Below, piece after piece: positions 1-64,000 of a stretch of 64,000 nt of DNA. The stretch comes from Halostella salina (lineage in GTDB: Archaea; Halobacteriota; Halobacteria; Halobacteriales; Natronoarchaeaceae). Position numbers and translations under genes: made by a program. The notes beneath the pieces are model-generated. The model saw nothing but the letters and a program-made list of their open reading frames with translations. It searched no databases and had not been told where the DNA came from. The stretch is taken from NCBI RefSeq assembly GCF_003675855.1, contig NZ_RCIH01000003.1, positions 124,001-188,000 on the forward strand. The letters run 5' to 3'. Every line of letters starts with the position of its first letter. The stretch's first letter is position 1.

Positions 1-608
1 CCCACGGCATCGTCAGCGGCGTCAACCGGTCGATGCCGACCGGCGCGGGCTTTTCGATCCCCGACACGGTCCAGACTGACGCGTCGATCAACCCCGGGAA
101 CAGCGGCGGCCCGCTGATCGACTGTGACGGCGACGTGGTCGGCGTGAACCGTGCCGGCGGCGGTGACAACGTCGGCTTTGCCGTCTCGCCGGCGCTCGTC
201 GAACGCGTCGTCCCCGAACTGATCGCGAACGGGAGCTACGAGCATCCGTACCTCGGCGTCGGGACGGTCCCGGTGACGCCGGCGGTGGCCGAAGCCAACG
301 GACTGAACGAGAGCCAGGGCGTGCTCGTCGTCGGCACGGCGGCCGACGGTCCCGCCGACGGGGTTCTGGTCGGGAGCAACGACACCGTGACGGTCGACGG
401 ACAGCAGGTCCCCGTCGGCGGCGACGTGGTCGTCGCGGTCGACGGCCGGGCCGTCACCTCTCAGGAAAGCCTCGGCAGCTACCTCGCCCGGGAGACCGCG
501 CCGGGCGACGAGGTGGATCTGACCGTCCTCCGGGACGGCAACCGGACGACGGTGAACGTCACGCTCGGGGAGCGCCCGGCACCGGGCGAGGGACCGGCGG
601 GCGCGTGA
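1..608 (+). CDS. HtrA/DegP-like serine protease (S1C) with PDZ domain, 5' end missing
   Basis: This is the C-terminal part of a trypsin-like serine protease; the reading frame is open to the window edge, so the start lies outside. The nucleophile motif GNSGGPL is visible with its Ser codon at about nt 102. It is followed by the VGVN/VGFAV strands that close the protease fold, and then by a PDZ domain starting near YLGVGTV. That order (protease then one PDZ) is the HtrA/DegP arrangement, a family that handles misfolded proteins at or outside the membrane. The His and Asp of the triad would be upstream and cannot be checked. The protein ends in a short Gly/Pro/Ala tail. Confidence 0.88.
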   Translation, partial: HGIVSGVNRSMPTGAGFSIPDTVQTDASINPGNSGGPLIDCDGDVVGVNRAGGGDNVGFAVSPALVERVVPELIANGSYEHPYLGVGTVPVTPAVAEANGLNESQGVLVVGTAADGPADGVLVGSNDTVTVDGQQVPVGGDVVVAVDGRAVTSQESLGSYLARETAPGDEVDLTVLRDGNRTTVNVTLGERPAPGEGPAGA

Positions 609-664
609 GCGAAGTGGTCGCCTCGACCCCCTGATTTTTGCCGCGGGTCGCCGAAACGAGGGGT

Positions 665-1633
665 ATGCAGATCGGCGTCCACACACCACCGCTGTACGGC
701 GAACCGCTGGCCGACGCACTGGCGTATCTGAACGGCATCGGCGTCGACGCCGTCGAACCCGGCGTCGGCGGCCACGCCGGGGACACGCACCTGCCCCGGG
801 ACGAGTACCTGGACGACGACGAGGCCCAGGCCGAACTGCTGGGTCTCCTGTCGGAACACGACATGGAGATCAGCGCGCTGGCGACGCACAACAACCCGAT
901 CCACCCTGACGAGGCGACCGCCGAGGAAGCCGACCGGGAGCTACGGGAGGCCATCGAGCTCGCGGCCCAGCTTGACGTGGACACGGTCACCACGTTCTCG
1001 GGCCTGCCGGCGGGCGGCCCGAACGACGAGGTGCCGAACTGGATCACCGCGCCGTGGCCCAACGAGCACGCCGAGGCCCACGAGTACCAGTGGAAGGAGG
1101 TCGCGATCCCCTACTGGTCCGAGATCGCCGAGTTCGCGGAGGACCACGGCGTGAACGTCGCTATCGAGATGCATCCGAACATGCTCGTGTACGAACCGCA
1201 CGGCCTCCTGCGGCTCCGCGAGGCGACCAACGAGCGGATCGGCGCGAACTTCGACCCCTCACACCTCTACTGGCAGGGGATCGACGTGACGGACGCGATC
1301 CGGCTGCTCGGCGAGGCGGACGCGATCCACCACTTCCACGCCAAGGACACGAAGGTGTACGACGCCAACGCCCGCGAGAAGGGCGTGCTCGACACGACGG
1401 CCTACACCGAGGAGGCCGACCGCTCGTGGCTGTTCCGCTCAATCGGCTACGGCCACGGCGAGGCACACTGGAAGGACGTGGTCTCGACGCTCAGGATGGT
1501 CGGCTACGACGGCACGCTCTCGATCGAACACGAGGACTCGCTGACGAGTTCGCGGGAGGGGCTGGAAAAGGCCGTCGACGTGCTCTCACGCGCCGTGTTC
1601 GAGACGACGCCCGGCGACGCCCACTGGGTGTAG
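665..1633 (+). CDS. Sugar phosphate isomerase/epimerase (AP endonuclease 2-like TIM barrel)
   Basis: The 322-residue product has the hallmarks of the xylose isomerase-like TIM barrel family: an N-terminal MQIGVHTPPLYG strand, VTTFSG, VAIEMHPNM, IGANFDPSHLYWQG, IHHFHAKDTK and a late LSIEHED. The Glu, Asp, His and Glu in these strands are the usual divalent-metal ligands. Such enzymes isomerise or epimerise sugars, inositols or related polyols; the substrate cannot be read from sequence. I start at the ATG giving MQIGVH because a TTG 27 nt upstream would add nine residues that precede the first barrel strand. A Gfo/Idh/MocA oxidoreductase, a frequent metabolic partner of this family, lies 5 kb downstream but not in the same operon. 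Confidence 0.88.
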   Translation: MQIGVHTPPLYGEPLADALAYLNGIGVDAVEPGVGGHAGDTHLPRDEYLDDDEAQAELLGLLSEHDMEISALATHNNPIHPDEATAEEADRELREAIELAAQLDVDTVTTFSGLPAGGPNDEVPNWITAPWPNEHAEAHEYQWKEVAIPYWSEIAEFAEDHGVNVAIEMHPNMLVYEPHGLLRLREATNERIGANFDPSHLYWQGIDVTDAIRLLGEADAIHHFHAKDTKVYDANAREKGVLDTTAYTEEADRSWLFRSIGYGHGEAHWKDVVSTLRMVGYDGTLSIEHEDSLTSSREGLEKAVDVLSRAVFETTPGDAHWV

Positions 1634-1659
1634 CGCCGCCGAAGGACCACCGCGGACGG

Positions 1660-2802
1660 TCAGAGCTGTTCCCAGGCGTCCTCGTCGTCGGGGTCGGGTG
1701 CGTCCCCGAGCATCCCGTCGGCGTTCGCCGCCGCTTCGGCGGCCGACTGCTCCTCGGCCGCGGCGTCGATCGTTCCGACGTCCGGCCACGCCATCTGGTC
1801 CCAGGACCCCTCGCGGCAGTAGTAGTAGATCATGTCACCGTCGATCACGGCGTAGATGTCGGACCGCTGGTCGTGGATCACCCGCTGGTTCCCGTCTATC
1901 GCCACGTCGACCACGTCCTCCAGCGTGTCCAGCTGGACCTGCTCCTTGTCGACCCACATCGGGATCGACCCACAGGAGATCCACTCGTCGTGCCGGCGGC
2001 GGTGGATCTCCTCGCGGATCGCCCCCACGTCGACCGCGTCCTCGCGGCCCATCCAGAGCACGCCACCCATGCCGAACGCGCCGACGCTACCGGCAAACAG
2101 CGACAGCAGGAGTCCGTAGTCCGGCGGGACCTCGGTCTCTCGGGTGACCGGCGTGGAGTGCTGGCGGTCGGACGACAGTTCGCCGTCGATCCAGTAGGCG
2201 TTCTCGGTCACACGGAGCGGCGCGCTGGCCGACAGTTCGCCGGCGTAGTCGCCCGTGTCGTACGTCGTGCTGACCGAGAGGCTGACGGAGAGCGACCCGA
2301 CGTTTCTGAGGCGCTCGGTCGTGTTGTCGAGTCGCTCGTCGAGTTCGCGCACGTCGATGGTGGCGTTCGTCCGGGCCGTCCCGTCGGTGGCGGTCGTCGT
2401 CTCCTTGACCAGCACCGTCTCGTTGCGCCAGAACGTCTCGCCGTCGGCGACAGCACGGACCTCCATCCGGAGCTGATGGGTCACCTCCGTCCCGCTCGGC
2501 GCGTCCGTGACCGGCGTGACCGTGAGGACGGGCGTGTCGTTGATCAGGTAGCGCGCGTTGTTCTCCAGCGTGGCCCCTTCCTCCCAGACGGAGTCGTCGT
2601 CGGCCACCACGGCGCTCGTCTCGACTGCCGTCTCGACGCGCTGTGGGTTTCGCTCCTCGGTCACGGTCTCCGTCTCCGACGTCGCAGCGACGGCCCCGCC
2701 GGCCGCAAGCGTGATCAGCCCGATGACCACACACGCCACGGCCAGTTCGCGGCCGTACCGGGCCGTGACCAGACGAACGCGTGGCGGGAAAAGGTCGCTC
2801 AT
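1660..2802 (-). CDS. DUF5305-like membrane protein, last gene of surface operon
   Basis: A 380-residue protein of a haloarchaeal uncharacterised family that I associate with DUF5305. It has one N-terminal membrane segment (LAVACVVIGLITLAAGG), a Thr/Glu-rich beta ectodomain of about 200 residues, a second membrane segment (YGLLLSLFAGSVGAFGMGGVLWMG) and a cytoplasmic C-terminus of about 130 residues with a DEW/CREGSWD region. A two-TM protein holding an external beta domain is a plausible scaffold or assembly factor for exported proteins; that is inference. It lies 80 nt downstream of the signal peptidase gene and probably belongs to the same transcript. I start at MSDLFPPR; an in-frame start 84 nt upstream would add an Arg-rich leader. 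Confidence 0.75.
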   Translation of the reverse strand: MSDLFPPRVRLVTARYGRELAVACVVIGLITLAAGGAVAATSETETVTEERNPQRVETAVETSAVVADDDSVWEEGATLENNARYLINDTPVLTVTPVTDAPSGTEVTHQLRMEVRAVADGETFWRNETVLVKETTTATDGTARTNATIDVRELDERLDNTTERLRNVGSLSVSLSVSTTYDTGDYAGELSASAPLRVTENAYWIDGELSSDRQHSTPVTRETEVPPDYGLLLSLFAGSVGAFGMGGVLWMGREDAVDVGAIREEIHRRRHDEWISCGSIPMWVDKEQVQLDTLEDVVDVAIDGNQRVIHDQRSDIYAVIDGDMIYYYCREGSWDQMAWPDVGTIDAAAEEQSAAEAAANADGMLGDAPDPDDEDAWEQL

Positions 2803-2882
2803 CGACCCTCGCCTCCCGACGCGATGGCGTTCGGCCCGCAATCGATCATGTTGTTTTCGTTGCCGTTCTCGTTCATAAATGT

Positions 2883-4010
2883 TCACAATCCAAGCCGTCT
2901 CCGCAGGCGGTCAGTCACCGACCGCTCGCCGCCGATCGACCTGAGTCGCTGGTCCCGCAGGCCGACGGCGAGGACGACCAGCAGCGTGACCCCGGCGACG
3001 ACGACGCCGTTGATCGCCGCGATCGCGGTCCACGGGTGGACGTCGTGGAGCCCCTCGATCACACCCGCCGGGAGAAGCGCGACGTAGCGCCGCTCGGTCA
3101 CCTCGCGGTAGGCGACACCCTCGGCCGCCGGCCCCTGGAGCGTCACGTTCGTCGCGGTGGCGCTGCCGCTCGGGACCGTCGCCCGTTCGTCGGATACAGA
3201 CACACCCTCACTGGCCGGTTCGACCACGACGACCGTCGACACCATGCCGTCGTTTTTGATCCGTTGTTCGACGGTCGTCTCCCCGCCGGGTTCGACGATC
3301 AGCGGGTCGTCCTCGGTCTGTTCGGCCCCGAGGACTGCGTACTCCATCGTTCCCGAGGGCACCGTCATGGCCGCCGTCGTCGGGACGACCACGATCAGCA
3401 GGAGCAGGCCGAACAGGAGCCGTTTGTCGAGCACGTTCGGGCGCGTCCGCGCCCGCGTCTTCGGCCGGTCCTTCGACCCCGTCAGCCCGGCGACAACGAA
3501 CAGCACCGCCCCCGAAAGGACGAGAATGCCGCCGACGCTGTCGCCCGGCGTCGTCGGACCGACGACCCCCGTGACGACGCCCCGAGCGCCGTCGACGGCG
3601 GTCCCGAGATGCGGGATGGTGACGACGCTCCCGCCGACCTGCAGCGCTTTCGCGCGTATCTGTCGGTCCGAAACCGGCGGCTCCGGGCCGTCCTGGTCGG
3701 TGAAGGGGTTGTTGTCCCCCTTCGTCACGTACCCCTCCGTCGTCCGGTCGACGACGCGGTGGGTCGTCAGGCCGCCGCCGTTGAGCCGCTGGGCCTCGAA
3801 CACCACGACGTCGCCTTCCTCTACCTCGCCCGTCACCGCCGTCGGGAGGACGACGAATCCGTCGCCCGCCGAGATCTCCGGTTCCATGCTGTCCGTCGTC
3901 ACGTAGCCGAGCAGGATCGGCTGGCCGAGCGCCTGTCCGAGCAGAAGCGAGACGAGCGCGACGATCAAGAGGGCCTCGACGACCCCCCTGACGGCTGCAC
4001 GGACTGTCAC
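2883..4010 (-). CDS. Signal peptidase I, archaeal/SipW type, with extra C-terminal membrane domain
   Basis: The N-terminal 150 residues are a type I signal peptidase: a membrane anchor (ALLIVALVSLLLG), the catalytic Ser41 in TTDSMEP, His84 in LTTHRVVD replacing the bacterial Lys, and KGDNN with Asp99 (second Asp105). This Ser-His-Asp arrangement defines the archaeal/ER/SipW class. The protein is 375 residues, about twice the minimal enzyme. The extension holds further membrane segments (about 160-176, 195-215 and near 340) around a beta-rich ectodomain of roughly 115 residues. Its neighbours are two exported proteins upstream and a DUF5305 protein downstream, all on the same strand with gaps of 23-80 nt, so it is likely a dedicated peptidase for this cluster rather than the housekeeping enzyme. 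Confidence 0.87.
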   Translation of the reverse strand: MTVRAAVRGVVEALLIVALVSLLLGQALGQPILLGYVTTDSMEPEISAGDGFVVLPTAVTGEVEEGDVVVFEAQRLNGGGLTTHRVVDRTTEGYVTKGDNNPFTDQDGPEPPVSDRQIRAKALQVGGSVVTIPHLGTAVDGARGVVTGVVGPTTPGDSVGGILVLSGAVLFVVAGLTGSKDRPKTRARTRPNVLDKRLLFGLLLLIVVVPTTAAMTVPSGTMEYAVLGAEQTEDDPLIVEPGGETTVEQRIKNDGMVSTVVVVEPASEGVSVSDERATVPSGSATATNVTLQGPAAEGVAYREVTERRYVALLPAGVIEGLHDVHPWTAIAAINGVVVAGVTLLVVLAVGLRDQRLRSIGGERSVTDRLRRRLGL

Positions 4011-4033
4011 TATCGGACCATGTCAACGCCCGG

Positions 4034-5257
4034 TTATAGTCCTTTTCGCCGACGCTGCCGGACGAGCCCGGCACCGAGCAGCAGCGGTCCCACCACCGCT
4101 GCACCCGACGCCGACGTGCGAATCATCGACGGCGTGACCAGCCCGGCGTCCCCGCCCCCGACGCTCACCGCCCCGGCGGTGGTTCCGCTGACGCCGACCG
4201 TGGCGTCACGTTCACTCCGGAACGACCGATCGAACGTCACGGTCCGGGTCTCGCCGGCCGGGACGGCGACTCGCTGGGTCGCGACGACGGTCCCGTCAAC
4301 GACGAGTTCGGCGGTGAACGTTCCGTCCGCGTCGCCGTCGTTCGCGACCGTCGCCGTCACCGTGGCGGGTTCGCCGACATCGACATCGTCGTCGGTCACC
4401 GTCGCGTTCGTCACCGCGAAGTCGGGGGCGGGGCCGTCCGGTTCCGTCACCGTGACCGGCCCGATCTCCCGGTCGCCGACGGCCAGCGCGTACTCCCCGC
4501 TCCGCTCGAACCGGCGCTCGAACGTCACGGTCCGGGTCTCGCCCGCGCCGACACGAACCCGTCGGTCGTCGACCGTCACGCCGTCGACGCGGAACGGGAC
4601 CGGCACCGTCGCGGTCCGGTTCCCTCGGTTCGTCACCGTCGCAGTGACGGCGACGCGCTCCCCGGAGTCCACCTCCGCCCGGTCGATAGTGCTGTCGATG
4701 TCCACGAGCGTCCCGTTCGCCAGCCCGAAGCCCTCGCCGTCTGCCGCCGCACCGGACCCGGTCAAGCTGTCCAGGTACACGTCCTCCTCGTCGACCGGCT
4801 CCTCGCCGTCAGGCGTGAGTGCGACGACGGTGAACGAGGAAAGCGACCCCGCGTCGCTGCCCTGCGTGTCGACCTCGACGCCGACCGCCAGTGACTCGCC
4901 GGGGTCGAGCCGGACCGCGTTATTCCGCCCTTCGACCTCGTTCGACGGGTCGCCCCCGCGGTAGAACGTGACGGCGTCGGAGGTGTCCTCAACCGCGACG
5001 CGGACCGGCTCCTCGTCGGCCGTGACCGAGAACACGCGGTCCGCCGTGGTGACGGCCTCGTCGTTGAGGTCAACGAGTTCGACGGCGAGTTCGCCGTTCC
5101 GGACCGTCGCGTACTCGCCGTTGGGGCCGTCGTGCGGGTGGAGAGTGACTACTCCGGCGTCGTCGGTGTTCCCGTCCTCGACCGCGACGGCCGCTGCTGT
5201 GGGGACTGCGAGGCCAGCGAGGAGGAGGGCGACGACGGCGAGGACGTTGAAGCGCAT
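4034..5257 (-). CDS. Exported CARDB-repeat surface protein
   Basis: The 407-residue product has an N-terminal signal sequence (LAVVALLLAGLAVPTAAAV), a beta-rich N-terminal domain of about 150 residues, then two CARDB-type Ig-like repeats recognisable by the repeated core V(T/A)VTATV-N-G and VPAGETRTVTF. The C-terminus has a hydrophobic stretch (GAAVVGPLLLGAGLV) followed by RQRRRKGL, a membrane anchor with positive stop-transfer. It therefore looks like a surface protein anchored by its C-terminus. It sits 26 nt downstream of the small exported protein gene and 23 nt upstream of the signal peptidase gene, implying co-expression. It could be a fibre-associated or anchoring subunit; no enzymatic motif is seen. 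Confidence 0.78.
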   Translation of the reverse strand: MRFNVLAVVALLLAGLAVPTAAAVAVEDGNTDDAGVVTLHPHDGPNGEYATVRNGELAVELVDLNDEAVTTADRVFSVTADEEPVRVAVEDTSDAVTFYRGGDPSNEVEGRNNAVRLDPGESLAVGVEVDTQGSDAGSLSSFTVVALTPDGEEPVDEEDVYLDSLTGSGAAADGEGFGLANGTLVDIDSTIDRAEVDSGERVAVTATVTNRGNRTATVPVPFRVDGVTVDDRRVRVGAGETRTVTFERRFERSGEYALAVGDREIGPVTVTEPDGPAPDFAVTNATVTDDDVDVGEPATVTATVANDGDADGTFTAELVVDGTVVATQRVAVPAGETRTVTFDRSFRSERDATVGVSGTTAGAVSVGGGDAGLVTPSMIRTSASGAAVVGPLLLGAGLVRQRRRKGL

Positions 5258-5283
5258 GTACGGCGAGAAAGGATACGGTATCC

Positions 5284-5808
5284 TCAGGAAGTGTCCTCAA
5301 CTCGGATAGTGATCGTATCGGGGCCGATATCAGATCCACCACTGGTGATGGTTTTGGAATTAATCACGACGTCGAGGGTCACCGAATCATCACTGCCACC
5401 ACTTGTGTCCAGCGTTTCCGGGTCAGTACTACCGACGAACTGAATCGCAGATCCGGTATCGCTCGTATCCGCACTCGTCTTCAGAAGGCTATTTTCCGAC
5501 GGGTTCTCGATATAGACATCGTATTTACTCCCGTCAGTCCCCGACGGAACCGTGATCGTTAACCCACCGTTGTATCTCGTGATGGCATCTGCATTGATGT
5601 CCTGCTCGCTCAGCTCGATAGTATCTCCGCCACTTGAGAGACCGTCCGAGACGGAAAGCTGCACCTGAGCACTACCGTCTCCGCTGGTTTGTAGGTCGAC
5701 TGTCCGTTCGGCTTCCACGTTCGTAAATGCGCCCGACCCGAACGCCGCGCCGCCGCCGACCACTGCTGTGCCAAGACCGATCAGTACGTTGCGTCGATTC
5801 ATTCTCAT
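5284..5808 (-). CDS. Small exported protein with SipW/TasA-like leader (DUF1102-like)
   Basis: A 174-residue protein beginning MRMNRRNVLIGLG, a positively charged N-terminus followed by a Gly/Ala-rich hydrophobic core ending GGGAAFGSGAFTNVEA. This layout resembles leaders of TasA/camelysin-type fibre proteins cut by SipW, and it also resembles a twin-arginine signal, so the export route is uncertain. The mature part is Ser/Thr/Asp-rich beta sequence without cysteines. I start at the upstream of two adjacent Met codons; a GGAG sits about 10 nt before it. It is the first gene of the leftward operon, as expected for the most abundant product. The DUF1102 assignment is from memory of similar haloarchaeal proteins. 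Confidence 0.75.
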   Translation of the reverse strand: MRMNRRNVLIGLGTAVVGGGAAFGSGAFTNVEAERTVDLQTSGDGSAQVQLSVSDGLSSGGDTIELSEQDINADAITRYNGGLTITVPSGTDGSKYDVYIENPSENSLLKTSADTSDTGSAIQFVGSTDPETLDTSGGSDDSVTLDVVINSKTITSGGSDIGPDTITIRVEDTS

Positions 5809-5824
5809 TGTTGTTGTCTCCGAT

Positions 5825-5878
5825 GCACGGTAGTCCGTGCTTACACCACCCAAGAGACCCCTACCACTTTGTATTAGT
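5825..5878 (-). promoter_or_regulatory. Promoter and leader inverted repeat of the surface operon
   Basis: On the minus strand a TATA-like CTAATAC is centred about 66 nt before the first start codon, predicting a leader of roughly 39 nt that carries a GGAG. Just inside the predicted transcript is a perfect inverted repeat GCACGG-tagt-CCGTGC (5825-5840). It could be an operator or an RNA hairpin. Confidence 0.5.
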
Positions 5879-5978
5879 GAGCTTGACCGGGGTTCACACC
5901 GTACCTGAACGGTCCGAAACCCCCGCTTGAACCGGGGATATCGGAGTGAAACAACGACCAACGACGGGGGAGCCACAA

Positions 5979-6014
5979 GCCATATATCACGTCAGAAGAT
6001 TGGTTCGAACGAAC
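5979..6014 (+). promoter_or_regulatory. TATA box and start-site palindrome of the winged-helix gene
   Basis: CATATATC (TATA) is centred about 34 nt before the ATG. A perfect inverted repeat GTTCG-aa-CGAAC (6003-6014) covers the predicted transcription start, a position typical of archaeal repressor sites. The product is itself a predicted DNA-binding protein, so autoregulation is possible. Confidence 0.45.
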
Positions 6015-6018
6015 AGGA

Positions 6019-6549
6019 ATGGCGGCACAGAGCGACGACGGGAAGGACGAACTCTTTTCGATCCTGAGCAACCATCGCCGTCGCTACACGATCCAGCTCT
6101 GCAAGCAGGCAGAGGACACCGTCACGCTGTCGGATCTGGCCGAGCAGGTCGCGGCGTGGGAGGAGGACAAGACGGTCTCGGAGATCACCTCCGCCGAGCG
6201 CAAGCGCGTGTACACGTCGCTCCAGCAGACCCACCTCCCGACGCTGGAGGAGGCGGGGATGATCGAGTACGAGGACCACGAGGTCGAACTCACCGACGCC
6301 GCCGACGAACTCGACGTGTACATGGACGTGGTTCCGGAGGGCTCGATCCCGTGGGGCGTGTACTACCTCGGCCTGTCGGTCGTCGGTGCCGGGATCCTTG
6401 GGGGAGTCTGGGTCGGCTTGCTGCCGACCACTCCGATCCCGGAACTCGGCTGGGCAGCACTCGTCCTCGGTCTCTTCGCGGCGTCGGCCGTGGTACACGT
6501 GATACAGAACCGGCAGATGGAACTCGGCGAGATGGAGCGTCCGCCCTGA
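6019..6549 (+). CDS. Membrane-anchored winged-helix protein (DUF7344-like)
   Basis: The 176-residue product starts with a winged helix-turn-helix of the haloarchaeal type (FSILSNHRRRYTIQLC ... TLSDLAEQVAAWE ... ERKRVYTSLQQTHLPTLEEAGMIEY), covering about residues 10-90. Two hydrophobic segments follow (WGVYYLGLSVVGAGILGGVWVG and WAALVLGLFAASAVVHVI), so it is a membrane-tethered putative transcription factor. It is divergent from the surface operon, and its promoter lies between the two. That position suggests it may control the operon in response to an envelope signal; this is inference from context. The family name is from memory. Confidence 0.75.
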   Translation: MAAQSDDGKDELFSILSNHRRRYTIQLCKQAEDTVTLSDLAEQVAAWEEDKTVSEITSAERKRVYTSLQQTHLPTLEEAGMIEYEDHEVELTDAADELDVYMDVVPEGSIPWGVYYLGLSVVGAGILGGVWVGLLPTTPIPELGWAALVLGLFAASAVVHVIQNRQMELGEMERPP

Positions 6550-6799
6550 GAGCGCTGCGAGGTGACTGACTCGTCCTCGGCGGGGTTCGCTGTGTCGTCG
6601 AACCGATTGGATACGGGTTTATCACGGTCGTACACGGGCCACCGACAGCACGACCGTGACGATACCACTCCGGGGAAGGATCGGGATCCGGGTGTCGACC
6701 TCGATGGAGGAAGGTACGGTCGAGTGCGTCCCGGAGTAGCCGGCAGACCACCTCTCCCGTCGCGGAAACACTAAATCCGATCCCGCCGAACCACCGTCC

Positions 6800-7906
6800 A
6801 TGACGCTACAGGTCGGCGTACTCGGCTACCGGTTCATGGGCAAGGCCCACGCGAACGCGCTGGCGCGGCTGCCGATGTTCTTCCCGGACGCACCGGACGT
6901 GGAACGGGACGTGATCGTCGGCCGCGACGAGGCGGCGCTCGCGGACGCCGCGGACCAACTCGGCTTCTCCCGCACTGCGACGGACTGGCGCGAAGTGGTC
7001 GACGAGGTCGACGTCTTCTACAACCTCGGGCCGAACCACGTCCACGCCGAGCCCTCCATCGCGGCGCTGGAGGCCGGGACGCCCGTTTTCTGCGAGAAGC
7101 CGCTCGCGCCGACGCTCGACGACGCCGGAGAGATGCGCGACGCGGCGCGGGACGCGGGCGTCCCTGCGGGGAACGCGTTCAACTACCGGTTCGTGCCGGC
7201 GATCCAGTACGCGAAGAACCTCATCGACGCGGGCGAGATCGGCGAGATACGGCACTTCCGCGGCACGTACCTCCAGGACTGGCTGGTCGACCCCGAGGCC
7301 CCGTGGTCGTGGCGCAACGACGAGGAACTGGCCGGCAGCGGCGCGCTCGGCGACCTCGGCGCGCACACCGTCGACCTGGCGCGGTTCCTCGTCGGCGAGG
7401 TCGAGCGCGTCAGCGGCCACCTGACCACGTTCGTCGACGAGCGCCCGGTCGAAGGCAGCGACGAAACCCGTCCGGTCACCGTCGACGACGCCTACTCGGC
7501 GCAGGCCGAGTTCGAAAACGGCGCGATGGGCACGTTCGAGGCGTCGCGCTTCGCCACGGGCCACAAGAACGACCACAGCATCGAGGTCCACGGATCGGAG
7601 GGTAGCCTCCGCTTCTCGCTGGAGCGACTGAACGAACTCGAGGTGCTCCGGGACGGCAACCGCGGCTACGAGACGGTGCTCGTCACCGACGAGGACGACC
7701 CCTACGTCGACCACTGGTGGCCGCCGGGCCACGTCATCGGCTGGGAGCACACGTTCGTCCACGAGAACTACGAGTTCCTCTCGGCGGTCGAAAACGACGG
7801 CGAGTTCGAGCCGAGCTTCGAGGACGGCTACGCCGCACAGCAGGTGCTGGACGCCGTGGAGCGGAGTGACGAAACCGCCCAGTGGGTCGAGGTCGAGGGC
7901 CGGTAG
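6800..7906 (+). CDS. Gfo/Idh/MocA family NAD(P)-dependent oxidoreductase
   Basis: A 368-residue protein with an N-terminal Rossmann fold (VGVLGYRFMGKAHANAL) and the family signature CEKPLAPT near residue 100, whose Lys is catalytic. The C-terminal alpha/beta domain contains GDLGAHTVDLARFLVGEV with the usual His. These enzymes oxidise or reduce sugars, inositols and their derivatives; the substrate is not evident. A TATA-like CTAAATC lies about 27 nt upstream of the ATG, so the transcript is probably leaderless. Its last seven codons and the following 40 nt are duplicated immediately downstream (separate entry). The eIF2B-family gene is convergent. Confidence 0.9.
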   Translation: MTLQVGVLGYRFMGKAHANALARLPMFFPDAPDVERDVIVGRDEAALADAADQLGFSRTATDWREVVDEVDVFYNLGPNHVHAEPSIAALEAGTPVFCEKPLAPTLDDAGEMRDAARDAGVPAGNAFNYRFVPAIQYAKNLIDAGEIGEIRHFRGTYLQDWLVDPEAPWSWRNDEELAGSGALGDLGAHTVDLARFLVGEVERVSGHLTTFVDERPVEGSDETRPVTVDDAYSAQAEFENGAMGTFEASRFATGHKNDHSIEVHGSEGSLRFSLERLNELEVLRDGNRGYETVLVTDEDDPYVDHWWPPGHVIGWEHTFVHENYEFLSAVENDGEFEPSFEDGYAAQQVLDAVERSDETAQWVEVEGR

Positions 7907-7990
7907 GCGTCTCGACCGCACCGCTGGGCGGTTTCCGGAGAGTGGGTCGAGGTCGAGGGACGGTAGGTGCTCGACCGCACCGCTGGGTGG
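7881..7990. repeat. 60-bp tandem repeat spanning the oxidoreductase stop codon
   Basis: Unit 1 (7881-7935) contains the codons for WVEVEGR plus stop and 30 nt of 3' flank. Unit 2 starts at 7941 and repeats this almost exactly, including the same seven codons and stop with one synonymous change (GGC to GGA) and a small indel in the flank. Each unit carries complementary GGTCGAG and CTCGACC segments that can form a terminator-like hairpin. GAAACCGCCCAG at 7871 is also the inverse of CTGGGCGGTTTC at 7924. Confidence 0.85.
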
Positions 7991-8000
7991 GCTGAAACCC

Positions 8001-8852
8001 TCAGAACTCGCGCTGCCCCTCGTCAGTGATGACGCTGTCGAGCAGGGAGAGCGGCGTCGCGTCGTAACTCGGGTTCTCGACGGCAAAGCCCTCGGCCGGT
8101 TCGCGCATCACCTCGCTGGCCGAGCGGTACTCGTTCTCGAAGACGAACCCCTCGTCGATGATCTTCGCGCCGGAGCCGACGACGCTCATCGGGACGCCGA
8201 GCTGGGCGGCCGTCGCCGCGATCGGGAACGTGCCGACGCGGTTGTACAGCGTGTCGTCGGCGATGGAGGTCATGCCCATCAGCACGCGGTCGCAGTCGGG
8301 TAACACCTCGCCGCAGGCCGCGTCGGTGAGCAGCGTCGTGTCGACGCGGTCCATCCCGGCGAGCGTCCGCGCCGTCTTCCGCCCGAGGTAGCGCGGCCGC
8401 GCCTCGGTGACGTACACGTCGAGATAGTTGCCGTTCTGCACCGCCCGCTCGACGGCTTCGAGGAACGTCGTGGAGTAGGCGTGCGTGAGCAGCGTCTCGC
8501 CGTCGGCCAGCGTTTCGGCCGCGCGGGCGGCCGCCTCCCGTTTGCCCGTCTCGATATCGTCGGCGACGCGGTCGATGACCTGCCGGAGCCGCGCCTTTGC
8601 GTCCTCGACGGTCCCGTCGTCGGCGTCGAGCACCTCGTGTTCGACCTCGCGGAGCGCGTTCTGGAGGGACGCATGGGAGGGGTTCGCCCGGCGGAGCGTC
8701 TTGCTGTTGCGCTCGATGTCCCGGTGGAACGCCTCGACGGAGGTGAACTCGCGGTCGAGCAGCTCCCCGAGCGCGCGGGTCGCCTTCACGGCGACGACGG
8801 AGGAGCTGTGGGTCTGCATCGCCTCGATCTCCTCGACCGTCTCGTCGATCAT
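8001..8852 (-). CDS. eIF2B alpha/beta/delta-family protein (possible sugar-phosphate isomerase)
   Basis: The 283-residue product matches the eIF2B/ribose-1,5-bisphosphate isomerase superfamily. An N-terminal helical region carries THSSSVVAVKATRAL. The C-terminal Rossmann-like core has LLTHAYSTTF, VTEARPRYLGRKTARTL, LLTDAACGEVL, VLMGMTSI and TFPIAATAAQLGVPM. Family members are either translation-factor subunits or isomerases such as ribose-1,5-bisphosphate isomerase of the archaeal AMP-salvage pathway. At 283 residues it is shorter than the roughly 320 of typical isomerases, so the activity is uncertain. I start at MIDETVEEI; a TTG nine codons upstream is less likely. Confidence 0.82.
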   Translation of the reverse strand: MIDETVEEIEAMQTHSSSVVAVKATRALGELLDREFTSVEAFHRDIERNSKTLRRANPSHASLQNALREVEHEVLDADDGTVEDAKARLRQVIDRVADDIETGKREAAARAAETLADGETLLTHAYSTTFLEAVERAVQNGNYLDVYVTEARPRYLGRKTARTLAGMDRVDTTLLTDAACGEVLPDCDRVLMGMTSIADDTLYNRVGTFPIAATAAQLGVPMSVVGSGAKIIDEGFVFENEYRSASEVMREPAEGFAVENPSYDATPLSLLDSVITDEGQREF

Positions 8853-8951
8853 GCGGTGATCCAAACCGCCTGCCGACAAAGCCCTTGCGGGGGAGCGACT
8901 CCCACCCGTCGCCCGCCGGAGCTAACTGGCCGCGCGCCCTACGTCGGAACG

Positions 8952-9323
8952 ATGGTATCGGTCACCTACACCTGCCCCTACTGCGACGCGGTCGTCGCCA
9001 TCGACCGCAACCCGTACATGCGCGACAAGTCCGTGACTGCGGAGCCACAGGACGGCCGGGAGTACGCCAGCACGACCGGCGAGTACGAGGAGGCAGACGG
9101 GATCGAGTTCGTCTGCATCGGGACGCAAAGCGTCCCGGGCGATCGGACGGCGTCCGATACCGTCGGCGACCCGGACGGCGAAGACGGCGGGAGCGGTCCG
9201 GACGACGGGGAAGACGGCTGCGGGCGGACGTTCTACCTCAACTACGTGAAGTACGAGCGCGGCCGGGAACTCCACGAGGGGCCGTCGCTCGAAGACACGC
9301 CGCGGTTCGACTTCAACCCATGA
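8952..9323 (+). CDS. Small zinc-ribbon-like protein, uncharacterised
   Basis: A 123-residue protein beginning MVSVTYTCPYCDAVV, with a CPYC knuckle near residue 8 and a second cysteine set further on (EFVCIG and DGCGRTFYLNYVKYERG). The four cysteines could form one zinc ribbon split by a Gly/Asp-rich acidic loop of about 80 residues. I do not recognise a named family. It overlaps the next gene by four bases (ATGA), so the two are almost certainly translated together, and the pair lies convergent to rtcB. Confidence 0.7.
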   Translation: MVSVTYTCPYCDAVVAIDRNPYMRDKSVTAEPQDGREYASTTGEYEEADGIEFVCIGTQSVPGDRTASDTVGDPDGEDGGSGPDDGEDGCGRTFYLNYVKYERGRELHEGPSLEDTPRFDFNP

Positions 9324-9547
9324 ACGACGACGTACTCGACGAACAGCGCGAACTCGTATCGCTGCTCGAAGACGCGGGCTGGGACGTCACCGAGACGGAA
9401 CTCTCGGTGTACGAGAGCCCGTGGGCGGACGACGACTCGCCGGAGGCGACGGTGACGCTCACGGCGCGGAAGCTGCTTGGCGACGGGGACGACGCGGACG
9501 GCGCGGACGGTGATGACGACGACACCAGCGAGTTCCGGATCGGCTGA
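9320..9547 (+). CDS. Small acidic protein, uncharacterised
   Basis: A 75-residue protein with a predicted helix-strand layout (EQRELVSLLEDAGWDVTETELSVYE ... TVTLTARKL) followed by a very acidic tail of Asp and Gly. No domain is recognised. Its ATG overlaps the stop of the preceding zinc-ribbon gene (ATGA), indicating translational coupling and a likely joint role. It ends 10 nt from the convergent rtcB stop codon. Confidence 0.65.
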   Translation: MNDDVLDEQRELVSLLEDAGWDVTETELSVYESPWADDDSPEATVTLTARKLLGDGDDADGADGDDDDTSEFRIG

Positions 9548-9556
9548 CGCTGCCGG

Positions 9557-11014
9557 TCAGCCCTTGATGTTACAGACGGGGAACGTCCGGGCGACCTTGT
9601 CGCCGATGCCGAGCGCGTCGGAGACCCGCACTACCTCGTCCACGTCCTTGTACACGCCCGGCGCTTCCTCCGCGACGGTCGCGCCGCTCTCGGCCTTCAC
9701 GTAGACGCCCTGCTGTTCGAGGTCGTCCTGCACGTCGCCGCCCCAGTAGTCCTGCTTGGCCTGCGTCCGGCTCATCAGCCGGCCCGCGCCGTGGGCCGTC
9801 GAGCCGAACGTCAGGTCCATCGACGACTCGCCGCCGCGCAGGACGTAGCTCCCCGCGCCCATGCTCCCGGGGATGATGATCGGCTGCCCCACGTCGCGGT
9901 ACGCGGCGGGGACCTCCGGGTGTCCGGCGGGGAACGCGCGGGTCGCGCCCTTCCGGTGGACGTACAGTTCGCGGTCCTCGCCGTCGACCGCGTGGGTCTC
10001 CTTCTTGGCGATGTTGTGGGCCACGTCGTACAGCAGCTCCATCCCCAGTTGCTCCCAGGTGCGGTCGAACACGCGCTCGAACACCCGGCGCGTCCGGTGC
10101 ATGATCACCTGCCGGTTCACCCACGCGAAGTTGATCGCGGCGCACATCGCCCCGTAGTACTCCTCGGCGAGTTCCGAGCCGGCCGGCGCGGCGGCGAGTT
10201 CCCTGTCCGGGAGGTCGGCCAGCAGGTCGCCGTGCTCCTGCTCGATCCGCCGGAGGTAGTCGTTGCACACCTGGTGACCGAGTCCGCGGCTCCCGCAGTG
10301 GATCAGGACGACGATCTGATCCTCCCGAAGGTCGAACGCCTCGCCCACGTCCTCCCGGAACACGTCCGTGACGCGCTGGACTTCGAGGAAGTGGTTGCCG
10401 CTGCCGAGGCTGCCGATCTGGTTGCGGCCGCGGTCCTTGGCCTTCTGCGAGACGGCCGACGGGTCGGCGTCCGGCCGGCGGCCCTCGTCCTCGCAGGCGC
10501 GCAGGTCCGCCTCGACGCCGTACCCCGCCTCGACGGCCCACTCGACGCCGCGGGAGAGGATTTCCTCGACCGTGTCGGCGTCGCCGTCGACGATGCCGCC
10601 GCCGCCGAGGCCCGAGGGGACGTTGGCGAACAGGGCGTCGACGAGTTCCTCCTCCTTCCCGCGCACGTCGTCGTACGTCAGGTCCGTCGTCATCATCCTG
10701 ACGCCGCAGTTGATGTCGTATCCGACCGCTCCCGGCGAAATACAGCCGTTCTCGGCGTCCAGCGCACCGACGCCGCCGACCGGGAAGCCGTACCCCTGGT
10801 GGCCGTCGGGCATGCAGATGGCGTGGTTCGTGATCCCGGGCAGATGGGTGGCGTTTTTCAGCTGCTGGAGCGTCTTGTCCTCGCTGATTTCGTCCAGCAG
10901 CGCCTCGCTCGCTAGCACGCGGGCGGGAGCGCGCATGTCGCCCTCTCGCGGAATCTCCCAGACGTACTCACGCACTTTTTCGAGCGTGATGCCGTCGGCG
11001 TCGTAGGTGGTCAT
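9557..11014 (-). CDS. rtcB: tRNA-splicing ligase RtcB
   Basis: A 485-residue RtcB, the GTP- and Mn-dependent ligase that joins 2',3'-cyclic phosphate and 5'-OH RNA ends after tRNA intron removal or RNA damage. The metal-binding and catalytic signatures are all visible: PDGHQGYGFPVGGV, VGYDINCGVRMM (metal-binding Cys), LGSGNHFLEVQ and HCGSRGLGHQV, plus GSMGAGSYVLRG and the C-terminal HGAGR region with the guanylated His. Length is normal and no intein is present, although many archaeal RtcB genes carry one. The archease gene lies 75 nt upstream on the same strand, which is the conserved activator partner. Confidence 0.97.
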   Translation of the reverse strand: MTTYDADGITLEKVREYVWEIPREGDMRAPARVLASEALLDEISEDKTLQQLKNATHLPGITNHAICMPDGHQGYGFPVGGVGALDAENGCISPGAVGYDINCGVRMMTTDLTYDDVRGKEEELVDALFANVPSGLGGGGIVDGDADTVEEILSRGVEWAVEAGYGVEADLRACEDEGRRPDADPSAVSQKAKDRGRNQIGSLGSGNHFLEVQRVTDVFREDVGEAFDLREDQIVVLIHCGSRGLGHQVCNDYLRRIEQEHGDLLADLPDRELAAAPAGSELAEEYYGAMCAAINFAWVNRQVIMHRTRRVFERVFDRTWEQLGMELLYDVAHNIAKKETHAVDGEDRELYVHRKGATRAFPAGHPEVPAAYRDVGQPIIIPGSMGAGSYVLRGGESSMDLTFGSTAHGAGRLMSRTQAKQDYWGGDVQDDLEQQGVYVKAESGATVAEEAPGVYKDVDEVVRVSDALGIGDKVARTFPVCNIKG

Positions 11015-11089
11015 ACGCGAACGTGGGGGAGGCGGCCCGGAATACGTTTCGTCTCCGGGGACGGCGTCGGCCGCCGGCGACCCGTCGCG

Positions 11090-11500
11090 CTACACGTCGA
11101 AGACGACGTACGCCGCCCACCCGGATTCGGTCTCCCGCAGGTCCATCTCGGAGTAGGTGACGGCTTTCACCTCGCGGGCGCTGACCGCCGATAGCGGGAC
11201 GCCACGGGCGCTCCCGGACAGGTGCCACTCGCCGTCGCGCTCGGTCACCGTCGCCCGGTTGTCGACCGGTAACACCGACCGCACGTCGCGCTGGAAGATG
11301 AGCTCATCGAGGTAGTCAAAGAGGAGCGCCTCACGCCCCTCGGCCGCGACGGTCACGTCGAACCGGTCGCCGGCGTCGGGCACGTCGTCGCACATCGCGG
11401 CGGCGAGCCCGTCGGCCGCGGCCGCGAACGCGTCCCCGAGCCGGTCGCCGCTCGCGGCCACCGCCACGTCGGCGGTGTGGTCCCGGAGTTCGTAGGGCAT
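11090..11500 (-). CDS. Archease, RtcB activator
   Basis: A 136-residue archease: MPYELRDHTADVAVAASG at the N-terminus holds the conserved DHTAD motif, and a Ser/Glu/Asp-rich core (FDYLDELIFQRDV) and the C-terminal TYSEMDL follow. Archease promotes formation of the RtcB-GMP intermediate and allows multiple turnover. It is transcribed with rtcB, which follows after 75 nt. The length and motif spacing are normal for archaeal archeases. Confidence 0.95.
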   Translation of the reverse strand: MPYELRDHTADVAVAASGDRLGDAFAAAADGLAAAMCDDVPDAGDRFDVTVAAEGREALLFDYLDELIFQRDVRSVLPVDNRATVTERDGEWHLSGSARGVPLSAVSAREVKAVTYSEMDLRETESGWAAYVVFDV

Positions 11501-11631
11501 GCCCGGTCGTATCCCGCCCGGCGGCTTGGGGGTTCGGATCCGTGTCGGTGGTGGTCACTCGCCGGCGCGTGACCCGCCGTCGCCGCGGGCTGCCGGTGGA
11601 ATTATATTTGCGAACGCATTACAGGGAGGCA

Positions 11632-12108
11632 GTGAGCGTCAAGGTCGACATCCGGGTCGTCGGGGCCGGCAGCGACGAGTTCATCGAGGAGGCGTGGGAC
11701 CTCAAGGAGTCGATCCGGCAGGACGACGGCGTGCTGAAACAGCGCCGTAGCTTCTTCACCGACGCCTACCAGCGCTCGACGGTCCACGTCGCGTTCTGTG
11801 ACGGCGACCTCGTCGGCTTCGCGGCGGCCCGCCGGGACGGCTACATCCTGTTTCTCGCCGTCGCGCCGGCCCACCGCGGCGAGGGGCTGGGCGAGCAGCT
11901 CGTCGCCCGCGTCGCCGACGACCACTCCACCGTCACCTGTCACGCCCGGACCACCAACGAGAACGCCCTCCAGTTCTACGAGCATCTCGGCTTCGAGATC
12001 AAGCGCCGCATCGACAACTACTACGAGGACGGCGGCGACGCCTACTACCTGAAGCTCGGCTCCGACGCGGGGATCGCCGAACGGCTCTCCGACATCATCC
12101 GCGGGTAG
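11632..12108 (+). CDS. GNAT family N-acetyltransferase
   Basis: A GNAT-fold acetyltransferase of 158 residues. The acetyl-CoA pyrophosphate loop is present as LAVAPAHRGEGLGEQLV, followed by CHARTTNENALQFYEHLGFEIKRR. The acceptor is unknown; similar haloarchaeal proteins are usually called ribosomal-alanine-type or general GNATs. I choose the GTG preceding SVKVDIRVV because a TATA box (ATTATATTT) is centred 27 nt upstream, predicting a leaderless transcript at that codon. A GGAGG also lies just upstream. An earlier in-frame ATG would add 30 Arg-rich residues lying upstream of that promoter. It is the first rightward gene before priS. Confidence 0.88.
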   Translation: MSVKVDIRVVGAGSDEFIEEAWDLKESIRQDDGVLKQRRSFFTDAYQRSTVHVAFCDGDLVGFAAARRDGYILFLAVAPAHRGEGLGEQLVARVADDHSTVTCHARTTNENALQFYEHLGFEIKRRIDNYYEDGGDAYYLKLGSDAGIAERLSDIIRG

Positions 12109-12183
12109 CGAACCGACGACGCCGAGCGACCGCGAGCGCGTTCGGCATCCTTTTCCCACCCCCGCGCATACCGAACTGACGAC

Positions 12184-13392
12184 ATGGAGGAGCACACCCG
12201 GGGGTATCTCCGCGGCCGGTTCCGCGACCACTACCGGCGGGCGGAGATCACGCCGCCGCCGGACGCCCCCGACCGTGAGTGGGGCTTCATCCCCTGGACG
12301 GAGGGGCCGGGCACGACGATGGTCCGCCATCGCTCGCTGCTCGACATCGGTTCGCTCCCCGATTTCCTCCAGCGCAAGCGCCCGCGCCACGTCTACTTCT
12401 CGGCCGGGCGCTACGCCGACCCGAGCGCGAACTCGATGAGCGAGAAGGGGTGGCAGTCGGCCGACCTGGTGTTCGACCTCGACGCCGACCACCTGCCGAG
12501 CGTCGATCCCGCCGAGACCGCCTACCCGGAGATGCTCGCGGCCTGCAAGGACGCGCTGGAGCGCCTGCTCGACTTCCTCGAGAACGACTTCGGCTTCGAG
12601 GACCTGACGGTCGTGTTCTCCGGCGGGCGCGGCTACCACGTCCACGTCCGCGACCCGGGCGTCCGCGAACTGGACAGCGAGGCGCGCCGCGAGGTCGTCG
12701 ACTACGTCCGTGGGATCGACGTCGAGTTCGACGACCTGGTCGACACCGAGGCCGTCGCCGGCATGGGCCGCGAGACGCCGGCCCAGAAGCGAACCCTCGA
12801 CACGACGGGCGGCTGGAGCGCCCGCGTCCACGACCGGATCTGCGCGTTCGTCGACGACCTGCTCGCGGCCGACGAGGCCGACGCGCTGGAGCGCCTGCGC
12901 GAGTTCGACGGCATCGGCGAGGGGAAGGCGACGGCGGCGCTGACGGCCGCCCGGTCGAACGCCGAGCGGATCCGCGGCGGGAACGTCGACGTCCACCCCG
13001 CCTTCTTTCAGGTGGCTCGCATCCTCGCGGAGGGCGTGCTGGAGACCGAGAGCGCGCCGATCGACGAGCCGGTCACCACCGACACGAACCGCCTCATCCG
13101 CCTGCCGGGGAGCCTCCACGGCGGGAGCGGGCTGGCGGTCCGCCGCATCCCGCGCGACGAACTGGACGGCTTCGACCCCCTTGTCGACGCCGTCCCCGAG
13201 ACGTTCGTCGGCAACACCATCGCGGTCGACGTGACCGACGTGACGGACCTGTCGCCGGCCGGAAACCCCGACTTCGGTGACGTGTCGCTCGGCGGCGACA
13301 CCTTTACGGTATCGGAGGGCACACAAACTGTACCGGAACCCGTGGGCGTCTTCCTGATGGCCCGCGGCCACGCCGAAAAGGGTGAAGAATGA
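12184..13392 (+). CDS. priS: DNA primase small (catalytic) subunit PriS
   Basis: A 402-residue archaeal/eukaryotic-type primase catalytic subunit. The metal-binding DxD lies in DLVFDLDADHLPS, and the conserved SGGRGYHVHVRDPGVREL motif follows about 50 residues later. A third acidic region and the nucleotide-binding TDTNRLIRLPGSLHGGSGL are near the C-terminus. PriS makes RNA/DNA primers together with PriL, which is not in the window. Its stop overlaps the start of the GINS gene (ATGA), a conserved archaeal pairing that links primer synthesis to the CMG-like helicase. Confidence 0.96.
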   Translation: MEEHTRGYLRGRFRDHYRRAEITPPPDAPDREWGFIPWTEGPGTTMVRHRSLLDIGSLPDFLQRKRPRHVYFSAGRYADPSANSMSEKGWQSADLVFDLDADHLPSVDPAETAYPEMLAACKDALERLLDFLENDFGFEDLTVVFSGGRGYHVHVRDPGVRELDSEARREVVDYVRGIDVEFDDLVDTEAVAGMGRETPAQKRTLDTTGGWSARVHDRICAFVDDLLAADEADALERLREFDGIGEGKATAALTAARSNAERIRGGNVDVHPAFFQVARILAEGVLETESAPIDEPVTTDTNRLIRLPGSLHGGSGLAVRRIPRDELDGFDPLVDAVPETFVGNTIAVDVTDVTDLSPAGNPDFGDVSLGGDTFTVSEGTQTVPEPVGVFLMARGHAEKGEE

Positions 13393-14258
13393 ACTTGGAT
13401 GAACTGCGGTCTGTCCAGAGCAAGGAACGGCAGAAGGACAGCTTGCAGCATCTCCGCGACTCGTTTTACGCCGACGTGGGCCAGTACATCGCGGACCTGA
13501 AGGCCCAGCGCGACCGCGCGGCCGAGGAAGCCGACGACCCGTTCTCGGACCCCGAGGTCGGCCGTCTCACCGACGAGATCGAGACGGCAGAGGAGGTGGT
13601 CGAGTCGGTGTACGAGCGCCGGATGGGGAAGATCGTCAAGCGCGCCAGCATCGCCGCGGCCGGGATGCAGTCGGACGAGGAGGGCCTGACGACCGAGGAG
13701 AAGGACCTGTACGCCGACATCGTCGACCGGATCGAGGCGAACAAGGGGGTCGTGCTCGACACGCTCTCCGGCGAGGAGACGAGCGAGTCGACGGAGGAAC
13801 CGCCCACAGAGACCGAGCCAACCCAGTCGTCGGACGGCGTCGCCGCCGCCGACCTGATGGGCGACGGGACCGAGGCGGCGAGCGATGACGACGCCGTGCC
13901 CGACCCCGTCCCCGAGACGGGCGACGCCGTGCCCGAACCGATAGCCGAGGCCGAAAAGGAACGTGCCGACGAGTCCAACGACACGTCGACCCCGACGCCG
14001 TCACCGGAGGCGACCACGGAGACCGACGGCGGTGCGGTGGCCGACGACGGCGACACGTCGTCGCAGGACGAAGCAACGGCCCCGGCCGGGGCACCGTCCG
14101 GCACCGACCGTTCGACCGTCCGCATCACGGAGGACGTGGGGCAGATCCTCGGCGTCGACGAGCGCGAGTACGAACTCGCGGCCGAGGACGTGGTGTCGCT
14201 CCCCGACCAGAACGTCGACCCGCTGATCCAGCAGGACGCCGCCGAACGGCTGGACTGA
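13389..14258 (+). CDS. GINS complex subunit (Gins51/15 type)
   Basis: A 289-residue GINS-family protein. The N-terminal A-domain is helical (LDELRSVQSKERQKDSLQHL ... FYADVGQYIADLK) and ends near residue 120. A long Glu/Thr/Asp-rich linker of about 100 residues follows, then a small C-terminal B-domain (STVRITEDVGQILGVDEREYEL ... VVSLPDQNVDPLIQQDAAERL). This A-linker-B order is that of archaeal Gins51. GINS bridges MCM with the RecJ/Cdc45-like protein and primase. The gene is translationally coupled to priS. The acidic linker is unusually long but common in haloarchaea. Confidence 0.93.
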   Translation: MNLDELRSVQSKERQKDSLQHLRDSFYADVGQYIADLKAQRDRAAEEADDPFSDPEVGRLTDEIETAEEVVESVYERRMGKIVKRASIAAAGMQSDEEGLTTEEKDLYADIVDRIEANKGVVLDTLSGEETSESTEEPPTETEPTQSSDGVAAADLMGDGTEAASDDDAVPDPVPETGDAVPEPIAEAEKERADESNDTSTPTPSPEATTETDGGAVADDGDTSSQDEATAPAGAPSGTDRSTVRITEDVGQILGVDEREYELAAEDVVSLPDQNVDPLIQQDAAERLD

Positions 14259-14269
14259 AAGCGGAACCC

Positions 14270-14298
14270 GTTTGTAACCCCGAGTGCTGACTCGGGGT
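14270..14298 (+). promoter_or_regulatory. Peroxiredoxin promoter with a perfect palindrome at the start codon
   Basis: A TATA-like TTTGTAA is centred 26 nt before the ATG, predicting a leaderless mRNA. Between it and the ATG lies a perfect 8+8 inverted repeat ACCCCGAG-N6-CTCGGGGT (14277-14298) whose last base touches the start codon. Its position over the transcription start fits a repressor operator, possibly redox-responsive; the regulator is unknown. Confidence 0.6.
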
Positions 14299-14757
14299 AT
14301 GCTCTGTACCGGCCAGTCGGCCCCCGAGTTCGAACTGCCCGACCAGAACGGCGACCTCGTCTCGCTGTCGGACTTCCGCGGCCAGCGAGTCGTCCTGTAC
14401 TTCTACCCGCGAGCGAACACCGAGGGCTGTACGACGCAGGCCTGTGGCTTCCGCGACAACTGGGCGGCGTTCGAGGACCGCGACGTGGCCGTCCTCGGCG
14501 TCAGCGACGACGAGGTGTCCGACCTCAAGACGTTCGAGGCGGACCACGACCTCCCGCACACGCTCCTCTCGGACGAGCACGGCGAGGTGTCGACGCTGTA
14601 CGACTCCTACGGCGAGAAGCAGATGTTCGGCAACACGTTCGACGGCGTGTTCCGGAACACGTACGTCATCGACGCCGAGGGCGAGATCGAGTTCGCGTAC
14701 GAGGGCGTCTCGCCGGAGGGCCACGCCGAGGCGATCCTAGCGGATCTGGACGAGTAA
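14299..14757 (+). CDS. Peroxiredoxin (AhpC/TSA, BCP type)
   Basis: A 152-residue thioredoxin-fold peroxiredoxin that reduces peroxides. The peroxidatic Cys is in YPRANTEGCTTQACGFRD near residue 45, with a second Cys five residues later, the spacing of BCP/PrxQ enzymes. The Arg (FRNTYVIDAEG) needed for peroxide activation is present. I start at MLCTGQSAPEF, adjoining the palindromic promoter element; an in-frame GTG 15 nt upstream would lie within that palindrome. The TnpB element begins immediately after the stop codon, so any native terminator may have been displaced. Confidence 0.94.
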   Translation: MLCTGQSAPEFELPDQNGDLVSLSDFRGQRVVLYFYPRANTEGCTTQACGFRDNWAAFEDRDVAVLGVSDDEVSDLKTFEADHDLPHTLLSDEHGEVSTLYDSYGEKQMFGNTFDGVFRNTYVIDAEGEIEFAYEGVSPEGHAEAILADLDE

Positions 14758-14833
14758 ACTACCTCTCCCTACTCCCTCGGCGCATACGCGCCTCGGTCCT
14801 TGAGGGAGGGGCTTTGATGTGGACTTCCGGTGA
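14758..14833 (-). ncRNA. Right end of TnpB element, probable omega-RNA 3' hairpins
   Basis: The strip between the tnpB stop and the peroxiredoxin stop folds into a compact structure: outer arms CTCCCT (14765) and AGGGAG (14803), inner hairpin GGCGC-atac-GCGCC (14779-14792). IS1341/IS605 right ends have this form, and in studied systems the transcript of this end is the guide scaffold used by TnpB. The guide would then be the adjoining DNA, here the end of the peroxiredoxin gene. The exact element boundary cannot be fixed from one copy. Confidence 0.5.
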
Positions 14834-16090
14834 TTAGCTGTCGGCGGTTGGCCGATAGCCGTCACCGTTCAACATCCCACCATGTATACGCACGTCTACT
14901 GGTGCGTCTGCGCTCCCCGACGTGGGCGAGGAACGCAGGCTGTGGTGTCGCTTCCGCATATACCGTAACGCGACGTTTTTCGCGCCGTTGTAATCCGCGT
15001 TGATTTCGTACCCACACTTCAGGCACTGGAACTGCTCGCCGTCCCGGTTGTCTTCGTGAGTAAACCCACAATCAGTCCGAGAACACCGCTGACTCGTATG
15101 GGCAGGCTCGACCTGCTCTACAGCCACCCCTCGATCTGGAGCTTTGTACTCAACGTACTCGACAAGACGGCGGAACGCCCACACGTGATGCCAGTCAGCG
15201 TGAGGGAGTCGCTCTCGAATATCCGTCAACTCCTCGAATACGATCACGTCGCAGTCGTAGTCAACCGCTTCCTCAACGATCTCGTTGGCGACCGTGTGGA
15301 TGTACTGTTTCCGCCATGCTCGCTCTCGCTTCCCGAGTCGAAGGACGGCGTTGTGTGCGGCTTGTGTGCCACGCTGTTGCATTTCTGCTCGGCGGTTCTC
15401 GAACTCCCGGATCCAGTGGTCGTACTCATCACCACTCCAGAACGTCCCTGTGGTGGCGACGGCGAGACTGTTCACACCGAGGTCGATCCCGAGGACTGTC
15501 TGGTGCCCGGGATCGGCCGAACCCTCGATCTCAACAGCCTCTCCATCTTCGTCTATCTTCCGCGTTTTGACGTGGAAGTAGAATTCGTTGCTGGCTTGGT
15601 CGTACTGGAGTGTACTCGTCCGAAACTCGTACTCCTCGGACAAGACGTACTCTTCGTACGGCGTTGGACTATCCGCTGGCAACTCGAAATCACACTCGAT
15701 ACGCCCGTTCACCGTTGACAGTGAGATTTTGTTCCGATAGAACGTCGCACTGCGCTTATCGTAGACCATACTCCAGGAGGTGAACTCCGGCTTGTTCGTC
15801 CGCTTGCCGTTTTTCCAGCGGTCAACACCACTATCGACAGCGTGAACGGCACGCCGGATGGCTTCTTGGACAAGGTTCGCCGTGAGTTCAGTCTCCTCGC
15901 GCAGCCGGTCGTACAACGCATCCCGGGCTGTCACGTTCGAGGTGACGCAGTCTTCGTAGTCGGTGTTGTCCCAGCAGTAGTCACTCGCCTCGTTCGCACA
16001 GTACAGGAATTGCTCGGCGGTTTCGTGGAGGTCATCACGGTACTCGTCGGGAACAACGAGTTTGACCGGCGCGGTACGCCTGACCGCCAT
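14834..16090 (-). CDS. tnpB: TnpB RNA-guided nuclease (OrfB of IS200/IS605)
   Basis: A full-length 418-residue TnpB. The RuvC-like catalytic residues are all present: Asp203 in LGIDLGVNSLA, Glu286 in VFEELTD and Asp366 in INADYNGAKN. A four-Cys zinc finger (Cys336, 341, 356, 359) lies between the second and third. The N-terminal helical DNA/RNA-binding region is intact. TnpB enzymes cut DNA at a site next to a short motif, guided by RNA from the element's right end, and thereby help retain the element. Nothing suggests decay, so it may be active. The upstream sequence on this strand has an AT-rich TTATTAAG about 35 nt before the ATG that could serve as a promoter. Confidence 0.95.
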   Translation of the reverse strand: MAVRRTAPVKLVVPDEYRDDLHETAEQFLYCANEASDYCWDNTDYEDCVTSNVTARDALYDRLREETELTANLVQEAIRRAVHAVDSGVDRWKNGKRTNKPEFTSWSMVYDKRSATFYRNKISLSTVNGRIECDFELPADSPTPYEEYVLSEEYEFRTSTLQYDQASNEFYFHVKTRKIDEDGEAVEIEGSADPGHQTVLGIDLGVNSLAVATTGTFWSGDEYDHWIREFENRRAEMQQRGTQAAHNAVLRLGKRERAWRKQYIHTVANEIVEEAVDYDCDVIVFEELTDIRERLPHADWHHVWAFRRLVEYVEYKAPDRGVAVEQVEPAHTSQRCSRTDCGFTHEDNRDGEQFQCLKCGYEINADYNGAKNVALRYMRKRHHSLRSSPTSGSADAPVDVRIHGGMLNGDGYRPTADS

Positions 16091-16174
16091 ACTTCAGATT
16101 CTGATTCGGCGGTACTTAATAACTCGGGAGTCGGGAAGCTACTGTCTCGTAGTTTGTGTCGTGAGTGTCGGCTT

Positions 16175-16241
16175 CCTCCCCGGCCTACTCGCTTCGCGCT
16201 TCCGACCAGCCGGAAGCTCTCGCTCCTTGAGGCCGGGGGCT
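16175..16241. repeat. Orphan hairpin resembling a second IS1341-type right end
   Basis: Outer arms CCCCGGCCT (16178) and AGGCCGGGG (16230) enclose an inner perfect hairpin GCTTCCG-accagc-CGGAAGC (16198-16217). Its layout parallels the right end at 14.8 kb: the 5' arm is followed by ACTC and the 3' arm contains TCCTTGAGG and is followed by GGGGCT. No tnpB gene belongs to it, which suggests a relic of an earlier element. Confidence 0.5.
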
Positions 16242-16254
16242 CCGCCTCGAAACT

Positions 16255-16286
16255 GCTGAAAAAACAGCGACCGACCGGCGACCGAC
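16255..16286 (-). terminator. T-tract terminator of the hsp20-cdc48 operon
   Basis: On the minus strand, about 20 nt past the cdc48 stop, a run of six T (16259-16264) follows a GC-rich stretch with repeated GGTCG. T-runs after a GC-rich segment are normal archaeal transcription stops. Confidence 0.45.
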
Positions 16287-18551
16287 CTACTGGAACGTCC
16301 GGCCGACGGTCTCCTCGCCTTCGACCTCGGTGGTGTCGAACTGCTCTTCGATCTCCTCGTACTGCTCGCGGACGTCCTCGGTGACGCTGGGGGTCACCTC
16401 GTCCAGCGCAGTCTCGAAGTGCTCGCGGCGCACACGGACGTTCCCGACGCTCTCGCCGATCTCGTCGGGGTCGACGGAGTCGATGAACTCGCGGCTGGCG
16501 GCCATCGACGCCTCGCGGACGAGCGCCTCGATGTCCGCGCCGACGTAGCCATCGGTCTCGCCGGCGAGCCAGTCCAGGTCGACGTCGTCGGCGACGGGCT
16601 TGTTCCGGGTGTGGACCTCGAAGATCGCGCGGCGCGCGTCCTCGTCGGGGACGGGCACGTGGACGTGCCGGTCCAGCCGACCGGGCCGCAGCAGCGCGTT
16701 GTCGATGAGGTCCGGGCGGTTCGTGGTCGCGATGACGACCACGTCCTCCAGCTCCTCCAGCCCGTCGAGTTCGGTCAGCAGCTGCGAGACGACGCGCTCG
16801 CTGACCTCGCTGCCGCCGCCGGTGCCGCGGCCGCGTTCGCCCGCGATGGAGTCGATCTCGTCGAAGAACACCACGGTCGGGGCGTTCTCCCGGGCCTTGC
16901 TGAACACCTCGCGGACGCCCTTCTCGGACTCGCCGACGAACTTGTTGAGCAGCTCCGGTCCCTTGATCGAGATGAAGTTGCTCTGGGACTCGTTGGCGAC
17001 GGCTTTCGCCATCAGCGTCTTGCCGGTGCCGGGCGGGCCGTACATCAGTACACCCTTCGCGGCCTCCATGTCCATCTGCTCGAACACCTCGGGGTAGTCG
17101 AGCGGCCACTGGACGGTCTCCCGGAGGCGCTCCTTGGTGTCCTCCAGGCCGCCGACCTGGTCCCAGGACACGTCGGGCACCTCGACGAACACCTCGCGGA
17201 GTGCGGAGGGGTCGATCCCCTTTAGCGCCTCCTTCAGGTCGCGCTCGGTGACCTGCAGCCGGTCGAGCACGTCGGCGTCGATCTCCTCGGATTCGAGGTC
17301 GAGTTCGGGCCGGATGCGCCGGAGCGCGTTCATCGCGCCCTCCTTGGTCAGGCTCTCCAGGTCCGCGCCGACGAACCCGTGCGTGTTCTCGGCGTACCGG
17401 TCCAGGTCGATCCCATCGGCCAGGGGCATCCCGCGGGTGTGCACCTGCAGGATCTCCTTGCGGCCCTCCTTGTCGGGGACGCCGATCTCGATCTCGCGGT
17501 CGAAGCGACCGCCGCGCCGGAGCGCGGGGTCGATGGCGTCGACACGGTTGGTCGCGCCGATGACGATGATCTCGCCGCGCTCGTCCAGCCCGTCCATCAG
17601 CGAGAGGAGCTGCGCCACGACGCGGCGCTCCACGTCACCGCCGGCCTCCTCGCGCTTCGGGGCGATGGAGTCCAGCTCGTCGATGAACACGATCGCGGGG
17701 GCGTTCTCCTCGGCCTCCTCGAACACCTCGCGGAGCTGCTCCTCGCTCTCGCCGTAGTACTTCGACATGATCTCCGGCCCGGAGATGGTGTCGAAGTGGG
17801 CGTCGATCTCGTTGGCGACCGCCTTGGCCATCAGCGTCTTGCCGGTGCCGGGCGGCCCGTGCAGGAGGACGCCCTTCGGCGGCTCGATGCCGAGCTGCTG
17901 GAACAGCTCGGGGTGGCGCATCGGCAACTCGATCATCTCGCGGACCTGCTCCAGCTCGTCGTCGAGACCGCCGATGTCCTCGTAGGTGACGTTCGGCGTG
18001 TCGCCGCCGCTCGTGTCACCGGGCGCGCCGGCGATCTGCTCGGCGGGCTTCTCGCTGATCTGGATCTCGGTCGAGTCGGTGATGACGACCGTGCCGCTCG
18101 GCTCGGTCGAGGCGATCTTCAGCGGGACGGACTGCCCGCTGCTGGACATCGGGCCAAAGGAGAGCGGGAACGGCACCGTCTGGCCCTCGGTAACGGCCTG
18201 GCCGGAGAGCTTGTCGCGCACCAGCGGGCCGATGTTCCCGCGGATGCGGAGGTTCTGCGGCAGGGCGACGGTGACGCTGGTCGCCGGCTTCACGTCGGCC
18301 GTCTCGACGGTGACGTTGTCGTCGATGCCGACGTTTGCCTCCTGTCGCAGGCGGCCGTCGATCCGGATGATCCCGCGGCCCTCGTCCTCGGGGTAGCCGG
18401 GCCAGACGCGCGCGACGGCGCGGTCCTCGCCCTCCCCGATGAGGATGTAGTCGCCGTTCTCCAGGTCCAGTTCCCCCATCGTGGCGCGGTCGATCGCCGC
18501 CAGTCCGCGGCCCGCGTCTTTCTGTTTGAGTGGTTTTACGGTGAGCTTCAT
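16287..18551 (-). CDS. cdc48: Cdc48/VCP-type AAA+ ATPase
   Basis: A 754-residue Cdc48/p97 homologue. The N-terminal double-psi barrel ([20 protein letters not shown]) and four-stranded beta domain cover about residues 1-185. The D1 and D2 AAA modules each have a Walker A GPPGTGKT and Walker B ([13 protein letters not shown] and [13 protein letters not shown]). The C-terminal tail is acidic and ends GRTFQ. It unfolds proteins and feeds the archaeal proteasome. Its ATG overlaps the stop of the small Hsp20-like gene, and the shared promoter carries an HSR1-like palindrome, so heat-shock control is likely. The two-gene arrangement recalls the Archaeoglobus heat-shock operon. Confidence 0.97.
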
Positions 18552-18799
18552 GCTTCGTCCTCCAGTTCGATGGTGAGGACGCCGTTTTTCATAAACACTT
18601 CCGCGTCCTCGCCGGGCAGGTCGATCTCGATCTGTTCCTCGTCCCCGTCGGTTCCGGTCACGACGATGGCGGTGTCGGCCAGCACGTCGACGTCGGCGTC
18701 GGCCACCGGTCCGAGGTCGGCCGCGATCACGACGCCGTCGTCGTAGCGGTACTCGCGGACGACCCGTTCGTCGCCGTCGGCCAGTTGATTGAGGTTCAT
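18548..18799 (-). CDS. Hsp20-like small protein (DUF7127-like), first gene of cdc48 operon
   Basis: An 83-residue protein resembling the core of alpha-crystallin/Hsp20 chaperones: the C-terminal half contains [39 protein letters not shown] and TIELE, where the Asn-Gly-Val-Leu turn and following strand are typical of Hsp20. It lacks the N-terminal arm and the C-terminal IXI motif, so it is a minimal form. The gene overlaps cdc48 by four bases. The HSR1-type operator starts 4 nt upstream of its ATG. A role handing clients to Cdc48 is inference. The DUF number is from memory. Confidence 0.8.
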
Positions 18800-18802
18800 G
18801 TA

Positions 18803-18835
18803 ACTAACCCAAAGTTAGTCGTACTACTATTTAAA
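18803..18835 (-). promoter_or_regulatory. HSR1-like heat-shock operator and TATA box
   Basis: Reading the minus strand: TTTAAATA (18828-18835), then ACTAACTTTGGGTTAGT (18803-18819). The palindrome matches CTAAC-N5-GTTAG, the motif reported for HSR1 of Archaeoglobus fulgidus, with one extra matched base on each side. The TATA centre is 32 nt from the ATG, placing transcription start inside the palindrome, the expected position of a repressor that blocks preinitiation. Confidence 0.8.
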
Positions 18836-18955
18836 CCTTTCTCCAGCTCCCCCTCGAAAGGGCGGTGTTTCGGAGGTTCGGCTGAATTGCGGTTCACACG
18901 AACATTGTGCCGGTCGCGAATTGAACTTTATGGTCGCCCCCGTCCAAGGTCCGGT

Positions 18956-19732
18956 ATGGAGACAGTCACACATCAGGGGCGGGAGACCGCCTACCGGCGC
19001 TCGGACCGTGGCGGCGACGGGACGCCGCTCCTTCTGGTCCACGGCAGCGGCGGAGCACGCGGCGTGTGGAAGTCGCAGTTCCGGCTGGCCGACGACCGGC
19101 CCGTCGCGGCGCTCGACCTGAGCGGCCACGGCGCGTCCGACGACGTGGACGCCGACGCGGGGTACGGCACGCTCTCCGCGTACGCGGACGACGTGATCGC
19201 CGTGGCCGAGGCGACAGATGCCGGCGTCCTCGTCGGCAACTCGCTGGGCGGCGCGGTCGTGCTGCACGCCGTCCTCGACCGCGGGATCGATCCCGACGGG
19301 GTGGTGCTCGCCGGCACTGGCGCGCGCCTCTCGGTCAACGAGGACCTCCTGCACTGGCTGGCAACCGACTTCGAGCGCGCGGTCGAGTTCCTCCACGGCC
19401 CGGGCCGCCTGTTCGACGACCCCGACGACGAACTGGTCGAACTGTCGACGGCCGCGATGCGCGACTGCGGCCGGGCGGTCACCGAGCGGGACTTCCGGAC
19501 CTGCCACGCGTTCGACGAGCGCGACCGGGTGAGCGAGGTCGACGTGCCCGCGCTGGCGGTCGTCGGGGAGCACGACCGCCTCACGCCGCCGTGGTTCCAC
19601 GAGTATCTGGCGGAGGAGATGCCGGACGCGGCGCTCGCTGTCGTCGAGGACGCGGCGCATCTGGCGATGCTGGAACAGCCGGCGGCGTTCAACGCGGCCC
19701 TGGAGAACTTCCTCGACGGGCTGGACGGGTAG
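18956..19732 (+). CDS. Alpha/beta hydrolase
   Basis: A 258-residue alpha/beta-hydrolase. The oxyanion loop LLLVHGSGG, nucleophile elbow VGNSLGG (Ser), acid in VVGEHDRL and catalytic His in DAAHLAM are all present in order. The cap domain is short. The substrate cannot be predicted; esterases, lipases and small-molecule hydrolases share this pattern. A TATA-like ACTTTATG is centred 26 nt before the ATG, so the mRNA is probably leaderless. The preceding operon is divergent with about 150 nt between start codons. Confidence 0.9.
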   Translation: METVTHQGRETAYRRSDRGGDGTPLLLVHGSGGARGVWKSQFRLADDRPVAALDLSGHGASDDVDADAGYGTLSAYADDVIAVAEATDAGVLVGNSLGGAVVLHAVLDRGIDPDGVVLAGTGARLSVNEDLLHWLATDFERAVEFLHGPGRLFDDPDDELVELSTAAMRDCGRAVTERDFRTCHAFDERDRVSEVDVPALAVVGEHDRLTPPWFHEYLAEEMPDAALAVVEDAAHLAMLEQPAAFNAALENFLDGLDG

Positions 19733-19762
19733 CCGGTCCGGCGGTTTCGCCGACCGCCGCGG

Positions 19763-20572
19763 TCAGTAGAACTCGTCGTACTCCGCCTCGTGGCCGCCGT
19801 CCTCGCCGGGGTAGTCGCCGGACTCGACCGCCTCGACGTAGTCGTCGAGCGCCCCCTCCATCTCGCCGCGCACGTCGCCGAACTGCTCGGCGAACGGGGG
19901 CGTCCAGTCGCTCAGGCCGACGACGTCGTTGAACACGAGCACCTGGCCGTCGGTTTCGGAGCCGGCACCGATCCCGATGGTCGGGATCGACAGCTCCTCG
20001 GTGACCCGCGCCGCGAGGTTCTCCGGGACGTGTTCGAGCACCAGCGAGAACGCGCCGGCGTCCTCGTGGCGCTTCGCGAGGTCGAGGATCTCAGCGGCGG
20101 CTTCGTCGTCTGTCCCCTGGCGCGTGTGGCCGCCGAGCTGGTTGACGCGCTGGGGCGTCAGCCCGAGGTGGGCCTGGACCGGGATCCCGAGGTCGACCAG
20201 GTGCTCCGTCAGTTCGACCGTGTGCGGACCCGACTCCAGTTTGACCGCGTCCGCGCCCTCCTCCTTGATCAGGCGACCGGCGTTCTCGACGCTTCGCTCG
20301 CGGCTCGCACCGACCGAGAGGAACGGCATGTCGGCGATCACGAGTGCCTCGTCCGTCCCGCGGACGACGGCCCCGGTCCGGCTGGCCATCTCGTCCATCG
20401 TGACGGGCACCGTGGAGTCGTAGCCGAGGGAGACGTTGCCGACGCTGTCGCCGACGAGGATCACGTCGACGCCCGCCGCCTCGACCAGCGACGCGGTCGG
20501 CGCGTCGTACGCCGTCAGCATCGTGATCGGCTCCGACCCCGCCATCGACTGCACCTCGGGAACGGTAGGCAT
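19763..20572 (-). CDS. panB: 3-methyl-2-oxobutanoate hydroxymethyltransferase PanB
   Basis: A 269-residue PanB, which transfers a hydroxymethyl group to alpha-ketoisovalerate to make ketopantoate in the coenzyme A pathway. Signature sequences are ITMLTAYDAPTASLVEAAGVDVILVGDSVGN, the Lys/Glu region AVKLESG, VQAHLGLTPQRVNQLGG and IPTIGIGAGSETDGQVLV. I start at MPTVPEVQ, which lies about 24 nt from a TATA-like TTTTGTATC on the minus strand; an ATG 60 nt upstream would add a basic leader lying before this promoter. It is monocistronic and convergent with the alpha/beta hydrolase gene. Confidence 0.96.
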   Translation of the reverse strand: MPTVPEVQSMAGSEPITMLTAYDAPTASLVEAAGVDVILVGDSVGNVSLGYDSTVPVTMDEMASRTGAVVRGTDEALVIADMPFLSVGASRERSVENAGRLIKEEGADAVKLESGPHTVELTEHLVDLGIPVQAHLGLTPQRVNQLGGHTRQGTDDEAAAEILDLAKRHEDAGAFSLVLEHVPENLAARVTEELSIPTIGIGAGSETDGQVLVFNDVVGLSDWTPPFAEQFGDVRGEMEGALDDYVEAVESGDYPGEDGGHEAEYDEFY

Positions 20573-20709
20573 AGGCGGACGTTGACGCTTCGATACAAAA
20601 GGACTCCGCCTCGCGGCACGGATCGCTGGCACGGCCCCGACCGACGGGGACGGTCCCGAACCCGGGACGGACGGACAGCTTTTCGGTCACCCGGTTCGAC
20701 GGGTCGGAC

Positions 20710-20940
20710 ATGTACGGCATCCGTGAGATCCTTGCCATCGTCCTGTCGGTGGGTCTCGGCGGCTTCCTGATCGCCTTCCCGGGTGCGTTCATCCGCATCC
20801 AACTGGTCGGCCGCGGACCGCACGACCGCGGCCAGTACGGCGAGGACTGGGACCCGCCCCGGAAGTACACGCTCCCGGTCCGTCTGCTCGGGCTGGCCGC
20901 GGTCGGCGTCGGTCTCTACCTCGTCGCACAGCCGCTGTGA
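20710..20940 (+). CDS. Small two-TM membrane protein, uncharacterised
   Basis: A 76-residue protein with membrane segments REILAIVLSVGLGGFLIAFPGAF and PVRLLGLAAVGVGLYLVAQPL separated by a charged loop containing GRGPHDRGQYGEDW. No family name is known to me. The loop's PHDRGQYG motif looks conserved-type rather than random, and the frame is fully open with a plausible TTTTC-type promoter 29 nt upstream. Another small membrane protein gene follows 78 nt later. Confidence 0.7.
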   Translation: MYGIREILAIVLSVGLGGFLIAFPGAFIRIQLVGRGPHDRGQYGEDWDPPRKYTLPVRLLGLAAVGVGLYLVAQPL

Positions 20941-21018
20941 ACGCCGATAGCAGAACCCGGGAACGCGTCAGCCGCCCCGAACCGTCACGCATTAGCCGCG
21001 TACGACCCAAGCCCGCCT

Positions 21019-21270
21019 GTGCCAGAGCGCGTCGAGACGGACGAACCGGAGGAGGGGGTCGACACGACCCGGGTCATGCAGCTCACCTTCCTCACGACGC
21101 TCGCCGTCGGCGTGCCGGTCGTCGTCGCGCTCTCGCTGTTTGTCACCCTGCCGACGTGGGAGGCCCGCGCCGAGTTCGTGGTCCGGGTCGGCGCGCTGAT
21201 CTGGCTGGTGACGGGCCTCGGATTCTACGTCCGCGAGCGGCGGCGCGACGCACCGCCCGAGTCGCCCTAG
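21019..21270 (+). CDS. Small two-TM protein (DUF5822-like)
   Basis: An 83-residue protein beginning at GTG (VPERVETDEPEEGVD) with an acidic N-terminus, then two membrane helices (LTFLTTLAVGVPVVVALSLF and VVRVGALIWLVTGLGFYV) and a basic-acidic tail. I associate this with haloarchaeal DUF5822 from memory. It overlaps the convergent HAD-phosphatase gene by four bases at the 3' ends. Function is unknown. Confidence 0.7.
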   Translation: MPERVETDEPEEGVDTTRVMQLTFLTTLAVGVPVVVALSLFVTLPTWEARAEFVVRVGALIWLVTGLGFYVRERRRDAPPESP

Positions 21271-21794
21271 CGCACGTCGACGTAATCGACGCCCGCCCGT
21301 TCGGCCGCCTCCCGGTCGCGGAGGGAGTCGCCGACGAACACCGCTCGCGACGGGTCGACGCCGAGCGCGTCGACGGCGGCCAGCAGGGACTCCGGTTCGG
21401 GCTTCCACGTGTCGACGGTGTCCCGGCCGACGACCCGCTCCACGTGGGCCGATAGCCCGTGGGTCTCCAGCGCGACGGCGCAGGCGTCCTCGCAGTTCAG
21501 CGAGCAGACCGCCGCCGGCCGGTCCAGCGCGGCGAGTTCGTCGGCGGTCGACAGGCGGCGCGACGTCCGCGCCCCCTCGCGCTCGTGGTCGGCGATGGCG
21601 GCGTTGACCTGCTCGAACAGTCCCTCCTCCCGGGCCGCGCCGAGCAGGTCCCAGAGGCTCCGTCCGTCGGGGTCCACTCCCGCGCGCTCGTACACCGCCT
21701 CCACGTCGGCGGCGACCGCCCCCCAGTCGACCGCCAGGTCGACGAGCGTCCCGTCGAGGTCGTACACGACGCCGTCGTACGGTTTGTGTGGCAC
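21267..21794 (-). CDS. HAD-family hydrolase (phosphatase)
   Basis: A 175-residue haloacid-dehalogenase-like hydrolase. Motif I is VVYDLDGTLVDL with nucleophile Asp, motif III is Lys in TWKPEPESL, and motif IV is VFVGDSLRDREAAERAGV. The cap (ERAGVDPDGRSLWDLLGA ...) is of the small helical C1 type. Members act on phosphoglycolate, sugar phosphates or nucleotides; the substrate is not evident. I begin at a GTG giving VPHKPYDGVVYD; no ATG lies close upstream in frame. Confidence 0.88.
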   Translation of the reverse strand: MPHKPYDGVVYDLDGTLVDLAVDWGAVAADVEAVYERAGVDPDGRSLWDLLGAAREEGLFEQVNAAIADHEREGARTSRRLSTADELAALDRPAAVCSLNCEDACAVALETHGLSAHVERVVGRDTVDTWKPEPESLLAAVDALGVDPSRAVFVGDSLRDREAAERAGVDYVDVR

Positions 21795-21881
21795 GGCCGA
21801 CGCTACGGCCCACCCGGATATGGTCGTGTCGGTCGAACCACCCACGCGGCCGAACCACCCGCGGCCTGGCCGGAACCGAAC

Positions 21882-21912
21882 CGGTTTTGGGCGCGAGTGG
21901 ACGAACGTCCAC
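21882..21912 (+). promoter_or_regulatory. Promoter with perfect palindrome upstream of the cysE leader ORF
   Basis: A weak TATA-like GGTTTTGG lies about 25 nt before the ATG at 21914. Between them is a perfect inverted repeat GTGGACG-aa-CGTCCAC (21897-21912). Its place over the expected transcription start suggests an operator and supports transcription beginning at the small upstream ORF. Confidence 0.5.
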
Positions 21913-21913
21913 C

Positions 21914-22054
21914 ATGGCGTCGCATCTCCGCACCGGCGGCACCGTCGTCGACCGTGACAGTTCCGGCCGGGAGCTGTGCTGTTGCGGGGACGCGACGCGG
22001 CACGCCAGACCGACGCCGTCGACCCTGACGATTCATCGAGGATACCATGCTTGA
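21914..22054 (+). CDS. Upstream ORF with Cys-Cys-Cys, overlapping cysE
   Basis: A 46-codon ORF ([20 protein letters not shown] then LCCCGD at residues 21-26, ending HRGYHA). Its stop lies within ATGCTTGA, where the ATG is the cysE start, so ribosomes finishing it are positioned at cysE. Three consecutive Cys codons directly ahead of the cysteine-biosynthesis enzyme suggest a leader peptide that senses cysteine or Cys-tRNA. Alternatively it is a decayed piece of a protein with a TVVDRD motif. The palindromic promoter element abuts its ATG. Confidence 0.45.
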
Positions 22055-22601
22055 CCGGGTGCGCGAGGACGTGCGGGCGGCGCTCGACCGCGACCCGGCC
22101 GCCAGAAGCGCGCTGGAGGTGGCGCTCTGCTACCCCGGTCTCCACGCCGTCTGGGCGCACCGCCTCACCCACGCCCTCTGGGAGCGGGGCTTTCGCCTCG
22201 TCGCGCGGGTCCTCTCGCAGGTCGCCCGCCTCCTCACCGGCGTCGAGATCCACCCCGGCGCGGAGGTGGGCCGCCGCCTGTTCATCGACCACGGCGCGGG
22301 CGTCGTGATCGGCGAAACGGCCGAAGTCGGCGACGACGTGCACATGCACCACGGCTGTACGCTCGGCGGGAACGACCCCCGGCCCGTGAAGCGCCACCCG
22401 ACGCTGGAGGACGGCGTCGTCCTCGGCGCGAACGCGACGCTGATCGGCGATATCACGGTCGGGGCGGACGCGGCGGTCGGGGCCGGTGCGGTCGTCGTCG
22501 ACGACGTGGAGCCGGGACGGACGGTCACCGGCGTCCCGGCCGAACCGATCGACGGGGGCGAGGACGTGGATGCCGACGCCGACGGCGCGGCAGAGGATTA
22601 G
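22047..22601 (+). CDS. cysE: Serine O-acetyltransferase
   Basis: A 184-residue serine acetyltransferase of the short EpsC/CysE type, which makes O-acetylserine for cysteine synthesis. The N-terminal helices ([20 protein letters not shown] ... [11 protein letters not shown]) lead into a left-handed beta-helix with hexapeptide repeats. Signature residues are in [44 protein letters not shown], with the catalytic His and the DHG loop. The C-terminus is acidic and lacks the long tail that mediates Cys feedback binding in some bacterial enzymes. The start overlaps the end of an upstream Cys-rich ORF, implying translational coupling. Confidence 0.95.
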
Positions 22602-23725
22602 TCGAGCAGTTCGCGGGCGATCACCGTCTTCTGGATCTCGCTGGTGCCCTCGTAGATGGTCGTGATCTTCGCGTCGCGGTAGAGCCGCTCCACGTCGCCC
22701 TCCGTGGTGTAGCCGTAGCCGCCGTGGATCTGGACCGCCTCGTTCGTCACGTCCATCGCGGCCTCGCTGGCGAAGTACTTCGCCATGCTCGCGGCCATCC
22801 GCGGCGACTCGCCGCGGTCCTCGCGGGCGGCGGCGTCGCGGGTGAGTAGTCGGCTCGCCCGCACCTGCGTCGCCATGTCGGCCAGCTTGTGCCGGATCGT
22901 CTGGATGTCGCCGATCGGCTTGCCGAACTGCTCGCGCTCGCCGGCGTACGCCTCGGCCTCGTCCAGAGCCGACTGCGCGAGGCCGACCGCCTGCGACGCG
23001 ATGCCGATCCGGCCGCCGGTGAGGATCGACAGCGCGGCCGAAAGGCCCTTGCCCTCCTCCGTGAGGCGGTTCTCGGCGGGGACCCGGACGCCGTCGAACT
23101 CCAGCGACGTGGTGTCGCTGGCGCGCAGCCCGAGTTTCTCCTCCTTCTTGCCGACGGTGAGGCCGTCGGCGTCCTTCGGCACGACGAACTGGGTGACGCT
23201 CTCCGGGTCCTCGCGGTCGGTCTTCGCGAACAGGACCACGACGCCGGCGCGCTCGCCGTTGGTGATCCACTGCTTCGTGCCGTCGATGACGTACTCGTCA
23301 CCCTCCTTCCGTGCCTCGGTCGTCATCTCCGCGGGGTTCGACCCCGCGCCGGGTTCGGACAGCGCGAACGCACCGACGGGCCGCCCGTCGACCATCTCGG
23401 GGAGCCAGCGCTCCTTCTGGTCCTCGCTCCCGAACGTCGCGATGCAGGACGTTGCGAGGCAGTGGACCGACAGGGCGGTCGCGACGGAGAGGGTTCCGTA
23501 CGCCACCTCCTCGTTGACGACGCTGTAGGTGAGGCGGTCGGCTTCGTAGCCGCCGTACTCCTCGGGCACCGTCAGCCCAGTCAGGTCCAGGTCGGCGAGG
23601 CCGTCCCACACGTCCTCCGGGAACCGCTCCTCGACGTCCGCCTCGCGGGCCACCGGCCGGATCTCCTCCTCGGCGAACTCCCGGACCACGTCGCGGACGG
23701 CGCGTTGCTCCTCGGATAGCTCCAT
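22598..23725 (-). CDS. Acyl-CoA dehydrogenase
   Basis: A 375-residue FAD-dependent acyl-CoA dehydrogenase. The N-terminal helical domain, the middle beta domain ([15 protein letters not shown] ... [19 protein letters not shown]) and the C-terminal helical domain ([20 protein letters not shown] ... [34 protein letters not shown]) are all present. The catalytic Glu lies in the YEGTSEIQ stretch near the end, as in short-chain enzymes. It would catalyse the first step of beta-oxidation or of branched-chain acid breakdown. It overlaps cysE by four bases tail-to-tail. No electron-transfer flavoprotein gene is nearby. Confidence 0.94.
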
Positions 23726-23761
23726 ACCCCGCCTTCGATGTCGGATGGAAAAAGGTGAACG

Positions 23762-24571
23762 TTATCCGTCGAGCGCGTCCTCGCCGTAGCGGTCGGCGAC
23801 GTACGCTTCGACCTCGGTCGCCCGTTCCCACACGTGGTCGAACAGCCGCCGCCCCCAGTCAGTCGCCTCCTCGGACTCGGCGACGACCTCCGTGTGCGGG
23901 TCGTACGACCCGTCGAGCGTCGGAAACGAGAGGAGCAGCGTCTCCGACGAGACGACCATCGCGACGGCGGCGTCGTACACCCGGGTGACGACCTGTGCGT
24001 CCTCCGTCGGTCCGGGTGGGTCGCCCTCGACCACTTCCCGGAGCACGTCCGGCGTGACGACGAGTCGACGGGCGGCCCCGGACGACTCGTTCAGCGCCTC
24101 GGCGTAGCGGTCGTGGTACACCGGCGCGACGACCGAGACGCAGTCGGCCGACGCTATCTCGTCGGCGACGCGGCGGGACGCCCGGTACGGGTCGGTGTCG
24201 GGCGACCTGACCACCTCGTACCCCGACAGGGCAGCGAACTCCGCCCGGAACGTCTCGGGGATCCCGGCGGCGTCGTGTTGCTCCCAGTACTCGGCGTCCG
24301 CCGAGAGCGCCCTGTCCGTGCGTTCACAGCGCCGCAGCGTGTCGGCGACCACCTGTCCGGCGGCGGTCGCGGCCCACCTGTCGTCGGCCCGCTGGTAGAC
24401 GAGTCCCCGCTCCTCCAGCCGTTTGATCGCGTCGTACACGGACGACTCGCTCGCCCCCGTCGCGTCGAGCACGGCGCTCCGGGTCGCCGGATCGGCCACG
24501 AGCGTCGAGAGCACCTCCTGCCTCGCCCGCGAACCGACCACGAACTGCAGGCTGTCAAAGCTGGCGCACAT
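23762..24571 (-). CDS. FilR1-type transcriptional regulator
   Basis: A 269-residue protein with an N-terminal winged helix (SRARQEVLSTLVADPATRSAVLDATGASESSVYDAIKRLEERGLV, about residues 12-75) and a C-terminal alpha/beta ligand domain of the type found in methanogen FilR1 proteins (AEFAALSGYEVVRSPDTDPYRASRRVADEI ... VVSSETLLLSFPTLDG). Haloarchaea have many such regulators with unknown effectors. It is 37 nt upstream of, and on the same strand as, the acyl-CoA dehydrogenase gene, so control of acyl-CoA metabolism is plausible. An inverted repeat AGTTC-N6-GAACT lies about 70 nt upstream of its start. Confidence 0.85.
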   Translation of the reverse strand: MCASFDSLQFVVGSRARQEVLSTLVADPATRSAVLDATGASESSVYDAIKRLEERGLVYQRADDRWAATAAGQVVADTLRRCERTDRALSADAEYWEQHDAAGIPETFRAEFAALSGYEVVRSPDTDPYRASRRVADEIASADCVSVVAPVYHDRYAEALNESSGAARRLVVTPDVLREVVEGDPPGPTEDAQVVTRVYDAAVAMVVSSETLLLSFPTLDGSYDPHTEVVAESEEATDWGRRLFDHVWERATEVEAYVADRYGEDALDG

Positions 24572-24805
24572 CGTCGTTGACGAACCGTTCGTGCGGTCGC
24601 TATTAGCGGTGACGATCGTTTTGCTCGTTCTGGAGTTAGTTCAAAGCCGAACTTATCAGTTTCCAGTTCTTCCGGATCGTTTTCCGCCGGATATAAAGGA
24701 AAAATTTAGCCCCGATGACGTTGACCCGACAAACGCTGCCAGGTCATGCCTTCCTGTGACGGGGCCCACGACCGCCCGGCGGCCCCCACGCTGACGCACT
24801 GGCCC
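24572..24805. other. AT-rich intergenic region with promoter-like element
   Basis: This 234-nt gap lies between the FilR1-type gene and the alaX stop. It holds the inverted repeat AGTTC-aaagcc-GAACT (24638-24653) and, on the plus strand, a strong TATA-like GGATATAAAGG (about 24689-24698) with no long ORF after it. A 14-codon ATG ORF (24715-24759) follows. It may drive a small RNA antisense to the alaX 3' end. Confidence 0.35.
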
Positions 24806-26017
24806 TCAGCAGTCGGGCAACTCGCCCGACTGCAGGTACTCGACGACGCGCTCCGGGTCGGCGTCCAGTCCGCCGGCCTGGGCAACGTTCGGTGACCCCC
24901 CGCCACCGCCGCCGAGCGTCGCGGTAACGTCGTCGACGACGCCGGCTGCGTCGGCCGTCTCCCCCGCGCCGACGACGACGAACGGCGGCCGGTCGGTGCC
25001 GACGAGCGCAACCACGTCCGCCGCGTCGCCCGCGAGTTCCCGCGCGCGGTCGTCCACGTCGTTGGGGCCGGCGCGGTCGACCGTGCCGACGGCCCACGTC
25101 CGCCCGTCGCGTTCGACCACCTCGTCCCGGAGCGCCGCGACCTGCCGGTCGAGCAGTTCGCTCCGGAGTTCGGTGACCTCGGCCTCCAGTTCGGCGACCG
25201 TCTCGCTGACCTGCTCGGCCGCGGACGGGAGCCCCGGCACGCTCGCGTCGAGCGTGGCGCTGGCTTCGAGCGCCGCCGCCTTCTCGGTCGTCCGCCGGTC
25301 GACGCCCGCCGGGCCCACGGCGAACTCGACGCGGGTCAGCCCCTCGCCGGGGTTCGAGCGGCCGAGCACGGTCACCGGACCGATCTCCCGCGTGTTCCGG
25401 ACGTGCGTCCCGCCGCAGGCAGCCACGTCCCAGTCCTCGATGGTGACGACCCGGACGGTGCCGTCCTCGCCGAACACGCCCTCCTCCGTCTTCGTGTTGA
25501 ACGCCACGTCGTCGCGCTCCCGCGCCTCGTCGGCGGGGACCTCCTCCCACGACACGTCCCGGGAGTCCCAGACGGTCTCGTTCACCAGTCGCTCCAGTTC
25601 CACGAGCGTCCCGTCCGTGATATCCGTCGAGGTGCGGAAGTCGATCCGGACCTTCTCGTCGTCGATGCCGAAGCCGCCGTAGCCCAGGTCGTCCAGCACC
25701 CGCCGGCCGGCACCGTACAGCGCGTGGCTGGCGGTGTGGGCACGCATGCAGTACATCCGGTACTCCCAGTCGACCTCGCAGAGCGCCCGTCGGCCCGGCC
25801 GCCAGTCCGGGTCGTCGCCGAGGCGGTGGACGACGGCGTCGCCGTCCTCGTACACGTCGACCACGTCGATGCCGTCGATCCGGCCGCGGTCCGCCGGCTG
25901 GCCGCCGCTCTCAGGGTAGAAGTACGTCGTCTCCAGCCGAACGTCGCGCCCGTCGACCTCCGCGATGGCCGTCTCGAACCGCGTCGTGTACGGTTCGGCG
26001 GCGGCAAGCTTGCTCAT
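24806..26017 (-). CDS. Alanyl-tRNA editing protein AlaX (long, AlaX-L type)
   Basis: A 403-residue homologue of the AlaRS editing half, which removes Ser or Gly from mischarged tRNA-Ala. The zinc-site motifs are present: HTASH near residue 95 (HxxxH) and CGGTH near residue 208 (CxxxH). The N-terminal domain contains TYFYPESGGQPADRG, and a coiled coil (AAEQVSETVAELEAEVTELRSELL) leads to a C-terminal DHHA1-like domain ending in a GGGGGG-SPNVAQAGG loop. That full layout defines AlaX-L. No aminoacylation domain is present. It is transcribed alone, ahead of the FilR1-type gene. Confidence 0.92.
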   Translation of the reverse strand: MSKLAAAEPYTTRFETAIAEVDGRDVRLETTYFYPESGGQPADRGRIDGIDVVDVYEDGDAVVHRLGDDPDWRPGRRALCEVDWEYRMYCMRAHTASHALYGAGRRVLDDLGYGGFGIDDEKVRIDFRTSTDITDGTLVELERLVNETVWDSRDVSWEEVPADEARERDDVAFNTKTEEGVFGEDGTVRVVTIEDWDVAACGGTHVRNTREIGPVTVLGRSNPGEGLTRVEFAVGPAGVDRRTTEKAAALEASATLDASVPGLPSAAEQVSETVAELEAEVTELRSELLDRQVAALRDEVVERDGRTWAVGTVDRAGPNDVDDRARELAGDAADVVALVGTDRPPFVVVGAGETADAAGVVDDVTATLGGGGGGSPNVAQAGGLDADPERVVEYLQSGELPDC

Positions 26018-26057
26018 CGAGTTGGTCGATGCGGTCGACCGGGAAAAATCCTATCGC

Positions 26058-26573
26058 CTACGTCGACTCGACCAGTTCCACGTCGAGTCGCTGCTCGACC
26101 GCGCGAACGAGGCTGCCGCCGACGCCCGCCTGCGTCGCCCGGCCCTGCTCTAGCGCGAGCAGGTCGGCCTCGTCGGCCTCCAGTTCCTCGGCGAGTTCCG
26201 ACCGCTGGAGTCCCGCCGCCTGTCGTGCTTCCTCCAGCACGTCGCCGTAGTCGCTCACCAGATACGGAAGCTGGTCGTCGTCGTAGTTCGTCCCGCCCTC
26301 CTCCCAGTGTTCGGTGTCGCCGTCCCAGTTCCGGCTCGCTTTCGCGGCGTTCTCGACGGCGCGGCGCTTCCGGTCGCCGTCGCTGTCGCCGCCGTTGCCG
26401 CCGGATTTCCGGTCCTTGTGGGCGTTGTCGTCGTGGGGCGCACAGTCGGCACACACCTGCAGCACCGCCCCGGCGACGTTCGCCTCGCGGAGCGAGTCGC
26501 TCTCGGACCCGCAGAGCTCACAGGCGTCGCCGCCGTCGGCTCCCGACGATCCGCCCGTCGAGTACTTGGCCAT
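26058..26573 (-). CDS. Multiprotein bridging factor 1 homologue (zinc ribbon + HTH)
   Basis: A 171-residue archaeal MBF1. The N-terminal zinc ribbon uses CELCGSES and CADC (about residues 17-45), followed by a hydrophilic linker. The C-terminal XRE-type helix-turn-helix is LVSDYGDVLEEARQAAGLQRSELAEELEADEADLLALEQGRA. Archaeal MBF1 binds the ribosome and affects translation; eukaryotic MBF1/EDF1 is recruited to collided ribosomes, which is relevant because the window also holds pelota and RqcH. I start at MAKYSTGG; an ATG 60 nt upstream would add 20 residues unlike the family N-terminus. Confidence 0.9.
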   Translation of the reverse strand: MAKYSTGGSSGADGGDACELCGSESDSLREANVAGAVLQVCADCAPHDDNAHKDRKSGGNGGDSDGDRKRRAVENAAKASRNWDGDTEHWEEGGTNYDDDQLPYLVSDYGDVLEEARQAAGLQRSELAEELEADEADLLALEQGRATQAGVGGSLVRAVEQRLDVELVEST

Positions 26574-26727
26574 ACACCCGATACGTACCGGGGCGATTTG
26601 AACGCCCCGATCCCTACCGTCGGCCTGTTCCACCGGGATCGAGTGGCGACTACACGACCGCGACGACCGAAACGAAAGCCCTTTAATTCGTCCACGGGAT
26701 AGGTCTCAGTGCAGAAAGCCACCGCGA

Positions 26728-26812
<85 letters not shown>

Positions 26813-26820
26813 TCGCAAGC

Positions 26821-26894
26821 GCGGGTTTCCCGCGACACCGAGGCGGCGTCGCCGCCGAGGACGATGCAGGTGATCTCCCTTCGCGGACATCACC
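26821..26894 (+). other. Three consecutive hairpins downstream of tRNA-Leu
   Basis: Directly after the tRNA lie GCGGG-ttt-CCCGC (26821-26833), GGCGGCG-t-CGCCGCC (26842-26856) and GGTGAT-N14-ATCACC (26869-26894). They may be tRNA 3'-trailer structure, a terminator series or a small structured RNA. No ORF covers them. Confidence 0.4.
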
Positions 26895-26951
26895 CACGCA
26901 CAATTCCTACCGAAAACTTCCGAACAGTTAGCTCCGGGTCCGCCGGTGAGA

Positions 26952-27036
26952 AGTCGACACAGTCGACTCCGAGCGGCATCGAGGGGGTGTGACGGGGTTG
27001 TAATTTTCGTTTACACTTCCGCACACGTTTTTATTA
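26952..27036 (+). promoter_or_regulatory. CHAT gene promoter with upstream palindrome
   Basis: TTTTTATTA (27028-27036) is a clear TATA box about 45 nt before the ATG, giving a leader near 18 nt. A perfect inverted repeat AGTCGAC-aca-GTCGACT (26952-26968) lies about 70 nt further up, a position suited to an activator or other regulator. Confidence 0.5.
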
Positions 27037-27076
27037 CTGCGACGCTATTGACGCCACACTTGCAGGTTATCGGGCT

Positions 27077-29188
27077 ATGAAGATACGTTACGCCGCCACG
27101 GAGACGGTCGCTGGTGTCCGGTTCGAGGACAGGATCGAGCAACGGCAGTTCGTGGTCCAGTCCGACACCCCCGTCTCCCCCGAGGAGGCGGACCCGGACG
27201 AGTTCCGGTACCCGGTCACGCGCGCCTGTCAGTTCGAGACGACGGGTGTGTACTTCGACCGCCTCGACGGGTTCACCGTCCGCGACGGGGACGGCGAGTT
27301 CCTCCGCTCGGTCCAGTCCCACGGGTCGTTCTCCTTCGGGTCAGGGACCTACGTCCTCGACGGGAACGGCCCGATGAAGATATACTGTCGGGTGGCCGGC
27401 CCGCTGGAGGTGACGACCGGCGCGAACTACATGCGGGTGGCGTTCGAGGAGTCGACCAGGGTCGTCGTGGGGCTGCGGTCGTACCACGAACAGCCCGCCG
27501 GGACGATCACCGTCCCGGACGACCCACGGGACGTCATAACCGCGGTCAGCCACCTCTCCTCGGCGCTGAAGACCACGAAATGCGAGCGGTCGTTCCCGAC
27601 GCTCCGGGGGCATCCGCCGCTGTTCGAGCGCGGCGAGGAACTCGCTATCCCCGACACCTTCGATCCGCCGGAGACGGGGATCAGGATCGTCGTGCCGCCC
27701 GACTACCGCCACGTGTACGCCGTCTCGTCGCTCGCGTTCTACCTCGGTGCGGAGGTCGTTCCGGGTGACGTACCGGGGATCGAGACCGTGGGAGGATTCA
27801 GCCGCGACCTCGCGAGCCAGCAGTGGTTCGAGGACGAGGTCGCGCGGACGCTGAAACAGGTGTTCTTCCTCGACTGCATCGTCAGGACGGCGGGCCTGTA
27901 CAAGGTCGACCTCGACGAGCGCACCCGCGTCGAGCCGTATCTCCCGTTCGACGTGGACGCGATGTACGGCCGGCCGACCCACGAGCAGGTCGCCGCGTAC
28001 CTGCAGATCCCGTACGACGTGATCGCCGAGTACGTGCCGAAGTGGAGCCTGACGGCACACGTCCCGTCGGGCCCCGAGGGGGTGCAGGCGCTCCCGTTCG
28101 TCGCGTACGACCTCGGCGTCGTCCGGGAGCCTCGCGGAACGCGGATCTCACAGCCGCGCGTCCAGGCGACGGAGTACTCCCGCTCGGCCGCGACCGAGGG
28201 GGGTGCGGACGCGGGGACCGCGCCGCTGCTCAGGTCCAGCGGGGACGTTGAGGAGTCGATGCTGCTCGTCGACCCCGAAACGACCGACGAGTCGATCGAA
28301 CACGCCTGGTTCGGGGACCACGTCCCCCGGGGCGCGACGAAGGCGACCGTCGACGCGTTCGAGAACCGGCTTCGGCGGGGACCACGCTCCAGCGAGATCG
28401 AGATCGCGGTCGTCTGCAACGACGACCGGATGCTCGCCGAGCACGAGTCGCTCGACGGCGTCTACGGGAACCGGGAGGAACTGCCGTACGAGACCGCGTT
28501 CTACACCGACCTGTCGACCGACGCGCTGGCCGACGTGCTCGCCGGCGACCACGACTTCCTCCACTTCATCGGCCACGCCACGCCGGAGGGGCTGCGCTGT
28601 CCCGACGGGAAATTGGACGTCAACGACCTGGAGACGGTCGAGGTTGACGTGTTCCTGCTGAACGCTTGCCGGTCCGTCCATCAGGCGATGGCGCTGGCCG
28701 ACCGGGGCGCGACCGGCGGCGTCGGGACGCTGAGCGACGTGGTGAACGAGCAGGCCGTCGAGATCGGACGGGCGATGGCACACCTGCTCAACCTCGGCTT
28801 CCCGCTCCGGGCGGCGGTCGAACTGGTCCGGGACCACACCCGCACCGGGGACCAGTACATCGTCGTCGGCGACGGCGGCGCGGACATCGCACAGTCGGAG
28901 GGCGGGACGCCGCTGCTCTGCAAGGTCGACGACGGTGCCGACGGGCAGTTCTCGCTCACGGTCCGTGCGTATCCGACCCGGGAGTACCAGATCGGGTCGT
29001 ACGTGACGCCCACGATCAACGACGTGGAGCGGAGTTTCCTCCTCCCCGGCGAGATGGTGCAGTTACAGCTGTCGGGAGACGACCTGCAGGAGTATCTCTC
29101 CTCGCACCGAAGTCCGGTGCAGTACGACGGGAAGATTTTCTGGAACGATACGCCCGGCGGGATCCCCGTCGACTTCGACGGGGCCTGA
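27077..29188 (+). CDS. CHAT-domain (caspase-like) protein
   Basis: A 703-residue protein with a C-terminal CHAT peptidase-like domain. The dyad is visible: His500 in FLHFIGHATPEG and Cys531 in VFLLNACRS, each at the end of a hydrophobic strand as in caspases and separins. Later GATGGVGTLSDVV and GRAMAHLLNLGFPLRAAVELVRDHT are the usual CHAT follow-on segments. Residues 1-150 are beta-rich; 150-450 are mixed and unassigned, with no TPR visible. CHAT proteases in prokaryotes act in conflict systems, for example activating gasdermins or acting with type III CRISPR effectors. No such partner is seen here; the only close neighbour is a convergent small hydrophobic peptide gene. The 5' flank is AT-richer than neighbours and follows a tRNA. 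Confidence 0.82.
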   Translation: MKIRYAATETVAGVRFEDRIEQRQFVVQSDTPVSPEEADPDEFRYPVTRACQFETTGVYFDRLDGFTVRDGDGEFLRSVQSHGSFSFGSGTYVLDGNGPMKIYCRVAGPLEVTTGANYMRVAFEESTRVVVGLRSYHEQPAGTITVPDDPRDVITAVSHLSSALKTTKCERSFPTLRGHPPLFERGEELAIPDTFDPPETGIRIVVPPDYRHVYAVSSLAFYLGAEVVPGDVPGIETVGGFSRDLASQQWFEDEVARTLKQVFFLDCIVRTAGLYKVDLDERTRVEPYLPFDVDAMYGRPTHEQVAAYLQIPYDVIAEYVPKWSLTAHVPSGPEGVQALPFVAYDLGVVREPRGTRISQPRVQATEYSRSAATEGGADAGTAPLLRSSGDVEESMLLVDPETTDESIEHAWFGDHVPRGATKATVDAFENRLRRGPRSSEIEIAVVCNDDRMLAEHESLDGVYGNREELPYETAFYTDLSTDALADVLAGDHDFLHFIGHATPEGLRCPDGKLDVNDLETVEVDVFLLNACRSVHQAMALADRGATGGVGTLSDVVNEQAVEIGRAMAHLLNLGFPLRAAVELVRDHTRTGDQYIVVGDGGADIAQSEGGTPLLCKVDDGADGQFSLTVRAYPTREYQIGSYVTPTINDVERSFLLPGEMVQLQLSGDDLQEYLSSHRSPVQYDGKIFWNDTPGGIPVDFDGA

Positions 29189-29231
29189 TTCGGCCTGTTG
29201 TAGCGGGTTCCCGGCAGTCATTGGTCTCCCT

Positions 29232-29246
29232 GACCGGCCACCGGTC
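29232..29246. terminator. Hairpin between CHAT and peptide genes
   Basis: GACCGG-cca-CCGGTC is a perfect stem-loop between two convergent stop codons, so it may help end both transcripts. There is no long T-run beside it. Confidence 0.35.
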
Positions 29247-29265
29247 GGCCAACGGTTAGTGTGTA

Positions 29266-29403
29266 CTACGGCCCCGAGACCGCCTGTGCGCCGTTCGCGG
29301 CGGCCGTTCCGGCCTGCGACGCGATCAGGACCAGCGTGAACAGCGCGCCGATCATCCGCGGGTGGTCTGCGAGGTATGCCTTGAGTGAACTGTTATCAGA
29401 CAT
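29266..29403 (-). CDS. 45-residue membrane peptide (DUF7503-like)
   Basis: A short ORF that length-limited gene finding would miss. It begins MSDNSSLKAYLADHPRMIG and continues ALFTLVLIASQAGTAAANG, ending AVSGP. One hydrophobic segment (about residues 18-36) follows an amphipathic charged N-terminus. A TATA box (ATATAAAA on the minus strand) is centred 27 nt before the ATG, so the transcript is leaderless. I recall a haloarchaeal family of similar peptides with LAxHPRxxGxLFT and SQAG, catalogued as DUF7503; this is memory, not a search. It is convergent with the CHAT gene. Its function is unknown; a CHAT substrate or membrane effector is one hypothesis. Confidence 0.78.
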   Translation of the reverse strand: MSDNSSLKAYLADHPRMIGALFTLVLIASQAGTAAANGAQAVSGP

Positions 29404-29566
29404 CGCATATCGGATGACGGTTCGATTTTATATGAAAATATCTGAATCTTTCTTATAATTTAATCAATATTACAATCTATTATATCGGATCGTCCGGCAG
29501 CCGTCGGACCGTCGAACCCCTCGGTCGAAAGGAACGTCTTTCAACGCACGGTCCCTACGGACGGCC

Positions 29567-30127
29567 ATGGAAAGCCGCGTCAGGCAACACGTTCCGGCGG
29601 TAACTGGCGTTCTCACTGCCGTCTCGCTCGCGCTGGTGTTCGGGACGGCTCTCGGGATGGTGCCGGGCGACGCCCTTCCCCGCGCTCCCGACGGTCTCCT
29701 GAACGCGATCCCGCATATCAACGCCCTCCTCAGTGCGGCCGCCATCGCGACGATCCTCGGCGGCGTGCGGGCGATCCGACGGGGGAACGTGGACCGCCAC
29801 CGCGCGCTGATGGTCGCCTCGTTCGCCCTGTTCGCGGCGTTTCTCGGCCTCTATCTGTATCGGATCGCCATCGAGGGGCCGAAACCCTTCCCCGGCCCGG
29901 ACGGCGTCTACACGTACGTCTACCTGCCGATACTGGCGGTCCACATCCTGCTCGCGGTCGTCACCATCCCGTTCGTCTACTACGCGCTTTTGCTGGCGTG
30001 GACGCGGTCGGTCCGGGAGCTTCGCGAGAGCGTCCACGCGCGGGTCGGCCGCGTGGCGGCGTCGCTGTGGCTCGTCTCCTTCGCGCTCGGCGAGGTGGTG
30101 TACGCGATGCTGTACGTCGTCTACTGA
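29567..30127 (+). CDS. DUF420 family membrane protein
   Basis: A 186-residue protein with about five membrane helices: VTGVLTAVSLALVFGTALG, IPHINALLSAAAIATILGGV, ALMVASFALFAAFLGLYLY, YLPILAVHILLAVVTIPFVYYALLL and LWLVSFALGEVVYAMLYVV. Conserved His residues (PHINALL, VDRHRALM, AVHILLA) match DUF420, a family linked to cytochrome oxidase maturation or quinol oxidation in bacteria and archaea. No oxidase genes are in the window, so the partner is unknown. A 160-nt AT-rich gap separates it from the divergent peptide gene. Confidence 0.88.
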   Translation: MESRVRQHVPAVTGVLTAVSLALVFGTALGMVPGDALPRAPDGLLNAIPHINALLSAAAIATILGGVRAIRRGNVDRHRALMVASFALFAAFLGLYLYRIAIEGPKPFPGPDGVYTYVYLPILAVHILLAVVTIPFVYYALLLAWTRSVRELRESVHARVGRVAASLWLVSFALGEVVYAMLYVVY

Positions 30128-30140
30128 CGGTCCTCCGGGG

Positions 30141-31604
30141 TCAGTCGTCGGCGGGGACGCTCGGACGGCCGACCTCCCGGTCGGTCGCCTCGCCGTCGAT
30201 GTCGTAGGGGTACTCGCCGGTGACACAGCCCAGACAGAGGTCCGACTGGGGGGTCTCCAGCACGTCGGCGACGGCCTCCGTCGAGAGGTAGGCGAGGCTA
30301 TCGGCGTCGATCTCGTCTGCGATCCCGTCGACGCTCTTGTCGCTGGCGATCAGTTCCTCGCGCGAGGCCATGTCGATCCCCATGTAGCAGGGGGCGACGA
30401 TCGGCGGCGCGCCGATGCGGACGTGGACCGCCTCGGCTCCCACGTCCTTGAGTAGCTTGACGAGCTGTGTCGATGTGGTTCCCCGGACGATCGAATCGTC
30501 GATGATCGTGACGGTCTTGCCCTCGATGGTGCTCTTGATGGGGTTCAGCTTCAGGCGGACCGCCCGCTCGCGCTCGTCCTGTGTCGGCATGATGAACGTG
30601 CGCCCGACGTAGCGGTTCTTCATCAGCCCCTCCGCGAACTCGACGGCCTCGTCGTCCTCGTTCGCGGCCTCGGCGTAGCCCGAGGCGAACGCGCGGCCGG
30701 AGTCGGGGACGGGCATCACCACGTCGCTGTCGATGCCGCTCTCCGCCCAGAGCTTCCGGCCGAGGTCGCGTCGCACCTCGTAGACGCGCTTGCCGTCGAT
30801 GACGCTGTCCGGCCGTGCGAAGTAGACGTGTTCGAAAAAGCAGTGGGCGGTGTGCTCCTGTTCGACCAGCTGGTACGTGTCGAAGCCCGAGCCGTCCTCG
30901 TGCAGGACGACGAGTTCGCCCGGTTTCACGTCACGGACGAGTTCGCCGTCCAGCGTGTCGACCGCGGCGCTCTCGCTGGCGAGGATGTAGCCGTCCTCCA
31001 GTTCGCCGATGCAGAGCGGCCGGTTGCCCTGCGGGTCCCGCACGCCGAGGACGGTGTCGTCGTGGGTGATCGTCAGCGAGTAGGAGCCGTGGATCCGACC
31101 CATCGTTCGCTTGACGGCGCGGACCAGGTCCTCTTCCAGCAGGTTACGCGCGAGGTCGTGGGCGATCACCTCCGTGTCGCCGTCGGAGGTGAAGGCGTGG
31201 CCCTGGCCGGCGAGTTCCTCGCGGATCTCGTCGGCGTTGACGAGGTTGCCGTTGTGGCTCAGGCCGAGCGACCCGCTCTTGAACGAGACCGAGAAGGGCT
31301 GGGCGCAGGAGGCGTCGACGCTGCCGGCGGTCGGGTACCGGACGTGTCCGATCCCCGTTGCGCCGCTCAGTCCCGCGATGTCGTCCTCGGAGAAGGCGTC
31401 GCCGACCAGCCCCATCTCGACGTGGCTGTGCTGCTGGAACCCGTCGTGGGTGACGATGCCCGCCGACTCCTGGCCGCGGTGCTGGAGGGCGTACAGGGAG
31501 TAGTACAGCGGGCGCGCGGCGTCGCGGTCGGCAAGCGAGATCCCGACGACGCCACACTTCTCGGTCATCCCGGTCGAAGGCCGCTCGGCCCGGCCGTCTG
31601 ACAT
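30141..31604 (-). CDS. purF: Amidophosphoribosyltransferase PurF
   Basis: A 487-residue PurF, which makes phosphoribosylamine from PRPP and glutamine in purine synthesis. The glutaminase Cys follows MTEK in MTEKCGVVGISL, with HRGQESAGI and GHVRYPTAGS behind it. The C-terminal PRTase has the PRPP loop TVTIIDDSIVRGTTS, and the CLGCVTGEYP region has Cys residues that could bind a cluster. The MTEK Met (31568) is an alternative start. I prefer MSDGRAERP because a TATA (GTTTTATC) is centred 28 nt upstream of it, predicting a leaderless mRNA at that codon; the propeptide would be cut before Cys. It follows LSm-L37e on the same strand, a common haloarchaeal order. Confidence 0.95.
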   Translation of the reverse strand: MSDGRAERPSTGMTEKCGVVGISLADRDAARPLYYSLYALQHRGQESAGIVTHDGFQQHSHVEMGLVGDAFSEDDIAGLSGATGIGHVRYPTAGSVDASCAQPFSVSFKSGSLGLSHNGNLVNADEIREELAGQGHAFTSDGDTEVIAHDLARNLLEEDLVRAVKRTMGRIHGSYSLTITHDDTVLGVRDPQGNRPLCIGELEDGYILASESAAVDTLDGELVRDVKPGELVVLHEDGSGFDTYQLVEQEHTAHCFFEHVYFARPDSVIDGKRVYEVRRDLGRKLWAESGIDSDVVMPVPDSGRAFASGYAEAANEDDEAVEFAEGLMKNRYVGRTFIMPTQDERERAVRLKLNPIKSTIEGKTVTIIDDSIVRGTTSTQLVKLLKDVGAEAVHVRIGAPPIVAPCYMGIDMASREELIASDKSVDGIADEIDADSLAYLSTEAVADVLETPQSDLCLGCVTGEYPYDIDGEATDREVGRPSVPADD

Positions 31605-31628
31605 GGGCGTCCATAGCGAGCCACCGGA

Positions 31629-31699
31629 GATAAAACCTCGCAATCGTGGTCCGTCGGACCGGTTTTACTCCCCGGAATACACACGTTCGTGAATATTCC
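31629..31699 (-). promoter_or_regulatory. purF promoter with two upstream palindromes
   Basis: The TATA is at 31629-31636. Just upstream is the perfect palindrome GGTCCGTCGGACC (31648-31660). A second, longer one spans 31674-31699, with outer arms GGAATA and TATTCC around inner arms CACG-tt-CGTG. Both are placed to act as regulator sites, perhaps for purine control; this is untested. Confidence 0.5.
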
Positions 31700-31851
31700 A
31701 CCACCATCCCGTACGCCGTCGGCCGTCGTCCGGACTGTCGGCTGATCGATCGTGTGAATAGTTACCAATTGGCGATGAGGTGGCCGGTCCCGTCGGTGTC
31801 CGCGACGCTGGGCGGCGCTCGTCGGGCGCGGAACTGTGGAGAAGAACTAGC

Positions 31852-32025
31852 CTACTCGCCGGCCTTCGACTGCCACTCGTAGTCGCGCCGCTTCGCCGAC
31901 TTGCCGAAGCCGCACGACGAGCACTCCTTCTTTTTGACGTGATACGACTTCTCGCCACACCGACGACACTTCACGTGGGTCGTGGTGTTTTTCTTGCCCT
32001 GGCTCGGGGTACCTGCGCCAGTCAT
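31852..32025 (-). CDS. rpl37e: Large ribosomal subunit protein L37e
   Basis: A 57-residue ribosomal protein. The zinc finger is [19 protein letters not shown], followed by [19 protein letters not shown]. Length and motif spacing are exactly those of archaeal/eukaryotic L37e. It was below the length cutoff of usual ORF listings but is certain. Its ATG overlaps the LSm stop by four bases, a conserved pair in archaea. Confidence 0.96.
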
Positions 32026-32207
32026 GGGATGATCGACACGACGTTATCGCCGCGTATAATCGTTGTGTCTTCGCCGTCGTCCAGCACGAGGTTCATATGC
32101 TGGTCGTAGCCCGCGAGCCGGCCCGCGTACTCCTCGCCGTCCTTCAGTCGCACGGTGACATCCTGTCCCACGGACGCTTCGAGCACGTCAAGCGGACGTT
32201 CGCTCAT
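32022..32207 (-). CDS. LSm (Sm-like) RNA-binding protein
   Basis: A 61-residue archaeal Sm protein. The Sm1 motif is [28 protein letters not shown] and the Sm2 motif [10 protein letters not shown]. It forms a ring that binds U-rich RNA, comparable to Hfq. I start at MSERPLDVL; an in-frame start 75 nt upstream would add unrelated residues. A TATA-like GTTTAAG lies about 30 nt upstream. It is followed directly by L37e and then purF. Confidence 0.96.
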
Positions 32208-32265
32208 ACCGTCTACGCCCGTCGACTCGTGCTTAAACGTACCGGAAGGGGACCCGGATCCCGTG

Positions 32266-33315
32266 TCAGATATCCACGGCAAACGGCGCGTACCGGTCGG
32301 CCGACCGGGCGAATCCGGCGAACAGGTCCGCGGCCGCGGTCAGGTCGTCGGTGTCGACCACCTCGACCGGCGTGTGCATGTAGCGGTTCGGCAGGCCGAG
32401 ATACACCGACGGGACGCCGCTTCGCGACGTGGCGAAGGTGTCCGCGTCGGTCAGCGTGTGCGTCGGCGCGGCCTGCACCTGTGCGTCGACGCCGTCCTCG
32501 GCCGCGACCGAGCGGAGCGCGTCCGCCAGCACGGGGTGGTTCGTGCTCCCCCGGGTGACGACCGGCCCCTCGCCGAGCGCCACGTCGCTGCCCTTTTCGC
32601 CGGGCGCGGCGGGGTAGTCGAGGGCGTGGGTCACGTCCGCCGCGATGACCGCGTCCGGATCGAGGTCGAAACCGACCATCCCTGCGCCCTTGCGGCCGAT
32701 CTCTTCCTGGACGGTGCTGACCGCGTACACCGTCGCGTCGGCGTCCGCGGCCCGCCGGAACGCCTCGGCCGCGATCCACATCCCCACGCGGTTGTCCATC
32801 CCCGGTCCGGCGATCCGCGACCCCTGCAGGTCCGTCACCGCGCCGTCGACCGTGACGGGGTCGCCCACGGCGACGCGCTCGCGGGCGGCGTCGCCGTCCG
32901 CGGCACCGATATCGACGTGCTGTTCGGCCACGCTGGCGTCGTCGTCGACCTCCTCGCGGACGTGGATCGCGGTCTGGCCGACGACGCCCGGGACCGTGCC
33001 GTCGTCCGCGTGGACCGTCACCCCCTGCCCCCGCGTCACGGTCCGGTCGACGCTCCTGACCGGACCGACGTGGAGGTGGCCGTCGTCGTCGATCTCGCGG
33101 ACCAGCAGCCCGATCTGGTCGGCGTGGCCCGCGACGGCGACGGCCGGGCCGCTTCCGTCGCTGACCGCGACCGCGTTGCCGTAGTCGTCCGTCCGCAACT
33201 CGTCGGCGGCCGGTTCGACGCGGTCGAGCCAGACGCGTTGACCCGGGGCCTCGTACCCCGAGGGCGTCGGTGCGGCGAGCAAGTCGTCGAGGAACGCCCG
33301 TTCGTCGTCGTCCAT
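32266..33315 (-). CDS. M42-family glutamyl aminopeptidase / endoglucanase-like peptidase
   Basis: A 349-residue M42/M20-type metallopeptidase. AVAGHADQIGLLV carries the first metal His-x-Asp, AGPGMDNRVGMWIA carries the bridging Asp, STVQEEIGRKGA holds the catalytic Glu pair, and ADVTHALD and APTHTLTDADTF supply other ligands. These are tetrahedral aminopeptidases that break down peptides from the proteasome. I start at MDDDERAF; an alternative ATG 39 nt upstream (MSRPSCVDAPAG) would sit about 24 nt from a TATA-like CTTATAC and could be a leaderless start. The divergent gene at 33406 shares the same short promoter region. Confidence 0.92.
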   Translation of the reverse strand: MDDDERAFLDDLLAAPTPSGYEAPGQRVWLDRVEPAADELRTDDYGNAVAVSDGSGPAVAVAGHADQIGLLVREIDDDGHLHVGPVRSVDRTVTRGQGVTVHADDGTVPGVVGQTAIHVREEVDDDASVAEQHVDIGAADGDAARERVAVGDPVTVDGAVTDLQGSRIAGPGMDNRVGMWIAAEAFRRAADADATVYAVSTVQEEIGRKGAGMVGFDLDPDAVIAADVTHALDYPAAPGEKGSDVALGEGPVVTRGSTNHPVLADALRSVAAEDGVDAQVQAAPTHTLTDADTFATSRSGVPSVYLGLPNRYMHTPVEVVDTDDLTAAADLFAGFARSADRYAPFAVDI

Positions 33316-33405
33316 GCCTCCTGCTGGGGCGTCGACACACGAAGGTCTACTCATCTCACCGACCGCGACCAACAGTATAAGTTCGTCCCCGTCGAACGGT
33401 GAAAC

Positions 33406-33675
33406 ATGGTAGATATCACACTGTTCGAGTTGCACGTGGACGGCGACCCGCAGTTCGCGCCGAGCTGGAGCACCGGCGGCGAGGACGAGACGTTCGACGA
33501 CGAGGACGGCACCGCCGTCGACGTGGAGGACGACGAGAGTGGCGGCGCGGGCGGCAAGGTACTCGTCGGCCTCGTCGCGCTGGTGGTCATGGCCGCCGTC
33601 GCGCGGAAGCTCCGCGGCGGCGACGACGGGTTCGAGGAAGAGGAGCCGGAGTACACCGTCGAGGAGCCGGCGTAA
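33406..33675 (+). CDS. Small acidic single-TM protein, uncharacterised
   Basis: An 89-residue protein: MVDITLFELHVDGDPQFAPSW, an acidic stretch, one membrane helix (GGKVLVGLVALVVMAAVARKL) and an acidic C-terminus ending TVEEPA. A TATA-like AGTATAAG is centred 30 nt upstream, and an inverted repeat GTTCG-N7-CGAAC (33381-33397) lies between it and the ATG. I do not recognise a family. It probably sits in the membrane with acidic sides exposed. Confidence 0.7.
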   Translation: MVDITLFELHVDGDPQFAPSWSTGGEDETFDDEDGTAVDVEDDESGGAGGKVLVGLVALVVMAAVARKLRGGDDGFEEEEPEYTVEEPA

Positions 33676-33747
33676 GCCGCCGCCACCGTCCGGTTTCGGT
33701 CCCCGCGTCGGGAGAAGGGTTTTGTCCCCTGACGCGCAATCGAATCC

Positions 33748-34704
33748 ATGAACCTCTACCGAAGCGTCCGGGCCGTCACCGGTGCGTCCGGCGACGGACC
33801 GATCGACTGGGACGCGGTCGCCGAGGCGGCGAAGGCGTCGACCGACGCCGGTTCGCTGGACCTCTCGCCGGGCGAGCGCGACGGCTACGCCGACGACGTA
33901 CGCGACGCCCGCACCCGGGTGCGGAAGGTGTCTGGTCTCGACTTCGACGTGCCCCGCGCCGTCGAGGTCCAGCACCGCCACCACTGGATCGACGCGAACG
34001 TCGAGACGTTTGCCCGGCTGATGGAGCCGCTGGAGGACGAGGTCGGCGGCGTGTTCCCCGGCGCGGCTCGCGTCGTCAACACCGGCTCGATGAGCTTCAT
34101 GCTCGGCTTCCTCGCGCGGAACGTGCTCGGTCAGTACGACCCGCTGCTGCTCGCGGACGACCCGTCCGACCACGCGCTGTACTTCGTCCGGCCGAACATC
34201 GTCCGCACGGCCGACGCGCTGGACACCGAGTACCCGCGCTTCCGGCGCTGGATCGCGTTCCACGAGGTGACCCACGCCGCCGAGTTCGGCGCGGCCCCGT
34301 GGCTGTCTGACCATCTTGAGGAGCGCATGGAGCGTGGCATCGGCGCGGTCACGGAGGGCTCGCTCGACCGGGAGGCGTTCCGCGAACTCGACGCCGCGAT
34401 GACCGTCGTCGAGGGGTACGCCGAACTGCTGATGGACCACGCGTTCGACGACGAGTACGCCGACCTCCGGCGGAAACTCGACGAGCGCCGGCAGGGTCGG
34501 GGACCGCTTGCCCGCCTCGTCCGCCGCGCGCTCGGTCTCGGCCTGAAGCGCCGCCAGTACGAGCGCGGCAAGGCCTTCTTCGAGACGGTCGCCGACGAGC
34601 GCGGCGTCGCCGCCGCCGGCGCTGTGTGGGACCGCCCCGAGAACCTCCCGAGCGACGCCGAGATCGACGCGCCCCGCGACTGGATCCGCCGGGTCGACCC
34701 CTGA
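33748..34704 (+). CDS. Zinc-dependent metalloprotease-like protein (DUF2342 zincin, F420-associated type)
   Basis: A 318-residue zincin. The metal motif is HEVTH (His172, Glu173, His176), followed about 65 residues later by VVEGYAELLMDHAF, where a third ligand would lie. The N-terminal region (VQHRHHWIDANVETFARLMEPLE) is typical of the actinobacterial/archaeal family annotated as coenzyme F420 biosynthesis-associated, although no direct role in F420 is established. A TATA-like GTTTTGTC is 27 nt upstream, giving a leaderless mRNA. Whether it is a true protease is unknown. Confidence 0.87.
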   Translation: MNLYRSVRAVTGASGDGPIDWDAVAEAAKASTDAGSLDLSPGERDGYADDVRDARTRVRKVSGLDFDVPRAVEVQHRHHWIDANVETFARLMEPLEDEVGGVFPGAARVVNTGSMSFMLGFLARNVLGQYDPLLLADDPSDHALYFVRPNIVRTADALDTEYPRFRRWIAFHEVTHAAEFGAAPWLSDHLEERMERGIGAVTEGSLDREAFRELDAAMTVVEGYAELLMDHAFDDEYADLRRKLDERRQGRGPLARLVRRALGLGLKRRQYERGKAFFETVADERGVAAAGAVWDRPENLPSDAEIDAPRDWIRRVDP

Positions 34705-34796
34705 GCACGCTGTTCCCCCGACCGCCAAGCAGCCTCCTTGAGACGCCGCACCACGCCCGCACAAGACACTTGTACCGCTTCCGCGACGGCCGACCC

Positions 34797-35420
34797 ATGA
34801 CCGACAGGCACGCCGTCCGCGAGGGGTACGACGAACTCGCGGAGACGTACGCCGCCGAGCGCTCGGACGACGAGACGCTCGGCACGTCGCTCGTCGAGGA
34901 CCTGCTCGCCGACCTCCCGACCGAGGCACGACTCCTCGACGCCGGCTGCGGCGGCGGGGAGCCGGTGCTGGCCCGCGCCGGCGAGCGCGCGGTCGGCCTC
35001 GACTTCTCCGGGAAACAGCTCGAACTGGCGGCGGCGAACGTCCCGGTCGCACCGCTCGTACAGGGCGACATGACGGCGCTCCCGTTCCGGGACGACGCGT
35101 TCGACGCCGTCACCGCCATCCACTCGCTGATCCACGTCCCGCTCGACGACCATCAGCGGGTGATCGGTGAGTTCGCCCGCGTGCTGCGGCTCGGCGGCCG
35201 GCTGCTCGTCTCGGAGGGCCACGGGCGCTGGCAGGGCCGGAACCCGGGCTGGCTGGACTCCGGCGCGGCGATGGAGTGGGACATCGCGGGAGCCGAGGCG
35301 ACGCGCGAACAGCTCCGCGCCGCGGGGTTCCAACTCCGCGACCAGTGGGCCGTCGCCGACACGCTCGCCGACGAGGACGCCCGGAAGCCCTTCTTCCTCG
35401 CGGAGCTGTGCGGGCGGTGA
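34797..35420 (+). CDS. Class I SAM-dependent methyltransferase
   Basis: A 207-residue Rossmann-fold methyltransferase. Motif I is RLLDAGCGGGEPVLAR, motif II AVGLDFSGKQLELA, then LVQGDMTALPFRDDAFDAV and LRLGGRLLVSEG. This is the UbiE/Methyltransf_11 pattern acting on small molecules; the substrate is unknown. It begins at MTDRHAVREGYDELAETYA, a normal start for this class. It lies between the zincin and the PLP lyase genes on the same strand with 93 and 31 nt gaps. Confidence 0.92.
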   Translation: MTDRHAVREGYDELAETYAAERSDDETLGTSLVEDLLADLPTEARLLDAGCGGGEPVLARAGERAVGLDFSGKQLELAAANVPVAPLVQGDMTALPFRDDAFDAVTAIHSLIHVPLDDHQRVIGEFARVLRLGGRLLVSEGHGRWQGRNPGWLDSGAAMEWDIAGAEATREQLRAAGFQLRDQWAVADTLADEDARKPFFLAELCGR

Positions 35421-35451
35421 ACTTATCGGAACCGCCACCGCAGTTTGCCCC

Positions 35452-36471
35452 ATGCCGCCCGAATACGACCCCGTGGAGTCGCCCGACGAGACCACCGTGT
35501 TCCCGTACCACGACCTGACGCCGCCGACCACCGCCGACGTGTACCGCGCCCGGCCGGTCGTCGACCGCCACCTTCCCCGGACGCCGCTGGTCCGGAGCGA
35601 GCCGCTGTCGGCCGAGTTCGACGCTGACGTCTACCTCAAGCGCGAGGACACGCTCCCGACCGGCGCGTTCAAAGTTCGGGGCGGGGTCACGCTCGCCGCC
35701 GGGCTGGCCGACGAGTTCCGCGACCCCGGCCTGATCGCCGCCAGCACCGGAAACCACGGCCAGTCCGTCGCCTACGCCGGCCGCGAGTTCGACGTCCCCG
35801 TCACCGTCGTCGTGCCCGAGGACGCGAACCACTCGAAGGTGACCGCGATGGAGCGGCTGGGCGCGACGGTGCGGCACCACGGCGACGACTTCGACGCCGC
35901 CCGCGAGCGCGCCGAGACGCTGGCGGCCGAGGAGGGGTACCGGTACGTCCACTCGGCGAACGAGCCGTCCCTCGTCGCGGGCGTCGGCACCGCCGGCCTC
36001 GAAGTCGTCGAGGACCTGCCGGACGTCGACTACCTCTTCTGTCCCGTCGGCGGCGGCTCGAGCGCCGCGGGCTACTGTCTCACCGTCGGCGAACTCACCG
36101 ATGCGACGGTCGTCGGCGCGCAGTCCGAGGCCGCGCCGGCGATGTACCGCGCCTGGGACGAGGGCCACCTCCGGCCGTCCGACGAGATGGGGACGTTCGC
36201 GGAAGGCATCGCCACGAGCGTCCCGTTCGCGCTCACCGCCGACCTGCTCCGGGAGCGCCTGGACGACTTCCGCCTCGTGAGCGAGGACGCCCTCCGGGCC
36301 GGCGTCAGGGACCTGCTCGTCGAGGACACGGTCGTGATGGAGGGCGCGTGTGCCGCCAGCGTCGCCGCGATGCGCCAGTTCGGGGACGACCTCGGGGGCG
36401 AGACCGTCGTTCTGCCGGTTTCGGGGCGGAACCTCGACGTGGAGAAACTGCGGGCCGTGCTCGCCGAGTGA
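35452..36471 (+). CDS. Threonine/serine dehydratase-like PLP enzyme
   Basis: A 339-residue fold-type II PLP enzyme. The PLP Lys is in LPTGAFKVRGG near residue 77, the phosphate loop is GGGSSAAGY, and the substrate loop is STGNHGQSVAYA. This is the pattern of catabolic threonine dehydratase (TdcB/IlvA core) without a C-terminal ACT regulatory domain, so feedback by isoleucine is unlikely. Serine racemase or related ammonia-lyase activity is an alternative. A TATA-like CTTATC lies about 25 nt before the ATG. Confidence 0.9.
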   Translation: MPPEYDPVESPDETTVFPYHDLTPPTTADVYRARPVVDRHLPRTPLVRSEPLSAEFDADVYLKREDTLPTGAFKVRGGVTLAAGLADEFRDPGLIAASTGNHGQSVAYAGREFDVPVTVVVPEDANHSKVTAMERLGATVRHHGDDFDAARERAETLAAEEGYRYVHSANEPSLVAGVGTAGLEVVEDLPDVDYLFCPVGGGSSAAGYCLTVGELTDATVVGAQSEAAPAMYRAWDEGHLRPSDEMGTFAEGIATSVPFALTADLLRERLDDFRLVSEDALRAGVRDLLVEDTVVMEGACAASVAAMRQFGDDLGGETVVLPVSGRNLDVEKLRAVLAE

Positions 36472-36511
36472 CAGGTACCCGCGGTCGCCGGCGGGAATTA
36501 CCGTCCCGAAA

Positions 36512-36715
36512 TCAGGGAACGATCGAGGAGAGGTACGCGATCAGCACGACGCCGAGGACGAGTCCGGCGACGACCACGCCGAGGACGGCGGGGAGCGACG
36601 CGCCGCCCTGCACTGCGATCATCCCTGCGGAGACGCCGACGAGGAGCACGAACCCGGCTTTCAGTCGGGTTCTGTTCCGTTCCTGTTCCTCCTCGGAGAG
36701 CGACGGGCCGACCAT
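36512..36715 (-). CDS. Small two-TM membrane protein, uncharacterised
   Basis: A 67-residue protein beginning MVGPSLSEEEQERNRTRLK, then two hydrophobic helices (AGFVLLVGVSAGMIAVQGG and LPAVLGVVVAGLVLGVVLIAYL). It starts one base after the stop codon of the NTF2-like gene, so the two are translationally linked. An alternative start 9 nt upstream would overlap that gene. Family and function are not recognised. Confidence 0.65.
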   Translation of the reverse strand: MVGPSLSEEEQERNRTRLKAGFVLLVGVSAGMIAVQGGASLPAVLGVVVAGLVLGVVLIAYLSSIVP

Positions 36716-36716
36716 C

Positions 36717-37109
36717 TCAGTCACCGGCAGCCGCCAGCGCCTCGTCGGGCGTGCTGACGTGGAGCGTGGCGAACAGCCACTCGTCGTCGTGTCGTTCGAG
36801 CGTGCCGCTCCAGCGCGTCGGATAGGCGCGCCGGCGGTCCGCCGACGTGTCGGTCCACGCGAGGTCGACCGCGTCGCTGAACCAGGCGTACCCGTCGCGC
36901 TCGGCGACGCTCAGCCGGCGGGAGTCGACGGTCCACTCGTCGGTGGTCCGGCTCTGCTCCCGGAGCGCCTCGGCCACGTCGTCGTAGCCGATGAGCGACT
37001 CCGAGATCCCGAACTTCGCCGTCCCCGGGTCCTCGACGAAATACGGGTACAGCGGCTCCCCGCGACGGAGCGACTCGTAGTACTCGCGCACCGTGTCGGC
37101 GGCGGTCAT
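36717..37109 (-). CDS. NTF2/SnoaL-like fold protein
   Basis: A 130-residue protein with the cone-shaped NTF2-like pattern: helix TVREYYESLRRGEPLYPYF, then ISESLIGYDDVAEALREQS, and strands ending WSGTLERHDDEWLFATLHVS. Such proteins are small-molecule binding proteins or hydrolases or isomerases; no catalytic residues can be assigned with confidence. It is the first of two coupled genes, followed by a small membrane protein. Confidence 0.75.
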   Translation of the reverse strand: MTAADTVREYYESLRRGEPLYPYFVEDPGTAKFGISESLIGYDDVAEALREQSRTTDEWTVDSRRLSVAERDGYAWFSDAVDLAWTDTSADRRRAYPTRWSGTLERHDDEWLFATLHVSTPDEALAAAGD

Positions 37110-37140
37110 ACCGGAGTACAGGGCGGCCGCCGGTTTGAAC

Positions 37141-37692
37141 TCACTGGAATCCGCGGTCCACGCCGTCGTCGTCGATGAGGTCGTCCAGTTCCGCGTCGAG
37201 CAGTTCGTCGGCCTCCTCGAACGTGGCCGAGAGTTCGTCCAGTTCGTCGGGCCGGTCGTACTGGTCGTACTCCATCGGCCCGAACGCGGGGCTGTCCAGC
37301 GCCTCCATCACGTCGTCGAACAGGTCGCCCGGCGTCGTCGGCGCATCGGCGTGGGCCCTGATCACCTCCTCTAGCTCGGTTGCACGGTCCTCGGCCTCGT
37401 CCTCGTCGTCCGGCGGCGACTGGACGGCAAAGCGCCCGGCCTCGGACTCCGCCGGGAGGAACGACCCGATCTCGTCGTCGAGGCTTCGGGCGACGCGAGC
37501 GCCGACGCCCCGGACGTCGAACGGGTTCTTCGCGTAGGTCTTCAGCTGGTAGACGCCACTCGACGGGTGGCCGACGTAGAGGTCCTCGCCGACGCCCCCG
37601 GACCGGTCTCCGGCGACTGCGCGCCAGCCCTGGGGGTCGACGTCCTGATCCACGACGTCCTCGACGATGTCGTCCCACTCTCTGACACGCAT
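37141..37692 (-). CDS. Haloarchaeal conserved protein of unknown function
   Basis: A 183-residue acidic protein. The N-terminal half (VREWDDIVEDVVDQDVDPQGW ... YVGHPSSGVYQLKTYAKNPFDVRGVGARVARSLDDEIGSFLP) looks like a compact alpha/beta domain, and the C-terminal half is helical and Asp/Glu-rich (DELSATFEEADELLDAELDDLI). No named domain is recognised. I start at MRVREWDD; a longer frame upstream reads into an unrelated basic sequence. It is divergent from the Dna2-like gene with 127 nt between starts. Confidence 0.7.
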   Translation of the reverse strand: MRVREWDDIVEDVVDQDVDPQGWRAVAGDRSGGVGEDLYVGHPSSGVYQLKTYAKNPFDVRGVGARVARSLDDEIGSFLPAESEAGRFAVQSPPDDEDEAEDRATELEEVIRAHADAPTTPGDLFDDVMEALDSPAFGPMEYDQYDRPDELDELSATFEEADELLDAELDDLIDDDGVDRGFQ

Positions 37693-37819
37693 GTCTACGG
37701 CTTTCGAATCTATCGGAATGAACGTGTCGGTCGTGGCGATCCGGACCGCCGCTTCGGGGCCTGCCGGACGCGCGCCCGGAGAGTAGCGCTTTTGAGGCCG
37801 GGCGACCTGTGACGGGATA

Positions 37820-40468
37820 GTGAAAATTCGGGGAACCGCGGCGGGTGCGGCCGAGGTCCGGACCGTCTCGACGCAGTACGGCGAGAGCGAACTGGCGGAG
37901 GTGCCCGTCCGGCTCGCGGAGGGGGCCGACCCCGTGCCGGTGACGCTGTGGGGGAAGTGGACGGAGACGGCCGACCTCGTGGAGCCGGGAATGGAGCTAC
38001 TCGTCACGGACGCCGAGGCGGACGACTACGACGGCGGCTACGCCACGACCGGCGATTCCTACGTCGTCCTCGAACCGGACTTCCTCGTCGACGTGACCGA
38101 CGTGCGCTCGTGGGTGCAGTGCCCGCGGATGTACTACCTGAACAAGCTCTCGGGCGTCCCACTGGCCTACCCCGTAGTGAAGGGGACCATCGTCCACGAG
38201 GTGTTCGGCGACCTCCTGCGGGGCCGCGACATCGAGGAGTCCATCGCGGACCGCGTCGAGGAGGCCGGCCTCGAACTCGGCCTGCTCGGGCGGACGCGCG
38301 AGGAAGTCGCGGACGAGGTGCGGCAGAACGCGGCGGCCATCGAGGGCTGGCTGAACCAGGGCGTGCTCACCGATGGGGACCAGTGGCGCAGCGAGCAGAC
38401 GCTGATCAGCGAGACGTTCGGCATCAAGGGCCGGGCCGACGCGATCCGGCGCGGGATGCCGGTCGAACTGAAGACCGGGAAGAACACGAAGCGCGAGCCG
38501 CGCTTCCACGACAAGATACAGGCGGCCTGCTACGCGCTTGTCCTGCAGGAGCGCGGCGTGCCCGTCGACACCGGGACGCTGCTGTACACCAAGAACTCCG
38601 CGCTGGACCGCGGAGAGGCGACGGGCGACCTCTCGCCGGCCAAGGAGTTCTCGGTCGGCGACGGCCTGCTGAAGTTCGTCGTCCGGACGCGCAACGAGAT
38701 CGCGGCGATGGAACACGACGCGAGCGTCCCGACCGGCTACGAGGCCGACGCGACCTGCGAGTACTGCTTCGAGCAGGACACCTGTCAGGTCGTCTCGGGC
38801 CGGCTCGACCAAGAGTCCAAAGCCGGGCAGATCGGCCGGGCGATCCCCGACGAAGAGCAGGCGTACTTCGACCGCTTCTACCGCGCCATCGAGGACGAGC
38901 GCCGCGAGACCCACCGCGAGTACGCGAAGCTGTGGGAGCAGAGCGCCGCCGAGCGCGCCGACGACGACCGGGCGCTCATCGGGCTGGAGCCGACCGACCG
39001 CCGGCAACTGGATGGCGGGCGGTGGGAGCTGCGCGCCGAGCGGACCGACGACGCGGTGTCGAAGATCCGCGAGGGCGACGTGGTGCTCGCCAGCGACGGC
39101 GACCCCGTCTCGGGCCACGCCGAACTCGCCCGGGTCGAGCGGCTGGACGAGGACGTCGTCGTCACGGCCGACGAGCCGGTCGACCTCCGGCGGCTGGACG
39201 TGTACCCCTCCGAACTGTCCGCCGACCGGATGCTCACCGCGCTGCACGACGGCCTGCTGAAGGGCGACGAGCGACGGAAGGACGTGCTCTTCGGCCGCGT
39301 CGATCCCGAGTTCCGCGACGTGGACGGGACGTTCGTCGACAACAACGAGGCGCAGGACGAGGCGGTCCGGAAGTCCGTCGCCGCCGAGGACTTCGCGCTG
39401 GTCCACGGCCCGCCCGGCACCGGGAAGACGTACACCATCGCCCGGACCGTCCGGGAACTGGTCGAGCGCGGCGACCGCGTCCTGCTGTCGGCGTTCACGA
39501 ACCGCGCCGTGGACAACGCGCTGGAGGCAGTGCGGGATCAGGGAACGGAGGACGTCCTCCGCGTCGGCACCGAGTCCGGCGTCCGCGAGGACATGCAGGA
39601 CGTGCGCTTAGCGGAGCGCGGCGACCCCGGCGAGCGCGTCCGGGAACTCCGCGACGCGCCGCTCGTGGCGGCGACGACGGCCACCTGCGGCTCGCGGGTC
39701 ATGCGCGAGCAGTCGTTCGACGTGGCGGTCGTCGACGAGGCCGCACAGCTCACCGAGCCAGAGACGCTGGCGGCGATCAACCTCGCCGACCGGTTCGTGC
39801 TCGTCGGCGACCACGAGCAGTTGCCGCCCGTGGTCAGAGCCGAAAACGACCTCACGGAGTCGCTGTTCGAGCGCCTCATCGACGCCAGCCCCGAGGCGGG
39901 CGTCCTGCTCGACCGCCAGTACCGGATGGCCCAGCGCATCCAGGCGTACGCCTCCCGGGAGTTCTACGACGGCGCGCTCCGCCCCGCGAATGGCGAGGTG
40001 GCGGGGCAGCGCCTCGCGGATCTGGCTGGCGTCGACGTGGACGCGCTCCCGGCCCACCTGCGCGACCCCGTGACCATGCTGGACGTGCCGGGCGACGCGT
40101 CGGCCCACACCGACGCCGTCGAGGCCGAGCGCGTCGCCGAGACGGTCGAGTCGTTCGTCGACGCTGGCGTTGACCCGTCGGACGTGGGCGTCATCGCGCC
40201 GTTCCGCGCGCAGGTCGCCGAGGTATCTCGCCGGGTCGGCGACTCGGTGACTGTCGACACGGTCGACCGCTTCCAGGGCTCCGCGAAGGAGGTCATCGTC
40301 GTCTCCTTCGTCGCCAGCGGCGACCTCGACAGCCCGATCTTCGAGGACTACCGCCGGGTGAACGTGGCGCTGACGCGGGCGAAGCGCTCGCTCGTGCTGG
40401 TCGGCGACGCCGACGCGCTGGCGACCGACGACACCTACCGACGGATGGTCGAGTGGGCGCAAGCCTGA
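37820..40468 (+). CDS. Dna2-like nuclease-helicase (Cas4-type nuclease + SF1B helicase)
   Basis: An 882-residue protein. An N-terminal OB-like region (about 1-90) leads to a RecB/Cas4-type nuclease with cluster cysteines Cys101, Cys313, Cys316 and Cys322 and acidic active-site residues in GRADAIRR and PVELKTGK. The helicase has Walker A GPPGTGKT (about 530-537), DEAAQ-type Walker B (VVDEAAQLTE), QYRM and the motif VNVALTRAKRSLVLVGD. This is the Dna2 layout, for flap removal and end resection. Start is GTG, 27 nt from a TTTTG promoter element, suggesting a leaderless mRNA. It differs from stand-alone Cas4 and no CRISPR lies nearby. Confidence 0.93.
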   Translation: MKIRGTAAGAAEVRTVSTQYGESELAEVPVRLAEGADPVPVTLWGKWTETADLVEPGMELLVTDAEADDYDGGYATTGDSYVVLEPDFLVDVTDVRSWVQCPRMYYLNKLSGVPLAYPVVKGTIVHEVFGDLLRGRDIEESIADRVEEAGLELGLLGRTREEVADEVRQNAAAIEGWLNQGVLTDGDQWRSEQTLISETFGIKGRADAIRRGMPVELKTGKNTKREPRFHDKIQAACYALVLQERGVPVDTGTLLYTKNSALDRGEATGDLSPAKEFSVGDGLLKFVVRTRNEIAAMEHDASVPTGYEADATCEYCFEQDTCQVVSGRLDQESKAGQIGRAIPDEEQAYFDRFYRAIEDERRETHREYAKLWEQSAAERADDDRALIGLEPTDRRQLDGGRWELRAERTDDAVSKIREGDVVLASDGDPVSGHAELARVERLDEDVVVTADEPVDLRRLDVYPSELSADRMLTALHDGLLKGDERRKDVLFGRVDPEFRDVDGTFVDNNEAQDEAVRKSVAAEDFALVHGPPGTGKTYTIARTVRELVERGDRVLLSAFTNRAVDNALEAVRDQGTEDVLRVGTESGVREDMQDVRLAERGDPGERVRELRDAPLVAATTATCGSRVMREQSFDVAVVDEAAQLTEPETLAAINLADRFVLVGDHEQLPPVVRAENDLTESLFERLIDASPEAGVLLDRQYRMAQRIQAYASREFYDGALRPANGEVAGQRLADLAGVDVDALPAHLRDPVTMLDVPGDASAHTDAVEAERVAETVESFVDAGVDPSDVGVIAPFRAQVAEVSRRVGDSVTVDTVDRFQGSAKEVIVVSFVASGDLDSPIFEDYRRVNVALTRAKRSLVLVGDADALATDDTYRRMVEWAQA

Positions 40469-40495
40469 TCGTCCACGTCCACAGCGTCGCGACGG

Positions 40496-41215
40496 TCAGA
40501 TCCGAAACGGCTCGTCCACCGGCTCGACGTTCGCGGGGATCCGGTCCGGGTCACCGATCGTCGCGTCGTATGCGGGCGCGACGTGAAGCTGCGGGGCCGC
40601 CGACGGCCGGCCGACGCCCGCTGCCGAGAACAGCGTGTTCTCCCCGATATCGGCAACTGCGGTCCGCAGCCGCCACGGGTCGTGGTCGAGGACGGCCGTG
40701 TAGATGCCGCCCCTGCCGGGGAGGTAGAGCCGATAGCGGTCGACCGCGTACGACCCGAACGAGCCGTCTTCGACCGGTTCGAGCGGGCCGTCGGGCTCGT
40801 ACGTCGCGCGGAAGCGGGCGTCGGGTTCGCCGGCCTGCACGCGCTCGCTCTCGAACGTGACCTCGGCACCGCGTCGCCGGACCGACGCGTCCGCGAGGTA
40901 GTACGGCACGCCGAGCGTCCGCCGGGCGGCGGTGACCCCGAGTCGCTCGTCGGCGTCCATGCTGAGGAAGTAGACGCCGGGGTCGCCGTCTATCGTGACG
41001 TACGTCCGGAGGTTCACCTGCGGGAACGTCCGCCCGAACGGCGCGAACGAGGGGCGCACGTCGGTCATCGTCAGCGCGACGACGCCGAGCCACGCCTGCC
41101 CGTCGTACGTGTCGAGCGTCGCGGCGTCCGGCAGGTGCGGCCGGAGCCAGTCGGGCGCGACCGGATAGTGGGCGAACAGCAGGTCCCGCCACTGCATGGA
41201 ACCGAGCGAAGCCAT
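40496..41215 (-). CDS. DUF2071 (YqjF-like) protein
   Basis: A 239-residue protein of the DUF2071 family: MQWRDLLFAHYPVAPDWLRPHLPDAATLDTYDGQAWLGVVAL, then VNLRTYVTIDGDPGVYFLSMDAD and YYLADASVRRRG. Members are widespread and uncharacterised; an acetoacetate-decarboxylase-like fold is suspected. Either MASLGSMQW (used here) or MQWRD six codons later could be the start. It is convergent with the Dna2-like gene and divergent from the larA-like gene. Confidence 0.88.
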   Translation of the reverse strand: MASLGSMQWRDLLFAHYPVAPDWLRPHLPDAATLDTYDGQAWLGVVALTMTDVRPSFAPFGRTFPQVNLRTYVTIDGDPGVYFLSMDADERLGVTAARRTLGVPYYLADASVRRRGAEVTFESERVQAGEPDARFRATYEPDGPLEPVEDGSFGSYAVDRYRLYLPGRGGIYTAVLDHDPWRLRTAVADIGENTLFSAAGVGRPSAAPQLHVAPAYDATIGDPDRIPANVEPVDEPFRI

Positions 41216-41308
41216 ACGGATCCCAGGGGGTCCGCGACCTTCGACCTGTCGCCCGGCGGTCGTCCGACCGCCCGGGGACTTTTCACTCGGTCCCGCCAAC
41301 GGCGCGCC

Positions 41309-42532
41309 ATGGAACTCCCGCTCGGGACTGGCACGGTCGAGGCGTCGTTCCCGGACTGCGATGTGACCGTCGCCGACCCGCCCGGCGGCGAGGCGGTCGA
41401 CCCCCACGCGGCCGCCGAGCGTGCCGTGGCCGATCCACACGGCCCGTCGCTGGCCGAGCGCGTCGCCCCCGGCGACGACGTGGCGGTGGTCGTGACGGAC
41501 GTGACCCGCGCCACGCCGGACGACGCACTGCTGGACGTGCTTCTCGACGAACTGCGGGACGGCGGCGTCGACCGGACGGACGTGACCGTCGTGATCGGTC
41601 TCGGTCTCCACCGCCCGATGGACGACGGCGAGATCCGCGCGGCGCTGGGCGAGCACGCGGACCTCGCGGTCAACCACGACGCCGACGCCGCCGTCGAGGT
41701 GGGCCGGGTCGACGGCTGCCCGGTCGAACTCCACCCGGCGGTCGCCGACGCCGACCGCGTCGTCTCGACGGGGATGGTCGAACCGCACCAGTACGCCGGC
41801 TTCTCGGGCGGCGCGAAAACCGTCGTGATCGGCGCGGGCGGCGAGCCGCTCATCCGGCACACGCACGGCCCCGACATGCTCGCCCGCGACGGCGTCCGAC
41901 TGGGCCGCGTCGACGGGAACCCGTTCCGCGAGACACTGGACCGGGCGGGCGACGTGGCCGGCGTCGACTTCTCCCTGAACGTCACGCACGGGCCGAGCGG
42001 GATCCTCGACGCCGCCGCGGGCGACCACCGCGCCGTCGTCCGGGATCTGGCGGCGACGGCGCGGGCGGCGCTGTCCGTGCCAGTTGCCGACGAGTACGAT
42101 GCCGTCGTCGCCGGCGTCGGCGCGCCGAAGGACGCGAACCTCTACCAGGCGACCCGCGCCGCGACGTACGTGGCGCTCGGCGACCGGAACCCGCTCCGCG
42201 ATGGCGGCCGGATCGTCGTGCCCGCCGAACTGCCCGAGGGGGCGGGGCAGGGAACCGGCGAGCGGCGCTTCTACGACCGTCTCTTGGGGGCGTCGGGCGC
42301 CGCCGAACTGTACGACGCGATGCGCGAGGGGTATGACCCCGGCGCGCAGCGCGCGTTCGTCGTGGCCCGCGTCCTCCGGGACCACGACGTGTACGTGACC
42401 AACAGCGAGTCGCCCGCGGTCGTCGAGGAGTGCCTGATGCACGCCCGGGAGGGCGTGGCCGACGCGGTCGACCCGGGGAGCGACGTGCTCGTCGTCCCGG
42501 ACGCGCTGAACACGCTGCTGGTGCGGCCCTGA
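41309..42532 (+). CDS. LarA-like (lactate racemase domain) protein
   Basis: A 407-residue member of the LarA/DUF2088 superfamily. VVVTDVTRATPDD at the N-terminus, IGLGLHRPM, the key VSTGMVEPHQYAGFSGGAKTVVIGAGG with its Lys for the cofactor, and FSLNVTHGPSGIL are all present. LarA racemases use a nickel-pincer nucleotide. The genes that make it (larB, larC, larE) are not in the window. The true substrate may be another 2-hydroxy acid. A TTTTC promoter element is 27 nt upstream. Its TGA immediately precedes the carbonic anhydrase stop codon on the other strand, with no spacer. Confidence 0.87.
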   Translation: MELPLGTGTVEASFPDCDVTVADPPGGEAVDPHAAAERAVADPHGPSLAERVAPGDDVAVVVTDVTRATPDDALLDVLLDELRDGGVDRTDVTVVIGLGLHRPMDDGEIRAALGEHADLAVNHDADAAVEVGRVDGCPVELHPAVADADRVVSTGMVEPHQYAGFSGGAKTVVIGAGGEPLIRHTHGPDMLARDGVRLGRVDGNPFRETLDRAGDVAGVDFSLNVTHGPSGILDAAAGDHRAVVRDLAATARAALSVPVADEYDAVVAGVGAPKDANLYQATRAATYVALGDRNPLRDGGRIVVPAELPEGAGQGTGERRFYDRLLGASGAAELYDAMREGYDPGAQRAFVVARVLRDHDVYVTNSESPAVVEECLMHAREGVADAVDPGSDVLVVPDALNTLLVRP

Positions 42533-43162
42533 CTACTCGCTGACGCGTTGGCTGATCCCCTCGCCGACCCGTTCGCCGGGCCGCCGGAGGTGGCCGCTCT
42601 CGACCTCGTACACGTAGCCCGTGACGGTCACGTCGTCGGGGATCAGGTCGGACTCGCGGAGGTACTCGACCTGCGCGGCGCAGGCCTCGTCGATGTCGTC
42701 GGTCATCTTCACCCAGTCCGCGACGCTCGCGTCGCCGACGTTCAGTTCGGGCAGGCTCGGGTCGAGGTCCGCGTCGTCCAGGTCGCCGGCCTGCGCTTCC
42801 AGCCCCTCGGTCACGGCCTCGTCGGAGGCGCTCATCATCCCGCAGTCCGTGTGGTTGACGACGATGATCTCGTCGGTGTCGAAGAAGTTCGTCGTCAGCG
42901 CGGCCGAGCGGATCACGTCGTCGGTCACCTTCCCGCCGGCGTTGCGGTAGATCTGGGCGTCGCCGAGTTCGAGACCCAGCACGTCCTCGACGGGAATGCG
43001 CTCGTCCATGCACGCGACGACGAGCAGGTTCTCGTCGGTCGGGATCCCCTTGCGTCGCCGTCGCGCCCAGTCGTCCAGCGCGTCGACGTCGGCGTCCACG
43101 CGCTCGTGGACCGGTCCCTCGTGGTCGTCGTGGTCGTCGTCTCCGTGGGTGTGGTGTGCCAT
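42533..43162 (-). CDS. Beta-carbonic anhydrase
   Basis: A 209-residue beta-class carbonic anhydrase that interconverts CO2 and bicarbonate. Zinc ligands Cys51 (ACMDERIP), His104 and Cys107 (VNHTDCGMM) and the Asp53/Arg55 dyad are visible. IYRNAGGKVTDDVIRSA is the other signature. The N-terminus is His/Asp-rich (MAHHTHGDDDHDDHEG) and could bind metal, an extra not needed for catalysis. The gene abuts the larA-like stop tail-to-tail. Confidence 0.94.
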   Translation of the reverse strand: MAHHTHGDDDHDDHEGPVHERVDADVDALDDWARRRRKGIPTDENLLVVACMDERIPVEDVLGLELGDAQIYRNAGGKVTDDVIRSAALTTNFFDTDEIIVVNHTDCGMMSASDEAVTEGLEAQAGDLDDADLDPSLPELNVGDASVADWVKMTDDIDEACAAQVEYLRESDLIPDDVTVTGYVYEVESGHLRRPGERVGEGISQRVSE

Positions 43163-43280
43163 GCAACCGTTGTAGGGGACCCAGCGACGAAAAGGCGGGA
43201 CCACCCGGTAAGCCTGGCCCGGACTCCAGGATAGCTGTCGATCGTGCCGGTATCGTGGGATCTCGGCTGCGGATCCGCAG

Positions 43281-46106
43281 TCAGTCCTCGCCGGCCAGCG
43301 CGCCCGCCCCGGCGTCGTCGCCGATGGCTTCAACGACGCGGTCGTGGAACGCCCGGAGCGCGGCGCTCTCGTCCTCGGCCAGCACCACGTCGCTGGCCAT
43401 CAGCGTCGCCAGGCCGAACGCGCGGGGCGTCGGCGACGCGACGGTCCGGCTCGTCACCGCGATTTCGCCGTCGCCGACCGCGCCGACGACCGCCTCGATG
43501 GCGTCGACGTTCAGCTTGTCAGAGAGGATCTCGCGGTACGTCTCCTCGATCACCGCGAAGTCCTCCAGGTCCTCGGCGAAGCCGAGCAGCATCTCGCTGG
43601 ACACCTGCTGTTCCTTCGCCGACTTCTCGTACCCCTTGTACCGCTTCAGGATCATCAGCGAGCGCGTCGCGTTGATCCGGAAGTAGCGCTGGAGCAGTTC
43701 GGTGCCGTCGATGCTCTCCCGCAGCAGCGGGCGCACCTCGTCGGCGTCGAGGTCGCGCAGGATCCCCACCACGTCGACCTTGCGGTTCAGCGGCATCGAG
43801 AGCGAGAAGCCGTGGTCCGCGACCGCCACGGAGACGTTGGCGTTGGTCTCCTGGGCGCAGCGGTACGCCAGCAGGCGCGAGAGCCCGTCGTTGAACCGCC
43901 GGCCGTAGCCGGAGTGGACGTAGTACCGGCGCTCGTACTCGTCGCGGTCCTTCTCCACCTCGATCGCGATCCGCTCGTCGGTGGCCACGCTCTCGGCCCC
44001 GGCGTAGCGGACCTGCTGGTCGAACATCCGCGTGACCGCCCGCACGCTGTCGTCGTCCAGCGGGAACTCGCGGAGCCAGCGCCGGGCCGCCGGCGGGCCG
44101 CCCGACGCCAGCCGATCGAGCAGTTCGCCCTGGAAGGCCAGTATCTCGCGGCCGAGGTCGTACGACAGCGGGAGGCGCTCGGAGAACCACGAGGGCACCG
44201 TCGGGCGGGCGCTCGTCGGGTCGACGTACACCTTCGAGCCGCGGCGGTAGCGGAACTCGAAGTTCCGGCCCCCGAGCACGAACACGTCGCCCCCCTCCAG
44301 CGTGTCGAGGTAGTTCTCGTCCAGATTGCCGACCCACTCGTTGTCGGCCCGGGTGAACACGTCGCAGGTGAAGGAGTCCGGGATCGTGCCGATGTTGGTC
44401 ATGTAGATCACCCGCGCCAGCCGGCCGCGCTTGCCCATCAGCGGCTCGCCCACCGGGAACTCCTCGTAGTGGTGCTCGCCGCCGGGCGGGTCGTTTTCGT
44501 CGCGCCACACCTTCGCGTACACGTTCTGCTCCTCCAGCCCCTCGTAGTCGGCGGTGAGGTAGCGACAGAGCCGCTCCCAGTCGTCGTCGCCGTAGTTCCG
44601 GTAGGGGTAGGCCCGGGTGAGGATCCCGCGGACCTCCGCCTCCGGCCGGATCTCGGCGATCGCCATGCCGTAGACGTGCTGGGCGGCCACGTCGTGGGCG
44701 TTCTCCGGGATCGACACGCTGTCGACGAACCCCTCCTCGGCCTTCTTGAGCATCACCGCACACTCGACGAGTTCGTCGCGGTCGAGCGCGATCACCCGGC
44801 CGGTGACGGTCTGGCCGACGCGGTGGCCGGCGCGGCCGACGCGCTGGAGCAGGGCGGCGACGCTTTTCGGCGACCCGACCTGCACGACGAGGTCGACGTG
44901 GGGCATGTCGATGCCGAGTTCGAGGCTCGTCGAGGACGTGACCACGTCGAGCGTGCCGTCCTTGAGGTCCGTCTCGACCGCCTGCCGGGCCTCCTTCGAG
45001 AGGCTGCCGTGGTGACAGCCGGAGTTGTCCTCGTCGTACGCGTCGAACCGCTCGCGGAGGGTCTGGAGGACTCGCTCGGCCCCCGAGCGCGTGTTCGTGA
45101 ACACGAGCGTGTTCGTGTGGTCGGCGATCAGGTCGTGGAGTTCGTCGTAGAACCGTCCCTGTACCACCTCCCGGGGTGTGTTGATCAGGTCGTCGGTCGG
45201 ACAGTGCAGTTCGATGTCGAACTCGCGGGCGAAGCGCGCGTCGACGATCTCGCAGTCGCGGGCGTCGCCGCCGGGGTCGTCGCGCCCGACGAGGAACTCC
45301 GCCACGTCGTCGAGCGGTTCGATCGTCGCCGAGCAGCCGATCCGGGTCGGCGACCCGTCGGCGAGCGCTTCGAGGCGCTCCAGGCTGACCGAGAGATGCG
45401 TGCCGCGCTTCCCGGCGGCGATCGAGTGGATCTCGTCGACGATCACGTACTCGACGGTCCGGAGCTTCTCGCGGAACTTCGGGGAGTTGAGCAGGATCGC
45501 GAGCGTCTCCGGCGTCGTGTTGAGGATGTGCGGCGTCTCCTCCAGCATCCGCTGGCGGTCGGCGTCGCTCGTGTCCCCGTGGCGGATCGCGTGGCGGATC
45601 TCGCCGGCGTCCTCGCCGCGGCGCTCCGCGACGTCCGTGATGCCCTCCAGGGGCACCTCCAGATTGCGGTGGATGTCGTTGGCGAGGGACTTCAGCGGCG
45701 AGACGTAGAGGCAGTACACCGAGTTCTCCAGCCCGCCGTCACCGTCATCGGGGTCCGCCGCGGAGTCGTCGCCAGCCGTCCCGTCGCGCGCCCGCCGGTA
45801 CAGGTCGTCGATGATCGCGGTGAAGGAGGCGAGCGTCTTCCCGCTCCCCGTCGGGGCCGCGACGAGCGCGTTCCGCCCCTCGTCGACGAGCGGGATCGCC
45901 CCCTCCTGGGGCGGCGTGAAGAAGCCGTCGTTCTCGGGGACGAACGCCCCGAACTCCTCGACCCACCACTGCCGAACGACGGGGTCGAGCCGCGCCAGCA
46001 CGTCGGCGTCGGTTATCGTGGCGTCCGTCGGGTCGAACGGGAGCTCCGTCCCGTCGTCCGCGTCGAACGGCAGGCCCGTCGCGTCGGTCGGCCCGGTCGG
46101 GTCCAT
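43281..46106 (-). CDS. Lhr-type ATP-dependent DNA helicase
   Basis: A 941-residue superfamily 2 helicase. Motif I is APTGSGKTLASF, motif II IVDEIHSI, motif III GCSATIE, then LVFTNTRSGAERV, SSTSLELGIDM and QRVGRAGHR. A winged-helix and a C-terminal Lhr-core domain (NKVDVVGILRDLDADEVRPLLRES) follow. Lhr unwinds DNA with 3'-5' polarity and is linked to repair of recombination intermediates. Length is close to archaeal Lhr-core proteins and lacks the large bacterial extension. I start at MDPTGPTDATG; a longer open frame upstream overlaps the divergent RNase Z gene. It is 106 nt from that gene. Confidence 0.93.
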   Translation of the reverse strand: MDPTGPTDATGLPFDADDGTELPFDPTDATITDADVLARLDPVVRQWWVEEFGAFVPENDGFFTPPQEGAIPLVDEGRNALVAAPTGSGKTLASFTAIIDDLYRRARDGTAGDDSAADPDDGDGGLENSVYCLYVSPLKSLANDIHRNLEVPLEGITDVAERRGEDAGEIRHAIRHGDTSDADRQRMLEETPHILNTTPETLAILLNSPKFREKLRTVEYVIVDEIHSIAAGKRGTHLSVSLERLEALADGSPTRIGCSATIEPLDDVAEFLVGRDDPGGDARDCEIVDARFAREFDIELHCPTDDLINTPREVVQGRFYDELHDLIADHTNTLVFTNTRSGAERVLQTLRERFDAYDEDNSGCHHGSLSKEARQAVETDLKDGTLDVVTSSTSLELGIDMPHVDLVVQVGSPKSVAALLQRVGRAGHRVGQTVTGRVIALDRDELVECAVMLKKAEEGFVDSVSIPENAHDVAAQHVYGMAIAEIRPEAEVRGILTRAYPYRNYGDDDWERLCRYLTADYEGLEEQNVYAKVWRDENDPPGGEHHYEEFPVGEPLMGKRGRLARVIYMTNIGTIPDSFTCDVFTRADNEWVGNLDENYLDTLEGGDVFVLGGRNFEFRYRRGSKVYVDPTSARPTVPSWFSERLPLSYDLGREILAFQGELLDRLASGGPPAARRWLREFPLDDDSVRAVTRMFDQQVRYAGAESVATDERIAIEVEKDRDEYERRYYVHSGYGRRFNDGLSRLLAYRCAQETNANVSVAVADHGFSLSMPLNRKVDVVGILRDLDADEVRPLLRESIDGTELLQRYFRINATRSLMILKRYKGYEKSAKEQQVSSEMLLGFAEDLEDFAVIEETYREILSDKLNVDAIEAVVGAVGDGEIAVTSRTVASPTPRAFGLATLMASDVVLAEDESAALRAFHDRVVEAIGDDAGAGALAGED

Positions 46107-46211
46107 CGGTCGATCCTTGGCCGCCGCGGGCAAGAGGGTTGGGACAGCGGGGCGGAACTGAAACGGGCCGACGACCCAACCCTTTTCGGCCACCTCGCCG
46201 CAAGGGGGCGT

Positions 46212-46952
46212 ATGAACGTCACGTTTCTCGGCACCGGGAGCGCGATGCCGACGGGCGAGCGCGCCCAGACCGGGCTTTTGCTCGAACGCGACGACCGGAC
46301 GCTGCTGGTCGACTGCGGGAGCGGCGTCCTCCACCGTCTCGCGCGGACGGAGATCGGCTACGAAGGGGTGTCGTCGGTCCTCCTCACCCATCACCACCTG
46401 GACCACGTCTCGGACCTGCTGTCCCTGCTGAAGGCGCGCTGGCTGGCGGGCGAGGAGCATCTGGAAGTCGTCGGCCCGGCCGGGACGAAGGCGCTGGTCG
46501 ACGACCTGCTCTCCGTCCACGACTACCTCGACGGCCGGGTCGACCTGCAGGTCCGTGAGGTCGGCCCCTACGAGTTCGAGGTGGCCGGGTTCGCGGTCGA
46601 GGCGTACGAGACGCGCCACTCGTTGCCCTGTCTCGCCTACCGCTTCGGCGACGAATTCGTCTACAGCGGTGACACCGAGGCGTTCGAGGGGCTGGCGAAC
46701 TTCGCCGACGGCGCGGCGGTGCTGGTCCACGACTGCTCGTTTCCGGACGACGTGGACGTGGCGAACCACCCGACGCCGACCCAGCTGGGCGAGACGCTCG
46801 GTGCATCGGGGGCGTCGGTCGGCCGCGTCTATCTCACCCACTTCTATCCCCACACGCAGGGGCGCGAGGAGGAGATGGTCGACTCCGTCCGCGACTCCTA
46901 CGACGGCGACGTGCGCGTCGCCAGCGACCTGACGACCGTCCGGATCGACTGA
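46212..46952 (+). CDS. RNase Z-like metallo-beta-lactamase fold protein
   Basis: A 246-residue MBL protein. LGTGSAMP opens the fold and THHHLDHVSDL is the zinc motif HxHxDH. Later ligands are in YSGDTEAFE (Asp), YETRHSLPC (His) and LTHFYPHTQG (His). This matches tRNase Z, which trims tRNA 3' trailers, though the exosite arm is short and related MBL esterases cannot be ruled out. It is divergent from lhr with a TTTTC-type promoter upstream. Confidence 0.83.
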   Translation: MNVTFLGTGSAMPTGERAQTGLLLERDDRTLLVDCGSGVLHRLARTEIGYEGVSSVLLTHHHLDHVSDLLSLLKARWLAGEEHLEVVGPAGTKALVDDLLSVHDYLDGRVDLQVREVGPYEFEVAGFAVEAYETRHSLPCLAYRFGDEFVYSGDTEAFEGLANFADGAAVLVHDCSFPDDVDVANHPTPTQLGETLGASGASVGRVYLTHFYPHTQGREEEMVDSVRDSYDGDVRVASDLTTVRID

Positions 46953-47000
46953 TCCCGACCTTCGGTTCGGTCCCTGTCGACCCCGATCCGAATCCCGCAG

Positions 47001-47035
47001 CCTTAAGGCTCGCCGCTGTTAGTAGGTAGATAACA
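47001..47035 (+). promoter_or_regulatory. Promoter and palindrome of the transporter operon
   Basis: CCTTAAGG (47001-47008) is TATA-like and predicts transcription start near 47031. An inverted repeat TGTTA-N9-TAACA (47017-47035) covers that point and would suit a repressor, possibly the TrmB-type protein encoded at the end of the operon. Confidence 0.4.
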
Positions 47036-47050
47036 ACAGTGATCCGAGCG

Positions 47051-47098
47051 ATGGTGCGACGGACGGATGCGGCCCTGAAACGGAGGGAATCGGCGTGA
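47051..47098 (+). CDS. Short upstream ORF coupled to the transporter gene
   Basis: A 15-codon ORF (MVRRTDAALKRRESA). Its TGA overlaps the GTG start of the transporter gene as GTGA, so it could load ribosomes onto it. The basic peptide is unlike any known family. Chance is possible at this length; the exact overlap is the reason for listing it. Confidence 0.3.
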   Translation: MVRRTDAALKRRESA

Positions 47099-50000
47099 GC
47101 GCGACCGGGCGGATCGCGTCGGCGATCACGGACCACTCGCGGATCGTGATCGTCGTCATGTTGCTGCTGACCGCCGGGGTCGGTGCCGGGGCGGTGGATG
47201 TCCAGCAGTCCTCGTCGATCACCGACCAGTTCGACACCGGCTCGGTCGAGGAGGAGAAGCTCTCCTACGTCCAGCAGAACTTCACCGCCGGCCGGGAGAA
47301 CACGACGACGGTTCAGGTTATCGTCCGCAACGAGGACGGGAACGTCCTCTCGCGGGAGTCGCTCGTGCGCTCGCTGCGGTTCCAGCAGTCCCTCCGGGCC
47401 AACGAGTCGATAAACGAGACGCTCGCCGAGCAAAACGCGATCGTGGGCATCGAGAACTACGTCGCATCCTTCGGGCTACTCCGGGCCAACGCCAGGAGCC
47501 TGCAGGCCGCAAACGAGAGCTTGCAGGAGAACATCACCGCACTGGAAGAGCGGCAGGCGGCGCTGAATGCGACCTCCACCCGCCTGCAAGACGCGGCGAC
47601 GGCGGCGGCACGCGGTGAGACGACCGCCGACGCCGCCTTCGACGGTGTCCGCGAGAACTCGTCGGTGACGTTGACCGACGAGGACGGCGAAACGTTCTCG
47701 CGCGCGGTCGAACTGCTTCGAAGCGCCGAGACCGAGTCCGACCGGCGGGCCGCCTACGCGCTGGCGACCTACGCCGGCCCCGGTAACGAGAGCGTCCTCA
47801 GCGACCAGTACGCGGCGCTGCAGGAGCGGTCCGCGGAGATCGAGGCCCGCGGTGACGAACTCGCCGAGCGCGCCGCCGCCCTGGAGGAGCAACGCGCCGG
47901 GATCCAGGCGGGCGACCTCCCGCCGCTCCGACAGCAGACGGTCGCCATCGAGGCGATGAACGAGTCCGAGGTCGATACGGTCGTCGAGAGCCTCCTGAGC
48001 GACGGCGGGAACGGCGGCTCCGGGGGACCGCTCGGCTTCATGTCGGCGGATTACGAGCCCGGTAGCACGAACGCCAGCGCGCGGATGATGATCGTGTTCC
48101 AGTCGACGGAGTCGGGGACGGCGAACCCGGCCTCGGTGTCCGACCGGGTGTCCTCGTCGCAGTTGCTCATCCAGGACCAGGCCACCGACACGAGCGAGAA
48201 CGGCGAGGAGTACGTCGTCTTCGGCTTCGGCGTCATCAGCGAGGAGACCTCGCAGTCGATGAACGACAGCCTCGCCATCGTCGGGCCGCTGGCCCTGCTG
48301 TTCGTATTGCTGACGCTGCTGATCGCCTACCGCGACATCGTCGACATCGCGCTGGGCTTCGTCGGCATCTTCACCGTCCTCATCTGGACGTTCGGCTTCA
48401 TGGGCTGGGCCGACATCACGTTCAACCAGATCATGATCGCGGTGCCCGTGTTGCTGATCGGGCTCTCTATCGACTACGCGATCCACATCTTCATGCGGCA
48501 CCGCGAGCAGCGCCAGGACCGCAGCACGAACGGCGACGAGACCGTCCGCGGGTCGATGCGGACCGCGCTGCTCGGCGTCGGCGTCGCGCTCGTCTGGGTG
48601 ACGGCGACGACGGTGATCGGGTTCATGTCGAACCTCATCAGCCCGCTCGGGCCGATCCAGGACTTCGGGATCGTCAGCTCCTTCGGCATCGCGGTCGCCC
48701 TGCTCGTATTCGGCGCGTTCGTGCCGGCGCTGAAAGTCGAGATAGACAGCCTGCTCGAGGGCTGGGGGCTGGACCGCAAGAAGCGCGCCTTCGGGACCGG
48801 TGGCGGCGGGTTCAGCGCCGTCCTCTCGGTCGGCGCGAAGGCGGCGAAGGCCGCGCCACTGGTGGTTATCGTGCTCGCGCTGACGATAAGCGTCGCCGGC
48901 GCGTACGGCGCGACGCAGGTCGACACCAGCTTCTCGAACGAGGACTTCATCGCGGACGACCCCCCGGACTACATGTACGACCTGCCCGAGCCGTTCAAGC
49001 CGGGCGAGTACAGCGTCAAGCAGAACCTGGAGTACATCAACGACAACTTCCAGCGCGAGGACCAGACGGGACAGATACTGATAGAGGGCAACGTGACGAA
49101 CCCCGACACGCTGAACCGTGTCCAGCGCGCCGAGGACCGGGTCGCCGAGAGCGAGGTCGCCTACGTCGGCTCCAGCGGCGAGCCGTCCGTCACCAGTCCG
49201 AACTCGGTGATCCAGGAGGTTGCCGCGCGCAACGAGACGATGGCGGCGGTCGTCAACGACACCGACACGGACGGCGACGGGGTCCCCGACCGGAACCTGA
49301 CCGCCGTGTACGACACGCTGTACGAGGTCACGCCGGACCAGGCCACCAGCGTCGTCTACCGCGAGGGCGGCGAGTACCGCGCCCTCCAGATCGAGGTGTC
49401 GGTCAAGGGTGGTCTCTCGACGGCCGAGACCACCGAGCGCCTGCGTGACGCCGCGGCGGCCGTCGACGACGACGGCGACAGCGACGTGTGGACGGCGACG
49501 GCGACCGGGACGCCGGTCGTCAACGAGATCGTGCAGGGCGAACTCCTGACGACCGTCATCGACAGCCTGATCATCACGCTCGTCGCCGTGTTCGCGTTCC
49601 TGATGGTCGCCTACCGGGTCACGGAGGGGAGCGCGACGCTCGGGGTGGTGACCCTGCTCCCGGTCGCGCTGTCGGTGGCGTGGATCCTCGGGACGATGTA
49701 CCTCATCGGAATGCCGTTCAACGTCCTGACGGGGATGATCACCAGCCTCACCGTCGGGCTGGGGGTCGCCTACAGCATCCACCTGAGCGAGCGGTACAAC
49801 CTCGAACTCGAACGCCGTGGCGACGTGTGGGAGGCGATGCGGACGAGCGTCACGGGCACCGGCGGCGCGCTGCTCGGCAGCGCGGCGACGACCGTCGGCG
49901 GCTTCGGCGTGCTCGCGCTCGCCATCTTCCCGGCGCTCCAGCAGTTCGGGATCATCACCGGGCTGACCATCGTCTACGCGTTCATCGCGTCGGTGGTCGT

Positions 50001-50898
50001 CCTGCCCAGCCTGCTCGTCGTCTGGACGAAGTACCTCTCGCCGGACGACGTGCCGGGGCTCGACGAGTCGGGCGACGCGACGCCCGACGACGAGGACGGT
50101 GACGACAGTGACGACGACAGCGAGGACGACGGCATCAGCGGCGACAGCGACGACGAAGGTCCCGACCCGCTCGCCGGCAGCCCGGACGACGACGAGTCCG
50201 TGGTCGCGACCGACGAGACGGTCGACCCGCTGACGGCGTCGACCGGTGCTGACGCCGATGCGGACGACGGGTCGCCCACGCCGGACGGGACGCCGGCCGC
50301 GGCCGCTGGCGGCGCGATGGCCGACGACGAGGACGCCGGAACGGAGGCCGACGAGGCCGCGGACGAGCCGTCGCCCGCGACCCGAACGGTGTACCCCGAG
50401 ACGGTCGCGCCCGGGGACGAGTTCAGCGTCTCGGTCGATGTCGACGGCGTCTCGGGCCGCGTCGTGCTGGTGGAGGACGCGCCCGGCGTCGGCGGGGAGA
50501 TAACGACGCTCGACCCGTCGCCCGAGAGCGTCACGCAGGTCGGCCGGACCGTCTACGCCGCCTGGGAACTCGACGGCCCGACCGACCTCCACGTCGCCTA
50601 CACGGCCGACGCACCCGCGGACGCCACGGCCGGCGAGGACCTGTCGTTCGACGGCGAACTCCGGACCGCCGACGGCGCGCATCGGACCGGCGAGGCCGAC
50701 GCGCTGCCGGTCGTTTCGGAGTTCCTCGAACGGGTCCGCGAGCGCTCGGCACCGACCACGGCCGACGTGAACCGCGCTGCGGAACTGGCGGCGGCCGGCG
50801 ACCTCACGGAGGCGGAACTGGAGCGGATCCACGAGCGGTGGCTCGCGGCATCGGAGCGGCAGGCACCGCCGTCCCGCGCCGACGGTGGTGAGGACTGA
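47095..50898 (+). CDS. RND/MMPL-type transporter with extended C-terminal domain
   Basis: A 1267-residue membrane protein. After a first helix (IVIVVMLLLTAGVGAGAV) comes a large outer helical region (about 30-390), then a sterol-sensing-like bundle (IVGPLALLFVLLTLLIAYRDIV ... IMIAVPVLLIGLSIDYAIHIF). A second repeat (about 580-970) has GVAYSIHLSERYNLELE, the twin of SIDYAIHIFMRH. This is the MMPL/RND class. Unusually, residues about 980-1100 are a highly acidic Asp/Glu linker, followed by a beta domain (RTVYPETVAPGDEFSVSVDV ... DLHVAYTADAP) and a helical tail. The substrate is unknown. Start is GTG, overlapped by a short upstream ORF, and a TrmB-type regulator follows with no gap. Confidence 0.88.
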   Translation: MSATGRIASAITDHSRIVIVVMLLLTAGVGAGAVDVQQSSSITDQFDTGSVEEEKLSYVQQNFTAGRENTTTVQVIVRNEDGNVLSRESLVRSLRFQQSLRANESINETLAEQNAIVGIENYVASFGLLRANARSLQAANESLQENITALEERQAALNATSTRLQDAATAAARGETTADAAFDGVRENSSVTLTDEDGETFSRAVELLRSAETESDRRAAYALATYAGPGNESVLSDQYAALQERSAEIEARGDELAERAAALEEQRAGIQAGDLPPLRQQTVAIEAMNESEVDTVVESLLSDGGNGGSGGPLGFMSADYEPGSTNASARMMIVFQSTESGTANPASVSDRVSSSQLLIQDQATDTSENGEEYVVFGFGVISEETSQSMNDSLAIVGPLALLFVLLTLLIAYRDIVDIALGFVGIFTVLIWTFGFMGWADITFNQIMIAVPVLLIGLSIDYAIHIFMRHREQRQDRSTNGDETVRGSMRTALLGVGVALVWVTATTVIGFMSNLISPLGPIQDFGIVSSFGIAVALLVFGAFVPALKVEIDSLLEGWGLDRKKRAFGTGGGGFSAVLSVGAKAAKAAPLVVIVLALTISVAGAYGATQVDTSFSNEDFIADDPPDYMYDLPEPFKPGEYSVKQNLEYINDNFQREDQTGQILIEGNVTNPDTLNRVQRAEDRVAESEVAYVGSSGEPSVTSPNSVIQEVAARNETMAAVVNDTDTDGDGVPDRNLTAVYDTLYEVTPDQATSVVYREGGEYRALQIEVSVKGGLSTAETTERLRDAAAAVDDDGDSDVWTATATGTPVVNEIVQGELLTTVIDSLIITLVAVFAFLMVAYRVTEGSATLGVVTLLPVALSVAWILGTMYLIGMPFNVLTGMITSLTVGLGVAYSIHLSERYNLELERRGDVWEAMRTSVTGTGGALLGSAATTVGGFGVLALAIFPALQQFGIITGLTIVYAFIASVVVLPSLLVVWTKYLSPDDVPGLDESGDATPDDEDGDDSDDDSEDDGISGDSDDEGPDPLAGSPDDDESVVATDETVDPLTASTGADADADDGSPTPDGTPAAAAGGAMADDEDAGTEADEAADEPSPATRTVYPETVAPGDEFSVSVDVDGVSGRVVLVEDAPGVGGEITTLDPSPESVTQVGRTVYAAWELDGPTDLHVAYTADAPADATAGEDLSFDGELRTADGAHRTGEADALPVVSEFLERVRERSAPTTADVNRAAELAAAGDLTEAELERIHERWLAASERQAPPSRADGGED

Positions 50899-51666
50899 AT
50901 GGACGAGAGCGCGGCCGTCGAGTCGCTGGAGCGCCTCGGGCTGACCGGCTACGAGGCGAAGGTGTTCATCGCCCTCCAGAAGCTCGGGATCGGCACCGCC
51001 AGCGACGTGGACGGCATCGCCGACGTGCCGCGGTCGCAGGTGTACAGCGCCGCCGAGAGCCTGGAGGACCGCGGCCTCGTCGAGGTCCAGCAGTCCAACC
51101 CGATGCGCTACCGCCCCGTCAGCATCGAGACGGCGCGCTCGACGCTCCGCGAGCGGTTTGAGCGCGAGCAGGACCGCGCGTTCGAGTACGTCGAGACGGT
51201 GCGCGAACAGCACAGCGACGGCGACGAGGAGCAGGAGGACATCTGGACCGTCCGCGGACAGGACCGGGTCACGGACCGGATCGTGGAGCTGATCGAGGGA
51301 GCCGACGAGAGCGTGGTGTTCGGGGCACCGCACGTCGACCTGGTCGGCCCCGACATCGAGGCGGCTCTCCGCGAGTCGGCGGATACCGGGAAGCAGGTGA
51401 CCGTCATCAGCGCCGACGAGGGCGTCCGCGACCGGTTCGCCGACCATGGGGGGATCGTCGCGACAGCGCCGCCGCCCGCGTTCCGGCACGATTCCAGCGC
51501 GGGGCGTGTCGTCCACACCGACGACGACGGCGTGCTCATCTCCGTGCTCGGCGAGGAGCCGATACCCGGGATCAACCGCGAGACGGCGTTCTGGAGCCGC
51601 GAAACCAACTTCGCGTCGGTGCTGGTCCAGATCATGCGGTCGAGCCTCGGTCCGTTCGAGGCCTGA
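50899..51666 (+). CDS. TrmB-family transcriptional regulator
   Basis: A 255-residue regulator. The winged-helix domain is ESLERLGLTGYEAKVFIALQKLGIGTASDVDGIADVPRSQVYSAAESLEDRGLVE (about 8-65), then a coiled-coil linker and a C-terminal domain (IVELIEGADESVVFGAPHVDLVGPDIEAAL ... VISADEGVRDRF) of the PLD-like/TrmB type. The ATG follows the transporter stop with no gap, so the pair is co-transcribed. Local control of the transporter is the simplest reading. TrmB effectors are often sugars, but the binding site here is not clear. Confidence 0.9.
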   Translation: MDESAAVESLERLGLTGYEAKVFIALQKLGIGTASDVDGIADVPRSQVYSAAESLEDRGLVEVQQSNPMRYRPVSIETARSTLRERFEREQDRAFEYVETVREQHSDGDEEQEDIWTVRGQDRVTDRIVELIEGADESVVFGAPHVDLVGPDIEAALRESADTGKQVTVISADEGVRDRFADHGGIVATAPPPAFRHDSSAGRVVHTDDDGVLISVLGEEPIPGINRETAFWSRETNFASVLVQIMRSSLGPFEA

Positions 51667-51827
51667 CGCGGCGGTTCGGCCGACTCTCATCGCCTGGAAC
51701 CTCACCCTCCGGCAGCCGGCCATGGCCCCCGCTCGGCATTCTGAACGTGCCGCATCCGACGGTGTATCGGGTGACCGGGAGGCGTTCCTTCGACATCGAC
51801 AAGTGTTCGATACGAGTTCGGAGCAGT

Positions 51828-52346
51828 ATGGACTTCGTGGAGCTTCCAGCCGAAGAAGCCGCAGTCCGTCGGTTCGTCGAGGATCTCTGGCTGCCGTACA
51901 ACCGCGAACTCGAAGCGACCGTCGACCAGTTCTCCCTCGCCGACGACGTCGACCTCGTAATGGAGGAGGTTCCGTTCCGGATCGACCGCGTCGGCACCGA
52001 GGGGTACAGAAAGTGGATCGCCGTCGATGGCTCCGCCGACGCCGCCACCCTCGCCGATGTCGACGCCGAGTTCGCCGGGTTCATTGCGGCCGAACTGGAC
52101 GAGGCCCCGAGCGTCTTCGACCGTCCCGACCGGCTGTACATCTGTGATATCTACGTTCGCGAGCCGTATCGCGGGACGGGGTTAGCCAACGACCTGTTCG
52201 ACCGTCTGCGAGCGTGGGCCCGGGATGCCGGCTGTGAGGAGTTCAGCCTCGACCCGCACGCGGACAACGACCGCGCCATCGCGTTCTACGAAAAGCTCGG
52301 CTTCGAGACGACGCAGTACCACATGGTGGCCGGCGTCGACGAGTGA
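51828..52346 (+). CDS. GNAT family N-acetyltransferase
   Basis: A 172-residue GNAT. MDFVELPAEEAAVRRFVEDLWLPYNREL opens the protein, the acetyl-CoA motif is IYVREPYRGTGLANDLF, and the C-terminal motif is HADNDRAIAFYEKLGFE. The acceptor is unknown. I start at MDFVEL; an in-frame ATG 81 nt upstream would add a basic segment unlike GNAT N-termini. Confidence 0.85.
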   Translation: MDFVELPAEEAAVRRFVEDLWLPYNRELEATVDQFSLADDVDLVMEEVPFRIDRVGTEGYRKWIAVDGSADAATLADVDAEFAGFIAAELDEAPSVFDRPDRLYICDIYVREPYRGTGLANDLFDRLRAWARDAGCEEFSLDPHADNDRAIAFYEKLGFETTQYHMVAGVDE

Positions 52347-52376
52347 GCCCACTGCCTGACCCCGGTGAGGTGGCCG

Positions 52377-52700
52377 TCAGGCCTCCTCGTCGTCCCCGTC
52401 GGGCAGGCGGCGGACCGCTCGCTCCCACCGCTGTTTGGCCGCCTGGCCGGGGTACGCGATGGGGTCGTACGCGATGTCCTCGTCCGTTCCGAGATGCACG
52501 GCGTCCTTGCCGGCCCGCCGGCGTCGCCACCCGACGACCCCCGCGATCAGTATCGACAGTATCAGCACGGCCAGGGCGATGTTCGCGGGAGTATCCGGCG
52601 GCCACACCAGCACGCCGATGATCGCCACCAGTACGGGTGCCGAGACGGCGTAGAAGAGGTAGACGAGCGCACTCCCGGACAGCTCGATACGCCTGCTCAC
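52377..52700 (-). CDS. Small two-TM membrane protein, uncharacterised
   Basis: A 107-residue protein starting at GTG (VSRRIELSGSALVYLFYAVS). Two membrane helices (LVYLFYAVSAPVLVAIIGVLV and ANIALAVLILSILIAGVVGW) are followed by RRRRAGK and a soluble tail (GTDEDIAYDPIAYPGQAAKQRWERAVRRLPDG). The tail's DPIAYPGQAAKQRW segment looks conserved. It lies downstream of pelota on the same strand and could be the last gene of that transcript. No family name is known to me. Confidence 0.7.
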   Translation of the reverse strand: MSRRIELSGSALVYLFYAVSAPVLVAIIGVLVWPPDTPANIALAVLILSILIAGVVGWRRRRAGKDAVHLGTDEDIAYDPIAYPGQAAKQRWERAVRRLPDGDDEEA

Positions 52701-52759
52701 GTTCGGACTGGACGAGCGAGCGAATATCGGCCTGGTGGAGCGACAGCGATTCTTCGGGA

Positions 52760-53845
52760 CTACTCCAGCCGGTAGCGCAGCAGCGCCGCGATGCCGCCGA
52801 GGTTGGCCAGCTGGTCGCCCGGGGCGAAGTCCGAGGAGAAGACGGTCACGTCGCCGCCCTGCTGCTCCACGTCGGTGACGATCTCGTTGACGTCCACGTC
52901 CCACTGGCGGCCCTCCTCGTCCTCGCTCACCGCGCCGCGCTCCTTCCGGAGGCGCTCGTCCAGAACCAGCAGCGTCTCGACCGCGCCGAAGTCAGCCGCC
53001 TTCGCGACCTGCTCCGGGCCGTAGGCGGCTTTCGCCCCCTCGCCGATGCGGCGGGTGAGCTCGTCGATCAGTTCGGCCTCCTCGGCGATGCGGGTCTCCT
53101 CCTGTACGTCCGCGACGGCACCGCGCTTCAGCACCTCGTGGACGCCGCGGTCGCCGACCGCGCTCGTGTCGACCGTGGAGATCCTCTCGGCCACGTCGGG
53201 GGCCTCGTCCTCGACGAAGTCGAGCAGGTCCTGCTTGGTAAACCCCGGACCGGCGAGGATGATCGCGTCCACGTCGAGCCGACGGAGGGCGGCCGTCACC
53301 TCGCCGAATAACTCGTCGCGGGAGCGAGCGTACTCGCCTTTCCCGGTCGTGCCGGTGAAGGAGCCGTACTCGTCGGTGCCGTACTGCGCGACGGTGTGGA
53401 CGTGCGCCTCGCCCTCCTCGACCGTGGCGATCGCCACGTCCGGCGCGTCGGTCGCCGCGGCGGCTTCCTCCAGCCGTTCGATCTGGTCGGGTTTGAACCG
53501 CTTCTCGACGGTGATCTCGTCGCGCTCCTCGACGTTCAGCGTGTGGTGGAAGCCGAGTTGGTCCTCCCGGGAGGCGTCGACGATCTCGCCGCCCACCCGG
53601 AGGCGGTTGGCGAACTTCGCGAACTCGACGCTGTTCACGTCGATGCCGACGTACATGTGTTCGCGCTCGCCGCCGGTGTCGCGCATCTTGTCGTCGTCGC
53701 GCTGGATGCGCCGCGTCGTGTCGCCGGAGACGCGGTCGCCGGGTTCGAGGACGTACTGCAGGTGCCAGAGGTCGTCTAAGCTCTCCGGGACGAGCGTGAT
53801 CCGCTCGCGGCCCTCCTCGGCCGGCTCCCGGCTCTGTATCTTCAT
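52760..53845 (-). CDS. pelA: Pelota (Dom34), mRNA surveillance and ribosome rescue
   Basis: A 361-residue archaeal pelota. The N-terminal Sm-like domain ([38 protein letters not shown]) carries the decoding-site loop, the central domain starts near [15 protein letters not shown], and the C-terminal eRF1_3-like domain has [33 protein letters not shown]. Pelota enters stalled ribosomes and, with an aEF1A-type GTPase and ABCE1, splits them. The gene is the last of a likely operon behind RqcH and a DUF4013 protein. The GGQ of eRF1 is absent, as expected. Confidence 0.96.
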
Positions 53846-53884
53846 GGTTTCGCCTCCGGGCTACCGGGATAAGTGCCCTGCCAT

Positions 53885-54619
53885 TCAGCCTGTCTCGCCC
53901 GCACCGCCGAGCGCCCGGCCGTACGCGAGACCGACGTAGCGCACGGCGACGAGATGGAGGTAGAAGGCGGCGAAGACCGAGACGACGCCGCTGAGGTCGT
54001 AGCTCCACACCGCGCCGACGGTGAGCCCCCACGCGAGCACCGCGGCGACGAACGCCCCGACGAAGGCGGCGAAGTACGCGCCGCTGGACAGCACTGCGGA
54101 CACCGACCGCGGGTCGAGCGTGCCACGGAGGTCGCCGCCGTCCGCCAGCCGGAGGACGGCGGCCGGGAACACGTAGCTCACGGTCAGCGCGAGCAACAGC
54201 GTCGCGGTCGCCCCGAGGATCACGACGACGCCCGTGGTGGTGTCGGGGTCGGACCCGATGTCCGCGCCGGTCAGCCCCTGCACCGTCACCAGCAGGACGG
54301 CCAGCGGCGCGCCGAGGTAGACGAGGGCGACGACCCACGCGCGTCCCCCTTGCGCCAGCAGTTCCCGCGGGTTGTCGAACCCCGGGGGCCGATCGGTCCC
54401 GCTCACGGTCGACCGGCCGGCCCGGAGCAGGTAGCCGAGCAGCGCCGTCGCCGGGACGAGCGCGAGGAGGGCCACGACGAGCGCGGGCCACGCCGGGAAC
54501 AACCCGGTGGCGTACCGCAGCAGCAACAGCGTGACCAGCCCGAGGATCCCGCCGACGGCGAAGGTGTCGGCTGTACGGTCGCCGCTGAACGGGTACTTCA
54601 GCGCGTCCGCCGCCATCAT
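53885..54619 (-). CDS. DUF4013 multi-pass membrane protein
   Basis: A 244-residue protein with about six membrane helices, beginning MMAADALKYPFSGDRTADTFAVGGILGLVTLLLLRY and including AWPALVVALLALVPATALLGYLL, WVVALVYLGAPLAVLLVTV, VVVILGATATLLLALTVSYVFPAAVLRL and SSGAYFAAFVGAFVAAVLAWGLTV. The N-terminal pattern with an early amphipathic segment is that of DUF4013. It lies between rqcH and pelota with gaps of 37 and 39 nt on the same strand, so it is probably co-transcribed with them. Function is unknown; the context makes a membrane role in ribosome rescue conceivable. Confidence 0.85.
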   Translation of the reverse strand: MMAADALKYPFSGDRTADTFAVGGILGLVTLLLLRYATGLFPAWPALVVALLALVPATALLGYLLRAGRSTVSGTDRPPGFDNPRELLAQGGRAWVVALVYLGAPLAVLLVTVQGLTGADIGSDPDTTTGVVVILGATATLLLALTVSYVFPAAVLRLADGGDLRGTLDPRSVSAVLSSGAYFAAFVGAFVAAVLAWGLTVGAVWSYDLSGVVSVFAAFYLHLVAVRYVGLAYGRALGGAGETG

Positions 54620-54656
54620 CGGTCGACCACCCCCTGCGTGGTCCGGGTCATCGGCA

Positions 54657-56762
54657 TCACGACTCCTTGATCCGGGACCCGCCCGGCGGCAGGAAATGCT
54701 GGATGCGGTCGGGGCTGGCGACCTTGCGGACGAACGACGTGTCCGCGAACCGCTCCCGGAACTCGCGGTACAGCTTCTTCCCCACGTCGCCCTGTGCGAA
54801 CTGGCCGGGTTCGACCTCGACCCACGTCTCGGCCTGCTCGCGGACGGCGGCCAGCGGTCCGCCGACCACCCGCGTCGACGGCTCGCAGGTGATCCCGACG
54901 GCCACGTCGGCCGGCACGTCCCGGAAGTACGTGCGGTCGCCACGGATGGCGAAGCCGCCCTTCTCCAGGAACTCGCCGCTTTCCGGCGTCTTGCTCACCT
55001 GATCCGGCGTCACCATGTACGCGTCGCCGGCGAACCGACCGTCCTTCCACACAGAGGAGTAGGAGACCGCGAACTGCGCTGCCTGCTCCTTGCTTGTGTC
55101 GGGGATGTCCACGTCCGTCGCGGACTCGCTCGGTCCCGTCGCCTTGAGCACCGTGACCGGACCGCCGTGGGCCTGCGCGTGGAAGAACAGGTCGCCCGGT
55201 TCGAGGTACTTCTTGACCAGTTCCTCGTTCTGGTCGGCGTCGCGCCCGCCGATGACGAGGAAGCCGTCGCTCGTGTGGAACCAGCGGAACCGCTCGAACC
55301 ACTGCTCGGAGCGCCGGACGGGGATCGAACTCCGGGAGAGCCAGTCGATGTCCTTCGGCTCGTCTTCGTCGTCCTCGTCGTCCTCGTCGGGCCCGTCGTC
55401 AGCCTCCCACTGCCGCTTTCGTTCGCGGGCGGCCTCCAGGTCCTCGCGAGTGTCCTCGATGGCCGCTTTCGCGCCCTCCTTCTTCTCCTCGATGCGCTTT
55501 GCCTCGGTGTAGAGCCGGTCGGCGTTGTGCTCGACGCCCTCGCTCGCGTCGAGTTCGACCTCCGTGTCGTCGAGGCGGAGCGTCACGGTCCCGGCGTCGC
55601 CGTCGACGCCGACGACCGCTTCGGCGGCCGCGATGCCCCGGTCGGCCCCCTCCTCGAAGCGCGCCGCGATCTCGTCCCACGGCGTGTCGCGTTCACGGGC
55701 CTCCTGTACCGTCGACAGCACGTCGTCGACCAGCCCGTAGCGCTCGTACAGCAGTTCCGCCCGCTCCCGTTCCTCCTGGGCCTGCTGTTCGAACCCCTCG
55801 ATCGCCTGCTCCTGCTGTTCGATGATCCGCTCGTGCTTCTCTATCTCCGCGTCGAAGTCCGGCGACTCGTCGACCTCCGGACTGTCGTCGTCCGCCGAGC
55901 GGTCGAGTTCGTGGAAGTACTCGTCGAGCGCGGCGTTGAACGTGTCGAACGACTCGCTCTCTATGTCCTCGTACTCGCTGAGCGGGAACGGCGTCACGTC
56001 GACGTAGCGGTCGTCCTCGACGTAGATCCGCGGGTCCAGATCGGCGTTCTTGAGGTCCTCGCGGAGGCGCTCGACGGCGGCGAACAGCGCCTCGTACTGC
56101 TCGTCGGTCGCCTCGTCGATGTCGGTCGTCTTCTCCACGCCGGCCCGGGTACAGACCTCCTCGGCGTACAGCCCGCCGAAGTTGTGCTGCGTCGCCAGCG
56201 TGCGCACGACGTCGGTGTCGGACTCTTCCATCAGCGCGACGAACCCGTCGTAATCCATGTCGAGCGGGTTCACCCGCGAGTCCGGGAACTCGTACTGCGA
56301 CCCCGGCGCGACGGTGCGGGATTTGAGCCGCACGGTGTCCAGTGAGTCGATCACCTCGTCGTTCGGGTCCAGCACGGCGACGTTGCCCGGCCCGAACAGC
56401 TCCGCGATGATCGTCGTGTCCTCGTCGTCGCGCTCGAAGTGGAACTCGAGGATGCGGTCGAACTCGAACTGCTCGACGCCCGCGAAGTCCGCGCCCGAGA
56501 GCCGGTTCCGCAGCATCATCGCGAAGTTCGGCGGCCGGCCCGGCGCGTCGGGGACGTTGTCGGGGTCCGCGACGTAGGCGCGCTTCACGTCGCCGACCTC
56601 CACGAGCAGTTCGACGCGCCCGCGGTCGAAGTCCCGGAGTTTGAGCCGCAGGAAGTCGTCGCCGTAGAGGTAGGCCTTGTCGACCTTCGCGCCCTCGTAT
56701 CCGCCGAGTTCCCCGACGAGCGCCGCGAGGTCGACGCTCGTTAGCTCCCGCTTTGCGTCCAT
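54657..56762 (-). CDS. rqcH: RqcH (NEMF/Rqc2 homologue), ribosome-associated quality control
   Basis: A 701-residue NFACT-family protein. The N-terminal NFACT-N domain (RELTSVDLAALVGELGGYEGAKVDKAYLYGDDFLRLKLRD) is followed by the HhH region, a central coiled coil (FDAEIEKHERIIEQQEQAIEGFEQQAQEERERAELLYERY and IEEKKEGAKAAIEDTREDLEAARERKRQWE), and the NFACT-R domain (RRSEQWFERFRWFHTSDGFLVIGGRDADQNE). RqcH binds the obstructed large subunit after splitting and extends the stalled chain with Ala tails in bacteria. An acidic patch (DDGPDEDDEDDEDEPKD) precedes NFACT-R. It is the first gene of a likely operon with DUF4013 and pelota. Confidence 0.95.
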   Translation of the reverse strand: MDAKRELTSVDLAALVGELGGYEGAKVDKAYLYGDDFLRLKLRDFDRGRVELLVEVGDVKRAYVADPDNVPDAPGRPPNFAMMLRNRLSGADFAGVEQFEFDRILEFHFERDDEDTTIIAELFGPGNVAVLDPNDEVIDSLDTVRLKSRTVAPGSQYEFPDSRVNPLDMDYDGFVALMEESDTDVVRTLATQHNFGGLYAEEVCTRAGVEKTTDIDEATDEQYEALFAAVERLREDLKNADLDPRIYVEDDRYVDVTPFPLSEYEDIESESFDTFNAALDEYFHELDRSADDDSPEVDESPDFDAEIEKHERIIEQQEQAIEGFEQQAQEERERAELLYERYGLVDDVLSTVQEARERDTPWDEIAARFEEGADRGIAAAEAVVGVDGDAGTVTLRLDDTEVELDASEGVEHNADRLYTEAKRIEEKKEGAKAAIEDTREDLEAARERKRQWEADDGPDEDDEDDEDEPKDIDWLSRSSIPVRRSEQWFERFRWFHTSDGFLVIGGRDADQNEELVKKYLEPGDLFFHAQAHGGPVTVLKATGPSESATDVDIPDTSKEQAAQFAVSYSSVWKDGRFAGDAYMVTPDQVSKTPESGEFLEKGGFAIRGDRTYFRDVPADVAVGITCEPSTRVVGGPLAAVREQAETWVEVEPGQFAQGDVGKKLYREFRERFADTSFVRKVASPDRIQHFLPPGGSRIKES

Positions 56763-56870
56763 ACGCCACAGGTCCGTTCCCCGGGGCAAAGACGTGTCGC
56801 TCCGCGATGCGTACAGCCACGGCGATCGCAGGCCCCGGAGGTCCGGGACCCCTGGCGGTTTTTTGTCCGG

Positions 56871-56887
56871 TATGTCGATCTGACATA
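56871..56887. promoter_or_regulatory. Palindrome between rqcH and the HalOD1 gene
   Basis: TATGTC-gatct-GACATA is a perfect 6+6 inverted repeat about 110 nt from the rqcH start and 75 nt from the HalOD1 gene. AT-rich DNA follows it. It could serve either divergent gene; the regulator is unknown. Confidence 0.4.
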
Positions 56888-56961
56888 ATCTTTTTCCGTG
56901 AGGGGTTCTAACTGTTGACACATATTCGGACCGTCAGTGAGACGGTACTGACCATCGTCCA

Positions 56962-57270
56962 ATGAGCGAAACCGATTCCGATGATACGACCGCCGACAAC
57001 CCCTCCTACGTCGCCGAACACGACTGGGAGGGGGACGAATCACTCGCCGCAACGATCGTTTCCGCTGTCGCCGCCATCCGGAACGTCGAACCGACGGCGG
57101 TCGAACCGCTGAACGAGACGGTCGACCCGGACGCGCTGAACGACATCTTCGACGCGCGACACAACGGCGGCGACCGATCCGGGCCGACGCTGTCGTTCCG
57201 GCTCAGCGGCTGTGACGTGACGGTCCACGCCGACGGCCGCGTCGTCGTCGTGCCGCCCGAGGACGAGTGA
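56962..57270 (+). CDS. HalOD1 output-domain protein
   Basis: A 102-residue protein made almost entirely of the haloarchaeal HalOD1 domain: SLAATIVSAVAAIRNVEPTAVEPLNETVDPDALNDIF, then LSFRLSGCDVTVHADGRVVV. Such stand-alone HalOD1 proteins are thought to be output modules of regulatory systems, but no activity is shown. A TATA-like CATATTC precedes it and an inverted repeat GTCAGT-N8-ACTGAC (56933-56952) covers the predicted transcription start. The next 190 nt hold the duplicated elp3 3' end. Confidence 0.88.
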   Translation: MSETDSDDTTADNPSYVAEHDWEGDESLAATIVSAVAAIRNVEPTAVEPLNETVDPDALNDIFDARHNGGDRSGPTLSFRLSGCDVTVHADGRVVVVPPEDE

Positions 57271-57271
57271 C

Positions 57272-57334
57272 CTACAGCCGTTTGCTCACGTACGGCCCGT
57301 CCTGATAGTAGCCCAACTTCTCGCGGTAGTACTC
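57272..57334 (-). pseudogene. Duplicated 3' end of elp3
   Basis: These 63 nt encode EYYREKLGYYQDGPYVSKRL and a stop, exactly the last 20 residues of Elp3. The true elp3 end lies 188 nt away at 57460-57522. The two copies differ at six positions and all are synonymous, so this copy comes from a functional diverged elp3 rather than from neutral decay of the local one. It has no start codon and no upstream coding, so it is a recombination scar or remnant, not a gene. Confidence 0.85.
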
Positions 57335-57377
57335 GACCTTTTGCGCTGCGCTCGCTTCGCTCGCTCGGCAAAAGGTC
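57335..57377. repeat. Inverted repeat abutting the elp3 remnant
   Basis: GACCTTTTGC (57335-57344) and GCAAAAGGTC (57368-57377) are perfect 10-bp arms around a 23-nt loop rich in GCTCGCTTCGCTCG. The left arm starts at the first base past the duplicated codons. Together they may form a strong hairpin or the end of a small insertion. Confidence 0.7.
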
Positions 57378-57459
57378 GATCAAAACCGGGCGTGCTCCTT
57401 TCGCCTGACGGCTTCAGTCCGCGCGCCCGGCCGGTCGCTCGCTCCGCTCGCGCCCGGGA

Positions 57460-59112
57460 CTACAGCCGCTTGCTCACGTACGGCCCGTCCTGGTAGTACC
57501 CCAGCTTCTCCCGATAGTACTCCCGTGCCCCGATACCGCTGATGACGCTCAGCTTGCCGTAACCGGCGTCTGCTGCCAGTTCTTCGGCTTTCCGGAGGAG
57601 TTTCCGGCCGTACCCCTTGTGCTGCCAGTCGTGGCTTTCGTCGCCGACTTCTACCATCGGGCCGTACACGTGCAGTTCGCGGACGAGCGCGGCGTCGCGC
57701 AGTTCGGCGCGCTGCGGGTTGCCCGGGAACCGCAGGCGGCAGAAGCCGACGAGCAGGTCGTTGTCCGGGTCCTCGTAGCTGATGAACAGCTCCGTGCCGC
57801 CGGCGGCCTCGTACTCCATAATATCGAGTTCGACGCTTTCGGGCACCTCGTCGTTCATCCCGACCTCGCTACAGCGGATGCAGTCGCAGGTCCAGCCGTG
57901 CTCGTCCATCCGCTGTCGGGCGAGCTGTCGGAGGTTCGACTTCCAGACGCCCGCGTCGATGAAGTCGGCGGGGATATCCCGCTGGACGCGCTGGAGGCGC
58001 GTGTACTTCGGGATCATCGACTTGATCTCGGCGACGAGTTCGGCGGCCTCGTCGTTGCCGAGGGGTTCGTACTCGTCGTCGTGCCACATGTCGTACGTCC
58101 GGGTGCCTCGGACCACGAGCGTCGGGTAGATCTTCAGGTAGTCCGGCCGCCACTTCTCGTCCTCGAACAGGCGGCGGAAGTCCTCCAGACACATCTCCTT
58201 GGTCATGCCGGGCTGGCCCGGCATCATGTGGAACCCGACCTTGAACGCGGCGTCGCGCAGGCGGCGGTTGGCGTCGATGGAGGCCTGCGCGCCGTGGCCG
58301 CGGTGCATCTCGCGGTTGATGCGTTCGAACGTCGTCTGGACGCCCACCTCGACTTTCGTGCCGCCGAGGCGGAGCATCCGGTTTATCTGCTCCTGGTCGC
58401 ACCAGTCGGGCTTGGTCTCGAACGTCGTCCCGATGTTGCGCACGTCCGCCGTCTCGTTGCGGGCGATCACGTCCTCGAGGTACTCGAAGTCGTACTCGTC
58501 GGGGTCCTGCGCGAAGCTCTCGTCCTCGGCCGGCTCGGGCTCCTTGTCGGCGTCGAACTCGTTCAGCGCCTGCAGCGCGCGCTTGACGAACCACTCCTGA
58601 TAGTCGTGCGAGCGAGCGGTCATCGTCCCGCCCATCAGGATGAGTTCGACCTTGTCGACGGGGTGACCGATCTCGCGAAGCTGTTCGAGGCGGAGCCGCA
58701 CCTGGCCGTAGGGATCGTAGTCGTTCTGGACGCCGCGGGCGGCGGCGGGCTCGTGGCCCGTGTAGCTCTGCGAACTGGAGAACTCCGAGGACGGGCCGCC
58801 CGGACAGTAGAGACATTTCCCGTGCGGGCAGTTGTGCGGGCTGGTCATGATGGCGACCGGCGAGACGCCCGAGGCGGTCCGGACCGGCTTCCGCATCAGC
58901 ACCGCCTCCAGCTCCTCGCGGCGCTCCTGTGGCGCGTAGTCGAGGATCTCGGAGTTCTTCGGCACCTTCGGCGACGAGTGCTCCGAACAGACCTCCAGCT
59001 TCGCCGACTCCACGTCGTCGCGCTCCAGGTCGCCCGCGAGGATGCGGTCGACCAGTTCCTCACAGACCCGCTCGAACGCCTCCGACTCCGTGGCGTCCGT
59101 CTCGGTACTCAT
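57460..59112 (-). CDS. elp3: Elp3 tRNA U34 carboxymethyltransferase (radical SAM + acetyltransferase)
   Basis: A 550-residue archaeal Elp3. The radical-SAM cluster motif is in TSPHNCPHGKCLYCPGG with three Cys, and GGTMTARSHDYQEWFVK is the SAM pocket. The C-terminal acetyltransferase domain has VGDESHDWQHKGYGRKLLRKAEELA and ends in REYYREKLGYYQDGPYVSKRL. Elp3 makes cm5U at the tRNA wobble position from acetyl-CoA. I start at MSTETDATESEAFERV; the long open frame upstream lies antisense to the histidine kinase gene. A duplicate of its last 21 codons lies just downstream. Confidence 0.96.
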   Translation of the reverse strand: MSTETDATESEAFERVCEELVDRILAGDLERDDVESAKLEVCSEHSSPKVPKNSEILDYAPQERREELEAVLMRKPVRTASGVSPVAIMTSPHNCPHGKCLYCPGGPSSEFSSSQSYTGHEPAAARGVQNDYDPYGQVRLRLEQLREIGHPVDKVELILMGGTMTARSHDYQEWFVKRALQALNEFDADKEPEPAEDESFAQDPDEYDFEYLEDVIARNETADVRNIGTTFETKPDWCDQEQINRMLRLGGTKVEVGVQTTFERINREMHRGHGAQASIDANRRLRDAAFKVGFHMMPGQPGMTKEMCLEDFRRLFEDEKWRPDYLKIYPTLVVRGTRTYDMWHDDEYEPLGNDEAAELVAEIKSMIPKYTRLQRVQRDIPADFIDAGVWKSNLRQLARQRMDEHGWTCDCIRCSEVGMNDEVPESVELDIMEYEAAGGTELFISYEDPDNDLLVGFCRLRFPGNPQRAELRDAALVRELHVYGPMVEVGDESHDWQHKGYGRKLLRKAEELAADAGYGKLSVISGIGAREYYREKLGYYQDGPYVSKRL

Positions 59113-59239
59113 TGCCCTGCTATCGCGCCGTCGCGGGGTTAAGCGTGTCGCTCGGGGGAGGACGAACGGTCCTTGACGCCCGGCGCGGGTCGCCGGAGCC
59201 ACAACGTTCCTATACGTGGGACACCATGTCAAAGTCAGT

Positions 59240-59275
59240 ATGAAAGATCCGGGACGCGATTTCGTGCCGTCGTGA
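59240..59275 (+). CDS. Short leaderless upstream ORF coupled to the kinase gene
   Basis: An 11-codon ORF (MKDPGRDFVPS). A TATA-like CCTATACG is centred 27 nt before its ATG, predicting a leaderless start here. Its TGA overlaps the kinase GTG as GTGA, so kinase translation would depend on it. Chance cannot be excluded. Confidence 0.35.
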   Translation: MKDPGRDFVPS

Positions 59276-60948
59276 CAGCCGTCCCGTGGCCGGCGGTCGG
59301 GGCGTTCGCGGGCGGGATCGGGACGCTCCTGCTCGTCGCGTACGTCCGCCGTCACCGGGGTAAGCCCGGCGTGAACTGGTTCGTCGCCGCGCTCTGTATG
59401 CAGGCGGCCTGGGCGCTGCTCCACGGCGTCGCCCTCCTGACGTTCGACCCCGCCGCGCGCAGGCTGCTGGAGACGGTTATCTGGGTGCCGGTGAGCACGC
59501 TGGGGTTCCTGTTTCTGGCGTTCTCGCTGGACTACACCGGACGGGGCGGGCTCGTCCGGTCGCCGTGGTTCGGACTCCTCGCAATCGTGCCGGGCACGGG
59601 CGTGGCCCTCGCCGCGACGAACTCCGTCCACGGCCTCGTCTGGACCGGCTTCGACGTCGAACCGGTGCTCGGCGTGGCGAGCGTGGACTACGCGTTCGGG
59701 CCGTCGGCGTACGTCATCGTCGCGTTCGGACTGGCCTTCGCCGCGGTCGGCGTGCTCCTGCTGGTCGAAACGGTGCTCAGCTACGGCCCCCTGTACCGCC
59801 GCGAGGCGGCCGCCGTCGCGCTCAGCGCCGTCCCCGTCGCGGCCGCGACGGCCGCGTGGGCGCTCGGCGTGGGACCGTGGCAGCCCCTCAGCCTGGTCAC
59901 GCTCTCGTTCCTCCCGCACCTCGCGCTGGACGCGTACGCGTTCGTCGGGACCAACATGTTCGAGACGAACCCCACGACCCGCCGCGCCGCCGAGGAGGAG
60001 GCGATCGAGGGGCTCGGCAACCCGGTGCTCGTGCTGGACGCCAGCGACCGCATCGTGGACGCCAACGACGCCGCGCGGGAGCTGTTCGACCTGTCGAACC
60101 CGTCCTACCTCGGCGCGTCCGTCGCGGCGGCGGTCGGCTCCGGGTTCGATCCGGCCCGGGCGGAGACAGTCACCGCGACGCACCGCGGTCGTCGCCGCGA
60201 GTACGCCGTCTCGGTCTCGCCGCTCTCGGACCCGACGGGAACGGACGTGGGGCGGACGGTCGTGTTCCAGGACGTGACGGCGGAACTGCGTCGCGAGCAG
60301 CGCCTCGAAGTCCTCAACCGGGTGCTCCGCCACAACCTGCGCAACGAGATGACGACGATAGCCGGCTACGCGTCGATGATCGAGGACGAGGCGGCCGACG
60401 AGTCGCTCGGCGACGGCGCGGCGATCATCGCGGAGCGGGCGGCGGAGCTCGTCGACATCGGCGAGCGGGCCCGCGAGTTCGAGCAGGCCGTCGAGGGCGA
60501 GACGGGGAGTTCGCTGGTCGCCGTCGACGACGTGCTGGCGGACGCCGCGGTGGAGATCACCCGCGAGTACGGCGAACGCGTGACCGTCGGGGCGGCGGAC
60601 CACGAGATCCGCACCGACCCGAGACTCCTCCGTCTCGCGGTCGAGAACTTGGCCGCGTCGCTGCTGGAGCGCGACGACGAAGCCACGGTCGAACTCTCGG
60701 CCCACGCCACCGCCGACGGGACGACGGTCCTCGTCGCCGCCGACGGGGCGGCCCTCCCCGAGCAGGAGGTCGCCACGCTCCGGGCGGAGGGCGAACGGCC
60801 GCTCCAGCACGGGCAGGGCATCGGCCTCTGGATCGCTCAGTGGAGCGTCGACACGCTCGGCGGGGAGGTAGCGCTCGCCGACGGGACGGACGGGCAGGTC
60901 AGGATCCGACTGCCCGCCGCGGAGGCGGGCCTGAACGAGCCGGCGTAG
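59272..60948 (+). CDS. Membrane histidine kinase (7TM + PAS), with degenerate ATP domain
   Basis: A 558-residue sensor kinase. Seven N-terminal membrane helices (about 1-230, histidine-kinase 7TM type) are followed by a PAS domain (LGNPVLVLDASDRIVDANDAARELFDL), the H-box VLRHNLRNEMTTIAGYASM and an ATPase domain. The G-box GQGIGLWIAQWSV is good, but the N-box is VENLAASLLERDD (Ser where Mg-binding Asn is expected) and the DxGxG box is ADGAALPE, so catalysis is doubtful. No response regulator is adjacent. The start is GTG, overlapped by a short upstream ORF. Confidence 0.82.
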   Translation: MTAVPWPAVGAFAGGIGTLLLVAYVRRHRGKPGVNWFVAALCMQAAWALLHGVALLTFDPAARRLLETVIWVPVSTLGFLFLAFSLDYTGRGGLVRSPWFGLLAIVPGTGVALAATNSVHGLVWTGFDVEPVLGVASVDYAFGPSAYVIVAFGLAFAAVGVLLLVETVLSYGPLYRREAAAVALSAVPVAAATAAWALGVGPWQPLSLVTLSFLPHLALDAYAFVGTNMFETNPTTRRAAEEEAIEGLGNPVLVLDASDRIVDANDAARELFDLSNPSYLGASVAAAVGSGFDPARAETVTATHRGRRREYAVSVSPLSDPTGTDVGRTVVFQDVTAELRREQRLEVLNRVLRHNLRNEMTTIAGYASMIEDEAADESLGDGAAIIAERAAELVDIGERAREFEQAVEGETGSSLVAVDDVLADAAVEITREYGERVTVGAADHEIRTDPRLLRLAVENLAASLLERDDEATVELSAHATADGTTVLVAADGAALPEQEVATLRAEGERPLQHGQGIGLWIAQWSVDTLGGEVALADGTDGQVRIRLPAAEAGLNEPA

Positions 60949-60976
60949 GCGTCCGTCTGAGAAGTGTGGGCGACGA

Positions 60977-63073
60977 CTACGCGTCTATCTCCGCGGCGAC
61001 CGCTTCGACGACGCCGTCCAGCACGGCGTCGCGCTCGCCGGTCAGGAACTCCAGGTGGCCGTCGCGGCCGCCGACGACCGTGATGCCGGCCTCGTCGGCG
61101 CGCTCGCTCGCGGCCTCGCCCACCGCGCGCACGTCGACTGCGTCGGTGCTGCGGAGGTGGATCTCGTCGTCGCCGACGCCGAGCGTGACGAACGGCCCGT
61201 CGTCCGCCTCGCGGCGGTGGAGTTCGTCCAGCAGGAGCGTCGTCGGCGGGAAGTCGAAGCGGTGCGTGAACGCGTCGGTGTCGAGCACGGCGAAGCTGAC
61301 GCCGCCCGCCTCGCGCTCGTCGATGTTGCGCTCGGCGGTCTCGACCTCGGTTTCGAGTTTCTCGCGGAACTGCTCGCTGACGTGGGCCGCGAGGCTGTCG
61401 GCGTCGCCCGGCGCGTCGGCGTCGCCGAACAGCAGGTCCGCGACCAGTTCGCGCTTGTCGTCGTAGGACTGGTAGTACGCCTCCAGCGCGATCGCCTCGC
61501 GGCGCTCGCGGACGGCGGTCCCGTCGTAGCCGGCCTCGGTCGCCAGGTCGGCGTACGCCCCGGGGGCGTCCGTCCAGTAGCTCACTGCGGGCAGGTGGCG
61601 CAGGTCGTCGCGGGCGTCCTCGCGGACGTGCGCGGCGACGTTGGCCGCAAGGGCCGTCGTCGTGAGTTCCTCGGTGTCGCCCTCGTCGGCGAGCCCGGGG
61701 TTGACGACCGTGTCAACGTCGTCGACGATGGCCTCGTCGGGATGGCTCGCGTCGACGACGACGCGGCGCGCGCCGTACACGTCGAGCAGGCGGTAGCCGT
61801 CCGCCGACTCCAGCGTGCTGCCGGCGTCGACGAGGACGACCAGCGGGAGCTGCTCGCCGTGGCGCTCGCGGGACTCCAGCATCTGGGTCACGTCGTCGGT
61901 CGCGGCGTCCATGTCGTACACCGCGCCGTCGAGCGGGCGGCGCTCGAAGTAGTGGTACTCGGCGTCGGCCTGCGTGTGCTCCTCGCGGACCAGCGGCAGG
62001 ACGGCGCGCTCGATGGCCGCGCCGGCCGCGTAGCCGTCGGCGGTCGCGCTGTGGCGGACGACGACGGGGCGGGCCGACAGCACCGCGCGGCGGACCGCTT
62101 CGGCGGCGTCGGCTATCGAGTCCTCCACGACGGCTGCGGGGTCGTCCTCGGCCAGCAGGTCGACCGAATCCGGGCGCGCCCGGTCGGTCATCGCGGCGGC
62201 GAGGCGGCCCTCCACCGCGGCGGCGTTCTCGCCGTCGAGAACGGCAAGATCCTCGGTCTCGACCTGCAGTTCGTCGTGGCGCAGTTCCACCTCGCCGTCG
62301 AGGCGGACGAAGTCGTCGATCGCGACCTCGGGGTACGCGCGGACGCCGGCCTCCACGAACGCGGCGCACTCGACGGTGCCGGTCTCGTCGCGGAGTTCGA
62401 AGATCGTCGGGCCGCCGGTCTGCCGGACGCCCGTCACCTCGCCCTCGATCCGCACGTCGTCGCCCACGCGGTCCGAGAGCGACTCGATCGGGACGCGCTC
62501 GGGGTCGGGCTCCTCGGTCGGCTCCGCGGCGGTCTCGTCCGCCGATGCGACGTCGGTCTCGGTCGCTGGTTCCGTCTCCGACTCGGCCTCCGTCTCCTCC
62601 TCGACGGCGTCGGTCGTCGTCACGGTACTGGCGCTCGCTGCGGCCGCGCCGCCCCCCGCGGGCTCCGCGGCCGCGTCTTCATTTCCCGACGCGCTCGCCT
62701 CCGGGGCGTCCGCGTTCGGGTCGTCGACGAGGGAACCGCGGAACTCGGCCTCGTCCTGCCGGATCGACCAGCCCAGGTCGACGTTGCCGTTGTCGCGCAC
62801 GTCCGTCACCTGCACGTAGACGGTGTCGCCGGAGTCCCAGTCGAGCGTGTCGAGTCGCTGGTCGAGTTCGCTCTTGTGGAGCAGGCCGGTGACGCTGTCG
62901 CCGATGTCGACGAACACGCCGAACTCGGCGAAGCCGTCGACGGTCCCGCGGTAGTAGCGGCCGGGGGTGAGCTGGTTCGGGTGGTCGCCTCTGAACTCGA
63001 AAACTACGTCTTCCTCGTGGCTGCTGCAGATCCGCCCGTCAGCGGGCGTACCGCAGATGATACAGGTAGCCAT
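60977..63073 (-). CDS. Zinc-ribbon/S1/OB/RecJ-like protein, DHH motif degenerate
   Basis: A 698-residue protein in four parts: an N-terminal zinc knuckle (MATCIICGTPADGRICSSH), an S1 domain (YYRGTVDGFAEFGVFVDIGDSVTGLLHKSEL), an acidic linker of about 80 residues, a tRNA-anti OB fold (VRIEGEVTGVRQTGGPTIFELRDETGTVECAAF), and a RecJ-like region. In RecJ the DHH motif reads DHHxP; here it is VVVDASHPDEA, and motif I is RHSATADGYAAGAAI. Several metal ligands are therefore missing. It looks like an inactive RecJ homologue with nucleic-acid-binding domains, comparable to GINS/Cdc45-type RecJ relatives in archaea, but it could act in RNA metabolism. Confidence 0.85.
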   Translation of the reverse strand: MATCIICGTPADGRICSSHEEDVVFEFRGDHPNQLTPGRYYRGTVDGFAEFGVFVDIGDSVTGLLHKSELDQRLDTLDWDSGDTVYVQVTDVRDNGNVDLGWSIRQDEAEFRGSLVDDPNADAPEASASGNEDAAAEPAGGGAAAASASTVTTTDAVEEETEAESETEPATETDVASADETAAEPTEEPDPERVPIESLSDRVGDDVRIEGEVTGVRQTGGPTIFELRDETGTVECAAFVEAGVRAYPEVAIDDFVRLDGEVELRHDELQVETEDLAVLDGENAAAVEGRLAAAMTDRARPDSVDLLAEDDPAAVVEDSIADAAEAVRRAVLSARPVVVRHSATADGYAAGAAIERAVLPLVREEHTQADAEYHYFERRPLDGAVYDMDAATDDVTQMLESRERHGEQLPLVVLVDAGSTLESADGYRLLDVYGARRVVVDASHPDEAIVDDVDTVVNPGLADEGDTEELTTTALAANVAAHVREDARDDLRHLPAVSYWTDAPGAYADLATEAGYDGTAVRERREAIALEAYYQSYDDKRELVADLLFGDADAPGDADSLAAHVSEQFREKLETEVETAERNIDEREAGGVSFAVLDTDAFTHRFDFPPTTLLLDELHRREADDGPFVTLGVGDDEIHLRSTDAVDVRAVGEAASERADEAGITVVGGRDGHLEFLTGERDAVLDGVVEAVAAEIDA

Positions 63074-63195
63074 TTGCTGGTGATAAATATCCCCGGCCTA
63101 AAACGGTTGTCGAATCGTCCCCGCCGGAACGGCCGTTCGTCGGCCCGAGCCGTGTGGTCACGGAACATACCCGAAGCGGCGACGCGGCCGCGCCG

Positions 63196-63459
63196 TCACT
63201 CGAACACGGGGCTGTCGTCCTCCAGCGCCGCAACGTCGTCGACGAGCGCGCGTACGTCCTCGGGGAACAGGGCGACCTGCACCTCGTTGCCCTCGTCGTC
63301 CTCGAAGACGAGTTTCACGCGCTTGTCACCGAACTCGCGGGCCTCGGCGCGCTCGACGTCGAACAGCTTCGCCTCGGCGGACTTGTTCGACGGCCCGACG
63401 TTTTTCACCGCGCCGTCTTTCAGTTCGACCATGAAGTCATCGATCTGCAGGGTGAGCAC
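63196..63459 (-). CDS. Small haloarchaeal conserved protein of unknown function
   Basis: An 87-residue protein starting at GTG (VLTLQIDDFMVELKDGAVKNVG) with SNKSAEAKLFDVERAEAREFGDKRVKLVFEDDEGNEVQVALFPEDVRALVDDVAAL. It looks like a small beta-sheet plus helix domain. The TATA-like CTTAAAG shared with the divergent MBL gene lies about 53 nt upstream on this strand. An ATG nine codons in (MVELKDG) is an alternative start. No family name is known to me. Confidence 0.7.
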   Translation of the reverse strand: MLTLQIDDFMVELKDGAVKNVGPSNKSAEAKLFDVERAEAREFGDKRVKLVFEDDEGNEVQVALFPEDVRALVDDVAALEDDSPVFE

Positions 63460-63543
63460 GGACGGCGGTTCGGCCGGCAGCGGCAAAACGGTACGGCCGT
63501 CGTGCGCCTTTAAGTGTCAGTCGCGCGTACTTCCGCCCGAACC

Positions 63544-64000
63544 ATGGAGCTTACCTGGCACGGTCACTCGACCTGGCGCGTGGAAGTGGGCGACACGACA
63601 CTGCTGATCGACCCCTTCTTCGACAACCCGCACACTGACCTCGACCCGAGCGACGTCGAGACACCGGACTACGTCCTGTTGACGCACGGCCACGCCGACC
63701 ACGTCGGCCACGCCGGCGAGTTCTCGGACGCGACGCTCGTCGCGGTGCCCGAACTCGTCTCCTTCGCCGAGGACGAGTTCGGCTTCGAGGACGCCGTCGG
63801 CGGGATGGGGATGAACCTCGGCGGCACCGTCGAGTGCGGCGACGCCTACGTGACGATGCACCGCGCGGACCACACCAACGGCATCAACACCGGCTACGAG
63901 TACTCCGCCGGGCCGCCGGCCGGGTTCGTCGTTTCGGACACGAAGCCGACGCAGGTGTCCGACGAGGAGAGCGAGACGTTCTACCACGCCGGCGACACGG
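63544..64000 (+). CDS. UPF0173-type metal-dependent hydrolase, 3' end missing
   Basis: The first 152 residues of an MBL-fold hydrolase of the UPF0173 family. [28 protein letters not shown] is the family N-terminus, [11 protein letters not shown] is the zinc motif, and [11 protein letters not shown] supplies another His. The frame runs off the window at AGDT, where the next metal Asp lies. A TATA-like CTTTAAG is centred 32 nt before the ATG. The substrate is unknown. Confidence 0.9.

Follow-up and report, generated by a model that had tools for sequence, protein, structure and literature searches.

The closest described counterpart of the locus reported here is the HSR1 operon of Archaeoglobus fulgidus (Rohlin et al. 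2005), which we take to be AF1298-AF1297-AF1296. The palindrome assigned to HSR1 is CTAAC-N5-GTTAG (reviewed in PMC9133787). A homologous regulator, Phr, has a site composed of TTTA, TGGTAA and AAAA blocks over 29 bp (PMC6316755), which overlaps the transcription start (PMC9133787, PMC6316755); Phr acts as a repressor at the start region and departs on heating, and an equivalent was proposed for HSR1 (PMC9133787). Both proteins share arCOG01684 with the redox regulator SurR (PMC9426492, PMC5852551), and this cluster is found in most euryarchaea (PMC5852551). With regard to haloarchaea, Lu et al. (2008) reported that BRE and TATA box alone are enough for the heat response of hsp5 (according to PMC9133787). 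Moreover, Halobacterium cdc48b rises 5.6-fold upon heat shock (PMC1971269) and Haloferax tfb2 is heat-induced up to 8-fold (PMC2121645). No description of a CTAAC-N5-GTTAG operator or its regulon in haloarchaea was found in the literature searched, outside of which lay most subscription journals.

The window, i.e. the whole stretch of 64,000 nucleotides of Halostella salina DNA that was analysed, harbors a sole exact copy of this palindrome, reading ACTAACCCAAAGTTAGT on the plus strand and ACTAACTTTGGGTTAGT on the minus strand. It is positioned in front of a two-gene operon with the following features:

16287 to 18551, minus strand: cdc48, encoding a 754 aa AAA+ ATPase with an N domain and two AAA modules (NCBIfam TIGR01243, 1019 bits; PF02359, PF02933 and two PF00004 matches)
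18548 to 18799, minus strand: first gene of the operon, encoding an 83 aa DUF7127 protein (PF23444; Pfam E 7.7e-18), a predicted divergent alpha-crystallin-domain protein
18803 to 18819, minus strand: candidate palindromic operator ACTAAC-TTTGG-GTTAGT (core CTAAC-N5-GTTAG at 18804-18818), assigned by exact match and cross-genome conservation
18828 to 18835, minus strand: TATA box TTTAAATA, with 9 nt between it and the CTAAC arm that follows, assigned by spacing and an information-content peak
18836 to 18841, minus strand: putative BRE, GAAAGG on this strand, adjoining the TATA box and inferred from purine-rich conserved columns of a 61-site profile

The minus-strand promoter thus reads GAAAGG-TTTAAATA-GTAGTACG-ACTAACTTTGGGTTAGT-TAC-ATG, in which 3 nt separate the palindrome from the start codon of the DUF7127 gene, and the TATA box position places the expected transcription start inside the palindrome or at its end. 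The stop of the DUF7127 gene is overlapped by the cdc48 start by 4 nt, and directly downstream of cdc48 lies an open reading frame (14834-16090, minus strand) that resembles TnpB of the IS605 OrfB type, named from its translation only. While the DUF7127 protein exceeds the cut-off of the DUF7127 model alone and is not matched by the Pfam Hsp20 (HSP20/ACD) model, small heat-shock proteins occupy the first seven places among the PDB matches of its family profile (4rzk, E 1.1e-5). In addition, its AlphaFold2 model (pLDDT 81) is nearly all beta, and the top Foldseek matches of this model are again small heat-shock proteins (best E 7.8e-4, TM 0.63), with p23 ranking lower. These profile and structure comparisons indicate that DUF7127 represents a trimmed, divergent version of the alpha-crystallin fold of small heat-shock proteins. 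Hence, several elements of the original prediction, which had been made from the DNA alone, hold up: the 17-base palindrome at 18803-18819 is an exact CTAAC-N5-GTTAG with one additional matched base per side (ACTAAC-N5-GTTAGT), the first reading frame (18799-18548, minus strand) does overlap cdc48 (18551-16287, minus strand) by 4 nt, its product is Hsp20-like by profile and structure comparison, and the motif along with its A. fulgidus HSR1 source agrees with the review.

Regarded within the window only, the palindrome is mildly surprising and not decisive, because 21 of 100 window shuffles contain one or more matches when a single mismatch is tolerated. It is more than a product of chance because it is conserved across genomes. 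Genome-wide scans were carried out as pattern searches with the reversed pattern as control. In the host genome (3.74 Mb), two exact sites stand against none for the control, while the 18 one-mismatch sites (24 in the control) are mostly situated inside genes or devoid of promoter geometry and were treated as background. A search for the DUF7127 family over 59 relatives yielded 30 loci, and nearly all true orthologs feature the palindrome or a CTTAC variant at the equivalent place; two loci (L032, L040), which represent other paralogs within long frames, were excluded from the failures. The scan of named genomes returned 80 cdc48 loci, of which 73 were left after dropping hsp5-type paralogs. 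The motif is exact at 50 of these, deviates by one mismatch at 11 and by two at 9, and accordingly is present within one mismatch at 61 of the 73 loci. Close relatives are among these, with Halorubrum represented many times and Haloferax several times, so that not all loci are independent. When the regions upstream of the 73 loci were scanned for every 5-bp inverted repeat with a gap of 0-10, CTAAC-N5-GTTAG ranked first (50 loci), while Markov shuffles gave a mean of 0.007 loci with the motif. Since the exact sites carry 31 different spacers, the arms have been kept while the spacer drifts. Of 65 loci, 61 have 9 nt between TATA box and arm, and the 61-site profile shows an information-content peak at the TATA columns, which had not been used for locus selection. 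In a sample of 146 genomes drawn evenly over the class, the combined pattern TTWAWATA-N9-NTWAC-N5-GTTAG was detected in 98 genomes with 102 hits, compared to none for the reversed control.

Haloarchaea possess a second kind of cdc48 operon, in which a cdc48 paralog comes after a classical hsp20 gene, hsp5. One such operon, hsp5-cdc48d on pNRC200, was considered as a possible target and discarded, as it lacks the palindrome; so do seven related cdc48 loci. Together they serve as a built-in negative control. This agrees with the reported sufficiency of BRE and TATA box for hsp5 (PMC9133787).

An HSR1 gene is not encoded within the window. The host genome does, however, contain an HSR1/Phr ortholog at G000:C1:447687-448373, on another contig and unlinked to the cdc48 operon. 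HSR1 as query finds its best match at G000:C1:447693, with 59% identity over residues 5-89 (E 6e-29), followed at a distance by the next match (2.8e-6), and the reverse comparison of the host regulator with Archaeoglobus HSR1 gives 34% identity over nearly the full length. Toward Pyrococcus Phr (2P4W), identity is about 55% over the winged helix-turn-helix (wHTH). The Phr query, whose sequence is identical to PDB 2P4W at 202 of 202 positions, has one strong match in 12 of 13 related genomes, with 50-56% identity over the wHTH in most. The host regulator comprises HTH_5 (PF01022, E 2e-26) and PF24270 HTH_Cmi2_C. The NCBIfam model Phr_regulator (NF053602) is the best of all its NCBIfam matches with 95 bits (SurR 32), which lies below the model cut-off of 320 bits, and on this basis the protein is classified as a homolog rather than an equivalog of Phr. 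A match to the A1 profile reaches E 2.5e-109, though the underlying alignment includes the host protein itself. Throughout the phylum, 148 genomes were searched and the regulator was matched in all 124 of good quality, in some lineages by the wHTH half only. The recognition helix reads SPKAVIEHL in the host, APKAVLEHL in HSR1 and GQKAVLEHL in Phr, and the segment PK-A/V-V/I-x-x-HL is kept. Unlike that of HSR1, the own promoter of the host regulator features no recognizable palindrome. In six haloarchaeal genomes of family f5, a one-mismatch palindrome, CTAACCAYACGTTAA, abuts the start codon of the regulator gene and is likely an autoregulatory site, while several other haloarchaeal families display only a degenerate palindrome at this place. 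Literature under the name Cmi2 contained no haloarchaeal paper, and cmi4 appears as a knockout target without a stated function. CsmR (PMC13286277) was set aside as a different winged-helix protein with the motif TATCA-N4-TGATA.

Outside the haloarchaea, 20 phylum loci were sampled around the best regulator match, and the palindrome (zero or one mismatch) precedes the regulator gene at 17 of them. At most of the sampled loci cdc48 follows directly after the regulator, and hsp20 is present at many. The order regulator, cdc48, hsp20 with the palindrome ahead of the regulator occurs at nine f21 loci as well as at others. The f21 genome G162 is presumably that of A. fulgidus DSM 4304 and its regulator HSR1; its HSR1-cdc48-hsp20 operon carries CTAACATAAAGTTAG. 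Sequence comparison thus ties the haloarchaeal cdc48 operon to HSR1-cdc48-hsp20 by shared ancestry. Because regulator-cdc48-hsp20 operons with the palindrome are found in other lineages of the phylum, the gene order in haloarchaea seems to be the derived one: the regulator would have left the operon and a divergent small heat-shock gene would have come to stand before cdc48, while the operator would have stayed with cdc48. At three non-haloarchaeal loci (L158-L160), the regulator matches over the wHTH half only and differs in its C-terminal half, and the CTAAC-N5-GTTAG palindrome (0-2 mismatches) precedes its own gene. Three further loci (L154, L156, L140) show tandem overlapping palindromes 14 bases apart before the regulator-cdc48 operon, either one exact and one mismatched or both with one mismatch, which suggests cooperative double sites.

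Ahead of a TFB gene, at a distance of 60 nt, lies the second exact site of the host (locus L002, 1501-1515; G000:C3:286559-286573). Several families likewise have sites in front of TFB genes, with a TATA-N9 spacing that is equal by eye, and all four additional TATA-N9-palindrome hits examined belong to TFB genes (G302, G219, G048, G240). Their distribution is patchy, with a loss in G004 and sites falling on several TFB paralogs. A single orthologous "heat-shock TFB" marked by the site is not supported by the tree, which requires at least six label changes instead of one clade. Three genomes without DUF7127 have the site immediately next to a classical hsp20 gene. In Haloferax denitrificans, H. 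mucosum and H. prahovense (L294, L307, L309, position 1501), CTAACCCGAGGTAAG, of the form CTAAC-N5-GTAAG, is found about 40 nt before a gene for an HtrA-like serine protease, and in Halosimplex carlsbadense (L300, position 1501) an exact palindrome follows a TATA box before a gene for the proteasome alpha-subunit; the names of both products derive from reading translations, not from a family search. Besides the cdc48 operon, the site is thus associated with genes for proteostasis or for TFB, namely hsp20, TFB, HtrA-like protease and proteasome alpha.

The best reading of the conserved motif, its geometry, the regulator orthology, the shared operon ancestry and the TFB-linked site is an HSR1-type operator whose regulon appears rewired to include general transcription factors. 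Probably, 18803-18819 constitutes the operator of a haloarchaeal winged-helix repressor of the HSR1/Phr family, which is released by heat and co-controls a TFB gene; binding by the host HSR1 ortholog, repression and heat release are the steps that we infer. In unstressed cells, a regulator dimer would occupy CTAAC-N5-GTTAG between TATA box and start codon and thereby block recruitment of RNA polymerase or the start itself. Upon heat shock the repressor would leave, so that the small heat-shock-like DUF7127 protein and Cdc48 are made, which may hold and unfold damaged proteins. Because the HSR1-family repressor would also control a TFB gene in the host genome, heat should raise this general transcription factor, too, which in turn could spread the response to palindrome-free promoters such as that of hsp5. 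Whether these elements form a two-tier cascade, in which the repressor governs cdc48-DUF7127 and at least one TFB gene while the released TFB serves hsp5-like promoters, is in our estimation evenly balanced, and the same holds for the accompanying view that the link to TFB arose repeatedly, each time on another paralog. The reported induction of cdc48b and tfb2 is consistent with the operator reading, provided that both are site-bearing orthologs. Speaking against it, heat control in haloarchaea need not use a repressor, since hsp5 needs BRE and TATA box only (Lu et al. 2008, according to PMC9133787), the host regulator's own promoter has no recognizable palindrome, and the TFB-linked sites are patchy. 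The original prediction had proposed a scan upstream of orthologous cdc48 operons, which revealed a conserved motif (50 of 73 loci; 98 of 146 genomes), and a search for an HSR1 homologue, which located the ortholog elsewhere in the host genome as best match of HSR1. Its suggestion of a circuit conserved in Halobacteria was therefore sustained for motif, cdc48 operon and HSR1 ortholog; the site at the regulator's own promoter is absent, and the TFB targets had not been foreseen.

Three other explanations deserve consideration. A chance palindrome, or a preference of the promoter core that involves no regulator, would be in line with the frequency of one-mismatch matches in shuffled windows (21%) and with the host one-mismatch sites resembling background (18 versus 24). 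The comparative data refute this notion, which we regard as barely credible: 102 hits oppose none in the control, 50 of 73 loci oppose 0.007 expected, the arms remain constant among 31 spacers, and the palindrome is missing from the paralogous hsp5-cdc48 operons. The site could also be an activator element through which the regulator aids the TFB/TBP complex instead of blocking it, and the fixed 9-nt TATA spacing might stem from contacts made with the initiation complex; yet sites that, like this one, follow the TATA box and cover the expected start are classically those of repressors, and the related Phr represses from a start-overlapping site (PMC9133787, PMC6316755), which makes activation very improbable.

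Somewhat less remote, albeit still improbable, is that a genuine operator has been taken over by another winged-helix or ArsR protein responding to redox, metal or salt stress. The membership of SurR in the same arCOG as Phr and HSR1 lends itself to this explanation, as does the multitude of haloarchaeal ArsR/TrmB-type proteins, of which a first look gave as many as 97 candidates in a single genome. It is countered by the presence of the regulator in 124 of 124 good-quality genomes with a conserved recognition helix, by the palindrome that accompanies the regulator gene both outside the haloarchaea and in f5 haloarchaea, and by the nature of the targets, which are protein quality control genes and TFBs.

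Compared with described systems, the proposed HSR1-type operator is closest to the A. fulgidus HSR1 regulon, with which it shares the palindrome CTAAC-N5-GTTAG just downstream of the TATA box, an orthologous regulator, and cdc48 together with a small heat-shock protein as targets. It differs in that the haloarchaeal regulator resides outside the operon, that cdc48 is preceded by its partner DUF7127 instead of being followed by a classical hsp20, that many genomes seem to have weak autoregulation or to have lost it, and that TFB genes are extra candidate targets. HSR1 and its motif were already known; what the haloarchaeal system adds is a conserved promoter geometry, a regulator encoded apart from the operon, DUF7127 as the partner and TFB genes as putative targets. 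The Phr regulon of Pyrococcus furiosus and Thermococcus likewise involves a homologous ArsR-type wHTH (about 55% identity over the wHTH), hsp20 and AAA+ ATPase targets and a site overlapping the start, whereas its 29-bp block site contrasts with CTAAC-N5-GTTAG and its C-terminal half differs from the haloarchaeal protein with PF24270 HTH_Cmi2_C. The TFB-directed response of hsp5 (Lu et al. 2008) shares haloarchaea, heat-shock genes and TFB factors, but requires BRE and TATA box without a palindrome, while the palindromic operator is found ahead of the cdc48 operon and of some TFB genes and could take effect at an earlier step than the hsp5 response. Taken together, this comparison provides a candidate sensor-repressor in every good-quality genome tested, along with its operator and a fixed promoter geometry, and places the operator of this candidate before both cdc48 and TFB genes. 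Moreover, the operator sequence was kept phylum-wide through changes in operon structure, in the partner gene and in lifestyle, from hyperthermophile to halophile.
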